A stretch of DNA of 64,000 nucleotides from Agromyces salentinus (GTDB lineage: Bacteria > Actinomycetota > Actinomycetes > Actinomycetales > Microbacteriaceae): NCBI RefSeq assembly GCF_009749395.1, contig NZ_WBIR01000012.1, forward strand, positions 1 through 64,000. The letters run 5' to 3'. A program made the position numbers and the translations under genes. A model generated the notes under the pieces. It ran no database searches, had not been told where the DNA came from, and saw only the letters and a list, made by a program, of their open reading frames with translations. Positions 1-64,000 of this stretch are shown piece by piece. Within the stretch, counting starts at the first letter, position 1. Each line of letters opens with the position of its first letter.

Positions 1-209
1 GACCACCCCTAGCTTTTACTCCGCGCTCTGGGGGGGGGGGGGGTGGGGGGGGGGGGCGGCGGGGGGGCCCCCCCCCCCCGCCCCCCCCCCCACTCCCACG
101 TAACCCCCCGCGTCCGTGCATCCCATCGGCGTACCATCGGGGGGACGAACTCGCACAAGGGTGAGGTTTCTTCCACATGTCCACAACACCGAAGCGCGAG
201 GCCTGATCC
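1..209. other. Left edge: homopolymer tract and leader of the transporter operon
   Basis: No supportable gene lies here. The first 92 bases are dominated by G and C runs (listed separately). From about base 100 to 209 the sequence is ordinary high-GC leader before the first permease, with GAGG at about 198-201 as a possible ribosome binding site. The substrate-binding protein that normally precedes such permeases is not in the window. Confidence 0.5.
30..92. repeat. G-run/C-run homopolymer tract
   Basis: Bases 30-43 and 45-56 are uninterrupted G, followed by CGGC, seven G, twelve C, one G and eleven or more C. The G half is complementary to the C half, so it could fold into a long hairpin, and the G runs could form quadruplexes. 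Nothing else in the window resembles it. It may be an assembly or polymerase artefact at a contig end, or a true structured spacer between a binding-protein gene and its permeases. Confidence 0.7.
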
Positions 210-1139
210 ATGGCCGGATACATCGCGCGCCGACTGCTGCAGGCGATCCCTGTACTGCTCGGAACCACCTTCTTGATCTACTTCATGGTCTTCGCCATGC
301 CGGGCGACCCGATCGTCGCCCTCTTCGGCGAGAAGACCCCGCCCCCGCAGGTGCTCGAACGCATCCGCGAGGAGTACAACCTCGACCAGCCGTTCATCGT
401 CCAGTACTTCATCTTCCTCTTCGGCATCTTCCGCGGAGACCTGGGCACGTCGTTCTCCGGGCAGCCCGTCGCGAGCATCCTCGCCGACACGTTCCCGGTG
501 ACGCTCAGGCTGGCACTGCTCGCCGTCATCTTCGAGATGGTCGCGGGCATCACGGTGGGCCTCGTCTCCGGCCTGCGCAAGGGCGGCATCTTCGACGCCA
601 GCGCACTCGTGGTCAGCCTCATCCTCATCTCGCTGCCGGTCTTCGTGATCGCGTTCGTCGCGCAGTTCATCTTCGGCATCCAGCTGGGCTGGTTCCGAAC
701 GACCGTCGGCACCGGCGCACCGATACAGGACTTGATACTCCCGGCGCTCGTGCTCGCCACGATCAGCTTCGCGCAGATCAGCCGACTGACGAGGGCGTCA
801 GTCATCGACACGGACACGCAGGACTTCGTTCGCACCGCCGCGAGCAAGGGCCTGGCGCGTCGCCGCATCATCCCCGTGCACATCCTGCGCAACTCGCTGA
901 TCCCCGTCGTCACCTACCTCGCCGTCGACTTCGGCGTGCTCATGGTCGGCGCGACCGTCACCGAGGGCATCTTCAACGTCCCCGGCGTGGGACGAACCCT
1001 GTACCAGGCGATCATCCGCGGTGAGGGCCCCACGGTCGTCTCCTTCGTGACCGTCATGGTCCTGATCTACCTCGTGGTGAACCTGCTGGTGGATCTGATG
1101 TACGCCGTTCTCGACCCGAGGATCCGCTATGCCAAGTAA
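210..1139 (+). CDS. ABC transporter permease, DppB/OppB type
   Basis: Inner-membrane permease of a dipeptide/oligopeptide-type ABC importer, 309 aa, a normal length for the family. Seen: N-terminal helix (residues about 9-29) followed by the PGDP motif typical of DppB, several further hydrophobic helices, and the cytoplasmic EAA coupling loop at about residues 208-231 (RTAASKGLARRR...NSLIP), which contacts the ATPase. The ATG at 210 follows a GAGG at modest spacing. It overlaps the next permease by 11 bases, so the three genes form one operon. The substrate (peptide, nickel, sugar oligomer) cannot be told without the binding protein. Confidence 0.93.
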   Translation: MAGYIARRLLQAIPVLLGTTFLIYFMVFAMPGDPIVALFGEKTPPPQVLERIREEYNLDQPFIVQYFIFLFGIFRGDLGTSFSGQPVASILADTFPVTLRLALLAVIFEMVAGITVGLVSGLRKGGIFDASALVVSLILISLPVFVIAFVAQFIFGIQLGWFRTTVGTGAPIQDLILPALVLATISFAQISRLTRASVIDTDTQDFVRTAASKGLARRRIIPVHILRNSLIPVVTYLAVDFGVLMVGATVTEGIFNVPGVGRTLYQAIIRGEGPTVVSFVTVMVLIYLVVNLLVDLMYAVLDPRIRYAK

Positions 1140-2082
1140 CACCAGACCCGATCAGCAGCACTTCGTCGCACCGCTCGAGGAGACCCCGCTCGTCGCGATC
1201 GACAAGGTCAAGGCGGAGGGCAAGCCCACCAACCTCTGGACCGACGCGTGGCGCGACCTCAAGGGCCGCCCGATGTTCTGGATCTCCGCGGTCCTGATCC
1301 TCATCGTCGTGGTCGTCGCACTGTTCCCCGGCCTGTTCACGCAGGTGCCGCCGAACAACAACTGCCAGCTGGCCAACAGCAACGGCGCACCGACCGATGG
1401 GCACCCGCTCGGCTTCACCAAGCAGGGCTGCGACATCTACTCGCGCATCATCCACGGCACCTCGACCTCGCTCGCGGTCGGCCTCATCGTGACGTTCATC
1501 ATCGCGGTGCTCGGCATCGCGTTCGGTGCGTTCGCGGGCTTCTACGGCGGATGGGTCGACTCGGTGCTCTCGCGCCTCGGCGACATCTTCTTCTCGATCC
1601 CCTACATCCTCGCGGCCGTCGTCATCATGTCGGTGCTCTCGCAGTACGCGAACGTGTGGGTGATCTCGCTCGCCATCGGCATCTTCGCGTGGCCGGCCAC
1701 GGCCCGTGTGCTGAGAGCCGAGATCCTGAGGGTGAAGAACGCGGACTTCGTCATGGCGGCCACGGCGCTCGGCGTCTCCCGATTCCGGATCCTGCTGCGT
1801 CACGTCCTGCCGAACTCCCTCGCCCCCGTGATCGTCATCACCACGATCTCGCTCGCGTCGGCCATCGTCGCGGAGGCGACGCTGTCCTTCCTCGGTGTCG
1901 GCCTGCCCTCGACGACCATGTCGTGGGGCAATGACATCTCGGCCGCGCAGTTCGACCTGCGCACCGCGCCGCAGACCCTCATCCTGCCGTCGATCGCGCT
2001 CTCGATCACCGTGCTGAGCTTCATCATGCTCGGCGAGGTCGTCCGCGACGCACTCGACCCGAAGGCGAGGGCCCGTCGATGA
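1129..2082 (+). CDS. ABC transporter permease, DppC/OppC type
   Basis: Second permease of the importer, 317 aa. An N-terminal cytoplasmic tail of about 45 residues leads to a transmembrane helix (residues about 48-66), a periplasm-side loop containing two Cys (CQLANSN... and GCDIYSR) and then the conserved transporter core. The EAA loop MAATALGVSRFR...NSLAP is at about residues 205-230. It overlaps the upstream permease by 11 bases and its TGA overlaps the downstream ATG in ATGA, which indicates translational coupling. The cysteine pair in the outer loop is not something I can assign a role. Confidence 0.93.
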   Translation: MPSNTRPDQQHFVAPLEETPLVAIDKVKAEGKPTNLWTDAWRDLKGRPMFWISAVLILIVVVVALFPGLFTQVPPNNNCQLANSNGAPTDGHPLGFTKQGCDIYSRIIHGTSTSLAVGLIVTFIIAVLGIAFGAFAGFYGGWVDSVLSRLGDIFFSIPYILAAVVIMSVLSQYANVWVISLAIGIFAWPATARVLRAEILRVKNADFVMAATALGVSRFRILLRHVLPNSLAPVIVITTISLASAIVAEATLSFLGVGLPSTTMSWGNDISAAQFDLRTAPQTLILPSIALSITVLSFIMLGEVVRDALDPKARARR

Positions 2083-3845
2083 GCGAGACCACGAACGGAA
2101 CCGACGTGACCGCACAGAACCCCGCCGGTGAGCGTCCGATCCTCCAGATCAAGGACCTCCAGGTCGGCTTCACCACCCAGGACGGCCTGGTCAAGGCCGT
2201 CGACGGCGTCAACATCACCCTCTACCGCGGGCAGAGCCTCGCGATCGTGGGCGAGTCCGGCTCGGGCAAGTCCACGACCGCGCACGCGATCATCAACCTG
2301 CTCCCCGGCACCGGCCACATCTCCGGCGGCCAGATCCTCCTCGACGGCCAGGACCTCACCAAGGCCACGAAGAAGGAGATGGAGGCGATCCGCGGTCGCA
2401 AGATCGGCTTCGTCCCCCAGGACCCGATGTCCAACCTCAACCCGGTGTGGTCCATCGGCTTCCAGGTCGAGGAGGCCATCAAGGCCAACGGCATCGCCTC
2501 CGGTCGCAAGGAAGTGAAGGCCCGGGCGATCGAGGTGCTGAAGCAGGCCGGCCTGCAGGACGCCGATCGTCGCCTCAAGCAGTTCCCGCACCAGTTCTCC
2601 GGCGGCATGCGCCAGCGCGTGCTCATCGGCATGGGACTCGCGGCCGACCCGCAGTTGCTGATCGCCGACGAGCCGACCTCGGCGCTCGACGTCACGGTGC
2701 AGCGCGTCATCCTCGACCACCTCGAGTCGCTCACCCGTGAGCTCGGCACGACCCTGCTGTTCATCACCCACGACCTCGGCCTCGCCGCCGAGCGTGCCGA
2801 GCAGCTCGTGGTCATGTACAAGGGTCGCGTGGTCGAGTCCGGCCCGTCCGTCGAGATCCTGCAGAACCCGCAGCACCCGTACACGCAGCGCCTCGTCGCC
2901 GCGGCGCCGAGCCTCGCCTCGCGCCGCATCCAGGCGACTGGCAGCGTGCATGCGGCCGAGGCCGCCATGCAGGAGGGCGCCGAGTCCGCCGCAGGCGAGG
3001 AGATCGACCTCATCGCGACCGCGGAGGCACGCGCCGAGGCGCTCGCGGCCGCCGAGTCCGCCCCGCCCGCGATCACGGTCGAGAACCTCACCAAGGTGTT
3101 CAAGATCCGCGGTTCGGGTGAGTTCACGGCGGTCGACAACGTGTCGTTCCAGATCCCCAAGGGCACCACCATGGCGCTCGTGGGTGAATCGGGTTCGGGC
3201 AAGTCGACGGTGGCCAAGATGCTGCTGAAGCTCGAAGAGGCCACCTCCGGCAAGATCGTCGTCGGCGGCGAGGACCTCGCCAGCATGTCGGGCAAGCAGT
3301 TGTTCAACCTGCGCAGCCGCATGCAGCCGGTCTTCCAGGACCCGTACGGCTCGCTGAACCCGTTGCGCAACATCGGCAACACGATCTCGGAGCCGCTCTC
3401 CACGCACGGGGTCGGCGACCGCACCTCGCGCCGTGAGCGCGTGTTCGAGCTGCTCGACCAGGTCTCGCTGCCGCGCACGCTGGTCAGTCGCTACCCGAAC
3501 GAGCTGTCGGGCGGCCAGCGCCAGCGCATCGCCATCGCGCGCGCACTGGCGCTGAAGCCCGAGATCGTCGTGCTCGACGAGGCCGTCTCGGCGCTCGACG
3601 TGCTCGTTCAGGCCCAGATCCTGCGCCTGCTCGCCGACCTGCAGGGCGAGCTGGGCCTGACGTACCTGTTCATCACGCACGACCTCGCGGTCGTCCGCGT
3701 GATCGCCGATCACGTCTCCGTCATGCAGCGGGGCCGGATCGTCGAGGCCGCCGCGACCGACGACGTGTTCGACAACCCGCAGCAGCAGTACACGCAGGAC
3801 CTGCTCGCCGCCATCCCCGGCGCGAACATCGAGCTCGGCGCCTAG
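2079..3845 (+). CDS. Fused two-domain ABC ATPase, DppD-DppF type
   Basis: ATP-hydrolysing subunit energising the two permeases, 588 aa. It contains two complete nucleotide-binding domains in one chain. Domain 1: Walker A GESGSGKST at about 59-67, signature FSGGMRQR at about 173, Walker B LLIADEPTSALD at about 189-200. Domain 2: Walker A GESGSGKST at about 370, signature LSGGQRQR at about 475, Walker B IVVLDEAVSALD at about 495, where the usual DEP is DEA. A linker of about 45 residues rich in Ala/Glu joins them. In many bacteria these are two genes (DppD, DppF); the fusion is common in actinobacteria. It is the last gene of the operon, followed by a hairpin at 3879-3909. Confidence 0.93.
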   Translation: MSETTNGTDVTAQNPAGERPILQIKDLQVGFTTQDGLVKAVDGVNITLYRGQSLAIVGESGSGKSTTAHAIINLLPGTGHISGGQILLDGQDLTKATKKEMEAIRGRKIGFVPQDPMSNLNPVWSIGFQVEEAIKANGIASGRKEVKARAIEVLKQAGLQDADRRLKQFPHQFSGGMRQRVLIGMGLAADPQLLIADEPTSALDVTVQRVILDHLESLTRELGTTLLFITHDLGLAAERAEQLVVMYKGRVVESGPSVEILQNPQHPYTQRLVAAAPSLASRRIQATGSVHAAEAAMQEGAESAAGEEIDLIATAEARAEALAAAESAPPAITVENLTKVFKIRGSGEFTAVDNVSFQIPKGTTMALVGESGSGKSTVAKMLLKLEEATSGKIVVGGEDLASMSGKQLFNLRSRMQPVFQDPYGSLNPLRNIGNTISEPLSTHGVGDRTSRRERVFELLDQVSLPRTLVSRYPNELSGGQRQRIAIARALALKPEIVVLDEAVSALDVLVQAQILRLLADLQGELGLTYLFITHDLAVVRVIADHVSVMQRGRIVEAAATDDVFDNPQQQYTQDLLAAIPGANIELGA

Positions 3846-3878
3846 GCTCCGCTCGGCGCAGGCGCACCCGCGAACCGG

Positions 3879-3909
3879 ACGCCCGGCATCCTCCTCGGAT
3901 GCCGGGCGT
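3879..3909 (+). terminator. Terminator hairpin after the ABC operon
   Basis: Perfect 13-bp stem ACGCCCGGCATCC / GGATGCCGGGCGT with a 5-nt loop, 34 bases after the ATPase stop codon. There is no long U tract, as is usual in high-GC actinobacteria. The stem includes the recurrent GGCATCC/GGATGCC oligomer. Confidence 0.7.
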
Positions 3910-3925
3910 TCGTCGTTCCGCCGGG

Positions 3926-3960
3926 GTTCACAGGTGAACGGGGCATCCGCACGGTAGGCT
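3926..3960 (+). promoter_or_regulatory. typA promoter region with palindrome
   Basis: A perfect inverted repeat GTTCAC-AG-GTGAAC (3926-3939) lies 15 bases upstream of a TAGGCT -10-like hexamer (3955-3960), so it covers the -35 position. The TSS would leave a 5' leader of about 130 nt before typA. This may be an operator; I cannot name a regulator. Confidence 0.4.
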
Positions 3961-4096
3961 TGTCGGGCGCGTGCCGTCGATCTCGGCCACGCACTCCCAA
4001 AGACCTTTCACCAAAGCGCTTCCGCGTTCCCGTCGTGCCGCCCCTCGCGGCCGCGGGCCCGTCGCACGGAGCCCACCAGCCCAGAGGACCGAACAC

Positions 4097-6001
4097 ATGG
4101 CGAAGGCCACCCGCAACGACCTGCGCAACGTCGCGATCGTCGCTCACGTCGACCACGGCAAGACCACCCTGGTGGACGCGATGCTGAACCAGACCAACTC
4201 CTTCGACGCGCACGCGCACGTCGAGGAGCGGGCCATGGACTCGAACGAGCTCGAGCGCGAGAAGGGCATCACGATCCTCGCCAAGAACACGGCGATCACG
4301 TACAACGGCCTGCACGCGGGCGGCAACCCCATCACCATCAACGTCATCGACACGCCCGGCCACGCCGACTTCGGCGGTGAGGTCGAGCGCGGCCTCTCGA
4401 TGGTCGACGGCGTCGTGCTCCTCGTCGACGCGAGCGAGGGTCCGCTGCCGCAGACGCGCTTCGTGCTCCGCAAGGCGCTCGAGGCCCGCATGCCCGTCAT
4501 CCTCCTGGTGAACAAGACCGATCGGCCCGACGCGCGCATCGACGAGGTCGTCGCCGAGAGCCAGGACCTCCTCCTCGGCCTGGCCTCCGACCTCGCCGAC
4601 GACGTGCCCGACCTCGACCTCGACGCGATCCTCGACGTCCCCGTCGTCTACGCCTCCGGACGCAACGGCGCGGCCAGCCACACGAAGCCCGAGAACGGCG
4701 AACTGCCCGACAACGACGACCTCGAGCCGCTGTTCGAGGCGATCCTGCAGCACATTCCCGCGCCGACCTACGACGACGAGCACCCCCTGCAGGCGCACGT
4801 GACCAACCTCGACGCGTCGCCGTTCCTCGGCCGCCTCGCGCTGCTCCGCGTCTTCCACGGCACCATCAAGAAGGGCCAGACGGTCGCCTGGGTCAAGCAC
4901 GACGGCACGGTCCAGAACGTGCGCGTCACCGAGCTCTTCCTGACGAAGGCGCTCGACCGCTACCCGGCCGAGAGCGCCGGCCCCGGCGACATCGCCGTCG
5001 TGGCGGGCTTCGAGGACATCATGATCGGCGACACCCTCGCCGATGCCGAGGACGTGCGCCCGCTGCCGATCATCGCCGTCGACGAGCCGGCCATCTCGAT
5101 GACGATCGGCACGAACACCTCGCCGCTCGTCGGCAAGGTCAAGGGCCACAAGCTCACCGCTCGCATGGTGAAGGACCGCCTCGACCGCGAACTGGTCGGC
5201 AACGTCTCGCTCAAGGTCGTCGACATCGGACGCCCCGACTCGTGGGAGGTCCAGGGCCGTGGTGAGCTCGCCCTCGCCATCCTCGTCGAGCAGATGCGCC
5301 GCGAGGGCTACGAGCTGACCGTCGGCAAGCCGCAGGTGGTCACGAAGCAGGTCGACGGCAAGACCCACGAGCCCTACGAGCACCTCACGATCGACGCGCC
5401 CGAGGAGTACCTCGGCGCGATCACGCAGCTGCTCGCCTCGCGCAAGGGCCGCATGGACAACATGTCCAACCACGGCACTGGCTGGGTCCGCATGGAGTTC
5501 ATCGTCCCGAGCCGCGGCCTCATCGGCTTCCGCACCGAGTTCATGACCACGACGCGCGGCACCGGCATCGCGAACGCCATCTCGCACGGCTACGACGCGT
5601 GGGCCGGCCAGATCGTGACCCGCAACAACGGCTCGATCGTCGCCGACCGCTCGGGCGTCGTGACGCCGTTCGCGATCATCGCGCTCCAGGAGCGGATGAC
5701 CTTCTTCGTGAACCCGACCGAAGAGGTCTACGAGGGCATGGTCATCGGCGAGAACTCGCGCAACGACGACATGGACGTGAACATCACCAAGGAGAAGAAG
5801 CTGACGAACATGCGCCAGTCGACCTCCGACACGTTCGAGTCGATGACGCCGTCCCGCCAGCTCTCGCTCGAGGAGTGCCTCGAGTTCGCGCGTGAAGACG
5901 AGTGCGTCGAGGTCACCCCCGCCGCGGTGCGCATCCGCAAGGTCGAGCTCGACGCGACGGCACGTGCGCGCACGACCTCGCGCCTGAAGAAGCAGGGCTA
6001 G
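4097..6001 (+). CDS. typA: Ribosome-associated GTPase TypA/BipA
   Basis: Translational GTPase that binds the 70S ribosome and aids 50S assembly and stress growth (known for the family). 634 aa, slightly longer than E. coli BipA. G1 AHVDHGKTT sits near residue 15, G3 DTPGHADF near 77 and G4 NKTD near 137, followed by EF-G-like domains II, III and V and the BipA-specific C-terminus (TEEVYEGMVIGEN). An in-frame ATG-less extension to 3971 exists, but ATG 4097 begins exactly where homologues begin (MAKATRNDLRN) and has GAGGAC 7 bases before it. Single-gene unit with its own promoter and a strong terminator. Confidence 0.97.
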   Translation: MAKATRNDLRNVAIVAHVDHGKTTLVDAMLNQTNSFDAHAHVEERAMDSNELEREKGITILAKNTAITYNGLHAGGNPITINVIDTPGHADFGGEVERGLSMVDGVVLLVDASEGPLPQTRFVLRKALEARMPVILLVNKTDRPDARIDEVVAESQDLLLGLASDLADDVPDLDLDAILDVPVVYASGRNGAASHTKPENGELPDNDDLEPLFEAILQHIPAPTYDDEHPLQAHVTNLDASPFLGRLALLRVFHGTIKKGQTVAWVKHDGTVQNVRVTELFLTKALDRYPAESAGPGDIAVVAGFEDIMIGDTLADAEDVRPLPIIAVDEPAISMTIGTNTSPLVGKVKGHKLTARMVKDRLDRELVGNVSLKVVDIGRPDSWEVQGRGELALAILVEQMRREGYELTVGKPQVVTKQVDGKTHEPYEHLTIDAPEEYLGAITQLLASRKGRMDNMSNHGTGWVRMEFIVPSRGLIGFRTEFMTTTRGTGIANAISHGYDAWAGQIVTRNNGSIVADRSGVVTPFAIIALQERMTFFVNPTEEVYEGMVIGENSRNDDMDVNITKEKKLTNMRQSTSDTFESMTPSRQLSLEECLEFAREDECVEVTPAAVRIRKVELDATARARTTSRLKKQG

Positions 6002-6012
6002 TCCACCGAACA

Positions 6013-6053
6013 GGGCGGATGCCGCGGGCTCAGCGCCGCGGCATCCGCCCTTT
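6013..6053 (+). terminator. typA terminator
   Basis: Perfect 15-bp stem GGGCGGATGCCGCGG / CCGCGGCATCCGCCC with an 8-nt loop followed by TTT, 12 bases after the typA stop. Classical intrinsic terminator. Confidence 0.88.
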
Positions 6054-6228
6054 CGCATGCCGGGCAGGGCGTTTCGCGCGCCCGGGCCCCGCCGTTCGCG
6101 TGCCCGGCAGGGGCTCGCGTGAGCGCTCCCACGAGTCGCGCAGGAGAAGCTGAGGGTTTGTTCAGATTGGTAACTTACGGTTGGGAAGTTCGCCTGGACG
6201 CCCCCTACCGGAAACCCAGCACCACCAC

Positions 6229-7086
6229 ATGACTCTTCCCCCTCACGGCCGACGTGCGGCCGCGCGAGTTCGCGCGTCATCCGCCCGACGCCCCTCCGTT
6301 CCCCTGATCGCCTCATTCTCGGCCCGCGCCTCGTCGGCCGTCGCCGCGGTACCCGCATTCGGCCACCGCGTGCCGGCGCGTGCCGGGCTCGCGCTCTTCG
6401 CCCTCGCGACCGCCTTCGGCATGGCGCTCACCACGAGCACGCCGGCCGTCGCCGTGAGTGCGACCGACACGGCGCTCTCGGTGTACGCGCCCATCCAGAC
6501 CTCCTACGAGGACACCGTGCAGCTCCAGCCGCAGGTCATGGAGGTCGCGGGCGGAGCGCTCATCGCACCGATGCCCGCTGCGGGCTACGCCGTCGAGGCC
6601 GCGCCGCCGCCCATCACCTCGCAGGTGGCGAGCGTGGGGTCCGTGACCCTGCTCCGCGCCGAGCGCATCGTCTGGCCCGTGCTCAGCCCCGAGCGCACGA
6701 GCGACGGCTTCGGCCCGCGCAACGCCCCCTGCGCGGGGTGCTCCACGAACCACGACGGCACCGACTTCAACCCCGGCGCCGGCAGCCCGATCGTGTCGAT
6801 CGCCGACGGCGTCGTCGTGCTCGCCACCGAGAGCGGCGGCGGGCTCGGCGTGAACGTCGAGGTGCAGCACAACATCGGCGGCGAGCTCGTCACGTCCTCC
6901 TACGCGCACATGCAGAGCGGTTCGATGACCGTGGGGGTCGGACAGTCGGTGACCGCCGGCCAGCAGCTCGGCCGCGTCGGCTCGACCGGCCAGTCGACGG
7001 GACCGCACCTGCACCTCGAGATGTTCGGCGCCGACGGCGTGCGCTTCGACGGTCACGCCTGGCTCGCCATGCGCGTCACGGGCTGA
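6229..7086 (+). CDS. Secreted M23 (LytM-type) metallopeptidase
   Basis: Predicted zinc endopeptidase acting on peptidoglycan cross-bridges outside the membrane. 285 aa from ATG 6229. A long basic N-terminus (about 45 residues) precedes a hydrophobic helix (AGLALFALATAFGMAL, about 48-63), an unusually long signal-anchor arrangement. The C-terminal M23 domain (about residues 150-280) carries the metal ligands H and D in NHDGTDFNPG and the HLHLE motif, plus SSYAHM. Length and architecture fit a VanY/LytM-type cell-wall hydrolase. Start uncertain: a TTG at 6181 would add 16 residues, and neither start has a good ribosome binding site. Confidence 0.85.
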   Translation: MTLPPHGRRAAARVRASSARRPSVPLIASFSARASSAVAAVPAFGHRVPARAGLALFALATAFGMALTTSTPAVAVSATDTALSVYAPIQTSYEDTVQLQPQVMEVAGGALIAPMPAAGYAVEAAPPPITSQVASVGSVTLLRAERIVWPVLSPERTSDGFGPRNAPCAGCSTNHDGTDFNPGAGSPIVSIADGVVVLATESGGGLGVNVEVQHNIGGELVTSSYAHMQSGSMTVGVGQSVTAGQQLGRVGSTGQSTGPHLHLEMFGADGVRFDGHAWLAMRVTG

Positions 7087-7117
7087 CCGAGGGGCCGACG
7101 TCGTCGTGACCTCGGTC
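7085..7117. terminator. Convergent hairpin between M23 gene and enoyl-CoA hydratase
   Basis: GACCGAGG (7085-7092) pairs with CCTCGGTC (7110-7117) across a 17-nt loop, between two convergent stop codons. A modest bidirectional terminator candidate. Confidence 0.4.
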
Positions 7118-7124
7118 GCCGAGG

Positions 7125-7934
7125 TCAGCCGCGGCTGAAGCCCGGCGTGCGCTTCTCGAGGAACGCGGTGACGCCCTCGCGCATGTCGTCCGTGCCGAAC
7201 GAGTGCATGAACCCGTCGATCTCCAGCTCGACCGCCTCGCCGGTCGGCCTGCCTGCCGCGGCGACGAGCACGTGCTTGGCGTCGGCGACGGCCACGGGGG
7301 AGTTCTGGGCGATCAGGGCGATCGTCTCGCGGGCGCCCGCGAGCAGTGCATCCCGGTCGGGGAAGCGCCGCGCCACGAGTCCGGCCCGCACCGCCTCCTC
7401 CGTGTCGATGCGCCGCCCGGTGTAGATGAGTTCCCTGGCGCGCGCCGGTCCGACCACGCGGGGCAGCCGAACCGTGCCGCCGAAGCCGGGGATGAGCCCC
7501 AACCGGACCTCCGGCTGGCCGAAGGCCGAGGCATCCGTCGCGTAGATCAGGTCGCAGGCGAGCGCGAGCTCGAGGCCACCGCCCAGTGCGAAGCCGTCGA
7601 CGCACGCGATCACGGGCGCAGGGCATGCCTCGATGCGCTCGGCGACGCGGTGTCCGAGCCGCGCCATGCGTTCACCCTCCTCGGGCCCGCGACCCTGCAT
7701 GGCGGAGATGTCGGCGCCGGCGACGAACGCCCGCCCGCCCTCGCCGACGAGCAGCACGCCGCGAACGGATGCCGCGGCATCCGTGATCTGCACGAAGGCG
7801 GCGTCGAGGGCCTCGAGCACGTCGCCCGAGAGGGCGTTCAGCGCGCGCGGCCGGTCGATGGTCACGACGGCCACATCGCCGTCGACGTCGAGCCGGACTT
7901 CGGGCGCGGTCTCGGACTCGGGTGCGGTCATCAT
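7125..7934 (-). CDS. Enoyl-CoA hydratase/isomerase (crotonase family)
   Basis: Probable hydration of 2-enoyl-CoA in fatty-acid or branched-acid degradation, cytosolic. 269 aa. Seen: crotonase oxyanion-hole segment AFVAGADISAM at about residues 62-72, the second oxyanion/catalytic stretch IACVDGFALGGGLELA at about 100-115, and QPEVRLGLIPGFGGT at about 130-145 carrying a catalytic Glu. Start: two adjacent ATG codons at 7934 and 7931 preceded by GAGAGGA; a longer reading to 8006 lacks a ribosome binding site. No pathway partner is adjacent, so the substrate is open. Confidence 0.9.
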   Translation of the reverse strand: MMTAPESETAPEVRLDVDGDVAVVTIDRPRALNALSGDVLEALDAAFVQITDAAASVRGVLLVGEGGRAFVAGADISAMQGRGPEEGERMARLGHRVAERIEACPAPVIACVDGFALGGGLELALACDLIYATDASAFGQPEVRLGLIPGFGGTVRLPRVVGPARARELIYTGRRIDTEEAVRAGLVARRFPDRDALLAGARETIALIAQNSPVAVADAKHVLVAAAGRPTGEAVELEIDGFMHSFGTDDMREGVTAFLEKRTPGFSRG

Positions 7935-8096
7935 CGATCCTCTCGGCGGTCGGGCTTCCACGCTACGCCATGGGGCCCGGTGGGCCCGAGACCGGGGGCG
8001 TCCCATGGTCGGCGGCTGCGGCCGACGGTAGACTCCGTGCGGGGATCGGGCGTGCGCCCACGTCCGGCGATCCCGTCCAGCCCGCGAGGAGTCACG

Positions 8097-8588
8097 ATGC
8101 CATCTCCGTCCATCACCGCACGGATGCCGCGCACCGTCGTTCGGGCCACGCTCGCCGTGGCCACGGCCGGCCTCGCCGCCGGCCTCCTGACGGGCTGCTT
8201 CGCGAACCCGGTCGAAGACCTCGTCGAGAACGGCGTCGAGGACGCCATCAAGAGCGCGACGGGCAGCGACGTGAGCCTCGGCGGCGAGTTGCCCGAGGGC
8301 TTCCCGCCCGAGATCCCCATCGTCGACGGCGAGATCACCGTCGGCATGGGCACCGGCGACACCAACGGGTGGGTGGTGGTCGTGCAGTCCGACGAGGCGG
8401 ATCCCGCCGCCGCGGCGCGCACCGCGCTCGAGGGCGCCGGATTCGTCCAGGACACCTCGCTGTCGCAGGAGCAGCTCGACTCGCTCACCGGCGGCCGGCT
8501 CGATGCCTCGGTGTACACGAACGACCAGTACCGGGTGCTCCTGGCGCTGCAGGACGGCACCGTGTCGTACACGGTCACCCCGAAGTGA
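8097..8588 (+). CDS. Secreted lipoprotein, function unknown
   Basis: 163 aa. Signal peptide with lipobox LLTGC (Cys at about residue 36), so predicted to be anchored to the outer face of the membrane. The mature part is acidic and ends in a compact domain with [21 protein letters not shown] do not recognise the family. ATG 8097 has GAGGAG 6 bases upstream. Its TGA is overlapped by the GTG of the next gene (GTGA), so the pair is co-translated. Confidence 0.8.
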
Positions 8589-8983
8589 ACGACGCGGGGG
8601 CGAGCCTCGGCAGCCGCATCGGTACCCTGGTCGTCGCCTTCCTCATCGGCGCGCTCTACGGGACGCTCGGCACCGTCGGCCATCGCCAGGCCTGGACGAT
8701 CGGCGACGTCACGCTGCCGTGGGGTCTCGTCGCGGCGCTCGTCGGCGTGGCGGCACTTCTCGTGGCCTTCCGCATCTTCAGCGGCCGCCTCGTGGCCTCG
8801 GTCGTCGGCCTCGGCGTGATCATCATGGTCGGCATCCTCACGCTGGCCGGGCCGGGCGGCTCGGTGCTCGTGGTGGGCGACCTCACCGGCACCGTCTGGT
8901 CGATCGGTCCGGCGCTCGTCACGGTGTTCGTCGTGGCCTGGCCGAACCTGCCGGCGCGAACCGGCACGGCCGTCGCGGCATAG
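8585..8983 (+). CDS. Small four-helix membrane protein (DUF6113-like)
   Basis: 132 aa with four predicted transmembrane helices (residues about 10-30, 42-60, 66-88, 100-120) and very short loops. Resembles the small actinobacterial membrane proteins found next to the ferredoxin gene (DUF6113-type, from memory). Begins at GTG 8585 within GTGA overlapping the lipoprotein stop. Function unknown; proximity to fdxA is conserved as far as I recall but gives no mechanism. Confidence 0.75.
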
Positions 8984-9018
8984 ACTGGGAGCCCCCCTCC
9001 GAAAGGACGCGAGCCACC

Positions 9019-9339
9019 GTGACCTACGTCATCGCTCTTCCGTGTGTCGACGTCAAAGACCGTGCCTGCATCGACGAGTGCCCGGTCGACTGCATCTACG
9101 AGGGTGAACGCTCGCTCTACATCCACCCCGACGAATGCGTGGACTGCGGCGCCTGCGAACCCGTCTGCCCCGTCGAGGCCATCTACTACGAGGACGACCT
9201 CCCCGACGAATGGGCCGACTACTACAAGGCCAACGTCGAGTTCTTCGACGACCTCGGCTCGCCCGGCGGCGCCGCCAAGGTCGGCGTCATCGCCAAGGAC
9301 CACCCCGTCATCGCCGTGCTGCCCCCGCAGGGCAACTGA
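9019..9339 (+). CDS. fdxA: Ferredoxin, 7Fe-8S type (FdxA/FdxC)
   Basis: Small electron carrier, 106 aa. The N-terminal half has Cys in [17 protein letters not shown], consistent with one 3Fe-4S and one 4Fe-4S cluster, and the second motif [12 protein letters not shown] supplies the remaining ligands. The C-terminal 50 residues are acidic, as in mycobacterial FdxC. Starts with GTG 9019 preceded by GAAAGGA; a TAGACT -10 box sits about 35 bases upstream (8983-8988). dapC follows 2 bases after the stop, an order also recalled in M. tuberculosis (fdxC-Rv1178). Confidence 0.93.
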
Positions 9340-9341
9340 GC

Positions 9342-10460
9342 ATGGCCCTGGGGGCCCTGCCCGACTATCCGTGGGAGAGCATGGCGCCGTACGCGGCGCA
9401 AGCGAAGCGGCATCCGGGCGGCATCGTCGACCTCTCGATCGGCTCGCCCGTCGATGAGACGCCGCCGCTGATCCGCGAGGCGCTCTCGGCCGCGACCGAC
9501 GCCCACGCCTACCCGCAGACCGTCGGGACCCCCGAGCTGCGACGCGCCATCGTCGAGTGGTTCGAGCGGCGCCGTGGCGTCGTCGGCACTGGGCTCAGCG
9601 AACGGAACGTGCTGCCGACGATCGGCTCCAAGGAACTGGTCGCGCTCCTGCCGCTCATGCTCGGCGTCGGCGAGGGCGATGTCGTCGTGCATCCGCGCGC
9701 CGCGTACCCGACCTACGCGATCGGTGCCGCCATCGCGGGTGCCCAGGCATTCGCGTCCGACGATCCCGCCGAGTGGCCCGCGGAGACCAGGCTCGTCTGG
9801 CTCAACAGCCCGGGCAACCCCGACGGACGGGTGCTCGGCGTCGACGGCCTCCGGGCGGCGCGGTCGCGGGCCCGCGAGCTCGGTGCGGTCGTCGTGAGCG
9901 ACGAGTGCTACGCCGAGCTCGGGTGGGATGCCCCCTGGGATTCGGAGCCGGTGCCGAGCATCCTCGACCCGCGGGTGAGCGGCGAGGACCGCCGCGACAC
10001 GCTCGCCGTCTACTCGCTCAGCAAGCAGTCGAACATGGCCGGTTACCGTGCGGCGTTCATCGCCGGCTGCGGCCTGCTCATCGAGCAGCTGACGACGGTG
10101 CGCAAGCACGCCGGACTCATGGTGCCCGCCCCGCTCCAGGCGGCCATGACGGTCGCCCTCGGCGATGATGCTCACGTGGCGCACCAGAAGGAGCTCTACC
10201 GCGCGAGGCGCGACGTGCTGCGTCCGGCCCTCGAGGCGGCCGGCTTCCGGATCGACCGCAGCGAGGCCGGCCTCTACCTCTGGGCAACCGAGGGCCGCGA
10301 TGCATGGGAGTCGATCGCACGGCTCGCCGCGCTCGGCATCCTCGCGGGCCCCGGGCACTTCTACGGCGAGCACCATCCCCAGCACGTGCGGTTCTCGCTG
10401 ACGGCCACCGACGAGCGCATCGAGGCGGCTGCCGGCCGGCTCGCGGCATCCGTCGACTGA
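9342..10460 (+). CDS. dapC: Succinyldiaminopimelate aminotransferase
   Basis: PLP enzyme transferring an amino group to N-succinyl-2-amino-6-oxopimelate in the succinylase branch of lysine/DAP synthesis. 372 aa class I/II fold: N-terminal DLSIGSPVDETPP, cofactor-contacting LNSPGNPDGRVLG at about 152-164, Schiff-base Lys in YSLSKQSNMAGYR at about 225-237. Identification as DapC rather than another aminotransferase rests on the position directly behind fdxA and on dapD and dapE being nearby. ATG 9342 begins 2 bases after the ferredoxin stop, indicating coupling. Confidence 0.88.
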   Translation: MALGALPDYPWESMAPYAAQAKRHPGGIVDLSIGSPVDETPPLIREALSAATDAHAYPQTVGTPELRRAIVEWFERRRGVVGTGLSERNVLPTIGSKELVALLPLMLGVGEGDVVVHPRAAYPTYAIGAAIAGAQAFASDDPAEWPAETRLVWLNSPGNPDGRVLGVDGLRAARSRARELGAVVVSDECYAELGWDAPWDSEPVPSILDPRVSGEDRRDTLAVYSLSKQSNMAGYRAAFIAGCGLLIEQLTTVRKHAGLMVPAPLQAAMTVALGDDAHVAHQKELYRARRDVLRPALEAAGFRIDRSEAGLYLWATEGRDAWESIARLAALGILAGPGHFYGEHHPQHVRFSLTATDERIEAAAGRLAASVD

Positions 10461-10479
10461 CCGCGATTGTCCAACCCCT

Positions 10480-10501
10480 CAAGACAAGGACGGATGTCTT
10501 G
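10480..10501. promoter_or_regulatory. Inverted repeat upstream of gltA
   Basis: CAAGACA (10480-10486) and TGTCTTG (10495-10501) form 7-bp arms with an 8-bp spacer, 30 bases upstream of a TAGGCT -10-like hexamer at 10532-10537. It could be an operator for gltA or a weak terminator of dapC; there is no T tract. Confidence 0.35.
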
Positions 10502-10612
10502 GCGGATGCAACAGTGTGCCCGCACCGCGTCTAGGCTGTATCCCGGACCGCGGCCGAACGGAGCTGCGGTGCGGAAAGCAGGTGACCGCACTTGACGATC
10601 ACAGGAGGCGCC

Positions 10613-11911
10613 GTGAGCGACGTCGTGAACAATGCCGAAGGCCAGAAGCCCCTTCAGGCGACCCTCAACTTCCCGGGTGGCACCGCGGAGTTCCCGATTC
10701 GCCCGGCCGTCGACGGCGCGGCCAGCCTCGACCTGTCGACGCTGACGAGGCAGACCGGGCTCACCGCACTCGACTACGGATTCGTGAACACTGCATCGAC
10801 GCAGTCCGAGATCACGTACATCGACGGCAACCAGGGCATCCTGCGCTACCGCGGGTATCCGATCGAGCAGCTGGCTGAGAATTCCACGTACCTCGAGGTC
10901 GCCTGGCTGCTCATCTACGGGTCGCTGCCCACCGCTGACCAGCTGGGCGAGTTCGACGAGAAGATCCGTCGGCACACGCTGCTGCACGAGGACCTCAAGC
11001 GCTTCTTCTCCGCGCTGCCGCACACCGCTCACCCCATGTCCGTGCTCTCGAGCGCGGTGTCGGCCCTGTCGACGTACTACGAGGGTTCCGACCCCGATGA
11101 CGTCGAGCTGACCATGGTGCGCCTCCTCGCGAAGCTGCCGGTCATCGCGGCGTATGCCCACAAGAAGAGCATCGGCCAGGCGTTCCTGTACCCCGACAAC
11201 TCGCTGAGCTTCGTCGACAACTTCCTGCGGCTGAACTTCGGCAACATGGCGGAGCCGTACCAGATCGACCCGACCCTGTCGAAGGCGCTCGACCGCCTGC
11301 TGATCCTCCACGAGGACCACGAGCAGAACGCCTCGACCTCGACCGTGCGCCTGGTCGGCTCGACCGGCGCGAACCTGTACTCGTCGATCTCCGCGGGCAT
11401 CCAGGCGTTGTCGGGCCCGCTGCACGGCGGCGCCAACGAGGCCGTGCTGCAGATGCTCGCGCAGATCCGCGACTCCGGTGAGGGCGTGGGCAAGTTCGTC
11501 GAGCGCGTCAAGCGCAAGGAGGACGGCGTCAAGCTCATGGGCTTCGGCCACCGGGTCTACAAGAACTACGACCCGCGTGCGAAGCTCGTCAAGGAATCCG
11601 CCGACGAGGTGCTCGCCGGGCTCGGCGTGGCCGACCCGCTCCTGGACATCGCGAAGGAGCTCGAGCAGTTCGCGCTCCAGGACGAGTACTTCAAGGAGCG
11701 TCGCCTCTACCCGAACGTCGACTTCTACACGGGCGTCATCTACAAGGCCATGGGCTTCCCGACGCGCATGTTCACCGTGCTCTTCGCGATCGGCCGCCTG
11801 CCCGGCTGGATGGCGCACTGGCGCGAGATGAACCTCGACCCGCAGACGAAGATCGGTCGCCCGCAGCAGCTCTACGTGGGCGAGCCCGAGCGGCAGTACC
11901 CGGGTCTCTGA
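10613..11911 (+). CDS. gltA: Citrate synthase (type II)
   Basis: Condenses acetyl-CoA with oxaloacetate, first step of the TCA cycle. 432 aa, the usual length of the hexameric type. Active-site elements are present: HGGANE at about residue 268, GFGHRVYKNYDPR at about 305-317 and the catalytic Asp in DFYTGVIYKAMGF at about 365-377. GTG 10613 is chosen because a perfect AGGAGG (10603-10608) precedes it; an in-frame TTG at 10592 has no such signal. Preceded by a leader of about 70 nt and followed by a 14-bp terminator. Confidence 0.96.
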   Translation: MSDVVNNAEGQKPLQATLNFPGGTAEFPIRPAVDGAASLDLSTLTRQTGLTALDYGFVNTASTQSEITYIDGNQGILRYRGYPIEQLAENSTYLEVAWLLIYGSLPTADQLGEFDEKIRRHTLLHEDLKRFFSALPHTAHPMSVLSSAVSALSTYYEGSDPDDVELTMVRLLAKLPVIAAYAHKKSIGQAFLYPDNSLSFVDNFLRLNFGNMAEPYQIDPTLSKALDRLLILHEDHEQNASTSTVRLVGSTGANLYSSISAGIQALSGPLHGGANEAVLQMLAQIRDSGEGVGKFVERVKRKEDGVKLMGFGHRVYKNYDPRAKLVKESADEVLAGLGVADPLLDIAKELEQFALQDEYFKERRLYPNVDFYTGVIYKAMGFPTRMFTVLFAIGRLPGWMAHWREMNLDPQTKIGRPQQLYVGEPERQYPGL

Positions 11912-11949
11912 TCCGGCGCCGACGGTCCGCCGTCGGCTGATCCGACAGC

Positions 11950-11986
11950 CCGAAGGGGGCGCCGCCATCGGTGGCGCCCCCTTCGG
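11950..11986. terminator. gltA terminator (bidirectional)
   Basis: Perfect 14-bp stem CCGAAGGGGGCGCC / GGCGCCCCCTTCGG with a 9-nt loop between convergent gltA and the penicillin acylase gene. Confidence 0.82.
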
Positions 11987-11996
11987 CGTTCGCGGG

Positions 11997-14627
11997 CTAC
12001 TCCGCCTTCGGCGTCTCCCCGGGTGACGGTGTCGGTGTCGGTGTCCCGGTCGCCGCGCCGGCCACCGGGACGAGCTCGAGCGTGTGCTCGGCGGCGTCGC
12101 GCACGGCGTCGGGCGTGAACGGCCATCCGCGGGTCTCGCCGTGCTGCCAGAGCGGAGCCTGGTCGGCGTAGTTCGGGTGGAAGGCGTGGCCGGATGCCCC
12201 GGTGAGGTTGATCCACGTGGAGTCGTCGAAGTCGTGCAGGTCGACGATCATGCGCATCGACGGGACCCAGTCGACGCCGTACCCCTGAGTGGCGTCCCAT
12301 CCGATCGCGTTCACGATCGAGGAGCCGCCGCCGAGTTCGTACGGGCCGCGGTTGAAGAGCCACTCGATCGGCGCGATGCCCGACGTGCCGAAGCTCTGGT
12401 TCGTCAGCGTGAGCGTGTGCAGACGGCCCCAGCGCCACGCGTCGGGGTCGCTGCCCATGCGGTTCCTCGCCTCGCTCCACGCCGCGTCCATGGCATGGGC
12501 GAGCATCGCGTCGCGTCCGGCGACGCCGAGCTCGTCATTGGTCCACCACGTCGCCTCGGGCTCGTCGAGCAGCGTCCCGACCACGCTGAACCATCGGTCG
12601 CCGCCGGCCGGCTGCGTCTGCTCGGGGAGCGAGGAGAACATGTCCTCGAGCAGGTTGCGCCAGAACACGGCGAAGTACGCGGCCTCGGCGCTGTCGACGT
12701 CGTCGTGGGCATCCCATCCCTCGAGCAGGGCCGCGCCGCGGGCGGCGTCACCCGAGAGGTCGAGCTCGGCGATGACGGGTAGGAAGGCGGTGGCGTTGGC
12801 ATCGCTCGTGTCCAGCTGGATGCGGGAGAGGTCATCGGCGGTGAGCTTTCCGCCGTCCTCGATGCGCTCCTGCAGCAGCCGCTCGATGGCGGAGGCGCGG
12901 TAGCCGTAGTCCCAGTCGGCGGTGAGGAACGGCCCCTGCCTCGACACCGCGTTGTTCGCGGTGACGAGGTAGCCGCGTTCGGGGTTCAGGACGCTCGGGA
13001 GCTCGTCGAACGGCAGTTCGCCCGTCCAGCCGACGTCGCTCGTCCAACCGGGTTGGGGCACCGTGCCGTCGCCCGCCTTGCGGACGGGCACGGCCCCTGG
13101 CGCCTGGTATCCGATGTTGCCGTCGACGTCGGCGTAGACCAGGTTCTGGGCCGGCACGTCGAAGAGGGACGCGGCCGTGCGGAACTCGTCCCAGTTCGTC
13201 GCTCGGTCCAGCGCGAAGATCGAGGCGGCCGTCGTGCCCGGGGTGAGCGCCGTCCACTGCAGCGCGAGTTCGTAGGCGCCCTCGGGCGCCCCGGATGCCG
13301 CGGGGTACCCCTCGGCGACCGCGGTGAAGTCCTCGTTGATGCCCGAGACGATCGGGCCACGCCCCGTCGAGCGGACGGTGACGGTCACGGGATCGCCGCC
13401 GGCGACCTCGATGGTCTCCTCGCGGAGGGTGAGCGGCACCTGAGCGCCGTCGAGTTCGTAGGTGTCGTCGGTGATGCGCTCGAGGTAGAGGTCGGCCACG
13501 TCGGGCCCGAGGTTCGTGAAGCCCCACGCGATGCGCTGGTTGTGCCCGATGATCACCCCGGGCAGGCCGGCGAAGGTGTAGCCGGCCATGTCGAAGGCGC
13601 ACTCCTCGGTGACCTCGGCGCAGTGCAGGCCCATCTGGGCCCAGATGGAGGGCAGCGCGGGCCCGAGGTGCGGGTCGTTGGCCAGGAGCGGCAGGCCCGA
13701 TTCGGTGAGCGAACCCGAGACGACCCAGGAGTTGGAGCCGAGGTCGTTGCCCTCGGGGCCGAGCAGGGCCGGCACGGCGTCGAGCGTGTCGCGCAGCGAC
13801 GTCAGGGCGGCCGTGTACGCCTTTGCCGTCGAGGCGTCGTCGGCTGCGGCATCCGTCGCCGCGGGCAGGGGAGCGACCTCGGTGGAGGCCGGTGCGGATG
13901 CCGCGGGCGCACCCTCGACGATCGTCGGCGAGGTCGACCAGTCGACCTCCGGGTGCAGGCGCGCCACCTCGTCGGCCGGCAGCGCGGTCGCGAGGAGTGC
14001 GCGGTCGATCTCGTCGCCGAGGTTGGAACGGAGGTCCCACGCCATCGCCTTGAGCCAGGCGATCGAGTCGACCGGGGTCCACGGTTCGGGGGAGTACCCG
14101 GGGTTCTGGAGCCCGAGCACCGCGTACTCGAGGGAGAGCGCGGAGCCGCTGCGCTGGTCGAGGTAGGCGTTCACCCCGGCGGCGTACGCCTCGTAGTAGG
14201 CGCGGGAGGTCTCGTCGAGGGCGTCGTACTCCTGCTCCGCGATGCCGCGCCAGTCGAGCGTGCGGATGAAGGTGTCGGTGCCCACCTGCGACGCGCCGAA
14301 CAGCTCGGCGAGCCGGCCGGCCGTGACGTGGCGGCGGAAGTCCATCTCCCAGAAGCGGTCCTGCGCATGCACGAAGCCCTGGGCGTAGAAGAGGTCGTGG
14401 TCGTTCTCGGCGACGAGCTGCGGGATCCCGGCGTCGTCGCGGTACACCGAGACCGGCGCGACGAGGCCCGGCGCATCGAGCCGACCGCTCGTGGTCGGGA
14501 AGGAGCGCTGCACGGTCCACCATCCGACGCCGGCGGCGGCGATCACGAGCAGCAGGACGACGGCGAGGAGCCACGTGAGCGCTCTCAGCCAGCTGTGGTG
14601 TCGGGTTCGCGGTGCATCGGTGCCCAC
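11997..14627 (-). CDS. Penicillin acylase family hydrolase, membrane-anchored or secreted
   Basis: N-terminal-nucleophile amidohydrolase, 876 aa. Helix at residues about 14-36 (signal anchor), then the alpha region (AQGFVHAQDRFWEMDFRR at about 83-100), a low-complexity Ala/Ser/Thr spacer, and the beta chain starting at the Ser of GSNSW (about residue 297), the predicted autocatalytic cleavage point and nucleophile. LLANDPHLGPALPSIW follows, as in the family. Natural substrates of actinobacterial members (acyl-homoserine lactones, lipopeptides, amides) vary and cannot be told here. GTG start at 14627 with AAGGAG 4 bases upstream. Confidence 0.9.
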   Translation of the reverse strand: MGTDAPRTRHHSWLRALTWLLAVVLLLVIAAAGVGWWTVQRSFPTTSGRLDAPGLVAPVSVYRDDAGIPQLVAENDHDLFYAQGFVHAQDRFWEMDFRRHVTAGRLAELFGASQVGTDTFIRTLDWRGIAEQEYDALDETSRAYYEAYAAGVNAYLDQRSGSALSLEYAVLGLQNPGYSPEPWTPVDSIAWLKAMAWDLRSNLGDEIDRALLATALPADEVARLHPEVDWSTSPTIVEGAPAASAPASTEVAPLPAATDAAADDASTAKAYTAALTSLRDTLDAVPALLGPEGNDLGSNSWVVSGSLTESGLPLLANDPHLGPALPSIWAQMGLHCAEVTEECAFDMAGYTFAGLPGVIIGHNQRIAWGFTNLGPDVADLYLERITDDTYELDGAQVPLTLREETIEVAGGDPVTVTVRSTGRGPIVSGINEDFTAVAEGYPAASGAPEGAYELALQWTALTPGTTAASIFALDRATNWDEFRTAASLFDVPAQNLVYADVDGNIGYQAPGAVPVRKAGDGTVPQPGWTSDVGWTGELPFDELPSVLNPERGYLVTANNAVSRQGPFLTADWDYGYRASAIERLLQERIEDGGKLTADDLSRIQLDTSDANATAFLPVIAELDLSGDAARGAALLEGWDAHDDVDSAEAAYFAVFWRNLLEDMFSSLPEQTQPAGGDRWFSVVGTLLDEPEATWWTNDELGVAGRDAMLAHAMDAAWSEARNRMGSDPDAWRWGRLHTLTLTNQSFGTSGIAPIEWLFNRGPYELGGGSSIVNAIGWDATQGYGVDWVPSMRMIVDLHDFDDSTWINLTGASGHAFHPNYADQAPLWQHGETRGWPFTPDAVRDAAEHTLELVPVAGAATGTPTPTPSPGETPKAE

Positions 14628-14714
14628 GTCACTCCTTCGTGATCGCCCATGAGGAGGGCCGCCCCGCGGCGGCCTGAGGCACCACTGTAATGGAGTGCGC
14701 GGGCGCCCGATGAC

Positions 14715-15662
14715 TCAGGCGTGCAGGGCCGTGTTGAGCGTCACGCCGTGCCCGTCGCGCGAGAGCACCTCGACCCGCCCGTTCAGCGAGTTGCGGCGGA
14801 ACAGGAGGTTCGGAACCCCCGAGAGCTCGACCGCCTTCACGGTGCGCGCCTCGGCGTCGCCGAGCAGCGCGACCTTGGTGCCTGCCGTCACGTAGAGGCC
14901 CGCCTCGACCACGGTGTCGTCGCCGATCGAGATGCCGATGCCCGAGTTCGCGCCGAGCAGCGCGCGCTGCCCGATCTCGACCCGCTGGGTGCCGCCGCCG
15001 GAGAGGGTGCCCATGATGGAGGCTCCACCGCCGATGTCCGACCCGTCGCCCACCACGACGCCCTGGGAGATGCGTCCCTCGACCATCGAGGTGCCGAGCG
15101 TGCCCGCGTTGAAGTTCACGAAGCCTTCGTGCATGACCGTGGTGCCCGGCGCGAGGTGCGCGCCGAGGCGCACGCGCGAGGCATCCGCGATGCGGACCCG
15201 CGCGGGCGTGACGTAGTCGAGCAGGCGGGGGAACTTGTCGAGCCCGGTCGCATGGATGCCGGCGCGCTGCAGCGCGGGACGAAGCCGGTCGAAGTCGCTC
15301 GGGTGCACGGGGCCGGCGTTGGTCCAGACGACGGCCGGCAGGTGCGCGAAGACGCCGTCGAGGTTCACGGTGTTCGGGGCGACGACCAGGTGCGAGAGCA
15401 GGTGCAGGCGCAGGTAGGCGTCGGCGGTGCTCGCGGGTGCCGCGTCGAGGTCGATCGTGAGCTCGACGACCTCGACCCGGACGTTGCGGCGGGCGTCGAC
15501 CCCGGCGAGGGCGGCGTGCTCCTCGGCGAGGGGGGTCGCCTCGTCGCCGAGGCGCGGGGCCGGGAACCAGGCGTCGAGCACCGTTCCGTCGCCGGCGATG
15601 GTCGTGAGGCCGGCGGCGGCGGCGGTGCGTGCGGGGCTGAGGGCGTCGTCGTTCGCGGGCAT
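14715..15662 (-). CDS. dapD: Tetrahydrodipicolinate N-succinyltransferase, actinobacterial type
   Basis: Transfers succinyl from succinyl-CoA to tetrahydrodipicolinate, the step before DapC and DapE. 315 aa, matching the long actinobacterial DapD (M. tuberculosis about 317 aa). The C-terminal half is a left-handed beta-helix with hexapeptide-like turns ([40 protein letters not shown]). The start at ATG 15662 sits 6 nt after a TACCCT box (leaderless arrangement). dapD and dapE are separated by the lipoprotein pseudogene and transcribed in opposite directions. Confidence 0.93.
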
Positions 15663-15668
15663 GGTTCA

Positions 15669-15674
15669 AGGGTA
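15669..15674 (-). promoter_or_regulatory. Leaderless -10 box of dapD
   Basis: TACCCT on the minus strand, 6 nt before the ATG; transcription would start at or next to the start codon. Confidence 0.55.
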
Positions 15675-15755
15675 GCGATGCGGCCGAGCGGATGACGCGG
15701 CGCGTCGTCCGCTTGCTACTGGAGCATGGACGGAAGGGGGGCGGTGATCCGGTGA

Positions 15756-15787
15756 GCTTCGCCACTTCGCCACTTCGCCACTTCGCC
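15756..15787. repeat. Octamer tandem repeat (A/G)CTTCGCC x4
   Basis: Four head-to-tail copies of an 8-bp unit (first copy GCTTCGCC, then three ACTTCGCC) in the dapD/lipoprotein intergenic region. The same octamer recurs five times at 25321-25360. Confidence 0.85.
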
Positions 15788-15861
15788 ACCGAGTTCGCCG
15801 TTGCCGCATCCGGCTCACCCTCCGTCGAGGCACCTGGTCAGGAGGCCCGTCCGCGGCCCGC

Positions 15862-15867
15862 TACGAT
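15862..15867 (+). promoter_or_regulatory. Leaderless -10 box of the DUF3558-like gene
   Basis: TACGAT, spacer of 6 nt, then ATG 15874; no ribosome binding site is present. Confidence 0.55.
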
Positions 15868-15873
15868 CCGATC

Positions 15874-16568
15874 ATGAATCTGCATGGAACTCGCTCACGC
15901 CGGCACTTCGCGGGGCCCGTTCGGGCGGCCGTCGCCTGCGTCGTCGTCATCCTGCTCGCAGGATGCGGCCAAGTGGGCCCAGGCGATTCCTCGCCGACGC
16001 CCGAGGCCGAGAAGGGCGAAGAGCTTCAGGCAGGATCGACCAGCGAACCGGTCGCTTCCCAGTGCGACCTGCTCGAACCTGCAGAGATCGAGGAACTCGT
16101 CGGCAGCTCGTTCGAGGGGACCGAGGGGGTCGTCCCTGGCAGCGACATCGTCGGTTGCCAGTTCGGAAATCTCAGCGATCACGGCGTCCAGGTCCACGGG
16201 TGCCCGCGGGCCAATGGGCACGCGCACTGCCGACCGTCGTCGCGACCTTGACCGCGCTCCCGGAGGGCTCCGTCGACCCGAAGATCCTCGAGCAACTCGA
16301 AGGCGCCGCCGACATCCTCGAGGAGGGTGGGGAGGTCCCCGCCGAGGAGGCCTGCGCGTACTTCAGCCGTCTCCTGGAGTTCCGTGGACAACCCGCTGGT
16401 ACGACGACGGCGGTCTCCTTCATTCCGGACCAGGCGTCCGCGGTCGCGATCTCCGCGCAGCAGTGCGTCGACGGCACCTACGCCTCGTTGACGATCGGGC
16501 GTCCCGACGCAGGAGAGGTGCCGGGGCTGCCGGAGAAGGCCGCCATCATGCTCGGACAGTTGGGATGA
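15874..16568 (+). pseudogene. Lipoprotein gene (DUF3558-like) interrupted by a frameshift
   Basis: Reading from ATG 15874 gives a signal peptide with lipobox LLAGC and a CDLLEPAEIEELVG segment as in DUF3558 lipoproteins, but this frame stops at 16251. The frame one base back continues the domain from about 16200 (VPAGQWARALPTVVATL...) to a stop at 16568. Adding a single G to the GGG at 16198-16200 would restore an uninterrupted protein of about 231 aa. Either a recent 1-base deletion in a G run, a sequencing error, or (less likely) -1 frameshifting. Intact, it would be a surface lipoprotein of unknown role. Confidence 0.75.
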
Positions 16569-16604
16569 CTCCCTGACGCAGCGAGGATGAACCCGCGTCC
16601 TCCG

Positions 16605-16610
16605 TAGACT
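16605..16610 (+). promoter_or_regulatory. Leaderless -10 box of dapE
   Basis: TAGACT, 6-nt spacer CGATGC, then the dapE ATG. Confidence 0.6.
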
Positions 16611-16616
16611 CGATGC

Positions 16617-17714
16617 ATGCCGTCAGCCGCTTCCGTGCCGCGCGCGCTCGACCCGACCGCCGACTCCGTCGCCCTCACGAGGGCGATCTGCGACATCCCG
16701 AGCGTGTCGGACGATGAGACGGTGCTGGCCGACCTCGTCGAACGGGCGCTCGCCGCGGCATCCCACCTCGAGCTCTATCGCGACGGCGACACCATCGTCG
16801 CGCGCACGAACCTGGGTCGTGAGCGCCGTGTCGTGATCGCGGGCCACCTCGACACCGTGCCGATCAACGGCAACGTGCCGACCCGGTTCGAGACGGAGGA
16901 CGGCGTCGAGTACCTCTGGGGCCGGGGCACGACCGACATGAAGGGCGGCGTCGCGGTCGCGCTCAAGCTCGCGGTCGAGGTCGCCGAACCCGTCTACGAC
17001 GTCACCTGGATGTTCTACGACCACGAGGAGGTGCACGCCGACCTCAACGGACTCAAGCGCGTCGCCGAGACCCGGCCCGACCTCTTCGAGGCCGACTTCG
17101 CCATCCTCGGCGAGTCCTCCAACGGCCAGGTCGAGGGCGGATGCAACGGCACGCTCCGCGTCGAGCTCCGCGCGACGGGCACGCGGTCCCACACCTCGCG
17201 CCCCTGGATGGGCATCAACGCGATCCACGCGCTCGCTCCGGCACTCGAGCGGCTCGCCGCCTTCGAGGCCGAGACGGTCGAGGTCGAGGGGCTCGCGTAC
17301 CGCGAGGGGCTGAGCGCGGTCGGCATCCGCGGCGGGGTGGCCGGCAACGTGGTGCCCGACGAGGCGGTGCTCACCGTCAACTACCGGTTCGCGCCGAGCC
17401 GTTCGATCGACGATGCGGTCGCCGCGATGCGGGAGCTCTTCCCCGAGTACGAACTGACCGTGACGGATGCCTCGGCCGGCGCCCGTCCCGGGCTCGACGA
17501 CCCGTTCGTGCAGGGGTTCCTCGCGGCCGTCGGCGCCGAGGCGAGGCCGAAGTACGGGTGGACGGATGTCGCGCGCTTCAGCGCCCTCGGCGTGCCGGCC
17601 GTGAACTACGGCCCCGGCGACCCGAGCCTCGCCCACACCGACGACGAGCGCGTGCGGGTCGACGCCATCCTCGCGTGCGAGGTCGGCCTGCGGTCCTGGC
17701 TGACCGGCGCGTGA
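16617..17714 (+). CDS. dapE: Succinyl-diaminopimelate desuccinylase
   Basis: Dinuclear zinc M20 hydrolase releasing succinate from N-succinyl-LL-DAP, completing the succinylase branch begun by DapD and DapC. 365 aa. Metal-binding segments seen: AGHLDTVP at about 77-84, WGRGTTDMKGG at about 101-111, YDHEEVHAD at about 134-142 (catalytic Glu pair), ILGESSNG at about 163, and the late His in PSLAHTDDE. A dimerisation lid domain lies between. The ATG is 6 nt after a TAGACT box, so probably leaderless. The next gene starts 7 bases after its stop. Confidence 0.94.
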   Translation: MPSAASVPRALDPTADSVALTRAICDIPSVSDDETVLADLVERALAAASHLELYRDGDTIVARTNLGRERRVVIAGHLDTVPINGNVPTRFETEDGVEYLWGRGTTDMKGGVAVALKLAVEVAEPVYDVTWMFYDHEEVHADLNGLKRVAETRPDLFEADFAILGESSNGQVEGGCNGTLRVELRATGTRSHTSRPWMGINAIHALAPALERLAAFEAETVEVEGLAYREGLSAVGIRGGVAGNVVPDEAVLTVNYRFAPSRSIDDAVAAMRELFPEYELTVTDASAGARPGLDDPFVQGFLAAVGAEARPKYGWTDVARFSALGVPAVNYGPGDPSLAHTDDERVRVDAILACEVGLRSWLTGA

Positions 17715-17721
17715 CGGCGGC

Positions 17722-18960
17722 ATGAGCGAGCCGAGCGCCGCGACGGACGTGCGTGCGACCGACCCCCTCCGGATCACCCGCTGGTCGCCTCGCGTGCGGT
17801 GGCGCGTCGCCCCGTGGTGGGTGCGCGTCGTCCTCGTCTACGCGGCGGCGCGTGCGGTCACCACCGTGTTCGTGCTGACGCTCGCGAGCGTCCAGGACGC
17901 GAACCCGTGGACGGGGGCGAAGCCCGGCTACTTCGAGTACGCGAACCTCTGGGACGCGCGCTGGTACCAGATCATCCTGCTCGCCGGGTACCCGAGCGTC
18001 CTGCCGACCACGCCCGACGGGCACGTCGCCGAGAACGCGTGGGCGTTCATGCCCGTCTACCCGGCCATCGTCGGCGCGCTGACCTGGTTCGCCGTCCCGT
18101 GGAACGTCGCGTCGGTGCTCGTCTCGCTCGCTGCGGGGCTCGGTGCCGCGCTCGTGTTCCACCGCCTCATGTCCCGTTTCCTGGCACCCGATCGGGCGAT
18201 GTTCGCGGTCGTGCTCTTCTGCGTGGCACCCGTCGCCCCGATCATGCAGTTCGGCTACGCCGAGGCGCTCGGGTACCTCCTGCTCGCCGCGGCGCTCCTC
18301 CTCGTCGTCGATCGCCGGTACGGGTGGCTGTTCCCCGTGATCGCGGTGTGGTCCTTCACCCGGCCGGGCGCCCTGGCCTTCGCGCTCACGCTCGGGCTGC
18401 ACTGGCTGTGGCGGTGGTGGCGTCGGCGCGAGGATCCGTTCCCGATGCGCGAACGGGTGCTCGCGGCATCCGTCACGGCCTTCGCCGTGGTCCTCGGGTT
18501 CGCCTGGCTCCTGGTCGCGGGCCTCGCCACGGGTGACCTGCAGGCGTACACCGACACGGAGCTCGCGTGGCGCGCGGCGTACATCGGCTACGGCGAGCTC
18601 GTGCCGTTCACGGCCTGGTTCCAGTCCGGCGGATGGTGGCTCGGCCAGCCGCTCGGCACTATCGCCGTCCTCGCGCTGATCGTCGCCTTCGCCCTCGTGC
18701 TGCTCTCGCCGGCGGTCCGGCGTCTCGGCATCGAGGTCCGCCTCTGGTCGGTCAGCTACGCGCTGTACCTGCTCGCGGTGTTCTTCCCGCAGTCCAGCGT
18801 GTTCCGCATCGCGTCGCCGCTGTTCCCGCTGCTCGGGGCCGCCGCGATCCCGCGCGCCCGCTGGTACCGCTGGAGCATCGTGATCGTCTTCCTCGCGCTG
18901 CAGGTCGGGTGGCTCCTCATCTGCTGGGGCATCGACGGACGCGACTGGACGCCCCCGTGA
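17722..18960 (+). CDS. Multi-spanning GT-C glycosyltransferase (mannosyltransferase, PIG-V-like)
   Basis: 412 aa polytopic membrane protein, about 8-10 helices between residues 32 and 405. The motif NLWDARWYQ in the first outer loop is like the acidic WD-x-x-WY of PIG-V/Gpi18-type mannosyltransferases that use polyprenyl-phosphate sugars. Later segments MPVYPAIV and GYAEALGYLLLAAALL also fit. Likely adds a mannose to a lipid-linked or cell-wall glycan on the outer face. It starts 7 bases after dapE and may share its transcript; a shared function is not evident. Confidence 0.8.
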   Translation: MSEPSAATDVRATDPLRITRWSPRVRWRVAPWWVRVVLVYAAARAVTTVFVLTLASVQDANPWTGAKPGYFEYANLWDARWYQIILLAGYPSVLPTTPDGHVAENAWAFMPVYPAIVGALTWFAVPWNVASVLVSLAAGLGAALVFHRLMSRFLAPDRAMFAVVLFCVAPVAPIMQFGYAEALGYLLLAAALLLVVDRRYGWLFPVIAVWSFTRPGALAFALTLGLHWLWRWWRRREDPFPMRERVLAASVTAFAVVLGFAWLLVAGLATGDLQAYTDTELAWRAAYIGYGELVPFTAWFQSGGWWLGQPLGTIAVLALIVAFALVLLSPAVRRLGIEVRLWSVSYALYLLAVFFPQSSVFRIASPLFPLLGAAAIPRARWYRWSIVIVFLALQVGWLLICWGIDGRDWTPP

Positions 18961-19143
18961 TGGAGGCCGCGGCCGATCGCGTGGGCGGTGCGGGCAGGGG
19001 AGAACCGGACAGTCGACCCCGGTCGGATGCGGCGATCCGCGCCTCTCGGGTCGCCCCGTGTCGTCCACAGCCTCACGGCGATTTCTCAGGAGTGCTTCCG
19101 ATGACCGATAATGGAATGAGACAGCCACGAAAGGGGTAGCTCA

Positions 19144-19317
19144 ATGGCGGCCATGAAGCCACGCACCGGAGACGGGCCTATGGAGGCTGTGAAGGAGGGT
19201 CGTCTGATCATCGTGCGGGTACCGCTCGAGGGCGGCGGTCGCCTTGTCGTCTCGGTCAACGACGCTGAGGCCAAGGAGCTCTACGACGTGCTCGGCGGCG
19301 TCGTCAACCCGGCCTGA
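19144..19317 (+). CDS. DUF3117 small conserved actinobacterial protein
   Basis: 57 aa: begins MAAMKPRTGDGPMEAVKEGR and ends in VLGGVVNPA. Nearly invariant among actinobacteria (counterpart recalled as Rv1211) but of unknown function. ATG 19144 is preceded by AAAGGGG; the GATAAT at about 19109-19114 is a plausible -10. A hairpin follows the stop. Confidence 0.92.
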   Translation: MAAMKPRTGDGPMEAVKEGRLIIVRVPLEGGGRLVVSVNDAEAKELYDVLGGVVNPA

Positions 19318-19333
19318 TCAGTTCCATAGGTTT

Positions 19334-19365
19334 CGAGCCGAGCCCGCAGTGCGGTGCTCGGCTCG
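19334..19365 (+). terminator. Hairpin after the DUF3117 gene
   Basis: Perfect 10-bp stem CGAGCCGAGC / GCTCGGCTCG with a 12-nt loop, 16 bases after the stop; no T tract. Confidence 0.65.
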
Positions 19366-19492
19366 AGGCATGTCCGGGGCAGCGCTCCTGAACGCGCAGG
19401 CCGACCCGAGCGGATGCCGCGTGCCGCCGTGCGGCGCGACTCGGTGAGACTCGGCGCGATCCGATGCGACGTCGATCGACGAGGCGGTCGGG

Positions 19493-20125
19493 TCAGGCGC
19501 CGAGCTTGACGATCTGCAGCAGCCCGTCGCCGGCGGGGGAGACCGCGGTGGCCACCGCCGGCGAGGCGGCGAGCTCGGAGATCAGCTCCCGGAAGGCCGT
19601 GGCCACGTCGTCGCGGCGGGCCGGATCGGCCACGCGCCCGCGCCAGAGCGCCCGGGCGACGAGCACCGAGCCGTTGGGCTTGGCGAGCCGCAGGCCGTGC
19701 TCGACGTACTCGATCACGAGCGCCGGGTCGGCGTCGATCACGACGAGGTCGTAGGAGTTCTCGTTCATGCGGGGGAGCACCTCGCTCGCGCGCCCCGCGA
19801 TGAGGCGAACACGGGCCGCGGCGACGCCGGCGTCGGCGAAGTTCTCGCGCGCCGCCTGGAGGTACTCGTTCTCGGTGTCGATGGAGGTCAGCAGCGCCCC
19901 GCGCGCGGCCTGGAGCATGCAGAGCCCGGAGACGCCGACCCCGGTGCCGATCTCGATGATCGACTCGGCACGAGCGGATGCGGCGATGACCGCGAGCTGC
20001 GCGCCCACGGCCGGGGAGACGGGGTCGATGCCGAGCTCGATCGACTGCTGGCGCGCGCGGGCGACCGCGTCGGTCTCGACGACGGATTCGTCGACGTACT
20101 TCCAGTTCAGGTCTCGTTCGGACAC
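19493..20125 (-). CDS. SAM-dependent O-methyltransferase (class I)
   Basis: 210 aa methyltransferase of the small-molecule O-methyltransferase family (PF01596-like). Glycine-rich SAM loop IIEIGTGVGVSGLCM at about 57-71, acidic ribose-binding residue in TSIDTENEY at about 80-88, and LVVIDADPALVIEYVEHG at about 126-143. Divergent from tatB with 89 bases between; the pair OMT-tatB matches the recalled M. tuberculosis order Rv1220c-(sigE-rseA-htrA)-tatB. Acceptor unknown. GTG start at 20125 follows GGGAG. Confidence 0.88.
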   Translation of the reverse strand: MSERDLNWKYVDESVVETDAVARARQQSIELGIDPVSPAVGAQLAVIAASARAESIIEIGTGVGVSGLCMLQAARGALLTSIDTENEYLQAARENFADAGVAAARVRLIAGRASEVLPRMNENSYDLVVIDADPALVIEYVEHGLRLAKPNGSVLVARALWRGRVADPARRDDVATAFRELISELAASPAVATAVSPAGDGLLQIVKLGA

Positions 20126-20202
20126 GATTCGGCTCCCGGCACTCTCTCAGCTCCCAAGCCTACGGCCCGGCCCACGTGTGATCCGCACGCCTCGCCGCCC
20201 AC

Positions 20203-20208
20203 TATCCT
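20203..20208 (+). promoter_or_regulatory. Leaderless -10 box of tatB
   Basis: TATCCT, 6-nt spacer GTAGGG, then GTG 20215. Confidence 0.6.
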
Positions 20209-20214
20209 GTAGGG

Positions 20215-20604
20215 GTGTTCGGACTGACATTCGAGAAGCTCCTCATCATCGGGGTGATCGCCGTCTTCCTGCTCGGACCCGAACGCCTGCCGCACTACGC
20301 CGCCCAGCTCGGCAAGTTCGTCCGGTCGGCCCGCGACTTCGCCAACGGCGCGAAGAACCGCATGCGCGAGGAGATGGGCCCCGACTTCGACGACGTCGAC
20401 TGGCAGAAGCTCGACCCCCGCCAGTACGACCCGCGCCGCATCATCCGCGACGCCCTGAGCGACGCCGACCCGTTCGCCGAGCCGGCAGCCCCCGTCGTGG
20501 CGCGCGCCGCCGTGAACGAGAACTCCGCCTACCTGCAGCGCAAGCGCAAACGCGAGGCGCTCGGAGCCGACGAGGTCGCCCCGTTCGACTCCGAGGCGAC
20601 CTAG
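20215..20604 (+). CDS. tatB: Sec-independent (twin-arginine) translocase subunit TatB
   Basis: 129 aa. Single N-terminal helix (residues about 6-20) containing FLLGPERLP, then an amphipathic helix (YAAQLGKFVRSARDFANGAKN) and an acidic/charged tail. TatB forms the Tat substrate receptor with TatC, which is not in the window. GTG start immediately after a TANNNT box. The leaderless arrangement and divergence from the O-methyltransferase suggest independent expression. Confidence 0.94.
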   Translation: MFGLTFEKLLIIGVIAVFLLGPERLPHYAAQLGKFVRSARDFANGAKNRMREEMGPDFDDVDWQKLDPRQYDPRRIIRDALSDADPFAEPAAPVVARAAVNENSAYLQRKRKREALGADEVAPFDSEAT

Positions 20605-20673
20605 GCATCGACCGGCCGCGGCGTGCGCCGTCGTCATCGGCGGACCCGACGGGCGGATGCCGCTCCGACGCGG

Positions 20674-22224
20674 TCAGCCGCGCCTGATCGCCTTCAGGGC
20701 CTGGGCGACGAGCGTCATCACCGGCACGAGCGTGCGGTACTCCGACGCGGTGCGCGGGAGCGGCACGAGCCCGGTCGCGCGCGAGACGGTCACGGGCTCG
20801 ACGAAGCGCAGGAGTCCTTCGGTGCCGTTGCGGCGTCCGACGCCGGACTGCTTGACGCCGCCCATGGGCGCCGCCACCGCCGAGAACGAACCGCGGTACC
20901 CCTCGTTGATGTTGATGCTGCCGGCCTCGAGCTGGTCGGCGACGCGTGACGCGTGCCGCAGCGAGCCCGAGAAGATCGAGGCGTTGAGCCCGTACTGGCT
21001 CCGGTTCGCGGCGCTGATCGCCTCGGCGTCGTCGTCGACGAGGTAGAGCGACGCGATGGCGCCGAACGTCTCGTCGGCGTACACGCTCATCTCGGGGGTC
21101 ACGCCCGTCAGCACGGTCGGCTCGAAGAACCATGGACCGAGGTCGGGTCGGTGCCGTCCGCCGACCAGGACCGTGGCACCCTTGGCCACGGCATCGTCGA
21201 GGTGCGCCTGCACCCGTTCGAGCTGGGACGCGCTGGTCAGGGAACCGAAGTCGGCGCGGTACTCGAGCTCCGAGCCGAGCTCGGCGCCCTTCAGGCGCGT
21301 CGAGAGCTCCCGCTGGAACGGGCCGGCGACCGCCCGGTGGACGTAGAGGCGCTCGACGGAGACGCAGAGCTGGCCCATGGCCGAGAACGCGGCATGCGCC
21401 GCACCGCGGGCGGCGTCGACGGGGTCGGCGTCCTCCAGCACGAGCAGGGCGTTCTTGCCCCCGAGCTCGAGCGAGGCGCCGACGAGGCGCCGGCCCGCCT
21501 TCTCGGCGACCTTGCGGCCGGTGGCCGTCGAGCCCGTGAAGCAGATGTAGTCGGCGACATCCGTCACGGCCTCCCCGACCTCGGCCGCGGATCCGGTGAC
21601 GACGGCCCAGAGCGCCTCGGGAACGCCGGCGTCGATGAACGCCTGCCGCAGCGCGAGGATCGAGAGTGCGCCCTGGTCGTCGGCCTTCTGCACCACGGCG
21701 CAGCCGGCGGCCAGCGCGGGGACGACGTCCATGGCGGCGAGGCTCAGCGCGTAGTTCCACGGCGTGATGACGCCGGCGACCCCCTTCGGGCGGTAGCGCA
21801 CGCTCGCGGTCAGCACGGTCGGGATGCCGCCGCGGCGCGCACCGCCGCGGAGCACCTTGCGGGCCATCACCGCGTTGTAGCGGGTGACGGAGGCGGCCTG
21901 GAAGACCTCCTCGAAGGCCTGGCCCCGCGTCTTGCCGCTCTCGAGCTGGACGAGGTCGAGCAGCAGCTCACGGCGGGCGAGCACGAGGTCGTGCGCCCGG
22001 AGGAGCACGCGACGGCGCTCGGCGAAGCCGGCCCGGGCCCACGCGAGCTGGGCGATGCGGGCACGCGCGGTGGCGTCGCGCACGTCGTCGGCGCTGGAGC
22101 GCGGCAGCACGTGCAGCGTCTCGCCGGTGGACGGCGTGGGCACCTCGACCGTTCCGTCGCCCGTGGCGACGATCTCGGCGGTGAGGCGGGCGAACAGGTC
22201 GGGGGAGGCCAGGGTGGCGCGCAT
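20674..22224 (-). CDS. gabD2: Succinate-semialdehyde dehydrogenase (NAD(P)+), GabD2 type
   Basis: ALDH-superfamily enzyme, 516 aa, oxidising succinate semialdehyde to succinate (GABA shunt/alternative TCA route). Catalytic Glu in SLELGGKNALL at about 252-262, nucleophilic Cys in MGQLCVSVERLYVH at about 284-297, and FTGSTATGRKVAEKAG for the cofactor site. GQLCVSVER and the length suggest the GabD2 subgroup; other aldehyde substrates are possible. ATG 22224 is 7 nt after a TAGACT box; a longer frame to 22305 is not needed. Confidence 0.86.
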   Translation of the reverse strand: MRATLASPDLFARLTAEIVATGDGTVEVPTPSTGETLHVLPRSSADDVRDATARARIAQLAWARAGFAERRRVLLRAHDLVLARRELLLDLVQLESGKTRGQAFEEVFQAASVTRYNAVMARKVLRGGARRGGIPTVLTASVRYRPKGVAGVITPWNYALSLAAMDVVPALAAGCAVVQKADDQGALSILALRQAFIDAGVPEALWAVVTGSAAEVGEAVTDVADYICFTGSTATGRKVAEKAGRRLVGASLELGGKNALLVLEDADPVDAARGAAHAAFSAMGQLCVSVERLYVHRAVAGPFQRELSTRLKGAELGSELEYRADFGSLTSASQLERVQAHLDDAVAKGATVLVGGRHRPDLGPWFFEPTVLTGVTPEMSVYADETFGAIASLYLVDDDAEAISAANRSQYGLNASIFSGSLRHASRVADQLEAGSININEGYRGSFSAVAAPMGGVKQSGVGRRNGTEGLLRFVEPVTVSRATGLVPLPRTASEYRTLVPVMTLVAQALKAIRRG

Positions 22225-22231
22225 GCGGCAC

Positions 22232-22237
22232 AGTCTA
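22232..22237 (-). promoter_or_regulatory. Leaderless -10 box of gabD2
   Basis: TAGACT on the minus strand, 7 nt upstream of ATG 22224. Confidence 0.5.
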
Positions 22238-22295
22238 GGACAGTTGACCCACTCTGGTCGGGTCGGGGCTCGGGGGCGGATTACACTATGCCTCC

Positions 22296-23753
22296 ATGAC
22301 CGCAACGGAGCGCCCCCTCTCCCGCGGCGTCATCACCCGCTATGCCGTCGGCTCGCTCGGCACCGGTGGATTCGCGACGCTGCCGGGACTCGTCCTCGTC
22401 TTCTACATGACCGACACGCTCGGCGTGACGGCGCTCGTGGCGGGGCTCGTGGTCACGGCGGCCAAGGTGTGGGACGTCGTGATCGACCCGTGGATCGGCG
22501 AGCACAGCGACCGCACGCTCGCGAGGACCGGCTCCCGCCGCACCTGGATGCGCGTCGGCGCGCTCGCGCTGCCGCTCGGGTTCGTGCTCACGTTCGCCGT
22601 GCCGACGGGCCTCGGCTCGGCGGCATCCGGGGTCTGGGTCTTCCTGGCGTTCCTCGCGACCGCCACGGCCTTCAGCCTCTTCCAGGTGCCCTACATCGCC
22701 CTCCCGGCCGAGCTCACGCGCGACTACGACGCCAGGACGCGCCTGCTCTCGTGGCGCGTGGTCGTGCTGAGCCTCGCGATCCTGCTGTTCGGTGCCGGAG
22801 GGCCCGCGCTTCGCCGCATGGGCGGTGACGACGAGGCGGTCGGCTACCTGGTGATGGCGGTGGTCGCCGGCCTCGTCATCGGGGCGGGCATGCTCGTCGC
22901 GGTGACGACGGCCCCGAGAGGCGTGCCCGGTGCGCCCGCGCCGCGCGCCGGCATCCGGTCGGCCTATGCCGAGGGCATCGGCGCGCTCCGCCGCAGCGGC
23001 CCGTTCCGCGCGCTGCTCGCGACGTTCGTGCTGCAGGGCCTCGCGACGGGCGTCATGCTCGCCGGCGCGAACTACGTCGCCGTGTGGGTGCTGCACAGCG
23101 AGGACGCGCTGACGCTGCTGTTCGTCGCGCTCATCGCGCCGGCCGTGTTCTGCGCACCGGTCTGGGCCCGCATCTCGGCGCGGATCGGCAAGGAACGCTC
23201 GTTCCGCTGGGCGAGCCTGCTGTTCGCCCTCGCCGCACTCAGCCTCCTCGGCATGGTCTGGGCGCCGGGGGCGTGGGTGTACCTGCCCGTCGCCCTCGCC
23301 GGTGCCGCGTACGCGGGCATGCAGACGCTGCCGATGGCGATGCTGCCCGACGTCATCTCGCACGATGCCCGCGTGCACGGCGAGGGCCGCGCCGGCAGCT
23401 TCGGCGGCATCTGGACGGCCGGCGAGACGGCCGGAATGGCCCTCGGCGCGACCGTGCTCTCGCTCGTGCTGGCGATGACCGGATACCTCGAGTCGAGCGG
23501 TTCGACCGTCCTCGAGCAGCCGACGGCAGCCGTGGCCGGCATCGCGGTGAGCTTCAGCGCCCTGCCCGCCGTGCTCGTGTTCCTCAGCCTCGTGCCGCTC
23601 GCGCGCTACCGGCTGGGTCGGGACGACGTCGAGGCGGATGCCGCGAGCGCCGCCGCGCCCAGCGCGGGCCCACCGGCACCGACCGATGGCGCCCCGACCG
23701 ACCCCGCTCCGTCCGACCCCGAACCCGTGAACGACTCCCAGGAGACCGCGTGA
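22296..23753 (+). CDS. MFS transporter of the glycoside-pentoside-hexuronide (MFS_2) type
   Basis: 485 aa, 12 predicted helices. The N-terminal motif KVWDVVIDPWIGEHSDRT at about 55-72 is the hallmark of MelB-like cation symporters; a matching loop GSFGGIWTAGETAG lies in the C half. The last 50 residues are a Pro/Ala/Asp-rich cytoplasmic tail. TACACT at about 22282 may be its -10. Its TGA lies inside GTGA shared with the following PLP-enzyme gene, so a functional link (uptake of the enzyme's substrate or export of its product) is likely but unproven. Confidence 0.88.
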   Translation: MTATERPLSRGVITRYAVGSLGTGGFATLPGLVLVFYMTDTLGVTALVAGLVVTAAKVWDVVIDPWIGEHSDRTLARTGSRRTWMRVGALALPLGFVLTFAVPTGLGSAASGVWVFLAFLATATAFSLFQVPYIALPAELTRDYDARTRLLSWRVVVLSLAILLFGAGGPALRRMGGDDEAVGYLVMAVVAGLVIGAGMLVAVTTAPRGVPGAPAPRAGIRSAYAEGIGALRRSGPFRALLATFVLQGLATGVMLAGANYVAVWVLHSEDALTLLFVALIAPAVFCAPVWARISARIGKERSFRWASLLFALAALSLLGMVWAPGAWVYLPVALAGAAYAGMQTLPMAMLPDVISHDARVHGEGRAGSFGGIWTAGETAGMALGATVLSLVLAMTGYLESSGSTVLEQPTAAVAGIAVSFSALPAVLVFLSLVPLARYRLGRDDVEADAASAAAPSAGPPAPTDGAPTDPAPSDPEPVNDSQETA

Positions 23754-25294
23754 CCATGAACGACTTCCGACGCGATCCCGCCGAGGTGCTCGCCGAGCTC
23801 CGCACGCTCCGCGAGGGCGACGCGCCGACCCACGGTGGTCGCGTGCTCTCCTACGTCTACGACTCGGGAGTGGCCGAGCTCGACGAGCTCGCCGCGTCGG
23901 CGGCCCGCCTCGTGCAGCCGGTCAACGGCCTGGACCCGACGACGTTCACCTCGGTCGCGGCCATGGAGGCTGGTGTCGTGGGCTTCGCCCGGCGCGTCTT
24001 CCACGGCGAGGCGCCGACCGACGTCGCCGATGCCGGCAGCGATGCGACGGTCGTCGGCACGGTGACCTCCGGCGGTACCGAGAGCTGCCTGCTCGCGGTC
24101 AAGACGGCGCGCGATGCCTGGCGCTCGGTGCGGGTCGGGACGCCGCGGGTGCCGCGGATCGTCGCGCCGATCACGGTGCACGCCGCATTCCACAAGGCGG
24201 CGGAGTACTTCGGCCTCGTCCTCGACCTCGTGCCCGTGGATCCCGCGACCGGCACCCTCGCGGCATCCGACCTCGTCGACCGGCTCGGCGACGACGTCGC
24301 ACTCGTGGTCGTCTCGGCGCCGTCGTACCCGTTCGCCGGGCTCGATCCGATCGCCGACGTGGCCGACGCCTGCCGTCAGCGCGGCATCGCAGTGCACGTC
24401 GACGCCTGCATCGGCGGATTCGCCCTCGCGTTCTGGCCCGAGGCGCTGCCCGCCTGGGACCTCGCGGTGCCGGGCGTCACGAGTCTCTCGGCCGACCTGC
24501 ACAAGTACGGGTACGCGCCGAAGGGCGTCTCGGTGCTGCTCACGCGTGGGCGCGACCGCCAGCGGCACCAGTACTTCCGCACGACGGGATGGCCCGGCTA
24601 CCCCGTCGTGAATCCGACGATGACGGGCTCGAAGCCCGCCGGGCCTCTCGCGGCCGCGTGGGCGATCACCGAGGTGCTGGGCGAGGACGGGTTCGCGACC
24701 CTGTCGGCGAAGGCCGCACGCGCGACCGAGGTGCTGCGCGAGACCGTCGACGGCATCGAGGGCCTGCGCGTCGTCGGGATGCCGACGGGCCCGCTGTTCG
24801 CCGTGGCGACCGACGACTCGGTCGGGCCGGAACGCCGCGTCGATCCGCACCATTGGGCGGATGCCGCGCGGGGCGCCGGCTGGTTCCTCCAGCTGCAGCC
24901 CGGCCTCGTCCAGGCCGACGGCACCCGCCTGCCGCACACGACCCACCTCACCGTCACCCCCGTCACCGAGGACGTCGCGTCCGAGCTCGCCGAGGCGCTC
25001 GTGGCAGCGGCGGACGCGGTACGCGGTGTCCCGAGGGTCGACGGCGAACTCGTGCTCGCGGGGCTCGCCGACGTGCTTCCCGGCGGGATCGAGCCATTGC
25101 TCGCGGCATCCGGATCGATCGACTCCGACACGGCGGCCGGGCTGCTCGGCGCCATCGGGCTGCTGGGCGGCGAGGGCGGTGCGCTCCCGGCGCAGATGGC
25201 GCCCGTGCTCGCCCTCGTCGAGGCGCTGCCGTCGGAGCTGACCGGGCGCCTGCTCGTCGAGCTGCTCGCCCGCGTGGTCGAGCCCCGGTCGTAG
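23750..25294 (+). CDS. PLP-dependent group II decarboxylase / sphingosine-phosphate-lyase-like enzyme
   Basis: 514 aa. Fold-type I PLP enzyme: GTVTSGGTESCLLAVK at about 103-118 (phosphate cup), AFHKAAEYFG substrate segment, HVDACIGGFALAF at about 215-227 (cofactor-contacting Asp), Schiff-base Lys in SADLHKYGYAPKG at about 248-260. Resembles group II decarboxylases and S1P lyase more than aminotransferases. An additional helical C-terminus of about 85 residues (VDGELVLAGLADVLPGG onward) is not part of the usual core. GTG 23750 chosen for AGGAG spacing and GTGA overlap with the transporter; ATG 23756 is the alternative. Confidence 0.82.
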   Translation: MTMNDFRRDPAEVLAELRTLREGDAPTHGGRVLSYVYDSGVAELDELAASAARLVQPVNGLDPTTFTSVAAMEAGVVGFARRVFHGEAPTDVADAGSDATVVGTVTSGGTESCLLAVKTARDAWRSVRVGTPRVPRIVAPITVHAAFHKAAEYFGLVLDLVPVDPATGTLAASDLVDRLGDDVALVVVSAPSYPFAGLDPIADVADACRQRGIAVHVDACIGGFALAFWPEALPAWDLAVPGVTSLSADLHKYGYAPKGVSVLLTRGRDRQRHQYFRTTGWPGYPVVNPTMTGSKPAGPLAAAWAITEVLGEDGFATLSAKAARATEVLRETVDGIEGLRVVGMPTGPLFAVATDDSVGPERRVDPHHWADAARGAGWFLQLQPGLVQADGTRLPHTTHLTVTPVTEDVASELAEALVAAADAVRGVPRVDGELVLAGLADVLPGGIEPLLAASGSIDSDTAAGLLGAIGLLGGEGGALPAQMAPVLALVEALPSELTGRLLVELLARVVEPRS

Positions 25295-25320
25295 GCACGG
25301 CGGCGGTGCGCCGCTGCGCC

Positions 25321-25360
25321 GCTTCGCCGCTTCGCCGCTTCGCCGCTTCGCCGCTTCGCC
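25321..25360. repeat. Octamer tandem repeat GCTTCGCC x5
   Basis: Five perfect head-to-tail 8-bp units, preceded by degenerate copies, fill the gap between two convergent genes. The unit differs by one base from the repeat at 15756-15787. Confidence 0.85.
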
Positions 25361-25373
25361 GCGGCACCGTCCC

Positions 25374-26300
25374 TCAGCTCGCGGGCAGGCCGCAGCGCTC
25401 CGTGAAGTAGGCGAACAGGTCCTCCTTGAGCGAGGGCGATGCGCGCACCTCGAACTGCCCCGACCAGCCCTCGGTCGTCGTCACGACCAGCGGCAGGATG
25501 GTGCCCCGCTTGTCCTCCGCTCCCGCATGGGGGTCGCAGCGGGCCGGCCGCACCGGGAGCGAGATCGTCGACGGTGCGTCGCTCGCCTCGACGTGGGCTG
25601 TGGCGGCCGACCAGTTCAGGCCGTCCTCGGCAGAGAGCAGCGTCGTGCCCAGGACCTGCTCCAGGTCGAGGGAACCGGATGCCGCGCCGGTGGGCTCGAC
25701 GCTGATGTCGAGCCAGGCCCGGCGGTCGACGCCGCTCCCGGTCGACCGCAGGCGATCGGCGAGCGTGAACGTCGCGACGCGCTCGACGGCGTCGGTGAGG
25801 CAGCCGAAGTTCTGCAACCGGGGGAGCGTGTCGTACGGGTCGTCGGCGACGACCGTGCCGACCGCCGTGACGGCACCTGCGCGGTCGGCATCGGCATCGG
25901 CCGATCCGACGACCGTGATCCTCACCTCGGCGGGGCCGGCGTCGCCGTCGCACCTGGCCGGCGTGAGATCCATGCGGTACTGCACGGAGGTGCCGTCGGC
26001 GAGGGTGCGCGGACCCTCGAAGTGCAGGCCGGGCTCGAGCCCGGGGGCCTCGACGTCGAACGAGCTGAAGGTCAGCTCCGACCCCGTGCCGTTGTCGAGC
26101 TGCACGACGAGCCGGCCGTCGACCACGTCGGTCCGACTCTGCAGGACGCTCGCGGTGATGCCCTCCGGCAGGCCCGAGGGTGTCGGGGCAGACTCGGGGA
26201 AGGCGCCGGCGCAGCCTGCCATCGCAGCGACACCGACGAGGCCGACCGCGACTGCGAGCACGCGCGTCGACCAGTGCTGGGAACGGTCGGCGCGCGGCAT
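25374..26300 (-). CDS. Secreted lipoprotein, function unknown
   Basis: 308 aa. Signal peptide ending in lipobox AAMAGC (Cys at about residue 30). The mature part looks like two beta-rich domains with Cys pairs (PARCDGD, NFGCLTD, PARCDPH, ERCGLPA) that could form disulfides outside the cell. I do not recognise the family. ATG 26300 is preferred over GTG 26309 because AGGTGA lies 5-6 bases upstream of it. It follows mrp by 16 bases on the same strand and is probably the last gene of that transcript. Confidence 0.75.
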   Translation of the reverse strand: MPRADRSQHWSTRVLAVAVGLVGVAAMAGCAGAFPESAPTPSGLPEGITASVLQSRTDVVDGRLVVQLDNGTGSELTFSSFDVEAPGLEPGLHFEGPRTLADGTSVQYRMDLTPARCDGDAGPAEVRITVVGSADADADRAGAVTAVGTVVADDPYDTLPRLQNFGCLTDAVERVATFTLADRLRSTGSGVDRRAWLDISVEPTGAASGSLDLEQVLGTTLLSAEDGLNWSAATAHVEASDAPSTISLPVRPARCDPHAGAEDKRGTILPLVVTTTEGWSGQFEVRASPSLKEDLFAYFTERCGLPAS

Positions 26301-26316
26301 CCGTCTCACCTCGCCG

Positions 26317-27519
26317 TCACCGGACCGAGACGTCGAGTCTGCGGCCCGCGAGTCGGCGCGGCCGGGTCGCGATGGCCTCGGCGACGCGTTCGATCGCGCG
26401 GGCGGCCGGATCGTCGGGCGCGGCTGCGACGACGGGTTCGCCGGCGTCGCCGCCCTGGCGGAGGGCGATGCTGAGCGGCACGCTCGCGATGAGCGGGACG
26501 GCGTCGGGCTGGCCCTCCGAGAGGCGTCGGGCGACCTCCTCGCCGCCGCCCGACCCGAACAGGTCGAGCACGGTGCCGTCTGGGCCGGGCAGGCCGGCCA
26601 TGTTCTCGACGACGCCGATGATGCGCTGGCCCGTCTGCCTGGCGACCACGCCCGAGCGCTCGGCCACGTCGGCCGCCGCCGGCTGCGGGGTCGTGACCAC
26701 GAGCACCTCGGCGTTGGGCAGCAGCTGCCCGAGCGAGATCGCGATGTCGCCCGTGCCGGGCGGCAGGTCGACGAGCAGCACGTCGAGGTCGCCGAAGTAC
26801 ACGTCGGTGAGGAACTGGTTCAGCGTGCGGTGCAGCATCGGCCCGCGCCAGGCGACGGCCACGGATGACGCGCGCGAACCCGGCGCGGCGGGTTCGACGA
26901 ACATGCCGATCGAGATGACCTTCACGCCGTGCGCGACCGGCGGCAGGATCATGTCGTTCACCTGCGTCGGGCGCGCGGCGAGGCCCTGCTCGTCGACGAG
27001 GCCGAGCAGCGCCGGGATCGAGAACCCGTGCACGTCGGCGTCGACGAGACCCACCGAGAGCCCTCGTGCCGCGAGCGACACCGCGAGGTTCGCCGTGAGC
27101 GTGGACTTGCCGACCCCGCCCTTGCCGCTCGTGACCGCGACGACGCGAGTGAGCGTGCCCGGCCCGAACGGGTTGCCGCGAGCGGCCTTGCCGCCGCGCA
27201 GCCGCTCGGTGAGGGCCGTGCGCTGCGCGGGGGTCATCACGGTGAGCGTCACGTCGACCGCGCCCTCGCCGGCGACGCCCTCGGCTGCCTGGCGGACGTC
27301 CCGCTCGATGCGATCGGATGCCGGGCAGCCGACGATCGTGAGCCGGATGACGACGCTCACCCGGCCGCGGTCATCGACCGAGACGGAGTCGACCATGTCG
27401 AGTTCGGTGATGGGCTTGCGGATCTCGGGGTCGATCACCGACTCGAGCGCGCGGCCGATGGCGGCCTCGAGCACGGCCGGGTCGGTCGAGTCAGCCCCGG
27501 GGTGCGGCATTCGCGGCAT
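26317..27519 (-). CDS. mrp: Mrp/ApbC family Fe-S carrier P-loop ATPase
   Basis: 400 aa. An N-terminal MIP18/DUF59 domain (about 15-95, with TIVGCPASD) is followed by a ParA/MinD-type ATPase with deviant Walker A SGKGGVGKST at about 131-140, VDADVHGFSIPALLG switch at about 163-177 and LLVDLPPGTGD at about 244-254. The C-terminal CxxC seen in E. coli Mrp (in the stretch after VENM) is replaced by LPGPDG, so a simple CxxC cluster site is missing here. Overlaps the DUF1003 gene by 29 bases. The mrp-DUF1003-CBS order matches Rv1229c-Rv1232c as recalled. Confidence 0.9.
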   Translation of the reverse strand: MPRMPHPGADSTDPAVLEAAIGRALESVIDPEIRKPITELDMVDSVSVDDRGRVSVVIRLTIVGCPASDRIERDVRQAAEGVAGEGAVDVTLTVMTPAQRTALTERLRGGKAARGNPFGPGTLTRVVAVTSGKGGVGKSTLTANLAVSLAARGLSVGLVDADVHGFSIPALLGLVDEQGLAARPTQVNDMILPPVAHGVKVISIGMFVEPAAPGSRASSVAVAWRGPMLHRTLNQFLTDVYFGDLDVLLVDLPPGTGDIAISLGQLLPNAEVLVVTTPQPAAADVAERSGVVARQTGQRIIGVVENMAGLPGPDGTVLDLFGSGGGEEVARRLSEGQPDAVPLIASVPLSIALRQGGDAGEPVVAAAPDDPAARAIERVAEAIATRPRRLAGRRLDVSVR

Positions 27520-28021
27520 CTTCCTCGTCCTTGCGGTCGAGCTCCTCGAGCACCGCGCGCAACTCGGAACGGATGAAGTCCTTCGAGGCGAGGTCCTTCA
27601 CGGCCAGCCGCAGGGCGACGACCTCGCGGGCGAGGTACTCGGTGTCGGCCAGGTTGCGCTCGGCGCGCTGGCGGTCCTGCTCGATCTGCACCCGGTCGCG
27701 GTCGTCCTGCCGGTTCTGGGCGAGCAGGATGAGCGGAGCGGCATACGAGGCCTGCAGGCTGAGCACGAGCGTCAGCGCCGTGAATCCGATGGCGATCGAG
27801 TCGAAGCGCAGGTGCTCGGGCGCGAACGTGTTCCACGCCATCCAGGAGATCGCGAACACGGAGAGCCCCAGCAGGAAGCCGGGGGTGCCCATGGCTCGCG
27901 CGACCCATTCGGTGAAGCGTCCGAAGCGATCCTTGTCGCGTTCCCCTCGGCGGAAGCGGGGACGGCGGCTGCCCTTCGGCGTGTCGAAGCGCCGCTCGTC
28001 TGCCGTGTTAACGCGTGCCAT
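27491..28021 (-). CDS. DUF1003 membrane protein
   Basis: 176 aa. Basic N-terminus (about 45 residues), two transmembrane helices (about 47-65 and 75-97) joined by a short loop, then a charged coiled-coil tail (NRQDDRDRVQIEQDRQRAER...). Typical DUF1003. Its gene overlaps both neighbours, 14 bases with the CBS/MgtE_N gene and 29 with mrp, so the three are tightly coupled. AAGGAGG is 7 bases before ATG 28021. The pairing with a MgtE_N/CBS protein suggests a shared cation-related role, but this is inference. Confidence 0.87.
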   Translation of the reverse strand: MARVNTADERRFDTPKGSRRPRFRRGERDKDRFGRFTEWVARAMGTPGFLLGLSVFAISWMAWNTFAPEHLRFDSIAIGFTALTLVLSLQASYAAPLILLAQNRQDDRDRVQIEQDRQRAERNLADTEYLAREVVALRLAVKDLASKDFIRSELRAVLEELDRKDEEDAANAAPRG

Positions 28022-29342
28022 CTCCGGCCCTCCTTCCGTTCGTCGGGATCGGGATGCTCCCCGTGGTCAGCTGTGCTCGGGCGGTCGCGCGTTTGCTCAC
28101 CTCATCTTCGTCTTCTGGATGACTTCGCCAGTCATCGGGCAGGAGGTAGTCGAGCACGTCGTCGATGGTCACGACCCCGACGAGGCGGTGCCGTTCGTCG
28201 ATGACGGGCACCGAGACGAGGTCGTAGCTGGCCAGGATGCGGCTCACCTCGGCCGCGGAGGTGTCGGCGCCGACCGGCTCGAGGCCCTGGTCGATCAGAG
28301 TGCCGAGGCGCTCGTGCGGCGGGTAGCGCAGCATCCGCTGGAAGTGGACGACGCCGAGGAAGCGGCCCGTGGGCGCCTCGTAGGGCGGAAGGGTCACGCA
28401 CACCGCGGCGCCGAGCGCCGGCGGCAGGTCGTGACGACGGATGAGCGCGAGGCCCTCTGCGACGGTCGCGTCGGCCGAGACGATGATCGGCTCGGTGGTC
28501 ATGAGCCCGCCCGCGGTGTCGGGGCCGTAGCTCAGGAGCATGCGGACGTCTTCGGCCTCTTCCGGCTCCATGAGCTCGAGCAGGTGCTCGCCGCGCTCCT
28601 CGGGCAGCTGCGCGATGAGGTCGGCCGCATCGTCGGGCTGCATGTGGTCGAGCACGTCGGCGGCGCGGTCGTCGCCGAGCCCGCCGAGGATCTCGACCTG
28701 GTCGGCCTCGGGCATCTCCTCGAGCACGTCGGCGAGGCGATCGTCGGAGAGCTCCTCGGCGACCTCCTGCCGTCGGGCCACGGGCAGGTCGAGCAGGGTG
28801 TTCGCGAGGTCGGCCGGCTTCAGCTCGGAGTACGTGGCGATCAGCTGCTCGGCCGACTGCGCCTCGCCCGTGCGAGCGCTCTCGCGCACCTCGCGCCAGG
28901 TGACGTACGCCGACTGGCCCTTGGAGAAGGGCGATGCGCCCTTGGGCCGGCGCACGAAGAGCTGCTCGACCTCCCACTCGCCGGGCTCCTGCTCCTCGAT
29001 CGAGACGTCCTCGATCGTGGCCTCGCCCGAGCCGTCGTTGAAGCGCACCTTGCGGCCGAGCATCTCGGCGATCACGCGCACCTCACCACCGCGCTGCTCG
29101 AACCGGCGAAGGTTGATGAGGCCGGTCGTGATGATCTGGCCGTTGCCGATCGAGGTCACCCGGCCGATCGAGAGGAACACGCGTCGTTTGCCGGGCACCT
29201 CCACGATGAGTCCCACCACCCGCGGCGGGTCGTTCTTTCGGTACACGACGAGGACGTCGCGCACCTTTCCGACCCGATCGCCGGCGGGGTCGAAGACGGC
29301 GCACCCGGCGAGTCGGGCGACGAAGACTCTCGTTGCGCTCAC
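28008..29342 (-). CDS. PRC-barrel / MgtE N-domain / CBS-pair protein
   Basis: 444 aa soluble protein. N-terminal PRC-barrel-like segments (residues about 8-130, FDPAGDRVGKVRDVLVVY), then a superhelical MgtE_N domain (about 160-270, repeated ADLANTLLDLP / LADVLEEMPEADQVEIL) and two CBS domains (about 280-410, PDTAGGLMTTEPIIVSAD and VPVIDERHRLVGVVTIDD). It lacks the MgtE membrane pore, so it is not itself a Mg2+ channel; it may sense Mg2+ or nucleotide for the adjacent DUF1003 protein. GTG 29342 is 6 nt after TAAGTT. Confidence 0.88.
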   Translation of the reverse strand: MSATRVFVARLAGCAVFDPAGDRVGKVRDVLVVYRKNDPPRVVGLIVEVPGKRRVFLSIGRVTSIGNGQIITTGLINLRRFEQRGGEVRVIAEMLGRKVRFNDGSGEATIEDVSIEEQEPGEWEVEQLFVRRPKGASPFSKGQSAYVTWREVRESARTGEAQSAEQLIATYSELKPADLANTLLDLPVARRQEVAEELSDDRLADVLEEMPEADQVEILGGLGDDRAADVLDHMQPDDAADLIAQLPEERGEHLLELMEPEEAEDVRMLLSYGPDTAGGLMTTEPIIVSADATVAEGLALIRRHDLPPALGAAVCVTLPPYEAPTGRFLGVVHFQRMLRYPPHERLGTLIDQGLEPVGADTSAAEVSRILASYDLVSVPVIDERHRLVGVVTIDDVLDYLLPDDWRSHPEDEDEVSKRATARAQLTTGSIPIPTNGRRAGDGTR

Positions 29343-29348
29343 GGTACA

Positions 29349-29354
29349 AACTTA
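29349..29354 (-). promoter_or_regulatory. Leaderless -10 box of the CBS/MgtE_N gene
   Basis: TAAGTT on the minus strand, 6 nt upstream of GTG 29342. Confidence 0.55.
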
Positions 29355-29374
29355 GCCCGTGGGAGGATGGAGGG

Positions 29375-30130
29375 GTGAGCAACCAATCGCCCTTCGGCGG
29401 ACGCACGGCCCGCGCCTTCCCCACGCTGCCGCAGGGCGAGACCATCGCGAGCTTCGAGACCTACGCCGAGGCGCAGTCCGCGGTCGACGCCCTCGCCAAG
29501 GCCGAGTTCCCCGTGAAGGAACTCGCGATCGTCGGCACGGGGCTCACGAGCGTGGAGCGCATCACGGGCAAGCTCACCTGGGGGCGTGCGGCGGGCGCCG
29601 GGGCGCTCTCCGGCGCCTGGTTCGGCACGTTCCTCGGCCTCCTCTTCTTCATCTTCGCGCCGTCGCCCTCCTCGGTCGGCATCCTGCTCTCGGCGGTGCT
29701 CATCGGTGCGGGCTTCGGCATGATCTTCAGCGTCGTCTCGTACTCGGTCAACCGCCGCCGCCGCGACTTCACGTCGGTGGCGCAGGTGCTCGCGACCCGA
29801 TACTCGATCGTCGCCGAGGCGGCGCACGTCGAGCGCGCCAGGCAGGTGCTGCACGTGACGGATGTCCCTGAGCCCGCGTTCCCCGCGCCCGAGGCCTCGC
29901 CACGCGCACGCGCGACTTCCGCGCCGAGCGCGGCGCCGTCGTCCCCGGCGCCCGCTGCCGCGGGGTCCGATACGCCGACGGCAGCCGATGCCGATGCGGC
30001 CTCCGAGGGCGACGCGGCCGTCGATGACGGCGCTGCAGCGGGCGAGCAGCCGCAGGGGCTCACGTACGGCGAAGCACTCGACGCCGCCCGCCGCGCCGAG
30101 CGCGAGCGGCGGCAGTCCGGCGGCGCCTGA
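29375..30130 (+). CDS. General-stress-protein-like membrane protein
   Basis: 251 aa. N-terminal flavodoxin-like ferredoxin-fold segment (TIASFETYAEAQSAVDALAKAEF) of the GSP17M/YflT type, two transmembrane helices (about 70-92 and 98-116), a short domain with YSIVAEAAHVERARQVL, and an Ala/Pro/Glu-rich tail. Counterpart recalled as Rv1234, divergent from the MgtE_N gene there too. GTG 29375 follows GGAGG closely. Function unknown. Confidence 0.82.
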   Translation: MSNQSPFGGRTARAFPTLPQGETIASFETYAEAQSAVDALAKAEFPVKELAIVGTGLTSVERITGKLTWGRAAGAGALSGAWFGTFLGLLFFIFAPSPSSVGILLSAVLIGAGFGMIFSVVSYSVNRRRRDFTSVAQVLATRYSIVAEAAHVERARQVLHVTDVPEPAFPAPEASPRARATSAPSAAPSSPAPAAAGSDTPTAADADAASEGDAAVDDGAAAGEQPQGLTYGEALDAARRAERERRQSGGA

Positions 30131-30183
30131 GCATCCGCCGCTCGACGCTGGGAGGATGCCGAGCAGGCCCACTCGGGTCCAGC

Positions 30184-30199
30184 TCGCGATATATCGTGA
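30184..30199. promoter_or_regulatory. Palindrome over the promoter of the PGPGW gene
   Basis: TCGCGATATATCGTGA is palindromic in 7 of 8 pairs and overlaps the TATCGT box (30192-30197) that lies 6 nt before ATG 30204. It is one of very few AT-rich spots in the window, a candidate operator as well as the -10 element. Confidence 0.45.
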
Positions 30200-30203
30200 A
30201 TCC

Positions 30204-30545
30204 ATGGTGACCGAGCGCGAACTGTCCGACGACATCGTCGAGGCCGAACGGCCCGACCGCCCGATCCGACGCCTGCTCCGCGGCATCCGTCGGCGCATCC
30301 ACGAGCGACCGGCGCTGCGCCGCGCCTATCGGGTGCTCGTGGGCGTGCTCGGCGGAACCATCGCGGTCGGCGGCCTGGCCCTCGTGCCCCTGCCTGGACC
30401 GGGGTGGCTGGTGGTCTTCCTCGGACTCGCGATCCTGGGCACCGAGTTCGCCTGGGCCGCACGCGTCGCGGGCTGGCTGAAGCGCATGCTCGCCCGCTTC
30501 TGGGCGTGGTGGCAGGCGCGCCGCGCCGCCAGGGCGGCGTCCTGA
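30204..30545 (+). CDS. PGPGW-motif membrane protein (TIGR02611 type)
   Basis: 113 aa. A charged N-terminus of about 45 residues, then two closely spaced helices containing VPLPGPGWLVVFLGLAILGTEF (about 61-82), the PGPGW signature, and a basic Arg-rich end. Function unknown. ATG 30204 sits 6 nt from TATCGT, so probably leaderless. The stop codon lies inside a terminator hairpin stem. Confidence 0.85.
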   Translation: MVTERELSDDIVEAERPDRPIRRLLRGIRRRIHERPALRRAYRVLVGVLGGTIAVGGLALVPLPGPGWLVVFLGLAILGTEFAWAARVAGWLKRMLARFWAWWQARRAARAAS

Positions 30546-30568
30546 CCGAGCCTCGGCCAGGACGCCGC
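30534..30568. terminator. Bidirectional terminator between the PGPGW gene and pepP
   Basis: Perfect 11-bp stem GCGGCGTCCTG / CAGGACGCCGC with an inner CCGAG/TCGG extension. It embraces the stop codon of the plus-strand gene and ends 6 bases before the pepP stop. Confidence 0.75.
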
Positions 30569-30573
30569 ACGAC

Positions 30574-32139
30574 CTAGCCGGCCGCGCCCTGGACCCAGGC
30601 CTCGACCTCCGCGACGGTGCGCGGGATGCCGATCGAGAGGTTCTCCGCACCCTCGGCGGTGACGACGATGTCGTCCTCGATGCGCACGCCGATGCCCCGG
30701 AACTCGGCCGGCACGGTGAGGTCGTCGGCCTGGAAGTAGAGGCCGGGCTCGATCGTGAAGACCATGCCCTCCTGCAGCTCGCCGTCCATGTACATCTCGC
30801 GACGCGCCTGCGCGCAGTCGTGCACGTCGAGCCCGAGGTGGTGGCTCGTGCCGTGCACCATGTAGCGGCGGTGGAACTGGTTCTCGGGTTGCAGGGACTC
30901 CTCGGCCGAGACCGGGAGGAAGCCCCACGCGGCGGTCTTGCGGGCGATCACGGCCATGGCGGCGGCGTGCACCTCGCGGAAGATCGCGCCCGGGCGCACG
31001 ACGGCGAATGCGGCATCCGCGGCCTCGAGCACGGCTTCGTAGACCTGGCGCTGCACGTCGGAGAAGGTGCCGTTCACCGGGAAGGTGCGCGTGATGTCGG
31101 CCGTGTAGTAGCTGTCCATCTCGACGCCGGCGTCGAGCAGCACGAGGTCGCCGGGCACGACGGGGCCGTCGTTGCGGGTCCAGTGCAGGATGGTCGCGTG
31201 CGGACCCGCCGCGGCGATGGAGCCATAGCCCACGTCGTTGCCGTCGAGGCGGGCGCGCGTGGCGAAGACGCCCTCGATGACGCGTTCGCCGCGCACCTCC
31301 GAGGTGATGCGGGGGAGCTCCTGGAACACCTCGGTGAAGCCGCGCTTCGTCGCGTCGACGGCGGCGCGCATCTCGCCGAGCTCGAACTCGTCCTTCACGA
31401 GGCGGAGCTCGGAGAGCACGCGGGCCAGCTCGGCGTCGGGCGCGTGCTCGCCGCCGACCTCGAGCGAGAACGGCGCGTCGGACGCGTTGGTCGACAGGGC
31501 CTCCTCGGCGGCGAAGCGGATGCGGGCGTGGTCGACGCGCTCCGTGATCGCGGCGTCGGCCTCGCGCAGGACGACGGTCGCGGTGTCGACCGCGTCGATC
31601 ACGCGGTCGAACTCGTCGAGGCCGCGAGTGTCGATCGCGAGGTCGGCGGACACGTGCGCGAGCGAGGGTCGCGGACCGATCCAGAACTCGCCGATCGCCG
31701 GGTTGGCGTAGAACTCCTCGGAATCCCGGCCGGCGCGCTCGCGGAAGTACACCGTCGCGATGTGGCCCTCGCCGCCTTCGGGCTCGAACACCAGCACGGC
31801 ACCCGGCTCCGAGTCTGAGCCCCAACCGGTCAGGTGGGCGAACGCGGTGTGCGCGCGGAAGGGATAGTCGGTGTCGTTGGCGCGCTGCTTCATGTCGCCG
31901 GCGGGGATCACGAGCCGGACGCCGGGGAAGGCCGCCGACACGGCGCTGCGGCGACGTGCCGCGAAGGCCGCCTGCGCGCGCGCGGCCGGGAGGGTCTCGT
32001 CGCGGGCGGCCCAGCCGCTGCTGATGAAGTCCTTGAATCCCTCGGAGCCGGGTGTGGTCGAACGGTTCGCGTCGCGGCCCGTCTCGTCGGCGGTCGCCGC
32101 TGCCGGGGTCTCGGTCGTTGAGGTGTCGCTGGAGTCCAT
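30574..32139 (-). CDS. pepP: Xaa-Pro aminopeptidase (M24B)
   Basis: Cytosolic dimetal peptidase removing an N-terminal residue before proline, 521 aa. N-terminal AMP_N-type domain (about 40-230) and pita-bread catalytic domain with metal ligands: Asp in LLDAGVEMD, Asp in YYTADITRTF, His in HGTSHHLGLDVHD, Glu in FTIEPGLYF, Glu in GVRIEDDIVV. An N-terminal Ser/Thr/Ala-rich extension of about 30 residues precedes the core. Start uncertain: ATG 32139 with a GAGAAT box 6 nt upstream (leaderless-like), or GTG 32163. Confidence 0.92.
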   Translation of the reverse strand: MDSSDTSTTETPAAATADETGRDANRSTTPGSEGFKDFISSGWAARDETLPAARAQAAFAARRRSAVSAAFPGVRLVIPAGDMKQRANDTDYPFRAHTAFAHLTGWGSDSEPGAVLVFEPEGGEGHIATVYFRERAGRDSEEFYANPAIGEFWIGPRPSLAHVSADLAIDTRGLDEFDRVIDAVDTATVVLREADAAITERVDHARIRFAAEEALSTNASDAPFSLEVGGEHAPDAELARVLSELRLVKDEFELGEMRAAVDATKRGFTEVFQELPRITSEVRGERVIEGVFATRARLDGNDVGYGSIAAAGPHATILHWTRNDGPVVPGDLVLLDAGVEMDSYYTADITRTFPVNGTFSDVQRQVYEAVLEAADAAFAVVRPGAIFREVHAAAMAVIARKTAAWGFLPVSAEESLQPENQFHRRYMVHGTSHHLGLDVHDCAQARREMYMDGELQEGMVFTIEPGLYFQADDLTVPAEFRGIGVRIEDDIVVTAEGAENLSIGIPRTVAEVEAWVQGAAG

Positions 32140-32227
32140 GGCTCCATTCTCGCACCGCGGCACGCAAGACCGAACTGCGCCGGGACGCCCGGGCGGCTCG
32201 GCCAGGGACGCGGAGTCCGCGCCCGGG

Positions 32228-33253
32228 TCAGGCGGCCGGCGAGAGGGTCGAGACGACCGGGCGATGGTCGCTTCCGGCGGCGTCCATCTCGCCGATCACG
32301 CGGAACGCGTCGACGTTCCAGCCGGGCGTCGCCATCACGTGGTCGATGGGGCTGCCGAGCACCTCCGGCAGGTCGGTCGGCCAGGTGCCGAGCCCGCCCG
32401 AACCTGCCTCGACCGCGGCATCCCGGCAGTTGCCGAGATCGCCGCCGTTCGTGCCGCGACCCGAGAAGTGGTCGACCGTGGCGTTGAAGTCGCCGGCCAT
32501 GATCACGTTCTCGCCCGAGCACTGCTCGGCGAGCCAGTCGAGGTCGCTGCGCCAGTTGCGCAGCTCCCAGCGGATCGGGGCCACCGCGTGCACCGCGACG
32601 ATGCGTGGACCCGTGCCGGAGACGGGATCGGCCACGACGGAGGGCAGCGTGTTCGTGTTTCCGGGCGGACCGGGGACCTCGGGCGAGGTGACCGTGTAGT
32701 CGCCGAGGTCGGGCGAGATTAGGATCGTCGTCGACCGCGCCTTCGCCACGTCGTCGTAGGCCGCCGTGTGCACCCACATCGGGCTGCCTCCCTCGCGCAT
32801 CGCGATGGCGATCTCCTCGCCGAGCGGCTCGGTCGTCTCCGGCAGCACGACGACGTCGGCCCCCTCCTCGATGGCGAGACCCGCGATCGTCGCGGCATCC
32901 GGAACCTCGCCGAGCGTGTTCCAGGACAGCACCGTCAGCGATCCGGATGCCGCGTCGGCGGCGGCATCCGAGGACCCGAAGCCCCTCGCGGTGAGCACGG
33001 CCGCGTTGCCGACGGCGAAGAGCGCCATGATCGTCGCGAGGGCGAAGGCGACGAGCCGGAGCGGGCGCGCGAAGGCGGCCAGCAGCACGAGCACCGCCAC
33101 CACGACCCCGGCGACGGCCGCGACGCCGCGCAGGGCGACGACGTGGGCGAACACCCATTGGTTCTGCAGGCCGACGGCCTGGGGCCAGAGCATGAGGGCG
33201 GCGAGGATCGCCGCGGCGACGACGAGGGTCCAGCCGAGGATGCGGGGGAGCAT
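32228..33253 (-). CDS. Membrane-anchored endonuclease/exonuclease/phosphatase-fold hydrolase
   Basis: 341 aa. Three N-terminal transmembrane helices (about 5-25, 38-62, 66-90) followed by an extracytoplasmic EEP domain: VLSWNTLGE at about 108, VVVLPETTEP at about 135 (metal Glu), MAGDFNATVDH at about 248, GSPIDHVMA at about 295 and AGSDHRPVV at about 325. All catalytic motifs appear intact. Substrate could be a phosphodiester lipid, nucleic acid or inositol-type phosphate. ATG 33253 is 6 nt from TAGCTT. Confidence 0.87.
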   Translation of the reverse strand: MLPRILGWTLVVAAAILAALMLWPQAVGLQNQWVFAHVVALRGVAAVAGVVVAVLVLLAAFARPLRLVAFALATIMALFAVGNAAVLTARGFGSSDAAADAASGSLTVLSWNTLGEVPDAATIAGLAIEEGADVVVLPETTEPLGEEIAIAMREGGSPMWVHTAAYDDVAKARSTTILISPDLGDYTVTSPEVPGPPGNTNTLPSVVADPVSGTGPRIVAVHAVAPIRWELRNWRSDLDWLAEQCSGENVIMAGDFNATVDHFSGRGTNGGDLGNCRDAAVEAGSGGLGTWPTDLPEVLGSPIDHVMATPGWNVDAFRVIGEMDAAGSDHRPVVSTLSPAA

Positions 33254-33259
33254 CCCCCC

Positions 33260-33265
33260 AAGCTA
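33260..33265 (-). promoter_or_regulatory. Leaderless -10 box of the EEP gene
   Basis: TAGCTT on the minus strand, 6-nt spacer, then ATG 33253. Confidence 0.55.
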
Positions 33266-33361
33266 GGGGACGAGCCTGTGGCGGGGCCGCATGCCGGCGG
33301 CGAACCCGCCTGCGGTGCACCCGAAGCGCGGTGTCGTGCATCGCCGCGGGTTGCCGCGCCC

Positions 33362-33367
33362 TAGCAT
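33362..33367 (+). promoter_or_regulatory. Leaderless -10 box of the PHP gene
   Basis: TAGCAT, 6-nt spacer GGAGGG, ATG 33374. The GGAGGG abuts the ATG too closely to act as a normal ribosome binding site. Confidence 0.55.
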
Positions 33368-33373
33368 GGAGGG

Positions 33374-34246
33374 ATGGCTTCGTCGACGGCACCCGCGATC
33401 GGTGAGGCCGACCTGCACGTGCACTCGACGGTGTCCGACGGCACCGGAAGCCCGGCGCACCTGCTCGTCGAAGCCGCCGAGGCGGGCCTGTCGGCGATCG
33501 CGCTGACCGACCACGACTCGACCGCCGGCTGGGCCGAGGCCGCCGTGGCTGTGCCCGAGACCGGGGTCGCGCTCATCCCCGGCATGGAGCTCTCCACGCG
33601 CGAGCAGTACACGAGCGTGCACGTGCTGGCCTACCTCATCGACCCGTTCGACGAGGAACTGCTCGCCGAGACCACCCGCATCCGCGAGTCGCGGCTGACC
33701 CGCGCCGAGCAGATCGTGCAGCGCATCGCCCGCGACTACCCCCTCACCTGGGACGACGTGCTCGCCCAGACGGCCGAGGGGGCGACGGTGGGCAGGCCGC
33801 ACATCGCCGACGCGCTCGTCGCCCGCGGCCACGTGTCGACCCGTTCCGCGGCGTTCGCCGGGATCCTGCACCCGCGCCACGGGTACGCGCGCCCGCACTA
33901 CGCGCCCGATCCGCTGACGGGCGTGCGGCTCATCCGCGCGGCCGGCGGAGTGCCGGTGCTCGCCCACCCCGGCGCGCGCGGAGCCGAGCACGTCGTGCCG
34001 CGCGAGCGGCTGCGCCAACTCGTCGACGCCGGGCTCTTCGGACTCGAGATCGACCACCCCGAGAACGATCCCGGCTCCAAGCCGCGCCTGCATGCCCTCG
34101 CTCGGGAGTTCGGGCTCGCCGTCACCGGTTCCAGCGACTACCACGGAACGGGCAAGCCCAATCGGCTCGGCCAGGAGCGCACCCCGGCCGACATCGTGGC
34201 GCGCATCGTCGGCGAGGCGACCGGCTTCGAGCCCGTCCTGCCCTGA
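33374..34246 (+). CDS. PHP-domain phosphoesterase (TrpH/RNase AM-like)
   Basis: 290 aa trinuclear metal phosphoesterase. Metal ligands: DLHVHSTVSDG at about 13-23, LTDHDSTAGW at about 43-52, PGMELST at about 73, VGRPHIADALV at about 136-146, LAHPGARG at about 196 and GSSDYHGTGKPNRLG near 253-267. This matches the TrpH family, whose members cleave 3',5'-nucleoside bisphosphates or 5' ends of RNA. A leaderless single gene, terminated by the hairpin shared with the convergent DEAD-box gene. Confidence 0.9.
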   Translation: MASSTAPAIGEADLHVHSTVSDGTGSPAHLLVEAAEAGLSAIALTDHDSTAGWAEAAVAVPETGVALIPGMELSTREQYTSVHVLAYLIDPFDEELLAETTRIRESRLTRAEQIVQRIARDYPLTWDDVLAQTAEGATVGRPHIADALVARGHVSTRSAAFAGILHPRHGYARPHYAPDPLTGVRLIRAAGGVPVLAHPGARGAEHVVPRERLRQLVDAGLFGLEIDHPENDPGSKPRLHALAREFGLAVTGSSDYHGTGKPNRLGQERTPADIVARIVGEATGFEPVLP

Positions 34247-34310
34247 CCTTCCGGTCGCACGTGACCGGCCCCGGCGGGCGTCTCGGACGCTCATCGCCCC
34301 AGGACGACGA

Positions 34311-34338
34311 AGAGCGGATGCCGCGTGGCATCCGCTCT
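34311..34338. terminator. Bidirectional terminator between the PHP and DEAD-box genes
   Basis: Perfect 12-bp stem AGAGCGGATGCC / GGCATCCGCTCT with loop GCGT, midway between two convergent stops; again built on the GGATGCC/GGCATCC oligomer. Confidence 0.82.
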
Positions 34339-34353
34339 CGTCTCGTGCTCCGG

Positions 34354-35895
34354 TCAGACCTGGGGCGCCGCGCTTCCCGCCGAGCCGGCGGGCCGGGGGC
34401 CGCGACGACGACGGCGACGACGGGGCGCGTCGTTGCCGTCGTGGTGCTCGCTGCCACCGCCGTCATGCGTGCCCGTGCCGGGCTCCCGCGTCGCGGTCGT
34501 CGCGGTGTCACCGGCGGACTGGGCGGATGCGGCGGACTCGACGGAGGTCGAGCTGGACGCGGCGGGCGTCGAGGCCTCGCCCTCGCTGCGACCGCCGCGC
34601 GTGCGCTGGCGTGATCGCGAGCTGCGCGGTGCGCGGGCCGACTCGCCCTCGCCACGAGCCTCGCTGCGGCCGGCGGTGCTCGACCGGCTCGGCGCGGCGG
34701 CCGGAGCGGCGGGCTTCAGGCGGCCCTTGGTGCCGGCGGGGATGTCGAGGTCCGTGAACAGGTGCGGGCTCGACGAGTAGGTCTCGACCGGCTCGGGCTG
34801 CCCGAACTCGAGCGCGCGGTTGATGAGGGCCCACTTGTGCAGGTCGTCCCAGTCGACGAAGGTGACCGCGATGCCGGTCTTGCCCGCGCGGCCGGTGCGG
34901 CCGGCACGGTGCAGGTACGCCTTGTCGTCGTCGGGGATGGTGTGGTTGATCACGTGGGTGACGTCGTCGACGTCGATGCCGCGAGCCGCGACATCCGTGG
35001 CGATGAGGATGTCCTTCTTGCCGGCCTTGAACGCGGCCATCGCGCGCTCGCGCTGGTCCTGGTTCAGGTCGCCGTGCACCGCCGCCGCGTTGAAGCCGCG
35101 ATCGTTGAGCTCCTCGACGAGCTTTGCGGCGGCACGCTTGGTGCGCGTGAAGATGACCGTCTTGCCCCGGCCCTCGGCCTGCAGGATCCGCGAGATGACC
35201 TCGTCCTTGTCGAGCGAGTGCGCGCGGTAGACGAGGTGCTTGATGTTCGCCTGCGTGAGGCCCTCGTCGGGGTCGGTCGCTCGGATGTGGATGGGCTTGG
35301 ACATGAACCGGCGTGCGAGCGCGACGATCGGACCCGGCATGGTCGCCGAGAAGAGCATCGTGTGGCGGTTGGCCGGGGTCTGCGCGAAGAGCTTCTCGAT
35401 GTCGGCGAGGAAGCCGAGGTCGAGCATCTTGTCGGCCTCGTCGAGCACCATCTCCTGCACGTTCTTCAACGAGAGCAGCCGCTGCGAGGCCAGGTCGAGG
35501 AGACGACCGGGGGTGCCCACGACGATCTGCGCGCCGGCCTTGATCTGCTCGATCTGGCCCTCGTACGCCTTGCCGCCGTAGATCGAGACGACCTTGGTGG
35601 GGCGGTTCGAGGTCGCGAGTTCGAGGTCCTCGGTGACCTGCACGCACAGCTCGCGCGTCGGCACGACGACGAGCACCTTGACGCCGGGCTCGGGGTCGTC
35701 GCCGATGCGCTGGATGATCGGGAGCCCGAAGCCGAAGGTCTTGCCGGTGCCGGTCTTCGCCTGGCCGATGATGTCCTGCCCGGACAGGGCGAGGGGGATC
35801 GTCTGCTCCTGGATGGGGAAGGCATCGAAGATGCCCTTGGTTGCGAGCGCGTCGACGATGTCGGACGCGACGCCGAGTTCTGCGAAAGTAGTCAA
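34354..35895 (-). CDS. rhlE: DEAD-box RNA helicase, RhlE type
   Basis: 513 aa ATP-dependent RNA helicase. Q motif FPIQEQTIPL, motif I AKTGTGKT at about 48-55, Ia PTRELCVQV, Ib GTPGRLLDL, motif II LDEADKML, motif III SAT, motif VI HRAGRTGRAG at about 340. The last 120 residues are low complexity, Ser/Thr/Ala-rich with a basic Arg-rich stretch (RRRRRRRGPRP), a likely RNA-binding tail. TTG 35895 (TTFAELGV) is the best start; no ATG or GTG precedes it in the right region. TATACC 14 bases upstream is a probable -10. Counterpart recalled as Rv3211. Confidence 0.9.
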   Translation of the reverse strand: MTTFAELGVASDIVDALATKGIFDAFPIQEQTIPLALSGQDIIGQAKTGTGKTFGFGLPIIQRIGDDPEPGVKVLVVVPTRELCVQVTEDLELATSNRPTKVVSIYGGKAYEGQIEQIKAGAQIVVGTPGRLLDLASQRLLSLKNVQEMVLDEADKMLDLGFLADIEKLFAQTPANRHTMLFSATMPGPIVALARRFMSKPIHIRATDPDEGLTQANIKHLVYRAHSLDKDEVISRILQAEGRGKTVIFTRTKRAAAKLVEELNDRGFNAAAVHGDLNQDQRERAMAAFKAGKKDILIATDVAARGIDVDDVTHVINHTIPDDDKAYLHRAGRTGRAGKTGIAVTFVDWDDLHKWALINRALEFGQPEPVETYSSSPHLFTDLDIPAGTKGRLKPAAPAAAPSRSSTAGRSEARGEGESARAPRSSRSRQRTRGGRSEGEASTPAASSSTSVESAASAQSAGDTATTATREPGTGTHDGGGSEHHDGNDAPRRRRRRRGPRPAGSAGSAAPQV

Positions 35896-36015
35896 GAATC
35901 TGCCTGTCGGTATAGCGGTAGTGATGCGCCCTGCTTCTCCTCGAGGCGCAACGGCTGCGGGTCCGATGCCCGCATGCGAGGCCCAGCTTATCCGAGAGTG
36001 GCTGAACGCCTCGGA

Positions 36016-36021
36016 TAGGCT
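36016..36021 (+). promoter_or_regulatory. Leaderless -10 box of the ferritin-like gene
   Basis: TAGGCT, 6-nt spacer GTGTGC, then GTG 36028. Confidence 0.5.
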
Positions 36022-36027
36022 GTGTGC

Positions 36028-36741
36028 GTGGTGTCCTGGATCAGTCGACGCGTGCCGCGTCCCGAAGCGCCGCGCCTCCGACCGCGCGTCGCGCCGACCG
36101 AGCTGACGAAGGTCGACTTCACCGAGCTGATTCCCGAGCCGGTGCCGTTCCTCGGCCAGGCGGCCTACATCCAGCTGGAGTTCTTCGAGGGTCTCTCCCG
36201 GGCGGTCGGCACCGCGCCGACGCTCGGTGCGAAGGAGGGCCTGAGCGCCGCGGCCGGCGTCGCCCTCGGCAAGCACCACGACCTCATCGCCGAACTGCGC
36301 CGCATGGACGTCGAGCCCGTCGACGTCATGGCGCCCTTCGCACCGGCGACGGCACGCCTGCATCACGCCTGGTCCGAAGGCGACTGGTACGAGCTCCTCC
36401 TCGCCATCCACGTCACGTCGGGCATGCTCGACGGCTACTTCGCCAGCCTCGCGAACGGGCTCCCGACCGACGTCGCCCGCCGCGTGCGGGGCATCCTCGA
36501 CCGCGGCGGTGCCGGCCTCGTGCTCGAGGGCGAGCTGGCGGCGGCCATCGCCGCCGAGCCGGGCCTCGCCGACCGACTCGCGCTCTGGGGCCGCAGCCTC
36601 GTCGGGGACACGCTGCTCATCGCGCGTTCGGCGCTGCACGCGTCGGATGCCCGCGGACTCGACGAGAAGGTCGAGCCGATCTTCACCGAGCTCATCGCCG
36701 ACCACACGCGTCGCATGGACGCGCTCGGCCTCACCGCCTGA
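36028..36741 (+). CDS. Ferritin-like fold protein (MiaE-like, Rv3210c type)
   Basis: 237 aa helical protein. Carboxylate/His pattern consistent with a di-iron ferritin-like bundle: QLEFFEGLSRA at about 48-58, LGKHHDLIAELRRM at about 82-95, and late segments VGDTLLIARSAL and ELIADHTRRMDALG. Homologues are annotated as ferritin-like or tRNA-modifying hydroxylase-like; the substrate here is unproven. Start chosen at GTG 36028, 6 nt after TAGGCT; GTG 36022 and 36031 are also in frame. Confidence 0.78.
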   Translation: MVSWISRRVPRPEAPRLRPRVAPTELTKVDFTELIPEPVPFLGQAAYIQLEFFEGLSRAVGTAPTLGAKEGLSAAAGVALGKHHDLIAELRRMDVEPVDVMAPFAPATARLHHAWSEGDWYELLLAIHVTSGMLDGYFASLANGLPTDVARRVRGILDRGGAGLVLEGELAAAIAAEPGLADRLALWGRSLVGDTLLIARSALHASDARGLDEKVEPIFTELIADHTRRMDALGLTA

Positions 36742-36769
36742 CCACGCCCTCGGTTCGCCGGCCGGAACA

Positions 36770-36810
36770 CGAACGGACCGGCCCTCCATGCGGAGGACGC
36801 GGTCCGTTCG
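36770..36810. terminator. Convergent terminator after the ferritin-like gene
   Basis: 11-bp stem CGAACGGACCG / CGGTCCGTTCG; the loop itself contains a CCTCC/GGAGG inner stem. It lies between convergent stops. Confidence 0.7.
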
Positions 36811-36837
36811 GGATTCTCCGCCGGGCGGCAGCGCGGT

Positions 36838-37164
36838 TCAGTGCACCGGCGTGGCGCGGGTGTCCGTCCCGGCCCCTGGCCGGGCCAGGCGCTCGAAGAG
36901 CGCGGCATCCGCTCGCTCGCGACGCGGACCGATGAGGTACGCGGTCGCCGCGGCGGCGAGGCCGGCCACGACGAACGAGGCGACCCAGATCCAGGTGCCG
37001 TCCCAGGCCCAGCCGAGCCAGGTCAGCGCGACCCAGACGACGGCCGCGACGCCCGCACCGATCGCCGGGACCAGCGCGACCCCGTGCGTGTTGCGCAACG
37101 GCAGCAGGTAGCGGGCCGCGATGCCGAGGATCGCCCCGCCGAGCACGACGAAGAGCAGTTCCAT
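36838..37164 (-). CDS. Small three-helix membrane protein
   Basis: 108 aa beginning MELLFVVLGGAILGIAARYL, with helices at about 2-20, 30-50 and 56-80 and a charged C-terminal tail. I do not recognise a family beyond 'actinobacterial membrane protein next to DUF3107'. It begins 1 base after the DUF3107 stop, so the two form an operon. Confidence 0.78.
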   Translation of the reverse strand: MELLFVVLGGAILGIAARYLLPLRNTHGVALVPAIGAGVAAVVWVALTWLGWAWDGTWIWVASFVVAGLAAAATAYLIGPRRERADAALFERLARPGAGTDTRATPVH

Positions 37165-37165
37165 G

Positions 37166-37390
37166 TCAGGCGACGAATCCGACGCGTCGTGCCTCTTCGC
37201 CGCTGATCTCGACATAGGCGAGCGCTGCGGCCGGAACGAGGAAGACGGTGCCCTTCGAGTCGATGAACTCGAGCGACTTCGCGTCGCCCGCGAGCGCCGC
37301 CGCGACCTGGGACTTGACCTCCTCGGGCGTCTGCGCCGACTCGAAGCCGAGTTCGCGGGGGGAGTTCTGAATGCCGATCCGTACGTCCAC
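37166..37390 (-). CDS. DUF3107 protein (TB9.4-like)
   Basis: 74 aa small soluble protein, begins MDVRIGIQNSPRELGFES and ends EEARRVGFVA. Matches the actinobacterial DUF3107 family (Rv3208A, TB9.4), an ATP-binding-domain-sized protein of unknown role. GTG 37390 is preceded by GAAAGG. A TAGTGT -10 candidate lies about 30 bases upstream. Confidence 0.88.
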   Translation of the reverse strand: MDVRIGIQNSPRELGFESAQTPEEVKSQVAAALAGDAKSLEFIDSKGTVFLVPAAALAYVEISGEEARRVGFVA

Positions 37391-37472
37391 AGTGGGGGCC
37401 TTTCTGTCCTTGCGACCACACTAGGACACGGCTCGCGGGCACCGGCGCACGTTCACTGTCGGCGGAACGGGT

Positions 37473-37478
37473 TAGCGT
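37473..37478 (+). promoter_or_regulatory. Leaderless -10 box of adnA
   Basis: TAGCGT, 6-nt spacer GTGGCC, ATG 37485; supports ATG 37485 over GTG 37479. Confidence 0.55.
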
Positions 37479-37484
37479 GTGGCC

Positions 37485-40400
37485 ATGCCCAGCCCCACCG
37501 TCTCCTCGCCGCCCGAGGCGAGCGACACGGCGCACGTCGAAGCCCCGGTCGATGTCGCCTCGCACCCGCTCCACCACGCCGGGATCGCCGCGCGCGACAT
37601 CGGGCACGGCCATGTCGCGGTCTTCGGCGCACCGGGGTCCGGCAAGACGACCCTCGCGGTCGAACTCGTGGCCGACCGGGTCGAACGGCTCGGCTACGGC
37701 GTCGACGAGGTGCTCGTGCTCTGCGCCACGCGGACGACGGCCACGGCGCTGCGCGATCGCATCGCCGTCCGTCTCGGAGCGACCACCCGGGGGCCGCTCG
37801 CGCGAACCGCCAACTCCATCGCGTTCCAGCTCGTGCGCGCCTACACCGGTGCACCCGTCACGCTCCTCACGGGCGGCGAGCACGACCGCATCGTCGCCGA
37901 TCTCATCGAGGGCGGCATCCGCGACGGGTTCGGCCCGGCCTGGCCCGACCCGCTCACCCCCGAGGTGCGCTCGCTGCGCGGCTTCCGAAGCGAGTTGCGC
38001 GACCTGCTGATGCGCGCCGTCGAGCTCGGCATCGACGAGGTCGAGCTCGCTCGCCTCGGCGAGGCCGCAGCGCGCCCCGAATGGGTCGCCGCCGCGGCGT
38101 TCATGGCCGAGTACGCCGACGTCAAGGAGCAGGTCCGGCCCGACCAGTTCGACTCCGCCGAGCTCGGTGCGTTCGCCGCGTCGATCGTGCGGCGCAGCGC
38201 CGCCGATCCTGCGGCATCCGCAGCGCTCGGACCACTCGCCGGGCTCCGCCTGCTCGTCGTCGACGATGCCCAGGAGACCACCGAGGCCGCCGCGGCGCTG
38301 ATCGCCGCGTTCGCCGCCTGCGACGTGCAGGTCGTCGCGATCGGCGATCCCGACGTCGCGAGCAACGGGTTCCGCGGAGGGCGGCCCGAACTCCTCGGCT
38401 CGTTGTCCTCCGTGCTCGACGGCGCGCCGGTGCAGCGCATCGACCTGCCGCTCGTGCATCGCGGGCGCCCCGGCATCGCCGAGATGCTCACCGGCGTGCG
38501 TTCGCACATCGGCACGGCCCTCGGCGGCAGCCATCGTGCGGCCGCCCTCGCCCGGTCGCACGACGTCGACGCGCTCGCGCCCCTGCTCGGCATCGAGGCG
38601 CCCTCGAGCGCGTCGCAGTCGCTCGCGATCGCCTCCCTCCTCCGCGAACGCCACCTGCTCGACGGGGTGCCGTGGTCGCAGATGGCCGTCGTGCTTCGAT
38701 CCGGTGCGGATGTCCCGGCCGTCGAACGTGCGCTCGCACTGGCCGACGTGCCGACCGCGGGCGTCGCGACGGGCCTCGCCCTCCGGGACGCCCCCGCGGC
38801 CGCCGCACTGCTCACGGCCTGCTCGGTCGTGCTCGGCCGCGAGCCGCTCACGGCAGACCTCGCCGTGACGCTGCTCACCGGGCCCCTCGGCCGGCTCGAC
38901 GGCGTGGGCCTCAGGCGGCTGCGCCTCGCACTCCGGCACGAGGAGCTCGCCGCGGGCGGCGATCGCACCGGCGACGAACTGCTCGTCGACGCGCTCGGCG
39001 CGCCCGGCGGGTTCGCCACGATCGACGCGGCTCCCGGCCGCCGCGCGGCCAAGCTCGCCGCCGTGCTCGAGGCGGCGAAGGGCATCGCGACGGCCGGCGG
39101 CAGCATCGAGGAGGTGCTCTGGTCGCTCTGGGAGGGCAGCGCGCTCGCCGCGGAGTGGAGCAGGCAGGCCGGTGGCACCGGCGTGCTCGCCGACGAGGCC
39201 GACCGGCAGCTCGATGCCGCGGTCGCGCTGTTCGCCGCCGCGACCCGGTTCGTCGAGCGCGAACCCGATGCGCCCGCGACGCGCTTCGTCGACGAGGTGC
39301 TCGCGAGCGAGCTCCCCGAGGACTCCCTCGCGCCGCGCCGCACCGCCGAGACCGTGCTCGTCACCACGCCGCAGTCGCTCGTCGGCCGGGAGTTCGACGT
39401 GGTCGTCATCGCGGGCCTCCAGGATGCGGTGTGGCCGAACCTGCGCCCACGCGGGACCCTCCTGCACTCCGCCCTGCTCGCGAGGGTTGCGCAGGCGCAG
39501 CGCGCCGGTGCTCCGTTGCCGGGAGTCGACTCACCGGCGGAGGCGCGGGCCGGCGTTCGCGATGACGAGCTGCGCATGTTCGTGCTCGCGGCGTCGCGGG
39601 CGCGCCGACAGGTCGTGCTCGCCTGCACGGCCAACGACGACGAGCAGCCGTCGGTGCTCATGGGGTACGCCCGCGAGCGGGTGCGGCAGCGCCGACGCCC
39701 GTTGCACCTCCGGCAGCTGGTCGGCGTGCTGCGCCGCGACGCGGTCGCGGGAGACGCCGAGTCCGCGGCCGCCCTCGCCCTGCTCGCCGAGGAGGGCGTC
39801 GCCGGAGCCGGACCGGCTGAATGGTACGGGCTCGCCGAGCCCACGACGCAGGCGCCGCTCGTCGACCTCGACGGCGACCCCGAGGCGACCGTCGCCGTCT
39901 CCCCGTCGCAGATCGATCGCGTGGAGGAGTCGCCGCTCGGCTGGTTCGTCGACCACGTCGCGTCGCCGCCGTCGGGCGTGGCCGCGTCGATCGGCACGAT
40001 CGTGCACGCGGTCGTCGAGGAGGTCGGGGGGCGCGAGGACGGCGACACGAGCCTGGACGCCATCTGGGCCGCCGTCGAGACGCGGCTGAAGGGCGTGCGC
40101 TTCGAGGCCGGCTGGGTCGCCGAACGCGAACGCCGCGGAGCCAGACGCATGGCCGAAGGGGCCGCGGAGTACCTGACCTCGTTCGGCGACGACGAGAAGG
40201 TGCTGCTCGGCGCCGAGGGCCGCTTCACGATCACGGTCGACCGCGTGCGCATCACCGGCACGATCGACCGCATCGAGGCCTCGGCCGACGGCACGACGGT
40301 CATCGTCGACCTGAAGACCGGGCGGACGCCGCCGACCTATGCCCAGACCGCCGAGCATCCTCAACTGGCCGCCTACCAACTGGCGGCCAGGCAGGGCGCG

Positions 40401-40652
40401 ATCGAGTCGGCCGGCACCCTCGGCGGCGCCAAGCTGGTCTACGTCGCCACCCCGTCGCGTGGGCTCGCGTACACCGAGCGCGCGCAGCAGCCGTTCGACG
40501 ACGATGCCGAGGAGTCCTTCCGCGAACGCCTCGCCGACGTGGGCCGGGTCATGGCCGGTGCCACGTTCGAGGGCCCCGCCGAACTCGGGCACCGGTCCCG
40601 GTTCGGGTCCTGGCAGTACCGCGTGCACCTCGTGCCGGCGGTCTCGGCATGA
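37485..40652 (+). CDS. adnA: Helicase-nuclease subunit AdnA
   Basis: 1055 aa. With AdnB it forms the actinobacterial double-strand-break end-resection motor-nuclease (AdnAB, known from mycobacteria). UvrD-like motor: Walker A FGAPGSGKTT at about 47-56, degenerate motif II LLVVDDAQETTE at about 256-267 (DDAQ in place of DExQ), motif III AIGDPDVAS, motif VI region LAASRARRQVVLA. C-terminal RecB-type nuclease: GTIVHAVVEEVGG, VIVDLKTGRTPPT at about 940-952 and HPQLAAYQLAA. The degenerate motif II fits AdnA acting as the weaker or non-leading motor. It overlaps adnB by ATGA. Confidence 0.92.
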   Translation: MPSPTVSSPPEASDTAHVEAPVDVASHPLHHAGIAARDIGHGHVAVFGAPGSGKTTLAVELVADRVERLGYGVDEVLVLCATRTTATALRDRIAVRLGATTRGPLARTANSIAFQLVRAYTGAPVTLLTGGEHDRIVADLIEGGIRDGFGPAWPDPLTPEVRSLRGFRSELRDLLMRAVELGIDEVELARLGEAAARPEWVAAAAFMAEYADVKEQVRPDQFDSAELGAFAASIVRRSAADPAASAALGPLAGLRLLVVDDAQETTEAAAALIAAFAACDVQVVAIGDPDVASNGFRGGRPELLGSLSSVLDGAPVQRIDLPLVHRGRPGIAEMLTGVRSHIGTALGGSHRAAALARSHDVDALAPLLGIEAPSSASQSLAIASLLRERHLLDGVPWSQMAVVLRSGADVPAVERALALADVPTAGVATGLALRDAPAAAALLTACSVVLGREPLTADLAVTLLTGPLGRLDGVGLRRLRLALRHEELAAGGDRTGDELLVDALGAPGGFATIDAAPGRRAAKLAAVLEAAKGIATAGGSIEEVLWSLWEGSALAAEWSRQAGGTGVLADEADRQLDAAVALFAAATRFVEREPDAPATRFVDEVLASELPEDSLAPRRTAETVLVTTPQSLVGREFDVVVIAGLQDAVWPNLRPRGTLLHSALLARVAQAQRAGAPLPGVDSPAEARAGVRDDELRMFVLAASRARRQVVLACTANDDEQPSVLMGYARERVRQRRRPLHLRQLVGVLRRDAVAGDAESAAALALLAEEGVAGAGPAEWYGLAEPTTQAPLVDLDGDPEATVAVSPSQIDRVEESPLGWFVDHVASPPSGVAASIGTIVHAVVEEVGGREDGDTSLDAIWAAVETRLKGVRFEAGWVAERERRGARRMAEGAAEYLTSFGDDEKVLLGAEGRFTITVDRVRITGTIDRIEASADGTTVIVDLKTGRTPPTYAQTAEHPQLAAYQLAARQGAIESAGTLGGAKLVYVATPSRGLAYTERAQQPFDDDAEESFRERLADVGRVMAGATFEGPAELGHRSRFGSWQYRVHLVPAVSA

Positions 40653-43600
40653 GCGGCCGCGACGCCGCGATCAGCGCTGCGGAGATCGCCACCCGACTCG
40701 GGCTCCACCTGCCGACGCCCGAGCAGCAGGCGGTCATCGAAGCCGATCCGCACGGGGCCAGCATCGTGGTCGCGGGGGCCGGGAGCGGCAAGACCGAGAC
40801 GATGGCGAACCGCGTCGTCTGGCTGCTGGCCAACGGACACGTGGGCGTCGCCGACGTGCTCGGGCTCACCTTCACCCGCAAGGCCGCGGGCGAACTCGCC
40901 GAGCGCGTCCGTGAACGGGTCGCGCAACTCGTCGCCGAGGGCATCGCCGACCTCGAGATCGATCCCCTCGAGTCCGCGACGGTCAGCACCTACCACGCGT
41001 TCGCCAGCGCGATCTACCGAGAGCACGCCATGCGCATCGGCCGCGAGCCGGACGCGACCGTGCTCGGCGAGGCATCGGCATGGCTGCTCGCCCGCTCCGT
41101 CGTGAGCGGTTCAGCCGACCCGAGGCTCATCGAGCTCGACGCATCCCTCGACAAGGTCACGGGCGCGACCCTCTCGCTCAGCCGCGCCCTCGCCGAGAAC
41201 GTGGCCGACAGCCGCGACGTGCGCGCCTTCACGCGTGATTTCCTCGGCATGCGGGGACTGCCCATCGACGCACCGCGCAAGCGCACGGACTTCGAATCGT
41301 TCGTCGGCGCCCTGGGCGTGGTCGACGCCCTGCCGCCACTGCTCGACCTCGCCGACGCCTACGCCGCAGCGAAGCGCGAACGCGGCTACGTCGAGTTCTC
41401 CGACCAGGTCGCGCTCGCCCTGCAGATCTGCAGCGAGCACCCCGAGGTCGTCGCCGAGCACCGCGAGCGCTCCCGCACCGTGCTGCTCGACGAGTACCAG
41501 GACACGAGCGTCGTGCAGACGCGGCTGCTCGCCACGCTGTTCGACGGGCACCCGGTCATGGCGGTGGGCGACCCCGACCAGTCGATCTACGGATGGCGCG
41601 GGGCGAGCGCGGCGAACCTCGCCAGGTTCGACCGCGACTTCGGACGGGGTCGTGCCGCGGTCTACCACCTCTCGACGAGCTGGCGGAATCCCCGCATCGT
41701 GCTCGATGCGGCGAACACGCTCATCGCCCCGCTCGACGCCGGCATCCCGAAGGCACCGCTCGCGCCGTCGCCGTTCGCCGCGACCGGACGCCTCGAGATC
41801 GACTGGTCCGAGACCATCGAGGGCGAGGCCGACCGGGTCGCGGCCTGGTTCGCCGCGCACCTCGTCCGCGGTGCCGGCGCGAAGAGCGGCGCGCTGCTCT
41901 GCCGCACGTTCTCGAACGTCGAGGTGTTCACCACCGCTCTCCGCGCGCACGGCGTTCCCGTGCACGTGCTCGGACTCGCCGGGCTGCTCGACCAGCCGGT
42001 GATCGCCGACCTCGTCTGCACGCTGCGGGTGCTGCACGATCCCACCGCCGGCTCGGAGCTCGTGCGCGTGCTCGGCGGCGCCCGCTGGCGTGTCGGTCCG
42101 GCCGACCTCGCGGGGCTGCGGGCGGTCGCGGCCTGGCTCGTCGACCGCGACCTCTCGCGTCGACGCCTCGACGACTCAGTTCGCCGCGAGCTCCGCGCCT
42201 CCGTGGCTGCGGAGGAGTCGCCGTCCATCGTCGACGCGCTCGACTTCGTGCTCACGGCACCCGACGACCATCGGGCGCTCGCGGGCATCAGCGAGACCGG
42301 GTTGGGTCGCATGCGCCGCGCCGGAGCACAGTTGCAGTCGCTGCGGCGCCGGGCCGGGCTCGGCCTCGTCGACTTCGTGCACCTGGTGCAGCAGGAGCTG
42401 CTCCTCGACATCGAGGCCACCGCCAATGCGGACCAGCCGCTCGGGCGCCCGAGCCTCGAGGCGTTCGACGAGCTGCTCGCTGCGTTCGCAGAGGACTCCG
42501 AGCACCCCACCCTCGGCGCCTTCCTCGGCTGGCTCACCGAGGCCGAGCAGCGGGACCGGCTGTCGCCGCGGCAGGACGAGCCCGAACCGGGGGCCGTCCA
42601 GGTACTCTCCATCCACGGGTCGAAGGGCCTCGAATGGGATGCCGTGGCCGTTCCGCGCATGGTCGAGGACGAGATCCCCTCGAAGCCTCGCTCGTCGAAA
42701 GGCTGGCTCGCCTTCGGCGAACTGCCCGACGAGTTCAAGGGCGACTGCGACGAGCTGCCCGAGCTCGGCTGGCGCGGCGTCCAGAGCCAGCGCGAGTTCG
42801 ACGAGGCCGTGAAGGCCTTCGCCGAGGAGAACCGCGACGGCCATGCCGAGGAGGAGCGTCGGCTCGCCTACGTGGCCATCACGCGCACGCGCTCGGACCT
42901 CCTGCTGAGCGGATCGTGGTGGTCGACGCAGAAAACGCCACGGGCGCCGAGTCCGTTCCTGCGGGAGCTCGCCGTCGCGGGGGTCATCGATCCGGGGAGG
43001 CTTCCGACCCGACCCGAGTCCGATGAGAACCCGCGCTCGGGTGCCGTCGTCCGAGCGGTGTGGCCACTCGATCCCCTCGGCTTCCGACGCGACGGCGTGC
43101 ACCGCGCGGCCGAAGCGGTCCGCGAGGCCGCACGGCGACCCAGCGGATCCGGAATCGGCCCGCAGCTCTCGTCCGAGCTCACGTTGCTCATCGAGGAGCG
43201 TCGTCGTCGACAGGAAGGTCCCGGCTCGACGCCGATCCCGTCGCGCATCCCGGCGTCCCGGTTCAAGGACTACCTCGACGATCCCGAGGCCGTGGCGGCG
43301 CAGTTGCGGCGACCGATGCCGCAACGGCCCTACCGGGCGACCCGGCTCGGAACCCTCTTCCACGACTGGGTGGAGCACCGCTCGACGGGGGAGTCCGCTG
43401 CCGCGGGCATCGACGACGGGCTCTTCGCCCTCGACGGCACCTTCGGCGACGACGGCGACGAGCTGTTCGTCACGGCAGACGGCGTCGGGCTCCTCGAATC
43501 CGCGGACGACGACGTCGCGGAGGCCACTCTCGGGAGCTCCGACGAGAGCACCGGTGGCGCCTTGCCCGCGTCAGACGCGGGCTCGGCCTCGGCCGGTGAC

Positions 43601-44038
43601 GCGCGACGCTCGACGCGCACGCTGGCCGACCGAGAGCGCCTCCGGGCGCTCAGGGCGACGTTCGAGGCATCCGAGTGGGGCGACCGCAAGCCGATCGCAG
43701 TCGAGATCGAACTGCACCTTCCGATCGACGAGCACGTCTTCGTCTGCAAGCTGGACGCGGTGTACGACGTGCCCGCCGACGGGGAGCTCGCTGCCCGCGG
43801 CATCCGATACCAGGTGGTCGACTGGAAGACGGGTCGGGCGCCGCGCAATGCACGCGACCTCGAGCTGAAGCAGACCCAGCTCGCGTTGTACCGACTCGCC
43901 TACGCCGCATGGTCGGGCGTGCCGGTCGAGCAGATCGATGCGGTGTTCTACTTCGTCGAGGACGACCGGACCATCCGTCCGACCGAGCTCTACGACGAGG
44001 CGGCGTTGCGGCGGGCCTGGGCCTCTGCGGTCAGCTGA
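40649..44038 (+). CDS. adnB: Helicase-nuclease subunit AdnB
   Basis: 1129 aa, the lead motor/nuclease partner of AdnA. Q motif TPEQQAVIE, Walker A VAGAGSGKTETM at about 40-51, motif Ia LTFTRKAAGELAERV, motif II LLDEYQDTS at about 281-289, motif III GDPDQSIYGWRGA, motif VI VAITRTRSDLLLS at about 741-753. Nuclease domain: GTLFHDWVEH at about 903, CKLDAVYDV at about 1033, VVDWKTGRAP at about 1054 and QTQLALYRLAY. All catalytic residues are intact. Start ATG 40649 overlaps the adnA stop. The last 49 bases are antisense to the 3' end of the convergent phosphotransferase-like gene. Confidence 0.94.
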   Translation: MSGRDAAISAAEIATRLGLHLPTPEQQAVIEADPHGASIVVAGAGSGKTETMANRVVWLLANGHVGVADVLGLTFTRKAAGELAERVRERVAQLVAEGIADLEIDPLESATVSTYHAFASAIYREHAMRIGREPDATVLGEASAWLLARSVVSGSADPRLIELDASLDKVTGATLSLSRALAENVADSRDVRAFTRDFLGMRGLPIDAPRKRTDFESFVGALGVVDALPPLLDLADAYAAAKRERGYVEFSDQVALALQICSEHPEVVAEHRERSRTVLLDEYQDTSVVQTRLLATLFDGHPVMAVGDPDQSIYGWRGASAANLARFDRDFGRGRAAVYHLSTSWRNPRIVLDAANTLIAPLDAGIPKAPLAPSPFAATGRLEIDWSETIEGEADRVAAWFAAHLVRGAGAKSGALLCRTFSNVEVFTTALRAHGVPVHVLGLAGLLDQPVIADLVCTLRVLHDPTAGSELVRVLGGARWRVGPADLAGLRAVAAWLVDRDLSRRRLDDSVRRELRASVAAEESPSIVDALDFVLTAPDDHRALAGISETGLGRMRRAGAQLQSLRRRAGLGLVDFVHLVQQELLLDIEATANADQPLGRPSLEAFDELLAAFAEDSEHPTLGAFLGWLTEAEQRDRLSPRQDEPEPGAVQVLSIHGSKGLEWDAVAVPRMVEDEIPSKPRSSKGWLAFGELPDEFKGDCDELPELGWRGVQSQREFDEAVKAFAEENRDGHAEEERRLAYVAITRTRSDLLLSGSWWSTQKTPRAPSPFLRELAVAGVIDPGRLPTRPESDENPRSGAVVRAVWPLDPLGFRRDGVHRAAEAVREAARRPSGSGIGPQLSSELTLLIEERRRRQEGPGSTPIPSRIPASRFKDYLDDPEAVAAQLRRPMPQRPYRATRLGTLFHDWVEHRSTGESAAAGIDDGLFALDGTFGDDGDELFVTADGVGLLESADDDVAEATLGSSDESTGGALPASDAGSASAGDARRSTRTLADRERLRALRATFEASEWGDRKPIAVEIELHLPIDEHVFVCKLDAVYDVPADGELAARGIRYQVVDWKTGRAPRNARDLELKQTQLALYRLAYAAWSGVPVEQIDAVFYFVEDDRTIRPTELYDEAALRRAWASAVS

Positions 44039-45291
44039 TCGAGGGTGGCTCGATCCAGCGGGGCGGTGGCATTCGGGTCGGCCGGTGCCCGGTGCGGGTC
44101 CGTCTTGGGGTGCGGTTCGTCCGTCGAACGCGTCGCGGGCGCCGCGTCGCCCCAATCGCTGAGGTCGAGGGGAATCGGCGCCGTCGCGTCGGGCTGGTAG
44201 GCGCGTCGCTCGCCGGCCTCGTCGCGCTCGAGGTCGGAGAAGTCGTAGCTGTCGGTGAGCAGCGCCGACGAATGCTCGCGCGGGGATGCCGCGGACGCCG
44301 GGCGCGGCGTCTCGTCGAGCAGTCGCTCCACGCCGCCGACCGTCAGGATGGGGCCGGTCTCGGGCGAGAGCGCTTCGCTCGTGTGCTCATGCACGCTGGA
44401 GACCAGGCCGTCGAGCATCGCGACGGCATCGGCGATGATCGAGTCGTCGTGCCGGTCGAAGCCGTGCAGCAGCCATCGCGCGAGCTCGAGTTCGCCGTAG
44501 AGCAGCGCGCGTTGGGGGAGCAGCGCGTCGGCCGCGCCACCGCGTCCGACGATGTACGCCTCGAGGGCGCGCTCGGCGGAGTCGCCCCTCGACGTGAGCA
44601 GCCAGTGCAGGTCGAGGGCGGGATCGCCGACCGCGACCGCGGACCAGCCGATGACGGCGAGCACGCGCTCACCGTCGACCAGGAACGAATCGGCCGTGAG
44701 CGCGCCGTTGACGACCGCCGGCCGGAAACGCCAGAGCGCGGCATCATCGGTGGCCTCTTCCCATCGGCGCAGAAGTGCCGCCGGCAGGTGGCCGGTGTCC
44801 GATGCGCGGCCGATGAGCTCCACGACCGCATCGCGCGACTCGTCGGCGGTCTCGCGGTGCAGGCCCGCGTCTCCGATGAAGCCCGTGGGCAGTGAGTGGA
44901 TCGCGGCGATCGCACCGCCGACCGATTCGGCGAGCCGGTCGTGGGCGGTCAGCTCGTCGCCGGACACCACGTGCCCGTCGAGGAACTCGGTGACGACCGC
45001 GCGGGTGCCGTCGATCGGGGCCTGGCCGGCGAAGACCGGCACCGCGAACGGCAGCCTCGACCGTACGCCGGCGGTCATCGCGCCAAGGGCGACGAGGTCG
45101 GCCGACTGCTCCGTCTCGGCCGCCTGCGATCGGGGAACGCGGATCAGCAGCCGCCTGCCGTCAGTGGCGCGAAGTTCGGCGGCGTCGAACCCGCCGGAAG
45201 AGCGTCGCGTGTGGGCACGGGCCGCCGCGACCTCGAGGCCCGGGATCGCCGCCGTGGCCAACGCGGCTAGAGTGAATGTGGGTCTGGCCAT
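43990..45291 (-). CDS. Phosphotransferase-fold protein with degenerate active site (predicted pseudokinase)
   Basis: 433 aa. N lobe and C lobe follow the aminoglycoside/macrolide phosphotransferase fold, but catalytic positions are changed: the HGD motif is NGA (VNGALTADSFLV, residues 194-205, with the later Asn also Ser), and the metal-binding Asp of the IDW motif is Gly (LAVIGWSAVAVGDP, residues 211-224). The beta-3 Lys position is Arg (LLIRVP). A disordered acidic/Pro-rich C-tail of about 110 residues follows. It should not phosphorylate drugs. ATG 45291 is 7 nt from TAAGCT; TTG 45297 is an alternative. Sits between adnB and nudC-uvrD2. Confidence 0.82.
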   Translation of the reverse strand: MARPTFTLAALATAAIPGLEVAAARAHTRRSSGGFDAAELRATDGRRLLIRVPRSQAAETEQSADLVALGAMTAGVRSRLPFAVPVFAGQAPIDGTRAVVTEFLDGHVVSGDELTAHDRLAESVGGAIAAIHSLPTGFIGDAGLHRETADESRDAVVELIGRASDTGHLPAALLRRWEEATDDAALWRFRPAVVNGALTADSFLVDGERVLAVIGWSAVAVGDPALDLHWLLTSRGDSAERALEAYIVGRGGAADALLPQRALLYGELELARWLLHGFDRHDDSIIADAVAMLDGLVSSVHEHTSEALSPETGPILTVGGVERLLDETPRPASAASPREHSSALLTDSYDFSDLERDEAGERRAYQPDATAPIPLDLSDWGDAAPATRSTDEPHPKTDPHRAPADPNATAPLDRATLDQLTAEAQARRNAASS

Positions 45292-45298
45292 GGCCAAC

Positions 45299-45304
45299 AG
45301 CTTA
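45299..45304 (-). promoter_or_regulatory. Leaderless -10 box of the pseudokinase gene
   Basis: TAAGCT on the minus strand, 7 nt from ATG 45291. Confidence 0.45.
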
Positions 45305-45378
45305 AGCAGGTGATTCGGTCGCCGGGGCGAGCGCCACGCCTTGCCGCCGACTCCGCCCCGACGCGAGAGAGGCCTGAT

Positions 45379-46431
45379 GTGAGCGAATCGACTTCACCGC
45401 CACTGGCGCGCGCGCTGCTCGAGCGAGACGGCGCGTCCCGCACGCTCGCGGATCGTGCCGCGCAGTTCGACGCCGATCCGACATCGCTCGTGCTGCTGCT
45501 GCGCGGGACCAAGGCGCTGCTCTCCGAGCGTGTGGAGGACGTCGCCCCTGCGCTCGACCTCCGCTCGCCCATCGAGGTCCGCGCCGTCCTCGGCGGTGCG
45601 GAGCGCGTGACCCTCCGCTGCTACCTGGGGCGACTCGTCACGGGTGTCGACGAGGCCCCCGGACACGCCTCCGTCGAAGATCGGCACGCGGCATCCGACC
45701 TCGATCCCGGTTCGCTCCCGGCCTCGGCCGCACCGCCCGTCGAGGTGTGGGTGCTCGACGACGAGGCGGCCGATGCGATCGAGCCCGAGCCCGCCCGGTG
45801 GATCGGGCTCCGCCAGGCGGCGACCCAGCTCGAGGTGTACGAGGCGGGGCTGCTCGCGCAGGCCGTCGCGATCGCGAACTGGCACGCGGCGTCGCGGTTC
45901 TGCCCGCGCTGCGGGGGACCCACCGAGCTCGCCGAGGCGGGGTGGTCACGTCGGTGCACGGTCGACGGCGGCTCGATCTTCCCGCGCACCGACCCGGCCG
46001 TGATCGTGCTGGTGACGGATGCGGAGGATCGCGTGCTGCTCGGCTCGAACGCGATGTGGGAGTCGAACCGATTCTCCCTGCTCGCCGGGTACGTCGAGCC
46101 TGGCGAATCGCTCGAGCACGCGGTCGTGCGCGAGATCGGCGAGGAGGCCGGACTCCCGGTCGGCGACGTGCAGTACGCAGGTTCGCAGCCCTGGCCGTTC
46201 CCCGCGAGCCTCATGCTCGGCTTCACCGCACGCGCCGTCGCGACGGCGCCGTCGCCGAAGGTCACGCCCGACGGCGTCGAGATCCTCGAGCTCCGGTGGT
46301 TCACCCGCGAGGAGTTGGCCGCGGCCCTTCCCGAGATCGGCTTCCCGGGCCGTACCTCGATCGCCGGTTGGCTGCTCGAGCGCTGGTTCGGCGCGCCGAT
46401 CGAATCGTCGCCGCGCGGGTGGGGCGCATGA
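45379..46431 (+). CDS. nudC: NAD(+)/NADH pyrophosphatase NudC
   Basis: 350 aa Nudix hydrolase cleaving NAD(H) and removing NAD caps from RNA (family knowledge). Zn-ribbon region FCPRCGGPTELAEAGW...RCTVDGG at about 174-202 retains three of the usual four Cys. Nudix box GYVEPGESLEHAVVREIGEE at about 237-256 is complete, and the NudC-specific SQPWPFPASLML follows at about 270-281. GTG 45379 with GAGAGAGG upstream. Overlaps uvrD2 by ATGA, so both are made together. Counterpart recalled as Rv3199c. Confidence 0.93.
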   Translation: MSESTSPPLARALLERDGASRTLADRAAQFDADPTSLVLLLRGTKALLSERVEDVAPALDLRSPIEVRAVLGGAERVTLRCYLGRLVTGVDEAPGHASVEDRHAASDLDPGSLPASAAPPVEVWVLDDEAADAIEPEPARWIGLRQAATQLEVYEAGLLAQAVAIANWHAASRFCPRCGGPTELAEAGWSRRCTVDGGSIFPRTDPAVIVLVTDAEDRVLLGSNAMWESNRFSLLAGYVEPGESLEHAVVREIGEEAGLPVGDVQYAGSQPWPFPASLMLGFTARAVATAPSPKVTPDGVEILELRWFTREELAAALPEIGFPGRTSIAGWLLERWFGAPIESSPRGWGA

Positions 46432-48254
46432 CCGGCACGTCCGATCCGCTCCTGGCCGACCTCGACGACGAGCAGCGCATCGCGGCGGAGGCACTGCTCG
46501 GCCCGGTCTGCATCCTCGCCGGCGCCGGCACGGGCAAGACGCGGGCGATCACGCACCGCATCGCCTACGGGGTCTCCACGGGCACGTACGATCCGGCCCG
46601 CATCATGGCGCTGACGTTCACCGCCCGCGCGGCCGCGGAACTCCGTGAACGCCTGCGGGCGCTGGGCGCCGGCGGAGTGCCGGTTCGCACCTTCCACGCG
46701 GCGGCGCTCGCCCAGCTCAACCACTTCTGGCCGCTCGTGGTCGGCGGCTCGGCGCCCCGCGTGCTCGAGTACAAGGGGCGGATGCTGGGAGCGGCCGCCG
46801 AGTCCATCCGGCTCCGCGTCGACCAAGCGACCCTGAGGGATGTCGCGGCCGAGATCGAGTGGCGCAAGGTGACGCTCATGACGCCCGAGGCCTCCGAGAC
46901 GCGGCTGGCGGTGCGCGGTGCACCCGGCTCCCTGACGCCCGAGCAGTTCCGCGACCTGCTGGCGGCCTACGAACGGCTGAAGGACGAGCGCCGTCAGCTC
47001 GACTTCGAGGACGTGCTGCTCGCCACGGCGGGCATGATCGAAGCCGAGGCCTCGGTGGCGATGCAGGTGCACGAGAGCTATCGCCACTTCGTCGTCGACG
47101 AGTACCAGGACGTCTCGCCGGCGCAGCAGCACCTGCTCGACCTCTGGCTCGGAGATCGCCGGGAGCTCTGCGTGGTCGGCGACGCGAGCCAGACGATCTA
47201 CTCGTTCGCCGGGGCGACCCCCGAGTACCTGCTCGACTTCGACCGCCGGTTCCAGGACGCGACCGTCGTGCGGCTCGAACGCAACTACCGATCGACGGAG
47301 CCGATCGTCGACGCGGCGAACCGGTTGATGCGCGGACGCGCCGGGGCGTTGCAGTTGCGGTCGATGGCCGATGCGGCGAGCACGGCGGATGCCGCGGCGG
47401 CGGCCGATCCCGTGATCGCGACGGATGCGGCGGCTGCCCGGCCCGCTGCGGCCCGGCGCTCGTCGGTGGAACCGGCCGTGACGTCGTACGCCGACGAGCT
47501 GGCCGAGGCGCGGGGAGTCGCGACGCTGGTCCGGGCACGTATCGATGCCGGCATCCGGCCGGAGTCCATCGCCATCCTCATGCGCGTCAACTCGCAGTCG
47601 GCGATGCTCGAGCATGCGCTCGACGAGGTCGGCGTGGCCTCCCGGATCCGCGGTGCCGTGCGCTTCTTCGACCAGCCCGAGGTCCGGCAGGCGGTGCAGG
47701 CGCTGCGTGCGGCTGCCCTCACGATCGCGAACGAACCGCTGTTCAAGTCGGTGAGCGACGTGCTGCGCTCGCTCGGCTGGTCGGCGCAGGCGCCGGACGG
47801 CCCCGGTGCGGTGCGGGCCCGCTGGGAATCCCTGAACGCACTGGCACGGCTCGTCGACGACTCGCCGCCCGGCACCACGTTCCGGGCGTTCGCCGACGAC
47901 CTGCGGGCGCGTGCGGAGGCCCATCACGAGCCGACGGTCGCTGCCGTCACGCTCGCCACGTTGCACTCCGCGAAGGGACTCGAGTGGGACGAGGTGCACA
48001 TCGTGGGCCTCACGGAGGGCATGCTGCCGATCGCCTACGCGAAGACCCTCGAGGCGATCGACGAGGAACGGCGGCTCTTCTACGTCGGCGTCACGCGGGC
48101 ACGGCGGCGGTTGTCGTTGAGCTGGGCCCGGGTCGGCGGCCAGCATCGGTCAGAGCGTGCGGAATCGCGATTCCTCCAGGAGCTCGGCACCCGCACTGCG
48201 GGTGCTCCTCGTGCCGCCGGTGCTGCACGGCGCTCGGAGACCGCGCGAAGCTGA
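46428..48254 (+). CDS. uvrD2: ATP-dependent DNA helicase UvrD2, short form
   Basis: 608 aa SF1A 3'-5' helicase. Q motif LDDEQRIAAEALLGP, Walker A AGAGTGKT at about 33-40, motif II VVDEYQDVS at about 222-230, motif III GDASQTIYSFAGA, motif IV LERNYRSTEP, motif V TLHSAKGLEWDEVHIV, motif VI VGVTRARRRLSLSWA at about 551-565. An Ala/Asp-rich insert (about 310-345) follows motif IV. Mycobacterial UvrD2 has a C-terminal Cys4 element and HRDC domain (about 700 aa); both are absent, and the protein ends where the gene runs antisense into the next ORF. Confidence 0.92.
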   Translation: MTGTSDPLLADLDDEQRIAAEALLGPVCILAGAGTGKTRAITHRIAYGVSTGTYDPARIMALTFTARAAAELRERLRALGAGGVPVRTFHAAALAQLNHFWPLVVGGSAPRVLEYKGRMLGAAAESIRLRVDQATLRDVAAEIEWRKVTLMTPEASETRLAVRGAPGSLTPEQFRDLLAAYERLKDERRQLDFEDVLLATAGMIEAEASVAMQVHESYRHFVVDEYQDVSPAQQHLLDLWLGDRRELCVVGDASQTIYSFAGATPEYLLDFDRRFQDATVVRLERNYRSTEPIVDAANRLMRGRAGALQLRSMADAASTADAAAAADPVIATDAAAARPAAARRSSVEPAVTSYADELAEARGVATLVRARIDAGIRPESIAILMRVNSQSAMLEHALDEVGVASRIRGAVRFFDQPEVRQAVQALRAAALTIANEPLFKSVSDVLRSLGWSAQAPDGPGAVRARWESLNALARLVDDSPPGTTFRAFADDLRARAEAHHEPTVAAVTLATLHSAKGLEWDEVHIVGLTEGMLPIAYAKTLEAIDEERRLFYVGVTRARRRLSLSWARVGGQHRSERAESRFLQELGTRTAGAPRAAGAARRSETARS

Positions 48255-48984
48255 TCGAGGCCGCGGTGAGGCTCGACCCGCCTTGACGGAGGTGGTCGTC
48301 GACTGCGGCGGCCGCAGCGGATGCGGCATCGAACCGCACGCGGGCCGGGTCCTCGGGCACGGGTCGCCCGGCGAGCTGTGCGGCGATCACCGGCCACGCG
48401 GCATCCGCATCGCGCCTCGCGAGGTCCAGGCACCGGATGCAGGGTCCGGAGCCCGGCTCGACGAGCGGTCCGACCCTGACCCCGGCGTCGTCGGCGAGCA
48501 CCACCAGGTGCGGGATGTCGCGCCGCATCCACGGGAGGTGCCGTCCCGGCGGGATCGCCCAGCCGGCGACGATCACGACCAGCGCCGGGTCGCCCTGGCA
48601 CGCGTCGAGCGGGCCGGCGTCGTACCCGAGGGCGAGGAGGTGCGCGGCGATGAGCTCGGCGAGCGGACCCTCTCCGTCGACGGCGACCACGAGCCGGCCA
48701 GCAGGGTCGGGGAGGCGGGTCGTGGCATCCGACGGCCCCTCGGGTGTCACGCAGGCCGGGGCGAGCCGGGCGACGAACTCGCGCACCTGCTCGGGAGAGC
48801 CGTCGAGCCCCGAGCCGATCGTGATGAGCGTCGCGAGGCCGGCACCGTGGCGAAGGGCCTGCAGCAGGCCGGTCTCGAGCGCGCCGGGTCGCTCGATCAC
48901 GGCGCGCGGCGACGCGGCGCCGACCTGGACGGTGTCGGGCGAGCGCCAGACGACGGGCAGCGCTGGGTCGAGTCGAGGCGTCAT
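48091..48984 (-). CDS. Cyclodehydratase/TOMM E1-like Zn protein, stand-alone (Rv3196-like)
   Basis: 297 aa. A degenerate E1-like Rossmann element (LVVAVDGEGPLAELIAAHLL at about 98-117) is followed by the peptide-binding/Zn signature GPCIRCLDLARRD at about 180-192 and a C-terminal HPQCGC (about 261-266) that would complete a four-Cys site. This is the 'bacteriocin cyclodehydratase' pattern, but there is no precursor peptide, YcaO or dehydrogenase gene nearby, so azole-peptide synthesis is not supported; the conserved solitary actinobacterial homologue has unknown function. The 3' 164 bases, including the Cys motif, are antisense to the end of uvrD2. Confidence 0.75.
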   Translation of the reverse strand: MTPRLDPALPVVWRSPDTVQVGAASPRAVIERPGALETGLLQALRHGAGLATLITIGSGLDGSPEQVREFVARLAPACVTPEGPSDATTRLPDPAGRLVVAVDGEGPLAELIAAHLLALGYDAGPLDACQGDPALVVIVAGWAIPPGRHLPWMRRDIPHLVVLADDAGVRVGPLVEPGSGPCIRCLDLARRDADAAWPVIAAQLAGRPVPEDPARVRFDAASAAAAAVDDHLRQGGSSLTAASISFARSPSAVQHRRHEEHPQCGCRAPGGIAIPHALTDAGRRPGPSSTTTAAVPA

Positions 48985-49103
48985 GCCGCGAGCATGCCTG
49001 ATCCGGCGCGCCCGCCATGCCGCCTCTCCACAGGCGGGGGAGCACCGCGGACCATGCGGGCGGGATCGGCTCAGGCGAAGGCCGGCGCGCGGCAGCCGCC
49101 CAC

Positions 49104-49167
49104 CAGCGTCAGGCGGGCGGCGGCTCCGGCGACAGCATCAGGCGGCTCAGGCGACAGCGTCAGGCGG
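49104..49167. repeat. Three copies of CAGC(G/A)TCAGGCGG
   Basis: Copies at 49104-49116, 49133-49145 and 49155-49167, separated by 16 and 9 bases. The last copy contains the stop codon of the zincin-like gene, suggesting local duplication of its 3' end. Confidence 0.7.
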
Positions 49168-50593
49168 GCGGCGGGCTCGGCCGATCGCCGCCGTCGGGCT
49201 CCTCGCCGGCGTCGTCGCCCGAACCGGGCTCGCTGCCGTCCTCGCCCGGGGCGGCGGGCGTCTCTCCGCGCAGGAGCTGCTCGAGCGCCTGGTCGAAGTC
49301 GTCGTCGGCCTCGGAGGTCTCGGACTCGGTGCCGGTGAGCCGCGCGATGAGCGAGGACGGGTCGTCGAGGTCTTCGGCCGTCGGGAGGATGTCGGGATGC
49401 GCCCAGAGGGCATCGCGCTGCTCGATGCCGACCGCGTCGCCGACGGCGCGCCACAGCGCGGTGGCCTCGCGCAGCCGGCGGGGGCGCAACTCCAGCCCGA
49501 CGAGCGTCGCGAATGCGGATTCGGCGGGGCCGCCCGTCGCACGGCGCCGGCGGATGGTCTCGGCGATCGCGTCGGACTTCGGCAGGCGGGAGGTCGCGTC
49601 GGCCGTGGCCTGGTCGACCCAGCCCTCGATGAGCGCGAGCATCGTCTCGAGCCGGGCGAGCGCGGCCTCCTGCGCCTCGCTCCTCGGACTGATGAGCGCG
49701 CCGGACTCGACCGCCTGGCGCAGCTCATCGGTGTTCGAGGGGTCGAAGCCCTCGGCGAGGGTCGCGAGCCGCTCGGTGTCGATCTCGATGCCGCGGGCGT
49801 AGGCGGTGATCGCGCTGATCAGGTTCAGGCGCAACCACCGGGCGTGCCGGAACAGGCGGGCGTGCGCGAGCTCGCGGACCGCGAGGTAGAGCTCGACCTC
49901 GGTCGAGGGGATGTCAAGGTCGGCGCCGAACTCCGCGATGTTCTGCGGGACGAGCGCCGCCCTGCCGTCGGACTGCAGCGGGATGCCGACGTCGCCGCCG
50001 GAGACGACCTCGCTCGCGAGCTGGCCGACCACCTGCCCGAGCTGCATGGCGAACATCGCGCCGCCGATGCCGCGCATGAGCTTGCTCGCGCCGTCGATCA
50101 TCGACTGCATCTCTTCGGGCGCCTGCTCCCGCATGACCCTTGTCAGGGCATCGGAGATGCTGAGGGCGACGGGCTCGGCGAGCTGGGTCCACACGGGCAT
50201 GGTGGCGGCCACCCACCCGCGACGGGTGAGCAACTCGGGGGAGTCGGGCAGCCTCGAGAAGTCCACCGCCTCGTCGAGCCAGAGCGAGGCCACCTGCAGG
50301 GCCTGATCGAGCCGGGTGCGCTCCTCATCGGTGATCTGCACCTGCGCGGATGCCGCTCGCTGCTCGCCCTGGCGGAGCGCGACGTTCCAGTCGATGCCGT
50401 CGCCCGCCTGGTTCATCGCCTGCTGCAGCTGACCGAACAGTGCGGCCATGCTCGCGGGATCGTTGGGCAGCCCGGCCGCACCCGCCAGCTGCGCCGGGTC
50501 GATGTCGCCGGCTCCGGAGAGCAGGTTGCGGAGCATCTCGCGGAACTCCTCTTCGGGGTTCGTCTCGCCGGGCTCGTCGTTCCCATCGGCCAC
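49160..50593 (-). CDS. Zincin-like DUF2342 protein (Rv3195-like)
   Basis: 477 aa helical protein of the actinobacterial family annotated as 'zinc-dependent metalloprotease' or 'coenzyme F420 biosynthesis associated'. The zincin position reads VRELAHARLFRHARWL (about 245-260): RELAH lacks the first His of HExxH, so protease activity is doubtful. Acidic, Gly/Glu-rich last 70 residues. GTG 50593 (VADGNDEPGE) has AGGAGG 8 bases upstream; GTG 50602 abuts the Shine-Dalgarno and is less likely. Divergent from the PDZ/Lon-like gene as in mycobacteria (recalled Rv3195/Rv3194c). Confidence 0.82.
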   Translation of the reverse strand: MADGNDEPGETNPEEEFREMLRNLLSGAGDIDPAQLAGAAGLPNDPASMAALFGQLQQAMNQAGDGIDWNVALRQGEQRAASAQVQITDEERTRLDQALQVASLWLDEAVDFSRLPDSPELLTRRGWVAATMPVWTQLAEPVALSISDALTRVMREQAPEEMQSMIDGASKLMRGIGGAMFAMQLGQVVGQLASEVVSGGDVGIPLQSDGRAALVPQNIAEFGADLDIPSTEVELYLAVRELAHARLFRHARWLRLNLISAITAYARGIEIDTERLATLAEGFDPSNTDELRQAVESGALISPRSEAQEAALARLETMLALIEGWVDQATADATSRLPKSDAIAETIRRRRATGGPAESAFATLVGLELRPRRLREATALWRAVGDAVGIEQRDALWAHPDILPTAEDLDDPSSLIARLTGTESETSEADDDFDQALEQLLRGETPAAPGEDGSEPGSGDDAGEEPDGGDRPSPPPA

Positions 50594-50750
50594 GTGAGCC
50601 ACCTCCTGTCAAGTTCCCTCCAACCGTAGCGCCGCGCCCGGGACGCGAGGCTGGGAAATGCCTTAAGCTGGCGGTTCCCGGTGTCCGCCCGTCGCGAACA
50701 CCGGGGCATCCGGAACCATGCGGTGGCTCGAACCGCTCGGAAGGACACCC

Positions 50751-51893
50751 ATGGCCCTGTTCGACGACGATCGATCGCCGATGCCCGAATCGCTCGGGCC
50801 CGATGCGGGGTCGCCGCGACGTGGAGCGGCACGGCCGCTCCGGGAGCGCATCGGCTGGTGGGCCGCAGTGACGGCGACGATCATCGGCCTCGTGTTCGTG
50901 TTCGTCCCGTCGCCGTACGTCATCGAGCGACCGGGGCCCGTCTACGACACCCTCGGCACGGCCGAGCACGAGGGCGAGGAGATCCCGCTCATCGAGATCC
51001 CCGATGAGGAGACCTTCCCGACCGACGGCGAACTCAACCTCCTGACCGTCTCGGTCGTCGGCCGGCCCGGATCCACGCCGACGTGGTTCGAGGTGCTCGG
51101 TGCGTGGTTCGACCGGCAGCAATCGGTCGTGCCGATGGAGGCGATCTTCCCGCCCGGCCTCAGCAACGAGGACCGCGACGCCCAGAACACGGCCGCCATG
51201 GTCGACTCGCAGCAGGACGCGATCGCGGCCGCACTGGTCGAGCTCGGCTACGAGTTCCCGCGAGAGGTCACCGTCTCCGGCATCCTCGAGGACGGCCCGG
51301 CGAACGGCCTCCTCGAGGACGACGACGTGATCGAGGCGGTGAACGGCACCGAGGTCTTCTCGATCGACGAGTTGCGCGCCGCCGTGCAGGAGAACGGCAC
51401 GGAGTCGCCGGCGCGGCTCGACGTCCTCCGGGACGGCACCACGACCGCGATCGAGGTCACGCCGACCGACTCCGGCGGCACCGCGGTGCTCGGCATCGGC
51501 GTGCGCATGGTCTACGAGTTCCCGATCGACGTCGAGCTCCAGCTCGACGACGTCGGAGGCCCGAGCGCCGGCATGATGTTCGCGCTCGGCATCGTCGACA
51601 AGCTGACGCCGGGCGCGATGACCGGCGGCGAGGTCGTCGCCGGCACCGGCACGATCGACTCCGCCGGGGTCGTCGGGCCGATCGGCGGCATCCGCCAGAA
51701 GCTGTGGGGAGCGAAGGATGCCGGTGCCACCGTGTTCCTCGCACCGGAGTCGAACTGCGACGAGGTCACGGGCCACGTCCCCGACGGCCTCGACGTCTTC
51801 GCGGTCAGCGACCTCGACCAGGCGCGCGAGATCGTCGAGGCGACCGGCGAGGGCGCGGACACCGCGAGCTTCGCCACCTGCCCGGCCTCCTGA
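50751..51893 (+). CDS. PDZ-domain Lon-like serine protease (YlbL/Rv3194c type)
   Basis: 380 aa. One N-terminal helix (about 36-55) anchors an extracytoplasmic chain: a PDZ domain (about 170-250, VSGILEDGPANGLLEDDDVI) and a Lon-type S16 domain with the catalytic Ser in VGGPSAGMMFALG (about 270) and Lys in IGGIRQKLWGAK (about 316). Both catalytic residues are present. It lacks the Lon ATPase, so it acts without ATP. AAGGAC lies upstream of ATG 50751. The gap of 90 bases to the UPF0182 gene on the same strand may reflect co-transcription. Confidence 0.9.
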   Translation: MALFDDDRSPMPESLGPDAGSPRRGAARPLRERIGWWAAVTATIIGLVFVFVPSPYVIERPGPVYDTLGTAEHEGEEIPLIEIPDEETFPTDGELNLLTVSVVGRPGSTPTWFEVLGAWFDRQQSVVPMEAIFPPGLSNEDRDAQNTAAMVDSQQDAIAAALVELGYEFPREVTVSGILEDGPANGLLEDDDVIEAVNGTEVFSIDELRAAVQENGTESPARLDVLRDGTTTAIEVTPTDSGGTAVLGIGVRMVYEFPIDVELQLDDVGGPSAGMMFALGIVDKLTPGAMTGGEVVAGTGTIDSAGVVGPIGGIRQKLWGAKDAGATVFLAPESNCDEVTGHVPDGLDVFAVSDLDQAREIVEATGEGADTASFATCPAS

Positions 51894-51983
51894 CGCCTTC
51901 CACCTCGTTCCGGGCAGATGCTCGGGTTCGCGACCATAGGATGGAATCTCGATCCGTCCCGACCGAACAACAAGAGGCCGAGA

Positions 51984-54881
51984 GTGACAGCACAGACGCA
52001 AGAACCGAGGACATCGCGCCGTCGAGCGCCCATCGCCCTGACGATCGGGGTGTTGGCAGTGCTCGTGATCGCGTTCTTCGTGTTCGTCGGGCTCTACGCA
52101 GACGTGCTCTGGTACGACCAGCTGGGCTTCCTCGAGGTGCTCACCACGCAGTGGGTGGCCCGATCGGTCCTGTTCGTCATCGGCTTCGTCGCCATGGCGC
52201 TGCCGGTCTGGGCCTCGATCCAGATCGCGTACCGCACGCGACCGGTCTACGCGAAGCTCAACTCGCAGCTCGACCGCTACCAGGAGGTCTTCGAGCCCCT
52301 GCGACGGCTCGCGATGTACGGCATCCCCGTGGTGCTCGGCATCTTCGCCGGCGTCTCGACGTCGAGCCGCTGGGACCTGACGCTCACGTGGTTGAACCGC
52401 ACCCCGTTCGGCTCGACCGACCCGCAGTTCGGCTTCGACCTCGGCTTCTACGTGTTCGAGCTGCCCTTCTACCGGTCGATCATCGGCTTCGCGTCGGCGG
52501 TCGTGCTCCTCTCGCTGCTGCTCGTGGCCGCGACCAATTACCTCTACGGCGCGATCCGCGTCAGCGGCCGCGAGGTCGTCATCTCCAAGTCGGCTCGCGT
52601 GCAGATCGCGATCACGGCCGGCCTCTACCTGCTGCTGCAGGGCGTCAGCATCTGGTTCGACCAGTACGCCACGGTCAGCGAGACCGGCTCGCTCATCACG
52701 GGTGCGGCCTACACCGACGTGAACGCGGTGATCCCCGGCCGCCAGATCCTCGCGGTCGCGGCGATCGGCGTCGCCGTGCTGTTCGTGGTGACGGCGATCA
52801 TCGGCCGGTGGCGACTGCCGCTCGTCGGCGTGGCCCTCCTCGTGGTCTCGAGCCTGCTCATCGGCACGCTCTACCCGTGGGTCGTGCAGCGCTTCCAGGT
52901 CGACCCGAGCCCCCGAACCCTCGAGGCCCCGTTCATCCAACGCAATATCGACCTCACGCGAGACGCGTACGGCGTGGCCGACATCGAGGAGATCCCGTTC
53001 GAGGCGAAGACCAACGCCGAGCCGGGTGCGCTCCGCTCCGACGCCGAGACGACCGCGAACATCCGCCTCATGGACCCGCTCGTCATCAGTCCCGCGTTCC
53101 AGCAGCTCGAGCAGTTCCGGCAGTACTACCAGTTCCCCGATCGCCTCGACGTCGACCGCTACCAGATCGACGGACAGACCCAGGACACCGTCGTCGCCGT
53201 GCGCGACCTCAAGCTCTCGGGCCTCGGCGACGCCGAGACCTGGTACAACTCGCACATCGTCTACACCCACGGGTACGGCCTCGTGGCCGCGGCCGGAAAC
53301 CAGCGCTCAGCCGGCGGACAGCCCTTGTTCGTGCAGTCGGGAATCCCGTCCTCCGGTGACCTCGGCGAGTTCGAGCCGCGCGTCTACTTCGGCGAGAACT
53401 CGCCCGACTACTCGATCGTGGGCGCACCGGAGGGCACCAAGCCCGTCGAGCTCGACTACCCCGCGGGCGGCGACAACGACGAGCAGACCCAGACGACGTT
53501 CGAGGGCGACGGCGGGCCGAAGCTCGACAACGTCTTCACGAAGCTGGCCTACGCGCTGAAGTTCCAGTCGGAGCAGATCTTCCTCTCCGACGCCGTGAAC
53601 ACGACGTCGCAGATCCTCTACGACCGCGACCCGATCGAGCGCGTCCGGAAGGTCGCACCGTACCTGACGCCCGACTCGGACGCCTATCCGTCGGTCGTCG
53701 ACGGCAAGCTCGTCTGGATCGTCGACGCCTACACGCTGACCGACCAGTACCCGTACTCCAACAAGGTGAGCATGAGCGAGGCGATCGCCGACAGCGAGAG
53801 CCTGCCGACGACGCTGCCGTTCGACGAGGTCAACTACATCCGCAACTCCGTCAAGGCGACGGTCGACGCGTACGACGGCTCGGTCACGCTCTACGCGTGG
53901 GACACCGAGGACCCCATCCTGAAGACCTGGCAGAAGGTCTTCCCGTCGACGATCGAGCCGCTGAGCAAGATGTCGGGCGAGCTGATGAGCCACGTCCGGT
54001 ACCCGGCCGACCTCTTCAAGATGCAGCGCGCGGTGCTCGGGCGCTATCACGTGACCGACGCGAGTGCGTTCTACTCGCGGGAGGATGCGTGGACGACGCC
54101 CAAGGAGCCCACGGAGCCGGCGAACACCACGCTCCTGCAGCCGCCCTACTACCTGACCATGCAGATGCCCGGCCAGGACGTGCCGTCGTACTCGCTCTAC
54201 TCGACGTTCATCCCCGAGGCGAGCGGTGACCAGAGCCGCAACGTGCTGCGCGGTTACCTCGCGGTCGACGCCGACGCCGGCAACACCGACGGCGAACGCG
54301 CTGACGGCTACGGCAAGCTCCGGCTGCTGACCCTGCCCGAGGACGACAACGTGCCCGGTCCCGGTCAGGTCCAGGCCACGTTCAACTCGGACCCGACCGT
54401 GTCGCAGTCGTTGAACCTGCTGAAGCAGGGCCAGTCCGACGTGATCAACGGCAACCTGCTCACGGTTCCCGTCGGCGGTGGCCTGCTGTACGTGCAGCCG
54501 GTCTACGTCAAGTCCACGGGCAACACGAGCTACCCGCTGCTGCAGAAGGTGCTCGTGGCATTCGGTGACGAGATCGCCTTCCAGGACACCCTCGACCTCG
54601 CACTCGACGTGCTCTTCGGCGGGGACTCCGGAGCGGATGCCGGCGACCAGGCGGTCGATCCGAATGCGACGCCCGAGACGCCCGCCGAGGGCGAAGGCGA
54701 AGGCGACGAATCGACCACGCCGCCGAGCGATGAGGTGCAGTCTCTGCTGAACCAGGCGCAGGCGCAGATCAAGGCGAAGCAGGCCGCGCTCTCCGAGGGC
54801 GACTGGGTGGCCTATGGCGCAGCGGACGCGCAGCTCGCCGAGATCATCGCGAAGCTGCTCCAGGTCACTGCGGGCGAATAG
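51984..54881 (+). CDS. UPF0182 large membrane protein (Rv3193c type)
   Basis: 965 aa. Seven transmembrane helices in the first 320 residues, then a very large extracytoplasmic domain (about 330-880; YYQFPDRLDVDRYQIDG, PSYSLYSTFIPEASGDQS) and an acidic, Gln/Ala-rich C-tail. Conserved in actinobacteria and some other phyla; function not established. GTG 51984 (VTAQTQEP) follows AGAGG; an extension to 51918 is possible but lacks a ribosome binding site. Followed by a strong bidirectional terminator. Confidence 0.92.
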   Translation: MTAQTQEPRTSRRRAPIALTIGVLAVLVIAFFVFVGLYADVLWYDQLGFLEVLTTQWVARSVLFVIGFVAMALPVWASIQIAYRTRPVYAKLNSQLDRYQEVFEPLRRLAMYGIPVVLGIFAGVSTSSRWDLTLTWLNRTPFGSTDPQFGFDLGFYVFELPFYRSIIGFASAVVLLSLLLVAATNYLYGAIRVSGREVVISKSARVQIAITAGLYLLLQGVSIWFDQYATVSETGSLITGAAYTDVNAVIPGRQILAVAAIGVAVLFVVTAIIGRWRLPLVGVALLVVSSLLIGTLYPWVVQRFQVDPSPRTLEAPFIQRNIDLTRDAYGVADIEEIPFEAKTNAEPGALRSDAETTANIRLMDPLVISPAFQQLEQFRQYYQFPDRLDVDRYQIDGQTQDTVVAVRDLKLSGLGDAETWYNSHIVYTHGYGLVAAAGNQRSAGGQPLFVQSGIPSSGDLGEFEPRVYFGENSPDYSIVGAPEGTKPVELDYPAGGDNDEQTQTTFEGDGGPKLDNVFTKLAYALKFQSEQIFLSDAVNTTSQILYDRDPIERVRKVAPYLTPDSDAYPSVVDGKLVWIVDAYTLTDQYPYSNKVSMSEAIADSESLPTTLPFDEVNYIRNSVKATVDAYDGSVTLYAWDTEDPILKTWQKVFPSTIEPLSKMSGELMSHVRYPADLFKMQRAVLGRYHVTDASAFYSREDAWTTPKEPTEPANTTLLQPPYYLTMQMPGQDVPSYSLYSTFIPEASGDQSRNVLRGYLAVDADAGNTDGERADGYGKLRLLTLPEDDNVPGPGQVQATFNSDPTVSQSLNLLKQGQSDVINGNLLTVPVGGGLLYVQPVYVKSTGNTSYPLLQKVLVAFGDEIAFQDTLDLALDVLFGGDSGADAGDQAVDPNATPETPAEGEGEGDESTTPPSDEVQSLLNQAQAQIKAKQAALSEGDWVAYGAADAQLAEIIAKLLQVTAGE

Positions 54882-54900
54882 CTGCGCTCCGACAGACACC

Positions 54901-54930
54901 GATGGCCGGCAGGGAGACCTGCCGGCCATC
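54901..54930. terminator. Bidirectional terminator between the UPF0182 and chitinase genes
   Basis: Perfect 13-bp stem GATGGCCGGCAGG / CCTGCCGGCCATC with loop GAGA, between convergent stops. Confidence 0.85.
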
Positions 54931-54948
54931 GACGCGTGCGGGGAGGTG

Positions 54949-56340
54949 TCAGCCGAGCGGACCCTCCGGAGCCGAGCGGAGCGCGTCACCGAGGGAGTTC
55001 CCGAGCTCGTTGCGGTAGTCGCCCGACAGATCCCACCACATCGCGCCGCCGTAGCCCTCCTGTGCGAGCCACTGCGCCTTCGCGGTGACCGAGGCCGGGT
55101 CGTCGAGGCTCCACCAGTCCCCGGTCGCTGCGTCGTACCGCCACGATGCGCCGACGGCCGGGTCGAAGTAGCCGGTGCCGACCGAACGGATCTCGTAGTA
55201 CGGCTTGGTGCCGATCGACGCCGTGGCGGCCTGCCACGCATCATCGCCGACCGTGACGCCCGTCCAGCCCTGCCCGTAGGCCGCGAGCCCCGCGTTCAGC
55301 TGTTCGGGTGCGGCGCCCGCGTTCAGGTACATCCCCACGGCGCCGTCGAGGCCGAGGCCCCAGTTCTCGGTTCCGTCGGGGTGCAGGTTGCCCTGGTGCC
55401 CGGTCCTGTTCGGAACCCAGCCGCCGTGGAAGTCGTACCCCTGCACGTTGAGGAAGTCGACGGTCGCGAAGAGGCGCGGATCGAGCCATCCGCCCTGTCC
55501 GGCGTTCCAGCCGCCCGCCGGGGCGAACGCGGTGAGCAGGTAGTCCTCATCGACCTCCTCGCCGTACGCATCGAGTTGGGTGCGGAACTCCTCCATGAGG
55601 GCGAGGAAGTTCTCCTTGTCGACGGCGGGGTCGGGGCTCGTGCTCGGCACCTCGCCGCCGGTGACGGGCCACTCCCAGTCGATGTCGATGCCGTCGAAGA
55701 TGCCCGCCGCGACGCCCTTGCCGCCCTGCTTCCCGACGACGGGCAGGTTGCCCTCGAGGTAGAGGTCGATGCAGCTCGCCACGAGCTTCGACCGGCTCTC
55801 CGGGGTCGCGGCGGCGGCGTAGAAGTTGTCGGACCAGGTCCAGCCGCCGAGCGAGATGAGGATCTTCGTGTCGGGGCTCTTCTCCTTGAGCTTGCGCAAC
55901 TGATTGAAGTTGCCCGCGATCCGCTGGTTCTTCGAGTCCTTCTTGCCGTCCACCGAATCGGCGGCGGAGACGAGCCGCAGGTAGTCGTTCTGCGCGTCGC
56001 CCTCGCCCGGGACGTCGGTGATCTCGCAGGTCAGGTTCGACGTGACGTTGCCGAAGGCGTAGTTGATGTGCGTGATGTCCGAGATCGCACCCGTGTTCAG
56101 GAGGTCCTCGACCTGGTAGTCGCGCGTCACGGGGGTGTCGGCCATGAGGTATCCGACCGACCGATAGCCGTTGATCTCCTCAGGGCCGGCCGAGCGGCCG
56201 TGCGCGTGGTGGTCGTGCTTGCCGTGGCCGCCTCCTCGGTGGTCGCCGTGGGCGGCGGCGGGGGAGACGGCGGATGCCGCGACGAGCGCGGTTGCGGCGG
56301 CGGCGATGGCCGCGGCTCTCAGCAGATGGCGTTCAGGCAT
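54949..56340 (-). CDS. Secreted GH18 chitinase
   Basis: 463 aa glycoside hydrolase hydrolysing chitin or related beta-1,4-GlcNAc polymers. Signal peptide at residues 1-30 (AATALVAASAVSPAAA), a His/Gly-rich stretch HGDHRGGGHGKHDHHAHG just after it, then the GH18 barrel: SLGGWTWS at about 150 and the catalytic FDGIDIDWEWP (Glu at about 221). No carbohydrate-binding module. The His-rich N-terminus may bind metal. ATG 56340 has GAGGA 6 bases upstream; ATG 56352 is in frame but weaker. The same region holds a candidate GlcNAc-polymer operon (57.4-63.6 kb), an intriguing but unproven link. Confidence 0.92.
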   Translation of the reverse strand: MPERHLLRAAAIAAAATALVAASAVSPAAAHGDHRGGGHGKHDHHAHGRSAGPEEINGYRSVGYLMADTPVTRDYQVEDLLNTGAISDITHINYAFGNVTSNLTCEITDVPGEGDAQNDYLRLVSAADSVDGKKDSKNQRIAGNFNQLRKLKEKSPDTKILISLGGWTWSDNFYAAAATPESRSKLVASCIDLYLEGNLPVVGKQGGKGVAAGIFDGIDIDWEWPVTGGEVPSTSPDPAVDKENFLALMEEFRTQLDAYGEEVDEDYLLTAFAPAGGWNAGQGGWLDPRLFATVDFLNVQGYDFHGGWVPNRTGHQGNLHPDGTENWGLGLDGAVGMYLNAGAAPEQLNAGLAAYGQGWTGVTVGDDAWQAATASIGTKPYYEIRSVGTGYFDPAVGASWRYDAATGDWWSLDDPASVTAKAQWLAQEGYGGAMWWDLSGDYRNELGNSLGDALRSAPEGPLG

Positions 56341-56548
56341 GGGAATCCTCATCGATGGTGTGGCCCGCACGAGCACGCCGCGCGTGCGGTTCCGGTGAAG
56401 CTACCAACGGAACGACGAGTTCGAAAGGACTCCTAACAAATACTGCGGGAACCGCAAACAATCCAGCGTCGGGGTGGAGGTCGTCGATAGTCGATCCCGT
56501 TGCTCGTGCACATGTTGCAACGCGCTCGAATGCCCGCTCGGGCTCGAT

Positions 56549-56577
56549 TTGTGCGGCCGCGAAGCTCGTGCTAGATT
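56549..56577 (+). promoter_or_regulatory. Promoter of the first initiator tRNA
   Basis: TTGTGC (56549-56554), 17-bp spacer, TAGATT (56572-56577); ends 12 bases before the tRNA. One of the best sigma-70-type promoters in the window. Confidence 0.65.
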
Positions 56578-56589
56578 CATCTCTTGTGC

Positions 56590-56666
56590 CGCGGGGTGGA
56601 GCAGTTCGGTAGCTCGCTGGGCTCATAACCCAGAGGTCGTAGGTTCAAATCCTGCCCCCGCAACCA
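56590..56666 (+). tRNA. Initiator tRNA-Met (CAT), CCA encoded
   Basis: 77-nt cloverleaf. The acceptor strands CGCGGGG/CCCCGCA leave the first pair C-A unpaired, and the anticodon stem has three consecutive G-C pairs (GGG...CCC), both hallmarks of initiator tRNA. Anticodon CAT at 56624-56626. The 3' CCA is encoded at 56664-56666. It is identical over 76 nt to the copy at 57209. Confidence 0.95.
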
Positions 56667-56668
56667 AG

Positions 56669-56706
56669 AAGGCCCGGTCAGAAGAAATTCTGACCGGGCC
56701 TTTTGT
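56669..56706 (+). terminator. tRNA terminator with GAAA tetraloop
   Basis: Perfect 15-bp stem AAGGCCCGGTCAGAA / TTCTGACCGGGCCTT capped by GAAA and followed by TTGTT, immediately after the tRNA CCA. Confidence 0.9.
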
Positions 56707-56738
56707 TCGCCCGTGGGTGGATTCGCCGGACCCGGCCT

Positions 56739-57020
56739 TCACTCGCCGCGACCGGGCATCCTCAGATCGGCGGGATCCACGTCCACATCGCCCGCGTCGT
56801 CCGGTCCACCGGTGCCCGGCACCGCCCGGACGTGGTCGAGGTCGAGGTCGTCGTCGATGCCCTCGGGCAGTGGGTCCGCCTGCTTGGCGGCGGTCTCGGC
56901 CTCGCTGCCCGGGCTCTCGCTCACATCCTTGCGGGTCTGCTCGCGGTCGCTGAGCGGCTCGGGCGTACCGCCTCCGCGCTCGGGGTTCGGTGGTGATGCG
57001 GTCTCGTCTGCTGCAGCCAT
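56739..57020 (-). CDS. Small acidic hydrophilic protein, function unknown
   Basis: 93 aa from MAAADETASPPNPERGG to DPADLRMPGRGE. Rich in Asp, Glu, Pro and Gly; no hydrophobic core, probably disordered, no recognised family. ATG 57020 is 7 nt after TACGGT (57028-57033, minus strand), a leaderless arrangement, with no ribosome binding site. It lies antisense between the two initiator tRNA genes. Base composition and codon use are like the neighbours, so I favour a real gene. Confidence 0.6.
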   Translation of the reverse strand: MAAADETASPPNPERGGGTPEPLSDREQTRKDVSESPGSEAETAAKQADPLPEGIDDDLDLDHVRAVPGTGGPDDAGDVDVDPADLRMPGRGE

Positions 57021-57027
57021 GTCGAGA

Positions 57028-57033
57028 ACCGTA
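57028..57033 (-). promoter_or_regulatory. Leaderless -10 box of the small acidic-protein gene
   Basis: TACGGT on the minus strand, 7 nt from ATG 57020. Confidence 0.45.
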
Positions 57034-57120
57034 GGATCGGGACGCGATCGCGACCACCCCCTTGACGCGTGATGCCCCGGTCTGCGCGGTGAGGTGGTCC
57101 GAACCCGGTCGGGGGACGCG

Positions 57121-57126
57121 TATACT
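57121..57126 (+). promoter_or_regulatory. -10 element of the second initiator tRNA
   Basis: TATACT, a near-consensus -10, lies 82 bases upstream of the tRNA 5' end; the 17-18-bp upstream position has no clear -35. A longer 5' leader than the first copy is implied. Confidence 0.5.
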
Positions 57127-57208
57127 GGAACACGCGCACGGACGTGGTGATCGAGATCGTGAGATCCGGTCGGGATGATCCGGCGAAGGCCCTTCACGGG
57201 GTCAGTGG

Positions 57209-57282
57209 CGCGGGGTGGAGCAGTTCGGTAGCTCGCTGGGCTCATAACCCAGAGGTCGTAGGTTCAAATCCTGCCCCCGCAA
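57209..57282 (+). tRNA. Initiator tRNA-Met (CAT), CCA not encoded
   Basis: Same 74-nt body as the copy at 56590, with the C-A first pair and GGG/CCC anticodon stem. The genome reads CCG after the discriminator A, so the 3' CCA must be added by the CCA enzyme. Confidence 0.95.
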
Positions 57283-57290
57283 CCGAGAGG

Positions 57291-57329
57291 CGAGAGGCCG
57301 GCACCGGAGAGATCCGGGCCGGCCTCTCG
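57291..57329. terminator. Terminator after the second tRNA
   Basis: 12-bp stem CGAGAGGCCGGC / GCCGGCCTCTCG with a 15-nt loop that has its own CCGG/CCGG pairing. It could also terminate the minus-strand operon that ends at 57404. Confidence 0.75.
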
Positions 57330-57403
57330 GTCGTTCGCCCGGCCCGTCAGGTGGCAGGTGCACGGGTGCGCCGTGTGCCGCACCCAGCCCGGCCGGGCCC
57401 GGC

Positions 57404-59182
57404 TCAGGCGGAGCCTCCCGGCGGGTTCGGCATCGCACTGGTCGTGCGGGCGCCGGCGTGCATCGGGAGCAGCATCGCGAACGTCGTGCCCCGACCCTCG
57501 ACACTGGACACCGTCATGGTGCCGTGGTGAGCGGAGACGATCGCCTTCGTGATGCTGAGACCGAGGCCCACGCCCTGGACGGCCTGCCGGATGGCCGTCG
57601 ACGAACGGAAGAACCGCGTGAACAGGCGCTCGACCTCGCCGGCCGGGATGCCCATTCCGGTGTCGGTGACCGCGATCCGGGCGTAGCCGTCCACCATCTC
57701 GAGCGACACCGAGACGGTTCCGTCCGGCTTCGTGAACTTCAGGGCATTCGAGATCAGGTTGTCGCACGCCTGTGCGAGCCGAGTCGCATCCCCCGGGATC
57801 TCCATGGAATCCAGGGCGTTATCGGCCCGGAGCTCGATGCCGCCGCGCGTCGCCGCCGGACGCGCCGACTCGACGGATGCGAGCACCACGTGCACCAGGT
57901 CCACCTCGCGGATGTCGAGCGGGAAGGTGCCCGACTCCACCTGGGCCGTCAGGAGGAGATCCCCCACGAGGGCGAGGAGGCGGTGCGCGTTCCGTTCCGC
58001 GATGGCGAGGTAGGAGAATTGCTCTGCCGTGAGCGGGTGCTGCTCGTCGTCGCGGATCAGCTCGAGATACCCGAGGACCGAGGTCAGCGGAGTCCGAAGC
58101 TCGTGGGAGATCATGCCGACGAACTCGTCCTTCAGGCGATTCACCTCGTGGAGCCCGGTCACGTCCGTGCCGATGAAGATGTACCCGACGTGATCTCCGG
58201 ACTCGTCCAGCCGAGGCGAGGCCGAGAGCTGCACCGGGATGCGTTCGCCGGCCGCGTCGACGAAGGTCCACTCGGAGTTGTCGCCGTATGCCGCACGGGC
58301 GGCCTCGACGAGGTGCATGAAGCTCTCACGATCGGTGATCGGATCGACGCCGGGCATGAAGTTGCGCGCTCGCTCGCGGAGTTCGTCGCCGGCGAGGAAC
58401 TGGGTCAGGTACCGCTGCTCGACGCCGTCCTCGAATGGAACGCCGAGCATTCGATCCGCGCCCGGCCCGGCCGTGAGAATGAGGCCCGTGCGATCCGTGA
58501 CGATCACGGCCTCCGCCTTGACGGCTTGCCAGATGCTGAGATTGAAGGCCTCGGACGCACGGAGCTGCGCCTGGCTCGACTCGAGTTCCGCCCGTCTCGC
58601 CTCAGCGTCGGCGAGCAGCCCCTCCCGCTCAGCCAGCAGCGCTTCGGCGTTCGCCAGCTGCACCCTGCCCAGGTGCGAGAGCTCGTTGATGATGCCGGCC
58701 GCGACGAGGTACACCAGCGGCGCGAAGAAGCCCCGCATGAGTTGGCCGTCGCCGAGGACCTGATGTCCGGTCAGGAAGGGCAGTTGCAGCGCCACGCACA
58801 CGGCGGCTGCCGAGAGCACGATGTGGGATCGCCCCTCCTCCGAGGCGATCCAGACGAAGGGGAGGATGATGAGCGACCCGAAGATGGATGCGAACCCGCC
58901 CGTGCCGAGCCGGAACAGGCCGATCGCGAGGATCGAGAGCACGGGGATGACGATGGCCCACTCGTGGTCGAACCGGCGCCAGGGGAAGGTGAAGGCGAAG
59001 GCTGTGACGGTGACCAGGATCGCGACCCCCGACCATGCCGCCCACTGGACGGTGATGGCGACGCCTGGTACGACGAGTGTCGTCACGACGGCGAGCACGA
59101 GGCCGATGGCCGTCGGCACCTGCTTGAAGCCCGGCGACAGGGAGTCGCTGGAGAGCCGGGCGAGCCATCCGGGCTGCGTCAC
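57404..59182 (-). CDS. Membrane PAS-domain sensor histidine kinase
   Basis: 592 aa. About six transmembrane helices in residues 23-168, a coiled coil (about 172-212), a PAS domain (about 213-345), HisKA with phosphoacceptor H360 in MISHELRTPL, and HATPase_c with N box DNLISNALKF (474-483), G1 DTGMGIP (507-513), G2 GVGLGLS (537-543). Complete kinase. Last gene of the operon; GTG 59182 overlaps the stop of the 46-aa gene in GTGA. It most likely phosphorylates the receiver-PIG-L protein encoded at the operon head, as no other regulator is present. Confidence 0.93.
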   Translation of the reverse strand: MTQPGWLARLSSDSLSPGFKQVPTAIGLVLAVVTTLVVPGVAITVQWAAWSGVAILVTVTAFAFTFPWRRFDHEWAIVIPVLSILAIGLFRLGTGGFASIFGSLIILPFVWIASEEGRSHIVLSAAAVCVALQLPFLTGHQVLGDGQLMRGFFAPLVYLVAAGIINELSHLGRVQLANAEALLAEREGLLADAEARRAELESSQAQLRASEAFNLSIWQAVKAEAVIVTDRTGLILTAGPGADRMLGVPFEDGVEQRYLTQFLAGDELRERARNFMPGVDPITDRESFMHLVEAARAAYGDNSEWTFVDAAGERIPVQLSASPRLDESGDHVGYIFIGTDVTGLHEVNRLKDEFVGMISHELRTPLTSVLGYLELIRDDEQHPLTAEQFSYLAIAERNAHRLLALVGDLLLTAQVESGTFPLDIREVDLVHVVLASVESARPAATRGGIELRADNALDSMEIPGDATRLAQACDNLISNALKFTKPDGTVSVSLEMVDGYARIAVTDTGMGIPAGEVERLFTRFFRSSTAIRQAVQGVGLGLSITKAIVSAHHGTMTVSSVEGRGTTFAMLLPMHAGARTTSAMPNPPGGSA

Positions 59183-59319
59183 AGGAAGAACACCTGCCGG
59201 ACGACGACGAGGGCGACCACGACGACGATCGCGAGCAATGCCTGGGGGATGAGGCGCCGTTCCGAGCGCCGGTTCTCCTCGATCTCGCGTCGCAGGGTCC
59301 GCTCCCCGAGGTCGGTCAT
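59179..59319 (-). CDS. 46-aa single-TM protein, possible synthase partner
   Basis: Residues 1-25 are charged and helical (MTDLGERTLRREIEENRRSE), residues 27-45 form one hydrophobic helix, ending RQVFFL. Both ends overlap neighbours by 4 bases (ATGA with the GT2 gene, GTGA with the kinase gene), so it must be translated. Its place right after a processive GT2 gene is like small membrane subunits PgaD/IcaD next to PgaC/IcaA, although it is shorter (IcaD is about 100 aa) with one helix. Function otherwise unknown. Confidence 0.78.
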   Translation of the reverse strand: MTDLGERTLRREIEENRRSERRLIPQALLAIVVVVALVVVRQVFFL

Positions 59320-60809
59320 CCCAGCACCCTGCCCGTCTTCTCGGTCTTGTCCCACACCATGGCGGCGCCGCGCGCCTCCTTGACGTACGAGTCGAAGGTG
59401 ATCGCACACAGGATCGGCCCGTAGCCGATCAGATAGACGAGCAGGGGGCACAGCCAGCGACCCGGTCGAGTCGAGTCGAGGTGCTTGGCACCCCAGGCGG
59501 CGAGCATCGAGAGGGAGACCCAGCTGTAGACGAAGAGCGTCCAGGCGACGAGTGCCTCGTCCGTGAACTGCAGGCCGAAGAGCGCCGGGATGCGCTCTTC
59601 GATGAGCCCGGGGAAGAACGCCGTGATCATGACGACGATCGAGATCGCGCCGGGGAAGAGGATCGCCTCACGCCAGCTCGAGCGGCCCGTGGCCGGATCG
59701 AGTTGCGCCGCGAGCAGCATCGTGTAGACGTACGTGCACGCGGCCACGATCCAGAGCGCGCGGAACACCGTGAGCGCCAATTGCGAGTCGAGGAGGAAGA
59801 GCCCGATGAGGCCGATCGAGGACGCGATCATCAAGCAGGGCAGCAGGAAGACGCTGAACCAGAACAGGCCGAACGAGATCGACCCGAGCCGGTGCTCACG
59901 GGACGGGCGGAACCAGACCTTCCGGTATCGCGCGGTGAGCTGCACGTTGCCCCGTGCCCAGCGCAGGCGTTGCTTCCAGAGTGCGCCGATCGCGTGCGGC
60001 TCCTCAGCGAGGACCACTGCATAGGGCTCGAAGACGACCCGGCGTCCGCGGAGCTGGGTCTCGAAGGTGGTGACCGTGTCCTCCGCCAGGGAGCTCGTGT
60101 CGATCCTCCCGCCGATGTCCTCGAGGTTCGTCCTCGAATGCAGCTGGGCGCCGCCTGCCAGGCAGGCGAGCGCGCCCAGCACGTTCTGGGCGCGACGACT
60201 GCCGATCTGCGAGAGCACGTACTCGAAGGCGACGAACCTGCTGAGGTAGTTCTTGTCGCGACTTCCCTCCCGGATGTACGCCGTGACGGCGCCGACCTTC
60301 TCGTCGGCGAGGTGTCGCGTCATCCGCCGCAGGGAATCGGGCAGGTAGATGACGTCGGCGTCCATGATGAGCAGCGCATGCATCCAGTCGTCCTGCAGGA
60401 CATGGCGGATGCCGTGGTTCAGCGTGTGCGCCTTGCCTTCGCCGCCGACCTCGCGACGGAGATGGAAGACGGCGCCCGGATACTCACGCGCCTTCGCCTG
60501 GACGACCTGGGGCGTGTCATCCGTCGATGCGTCGTCGACCACGTACACGCGGAGGGCGCCCTCGGGGTACTCGAGCGCCATGAGGCGGTCGATGGAGACG
60601 CCGATGACGGCCCCCTCGTTCCACGCCGGCACGATGATGGCCACGTTCGGAAGGTATGGCGCTGCCCTGCCGTAGTGGTTGCGCACGGCGTGCACGGGGA
60701 TGAGGAGGAACTGGTACGCCATCGCGAGCACGGGGATGGCCCCGAACGCGACGAAGACCGCGAGGACCGTCACCATGACGCCGTACAGGACGCCGTCCCA
60801 CTCGATCAC
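59316..60809 (-). CDS. Processive family-2 glycosyltransferase (polysaccharide synthase)
   Basis: 497 aa membrane synthase of the PgaC/IcaA/hyaluronan-synthase type. One N-terminal helix (about 8-38), cytosolic GT2 domain with nucleotide-sugar Asp in VVDDASTDDT (90-99), DxD in IMDAD (148-152), base Asp in LAEDTVTTFE (241-250) and QRLRWARG (280-287), then about five C-terminal helices (310-475) forming a conduit. The QxxRW motif indicates processive beta-linked polymer synthesis. The sugar is not identifiable; GlcNAc is favoured by the co-encoded PIG-L deacetylase. GTG 60809 overlaps the PHP stop in GTGA. Confidence 0.92.
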   Translation of the reverse strand: MIEWDGVLYGVMVTVLAVFVAFGAIPVLAMAYQFLLIPVHAVRNHYGRAAPYLPNVAIIVPAWNEGAVIGVSIDRLMALEYPEGALRVYVVDDASTDDTPQVVQAKAREYPGAVFHLRREVGGEGKAHTLNHGIRHVLQDDWMHALLIMDADVIYLPDSLRRMTRHLADEKVGAVTAYIREGSRDKNYLSRFVAFEYVLSQIGSRRAQNVLGALACLAGGAQLHSRTNLEDIGGRIDTSSLAEDTVTTFETQLRGRRVVFEPYAVVLAEEPHAIGALWKQRLRWARGNVQLTARYRKVWFRPSREHRLGSISFGLFWFSVFLLPCLMIASSIGLIGLFLLDSQLALTVFRALWIVAACTYVYTMLLAAQLDPATGRSSWREAILFPGAISIVVMITAFFPGLIEERIPALFGLQFTDEALVAWTLFVYSWVSLSMLAAWGAKHLDSTRPGRWLCPLLVYLIGYGPILCAITFDSYVKEARGAAMVWDKTEKTGRVLG

Positions 60810-61549
60810 GGCGCGCTGCCCTGCGCCGCGGCATCGAGGATGCCGACCACGTCGCGGTAGCGGCCGACGTGGGTCGACACGTGCGCGTCGGTCGAGGCGA
60901 CGAGCGTCGCGCCGGCCGCACGAACCGCACGGATCACCCGCGCCCCGGGGCACGCCCACTTCTCGTTGACCTCGACGAACGTGCGAGTCTCCGCGGCGGC
61001 ATCCGCCCAGCCTTCCAGGAGCGCGTCGGAGATCGAGTCCTCCGAGAGTCCGATCTTCGGCAGGATCGAGAACGGATGCGCGAGCTGTCCGCCCGGATGC
61101 CGCCGCATGGCGCCCACCATCGCCGTCACGAGGATCTCGACGGCCTCCGCCTCGCCGAGGCCGCCCGTGAGTTCGCTCCGCGTGCGCTCCGGCGTCCACG
61201 GCCCGTCGGGCCCGGGGAACTGGTGATCGGCGATGACGATGCCCTCGATGCCGCCCGGGCCGATCACCAGGTCGGGCGGGAGATCCAGGCGCCCGGTGGC
61301 GTCGAGGATCTTCGCCTCGACCCCGGTGTGCACGACCAGCCCGTCGGGAACGGGTTCGGCAGCGACGGCGGCGAGGAAGTCCGGGACCCAGGTCGTACTC
61401 ACACGGACGTGATCGATGAGGCGCAGGTGGGTGAGTCCGCGTTGCTGCGCAGCCCGGATGTTCGCGCCGATCGTGCTCTCCGCGTCGTCGGAGAATTGCG
61501 AGTGCACGTGCCAGTCGCCGCTCAGCTCGGGGTGTCGTCCATCGGTCAT
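60806..61549 (-). CDS. PHP-domain phosphoesterase of the operon
   Basis: 247 aa, histidinol-phosphatase-like PHP fold. Metal ligands seen: H14 and H16 in DWHVHSQFSDD, D46-H47 in LIDHVR, E78 in GVEAK, H109 in IADHQFPG, H158 in LAHPF, and D221/H223 in STDAHVS. All positions are occupied, so it should be active on a phosphomonoester, perhaps a sugar phosphate. Distinct from the TrpH-like PHP protein at 33374. ATG 61549 overlaps the ATP-grasp stop by ATGA. Confidence 0.87.
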   Translation of the reverse strand: MTDGRHPELSGDWHVHSQFSDDAESTIGANIRAAQQRGLTHLRLIDHVRVSTTWVPDFLAAVAAEPVPDGLVVHTGVEAKILDATGRLDLPPDLVIGPGGIEGIVIADHQFPGPDGPWTPERTRSELTGGLGEAEAVEILVTAMVGAMRRHPGGQLAHPFSILPKIGLSEDSISDALLEGWADAAAETRTFVEVNEKWACPGARVIRAVRAAGATLVASTDAHVSTHVGRYRDVVGILDAAAQGSAP

Positions 61550-62511
61550 GGTGAGACGATCACCTCGTCCACCGGCAGGAAGAGGTCCTCGAGGAAGCGC
61601 ACGTTGGCGATCTCCTCGAAGGGCACGTGACGCGGGATCTCCCGGCCGAGCGCGACATCGACGGCGAGGGAGGGCATGTCCACTCCCGCGGCGATCGTGA
61701 GCGGCATCGCCCCCGAGAACCGCGGGTTGATCTCGAGCAGGGCCGGAACGCCGTCGGCGCTGTAGCGAAGCTGCACGTTCGCGACACCGGTGATGCCCGC
61801 GGCGCGCGCGCACGCGGCCGCGGTCTCCTCGAGCTCAGCACGGTGCACGGTCCGCCCCGCAACCGCGACACCCGAATCGACCCGGGCACGCAGGCGCGGC
61901 ACGGCCGCGACGACGTGCCCGTCGGCCGCGACGATGACGTCCACCGAGAACTCCTCGCCGGGCAGATGCTCCTGGATGATCTGCGCCTCGTCCGGCGGAC
62001 TCGCCTCGAGCTCCGGGCGACTGGACACGAGGCGGACCCCGCGGGAGCCGGCGCCGCTTCGCGGCTTCACGATGACGGGGAATGCCCAGTCGTGCGCCTG
62101 TCCCGCCTCCGTCAGCAGTTCGGTGTGCGGGACGCGGACGTGGGGCGCGCAGGCCTGTACGAGCCGCCACTTGTCGAGCGCGGTATCGAGCGCGGCCTGC
62201 GACGGGGCCGCGAGCACCGCTCCGAGCTCCGCTCTCCGGGCTGCCAGGGGCGGCAGCTCGGCATCGACCGTCGAGACGACGACGTCGATCTCGTCCCGGT
62301 CGCAGAGCGCGATGACGGACTCGACGAACTCGGGAGCGTTCCCGGCGGGCAGGATGCGCCGTCGCATCGATGGGACGAGGTAGAGCCCGCTCGCCCAGCC
62401 GTCCATGTCGGCTGCGTAGACGACGAGATCCTCGCGACGCAGCAGCGAACGGATGACGGCCACGCCGGCCGGACCGCCCGCGCCGGTGACGAGGACCGTT
62501 CGCCTGCTCAC
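61546..62511 (-). CDS. ATP-grasp ligase (CarB-like)
   Basis: 321 aa. N-terminal pre-ATP-grasp Rossmann part (VLVTGAGGPAGVAVI, residues 7-20), then ATP-grasp: ATP-binding Lys149 in FPVIVKP, loop RSGAGSRGVRL, E181 in IIQEHLPGEEF, and Mg-binding E260/N262 in LLEINPRFSGAMPL. Such enzymes join a carboxylate to an amine or thiol through an acyl-phosphate; an amino-sugar amine freed by the deacetylase is a possible acceptor (inference). GTG 62511 with GAGGA upstream overlaps the upstream stop by GTGA. Confidence 0.88.
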   Translation of the reverse strand: MSRRTVLVTGAGGPAGVAVIRSLLRREDLVVYAADMDGWASGLYLVPSMRRRILPAGNAPEFVESVIALCDRDEIDVVVSTVDAELPPLAARRAELGAVLAAPSQAALDTALDKWRLVQACAPHVRVPHTELLTEAGQAHDWAFPVIVKPRSGAGSRGVRLVSSRPELEASPPDEAQIIQEHLPGEEFSVDVIVAADGHVVAAVPRLRARVDSGVAVAGRTVHRAELEETAAACARAAGITGVANVQLRYSADGVPALLEINPRFSGAMPLTIAAGVDMPSLAVDVALGREIPRHVPFEEIANVRFLEDLFLPVDEVIVSP

Positions 62512-63575
62512 AGTTCCTCGCCCACCTGGGTGATCCTGCTCCGCGAACGCGTGCCATCGAGGGGCGCGCCGATGCCCGCGCTGTCGCGCACGATCTCGAG
62601 CGGTTCGCAGTGCTCGCCCCTGCCGAATCGCGACCAGTAGCGGGTGCCCGCGAGCACGAAGTCCGGTTCCAGGTAGCTGCGGATGCCGCTCTGCGACGCG
62701 AAGCACCGCAGCAGGGCGAGCTTCGTCTCGAGTTGTCCGTCGATCGGCACGAAGCGGCTCGGGCGGAACTCCACGGTCGACGACGGGCTCTGGTAGCACG
62801 CGACCGTCGGAACGGAACGCGTGGCGACCAGCGATGCCTCATGCACCGCCCGGTGGTCCTGGTGGCGGTCGTTCCGGCTGTGCGTGTAGATGATCGAGGG
62901 CTTCACCTCGGCGACGACGCGTTCGATGATCGCGACCGTCGGGTCTGCATTCGGGATGCGAGTGTCCTCCAGGTCCTCGAGGAAGAGCCGTGCGCCGACG
63001 AGCTCGGCCGCCGCGAGCGACTCGTCCTGCCGGTCGTCGGCCTCGCCGCCCCTGGCGCCGCGGGAGAGCGTGAGGATCACGATCGGGTCCCCGACTGCGG
63101 CATGTGCGGCCAGGATTCCGCCGACACCGAGCTCGACGTCGTCGGGGTGGGCTCCGATGGCGAGGATCGTGCGCTGCCGGCGCTGCGCTGCGGCTGCCCG
63201 AGCACGGGCTCCGAGGCGCGTGACGGCGGCGACGAGGTCGGCCGACGACACCGGCTTGGTCAGGAACTCGTCGGCACGATCGCGCAGTGCACGGACGGCG
63301 TAGTCGACCGATGCGTGCGCGGTCATGACGATGACCGGCAGGTCGGGGTCGCGACGATGGGTCTCCTCGAGGATGTCGAGGCCGCTCGACCCGGGAAGCT
63401 CGACATCCGTGATCACGACGTCGGGGGCGAATTCGGCGACGACCTCGGCGACGCCGTCCGCGCTGGCCAGCACGAGGACCTGGCACGCCGCCCGTTTCTC
63501 GAGCACGGTGCGCGTGTAGAGCGCGACGTCGGCGTCATCCTCGATGACGAGCACGCGGAGGGCACCCTCGAGCAC
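62508..63575 (-). CDS. Response regulator fused to a PIG-L family deacetylase
   Basis: 355 aa. Receiver domain 1-125: acidic pocket E12-D13-D14, phosphoacceptor D57 in VVITDVELPG, T85 in VIVMTAH, K107 in FLTKP. PIG-L/LmbE domain about 135-350: AHPDDVELGVGG (142-153) with His143 and Asp145-Asp146, and NDRHQDHRAVH (235-245) supplying the remaining Zn ligand; THSRNDRHQDH is the family signature. There is no DNA-binding domain, so the output is enzymatic, probably N-deacetylation of an amino sugar. GTG 63575 is the operon head; TAGAGT at 63599-63604 (minus strand) is a probable -10 with a leader of about 20 nt. Confidence 0.92.
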   Translation of the reverse strand: MLEGALRVLVIEDDADVALYTRTVLEKRAACQVLVLASADGVAEVVAEFAPDVVITDVELPGSSGLDILEETHRRDPDLPVIVMTAHASVDYAVRALRDRADEFLTKPVSSADLVAAVTRLGARARAAAAQRRQRTILAIGAHPDDVELGVGGILAAHAAVGDPIVILTLSRGARGGEADDRQDESLAAAELVGARLFLEDLEDTRIPNADPTVAIIERVVAEVKPSIIYTHSRNDRHQDHRAVHEASLVATRSVPTVACYQSPSSTVEFRPSRFVPIDGQLETKLALLRCFASQSGIRSYLEPDFVLAGTRYWSRFGRGEHCEPLEIVRDSAGIGAPLDGTRSRSRITQVGEEL

Positions 63576-63598
63576 AGCACATCACCCCCCCGTGCCCC

Positions 63599-63604
63599 AC
63601 TCTA
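63599..63604 (-). promoter_or_regulatory. Probable -10 of the six-gene operon
   Basis: TAGAGT on the minus strand, 23 bases upstream of GTG 63575; a GGGGGGG run between them may provide the ribosome binding site. No convincing -35. Confidence 0.4.
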
Positions 63605-63648
63605 TTGAGGAGAGCGACGGTGGCGGGAGATCTTTTTCGCGGTGCTGC

Positions 63649-64000
63649 CTACGCGCACCAGTCCGAAGACCCGCCGGGCTGGGTCAGCACCAGCTCGCCG
63701 GTGGCGATGTCGATCACGCTCGTCAGGCGATCCCGGGACGAGGGTGCCTCGGGATAGCCGTCGGGGAGTGCATCCACGGCGGCGGTCTCCACGGCGACGA
63801 GGTGTCCATTGGGCGCGACGCAGGATCGGAGCATCCGGCTGTCGGGTCCCGTCGAGTAGCGCACCTGCGTGCCGACGTCGTCGACGAGCGCGAGGAGGGA
63901 CTCCGCCGCCGCGTCTCCGCTGCCGTCCGTGCCGGCGAGCAGCACGGTGAGCAGGTGTGCGCCGTCGGCATCGAGCTGCGTCACGGAGCTCGGATGCGCA
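63649..64000 (-). CDS. Partial gene: C-terminal part of an unrecognised (secreted?) protein
   Basis: The frame is open to the window edge (AHPSSVTQLDADGAH... upstream of an internal GTG at 63984), so only the last 117 or so residues are seen. They include TVLLAGTDGSGD, RSCVAPNGHLVAVET and a C-terminal LTQPGGSSDWCA, with two Cys that could pair. The pattern of short beta-strand repeats (VIDIATGELVLT) resembles beta-propeller secreted proteins, but this is a guess. Same strand as the six-gene operon, ending 74 bases before its start codon. Confidence 0.6.
   Translation of the reverse strand, partial: AHPSSVTQLDADGAHLLTVLLAGTDGSGDAAAESLLALVDDVGTQVRYSTGPDSRMLRSCVAPNGHLVAVETAAVDALPDGYPEAPSSRDRLTSVIDIATGELVLTQPGGSSDWCA

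Follow-up and report, generated by a model that had tools for sequence, protein, structure and literature searches.

A conserved operon joining a receiver-PIG-L fusion to a membrane GT2 glycosyltransferase in Agromyces salentinus: a candidate system for two-component-controlled glycan export

Introduction

What would a deacetylase fused to a phosphorylation receiver do in one operon with a membrane glycosyltransferase, a ligase, a phosphatase and a histidine kinase? The question is raised by six genes of Agromyces salentinus, found in a window of 64,000 bases (the whole stretch of DNA analysed here), which is the start of an 82,393-base contig (contig 2 of the genome). An earlier note on this DNA had read the genes as a signal-controlled exopolysaccharide or glycolipid system. 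The reading preferred here, to which we give a probability of roughly 0.58, is that an amino-sugar polymer is exported by a synthase-dependent route and that two-component phosphorylation would directly switch a deacetylase in the cytoplasm.

The component families are known. Apparently undescribed are their combination in this locus, the pairing of a receiver with a PIG-L output, and how widely the set is conserved: no description of such a gene set or of a receiver-PIG-L output was found in searches of the openly licensed PMC literature. According to its title, one paper (PMC12613277) reports an effect of a PIG-L gene on Clostridioides difficile biofilm formation, and passages of another (PMC13390465) concern other clusters.

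Results and Discussion

Layout of the operon

Six ORFs run on the minus strand from position 63575 down to 57404. Gene calls in the window and in relatives were made with simple scripts rather than a standard annotator, and the Pfam assignments of the operon proteins score above the curated cut-offs.

62508..63575, minus strand: receiver-PIG-L fusion, 355 aa, GTG start, gene 1 of the operon
61546..62511, minus strand: ATP-grasp ligase, 321 aa, Pfam ATPgrasp_Ter and ATP-grasp_3
60806..61549, minus strand: PHP-family metal hydrolase, 247 aa, Pfam PHP, probable phosphatase
59316..60809, minus strand: membrane GT2 glycosyltransferase, 497 aa, Pfam Glyco_tranf_2_3
59179..59319, minus strand: small protein, 46 aa, single predicted membrane segment, no Pfam family
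57404..59182, minus strand: PAS histidine kinase, 592 aa, Pfam PAS_9/PAS_4, HisKA and HATPase_c

All five junctions are 4-nt overlaps, reading GTGA, ATGA, GTGA, ATGA and GTGA in order, and both the ORFs and the junction letters agree with the earlier description. In the rest of the window, the simple gene call allows a 4-nt overlap start at four of the 28 pairs of neighbours on the same strand. Thus, five consecutive overlaps are unlikely by chance, and mark an operon. The overlaps recur in relatives, as counted among gene neighbours no more than 400 nt apart: GT2 to small protein in 32 of 33 pairs, ATP-grasp to PHP in 39/47, PHP to GT2 in 33/43, small protein to kinase in 8/8 and receiver-PIG-L to ATP-grasp in 25/55. 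Chance association of the six genes is ruled out by these recurring overlaps and the 4/28 background, together with the conservation and GT2 co-occurrence described below. The claim that the six proteins are made as a unit is retained in a weaker form: from the overlaps, which indicate coupling without proving it, we infer an operon with probable translational coupling.

Conservation within the family

The full-length receiver-PIG-L fusion is present in 25 of 150 family genomes, A. salentinus included, some genomes of the sample being incomplete drafts. The 24 other loci (L004-L027) were extracted with their flanks. ATP-grasp and PHP genes lie directly downstream of the fusion in 14 of the 25, and in 12 of these 14, again including A. 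salentinus, the GT2 and small protein come next. In the other two (L044, L047), the small protein directly follows PHP, and the GT2 is elsewhere in the genome. A GT2 profile search of 150 family genomes (threshold E 1e-80), matching the first sample in every genome listed, recovered the GT2 in exactly the 14 genomes that carry the ATP-grasp and PHP operon, and in none of the remainder at that threshold. One genome (G025) has a second GT2 copy outside the operon. The neighbours of non-operon GT2 genes, which are luciferase-like and FMN reductase genes for two (L159, L160) and a glutamine amidotransferase gene for a second copy (L161), give no pathway hint. In the 11 remaining family genomes, the fusion has no ATP-grasp, PHP or GT2 alongside; nine of these have a kinase, and most have stand-alone receivers.

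Spread beyond the family

In a class-level sample, the GT2 is matched at 1e-40 in 7 of 296 genomes, A. salentinus included. Four of the loci (L065-L068) encode GT2s of 53-72% identity with PIG-L, ATP-grasp and PHP genes adjacent. Two weaker matches (L069, L070; 36-38% identity in the class search, 31-33% in a second comparison) have none of these three alongside, and were taken as paralogues. In a phylum-level sample, the GT2 is found at 1e-100 in 3 of 396 genomes, again counting A. salentinus, and both of the others have the full set.

A wider scan was limited to the 80 best-scoring among 573 confirmed stretches. As the query was the receiver-PIG-L family, the scanned loci all contain this family by design. 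Among the best 57 of the 573 (L075-L131, of which L075, L101 and L126 repeat L043, L056 and L067), ATP-grasp (>150 bits) is within the stretch in 45 and GT2 (>400 bits) in 42. Relatives from the scan include Actinomycetes, Thermoleophilia, Acidimicrobiia, Proteobacteria and one Rhodothermales MAG; by record title, Microbacterium, Leucobacter, Cellulomonas and Blastococcus are among the 57, as are Frankiaceae, Solirubrobacterales, Thermoleophilia and Ilumatobacteraceae MAGs. Fifteen of the 57 are Gram-negative records, the non-MAG ones being two Legionella species, Reyranella aquatilis and Rhodospirillales bacterium URHD0017; neither GT2 nor ATP-grasp was found in the Reyranella stretch. Gene order and strand vary in the Gram-negative loci, one of which (L115) reads GT2, TPR protein, ATP-grasp, receiver-PIG-L. 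Loci L131 and L162 have the same gene set.

The arrangement is thus conserved far beyond close relatives, in class, phylum and wider samples that include Gram-negatives, and the GT2 and PIG-L genes are found together, in the same 14 family genomes and in the class and phylum relatives; the earlier proposal had staked itself on both points. The gene set is an old, conserved unit, as judged from these sequence comparisons. Plasmid-borne spread was rejected, as tblastn with the GT2 gave no match at E 1e-60 in 72,556 plasmid records. A role in anti-phage defence was also rejected: PADLOC, run on the five larger proteins, returned only three kinase-region matches and one receiver-region match.

The receiver-PIG-L fusion and its kinase

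The fusion matches Response_reg (91.6 bits, residues 8-118) and PIG-L (82 bits, residues 138-250) in Pfam. Of the residues checked, D13, D14, D57, T85 and K107 of the receiver and H143, D145, D146, E148, R182, E185, H238, D240 and H241 of PIG-L are all intact in the window protein. It therefore has the acidic pocket, phospho-acceptor Asp, Thr and Lys of a receiver together with an intact enzyme site, as in a response regulator with enzymatic output. The PAS kinase carries hydrophobic segments inside residues 25-165 (hydropathy), and no DNA-binding domain was matched in the operon proteins. One or two stand-alone receivers precede the kinase in 10 of the 12 other family operons with ATP-grasp, PHP and kinase; there is none before the kinase in this window, and in L046, another family operon, the fetched stretch contains no kinase. 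The fusion itself, its intact receiver residues and a kinase encoded next to it would all fit a direct phosphorylation switch of the deacetylase. Being fused behind an N-terminal receiver, the PIG-L domain should be cytoplasmic, and would act before export.

The nine PIG-L residues were surveyed in 84 receiver-PIG-L rows (81 distinct). They are intact in all 63 rows whose locus has ATP-grasp or GT2, and changed in 14 of the 21 rows with neither. As the changes on the tree are few (absence of biosynthetic genes 8, active-site decay 4) and a tree sign test of one against the other was not significant, the link between decay and missing biosynthetic genes is suggestive only. The receiver is degenerate in 11 of the 84 rows: eight have an intact PIG-L with ATP-grasp or GT2 present, two have an intact PIG-L with neither, and one (L063) is altered in both domains. 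Additionally, the PIG-L of one class-level locus (L068) lacks a receiver; the locus also encodes a 44-aa protein and the ATP-grasp, PHP and GT2 enzymes. Receiver control is thus not universal, as some relatives with a degenerate receiver or none keep the other genes. From the intact PIG-L of the degenerate-receiver loci and from L068, the enzyme and biosynthetic genes appear to be the core of the system, and the receiver a control layer.

These data also bear on the idea that the fusion is primarily a signalling component, loosely placed beside glycan genes, with PIG-L as a possibly non-catalytic output. The 11 of 25 fusion-bearing family genomes without ATP-grasp, PHP or GT2 alongside are in its favour, as nine have a kinase and nine have altered PIG-L active-site residues. 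However, the complete retention of all nine residues in the 63 rows with ATP-grasp or GT2, and the relatives that drop the receiver yet keep PIG-L beside GT2, make it quite improbable.

The GT2 synthase, small protein and Gram-negative exporter

The GT2 matches Glyco_tranf_2_3 (Pfam, 115.7 bits), has QxxRW at Q280-W284 and an invariant C-terminal WxKTxKxG in alignments, and shows hydropathy peaks at residues 11-29 and inside 322-471. The predicted fold of its structure model (pLDDT 91.8) is best matched by the mannosyltransferase PcManGT, followed by hyaluronan, cellulose and chitin synthases. A membrane-embedded GT2 with a processive-synthase fold and QxxRW is a mark of synthase-dependent secretion, and this is what the locus encodes, although PcManGT fits better. 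The 46-aa protein, for which 17 homologues or positional counterparts were aligned, is predicted to cross the membrane once, through residues 28-46 at its C-terminus (hydropathy 2.87), and has no match in Pfam or NCBIfam. A small one-segment protein also follows the GT2 in five of the wider loci (L111, L116, L122, L129, L131).

Nine of the 15 Gram-negative loci additionally encode a TPR/beta-barrel protein (profile match). TPRs were confirmed by Pfam in five proteins of Gram-negative loci and the barrel by one structure model, for which Foldseek ranks the cellulose exporter BcsC first and which also resembles PelBC; with VIA-align, neither BcsC nor PelB is among the 50 matches listed. A TPR-containing beta-barrel exporter in Gram-negative members is a second mark of synthase-dependent secretion. 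Because this protein resembles polysaccharide exporters, an exported polymer is favoured. The earlier choice of exopolysaccharide or glycolipid is thereby narrowed, with the glycolipid less favoured.

On a Nod-factor-like plan, a short chain or lipid-linked sugar would instead be built by the GT2 on the cytoplasmic side of the membrane, then deacetylated at its end by PIG-L and N-acylated on the amine by the ATP-grasp enzyme. NodC, NodB and NodA provide a precedent for cytoplasmic deacetylation followed by N-acylation, and the best fold match to PcManGT is consistent with this plan. The GT2 also scores with the NodC model (TIGR04242), but at 77.6 bits against a cut-off of 550, and NodC membership was rejected on this score; no NodA-type, NodB-type or polysaccharide-deacetylase domain was matched in the operon. 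Since the Gram-negative TPR/barrel protein moreover resembles a polymer exit, such a product is unlikely.

The ATP-grasp enzyme and the phosphatase position

The ATP-grasp protein matches ATPgrasp_Ter (113 bits) and ATP-grasp_3 (66.1 bits) in Pfam, its best solved chain is 2pn1, and K149, E260 and N262 do not vary across 20 aligned rows, the window protein among them. The ATP-grasp superfamily includes carboxylate-amine ligases. This membership and the 2pn1 match led to the idea that freed amines are re-acylated; that the ligase acts on them is a guess.

The PHP protein scores 29.3 bits against a Pfam cut-off of 26.4. Nine probable metal-site residues (H14, H16, D21, H47, E78, H109, H158, D221 and H223) are invariant in 15 rows including the window protein. 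Seven loci with no PHP in the stretch carry a histidine phosphatase (His_Phos_1), confirmed by Pfam in L112, L121 and L122 and linked by blastp in L113, L123, L124 and L127. In a distant cousin cluster, a GT2-like protein, ATP-grasp and PIG-L are accompanied by a UDP-N-acetylglucosamine 2-epimerase and an HAD phosphatase (Pfam on L132 only; L133, L134, L139 and L142 were linked by blastp). The phosphatase replacements and the epimerase and HAD genes of the cousin cluster together suggest that the substrate is an N-acetylhexosamine and that a dephosphorylation step is needed.

Mycothiol and bacillithiol synthesis proceeds by glycosyl transfer, PIG-L-family deacetylation and ATP-dependent ligation, with a GT4 and MshC/BshC. 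A soluble small-molecule pathway on this plan, with glycosyl transfer, dephosphorylation, PIG-L deacetylation and ATP-dependent amide ligation, would use the same reaction types, and among the deacetylase models listed the PIG-L part matches BshB1 (TIGR04001). However, the score of 79.7 bits does not reach the cut-off of 182.5, so bacillithiol membership was rejected; the operon encodes a membrane GT2 and a small membrane protein rather than a soluble GT4, and the Gram-negative loci add the TPR/barrel protein. This pathway is considered highly improbable.

Proposed mechanism

For amino-sugar polymer export, we infer the polymer, its substrate, the order of steps and their switching as follows. 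The membrane GT2, probably partnered by the small membrane protein, would polymerise a nucleotide-activated N-acetylhexosamine, probably UDP-GlcNAc, and pass the chain across the membrane; in Gram-negative relatives the TPR/beta-barrel protein would be the outer-membrane exit. The PIG-L domain would take off N-acetyl groups in the cytoplasm, so that its substrate would be a precursor or a chain exposed there. The ATP-grasp enzyme would then probably form an amide on the freed amine, and a phosphatase (PHP in this operon, a histidine type in some relatives and an HAD type in the cousin cluster) would dephosphorylate the sugar or acyl donor. Through phosphorylation of the receiver by the PAS kinase, the signal would set deacetylase activity directly, not via transcription. 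The most specific version of this proposal, an undescribed multi-phylum glycan export system in which a phosphorelay-switched cytoplasmic deacetylase sets the N-substitution of the polymer before export (the ATP-grasp enzyme would put an acyl or aminoacyl group in the place of acetyl), is offered tentatively, and may well prove wrong.

If the proposal is true, a conserved gene set would explain a surface or secreted glycan from soil actinobacteria to Proteobacteria, and PIG-L enzymes would gain a role as direct output of two-component signalling. Exopolysaccharide would be controlled in a mode distinct from both c-di-GMP and transcription. Swapping N-acetyl for a different N-acyl group ahead of export would be a new chemical hypothesis, directly testable with the six genes in harmless, tractable strains.

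Comparison with known systems

The PNAG plan consists of a GT2 synthase, a small membrane partner, deacetylation and, in Gram-negatives, a TPR/beta-barrel exporter, and the PNAG deacetylases PgaB/IcaB are extracytoplasmic CE4 enzymes. The operon loosely shares this plan with PgaABCD/IcaADBC, its 46-aa membrane protein being a possible counterpart of PgaD/IcaD, and to that extent the parallel drawn earlier holds. In contrast to PNAG loci, its deacetylase is a PIG-L fused to a receiver, expected from its architecture to be cytoplasmic and proposed to act before export, and an ATP-grasp enzyme and a phosphatase are added. PNAG membership was rejected: PgaC_IcaA (TIGR03937) is the best NCBIfam match of the GT2, but at 123.5 bits against a cut-off of 422.3 (121.5 and 134.6 bits for two Gram-negative relatives), no CE4-type polysaccharide-deacetylase domain is found in the six proteins (Pfam, E 0.01), and against the PgaA model TIGR03939 (cut-off 366.65) five of the six proteins scanned reach 30.4 to 58.3 bits, the sixth having no match among those listed.

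Cellulose (Bcs) and Pel systems resemble the locus in the predicted folds of synthase (BcsA) and exporter (BcsC, PelBC). Unlike them, the operon has a kinase and receiver, a deacetylase, a ligase and a phosphatase, and no PilZ or other c-di-GMP domain was matched in its six proteins. NodABC resembles the proposed scheme in that its GT2 synthase is joined by deacetylation in the cytoplasm and by N-acylation. Mycothiol and bacillithiol pathways share glycosyl transfer, PIG-L-family deacetylation and ATP-dependent ligation with the operon, which however has a membrane GT2 and ATP-grasp in place of GT4 and MshC/BshC. Response regulators with enzymatic outputs include CheB, GGDEF and EAL types. The fusion is like these in joining a receiver to an enzyme, with a histidine kinase encoded alongside, but differs in having PIG-L as the output.

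GT2 placement and genes downstream of the operon

In the operons of loci L044 and L047 the small membrane protein is retained, directly after PHP, while the GT2 genes of these genomes sit elsewhere (L159:7116-8609 and L160:7505-9001), adjoining luciferase-like monooxygenase and FMN reductase genes. At L118:11077-13292, receiver-PIG-L, ATP-grasp and PHP are on one strand and GT2 is on the other; the ends of GT2 and PHP overlap. Downstream of the window operon there are two tRNA genes, spaced about 0.6 kb apart, and past them a chitinase-type gene:

57209-57284, plus strand, tRNA-Met (CAT) gene
56590-56666, plus strand, tRNA-Met (CAT) gene
54949-56340, minus strand, glycosyl hydrolase family 18 (chitinase-type) gene

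Other receiver-PIG-L loci and cousin clusters

After the receiver-PIG-L gene of L056:4006-13493 (from the same genome as L101) come four kinases, all of one family, along with three stand-alone receivers, and no ATP-grasp, PHP or GT2 is found within this stretch. The receiver-PIG-L protein at L063:5648-6700 carries changes in the receiver and in some PIG-L residues, and the L063 stretch contains no kinase.

Shorter clusters with PIG-L, ATP-grasp and GT2 relatives, two of the three from Arthrobacter, are found at L074:6589-9775, L144:8755-11955 and L151:8731-11816; none of them has a receiver or PHP match, and they possibly represent a cousin system. The cousin cluster of Geodermatophilus (L132:2939-9699) consists of GT2, ATP-grasp, UDP-GlcNAc 2-epimerase, HAD phosphatase and PIG-L.
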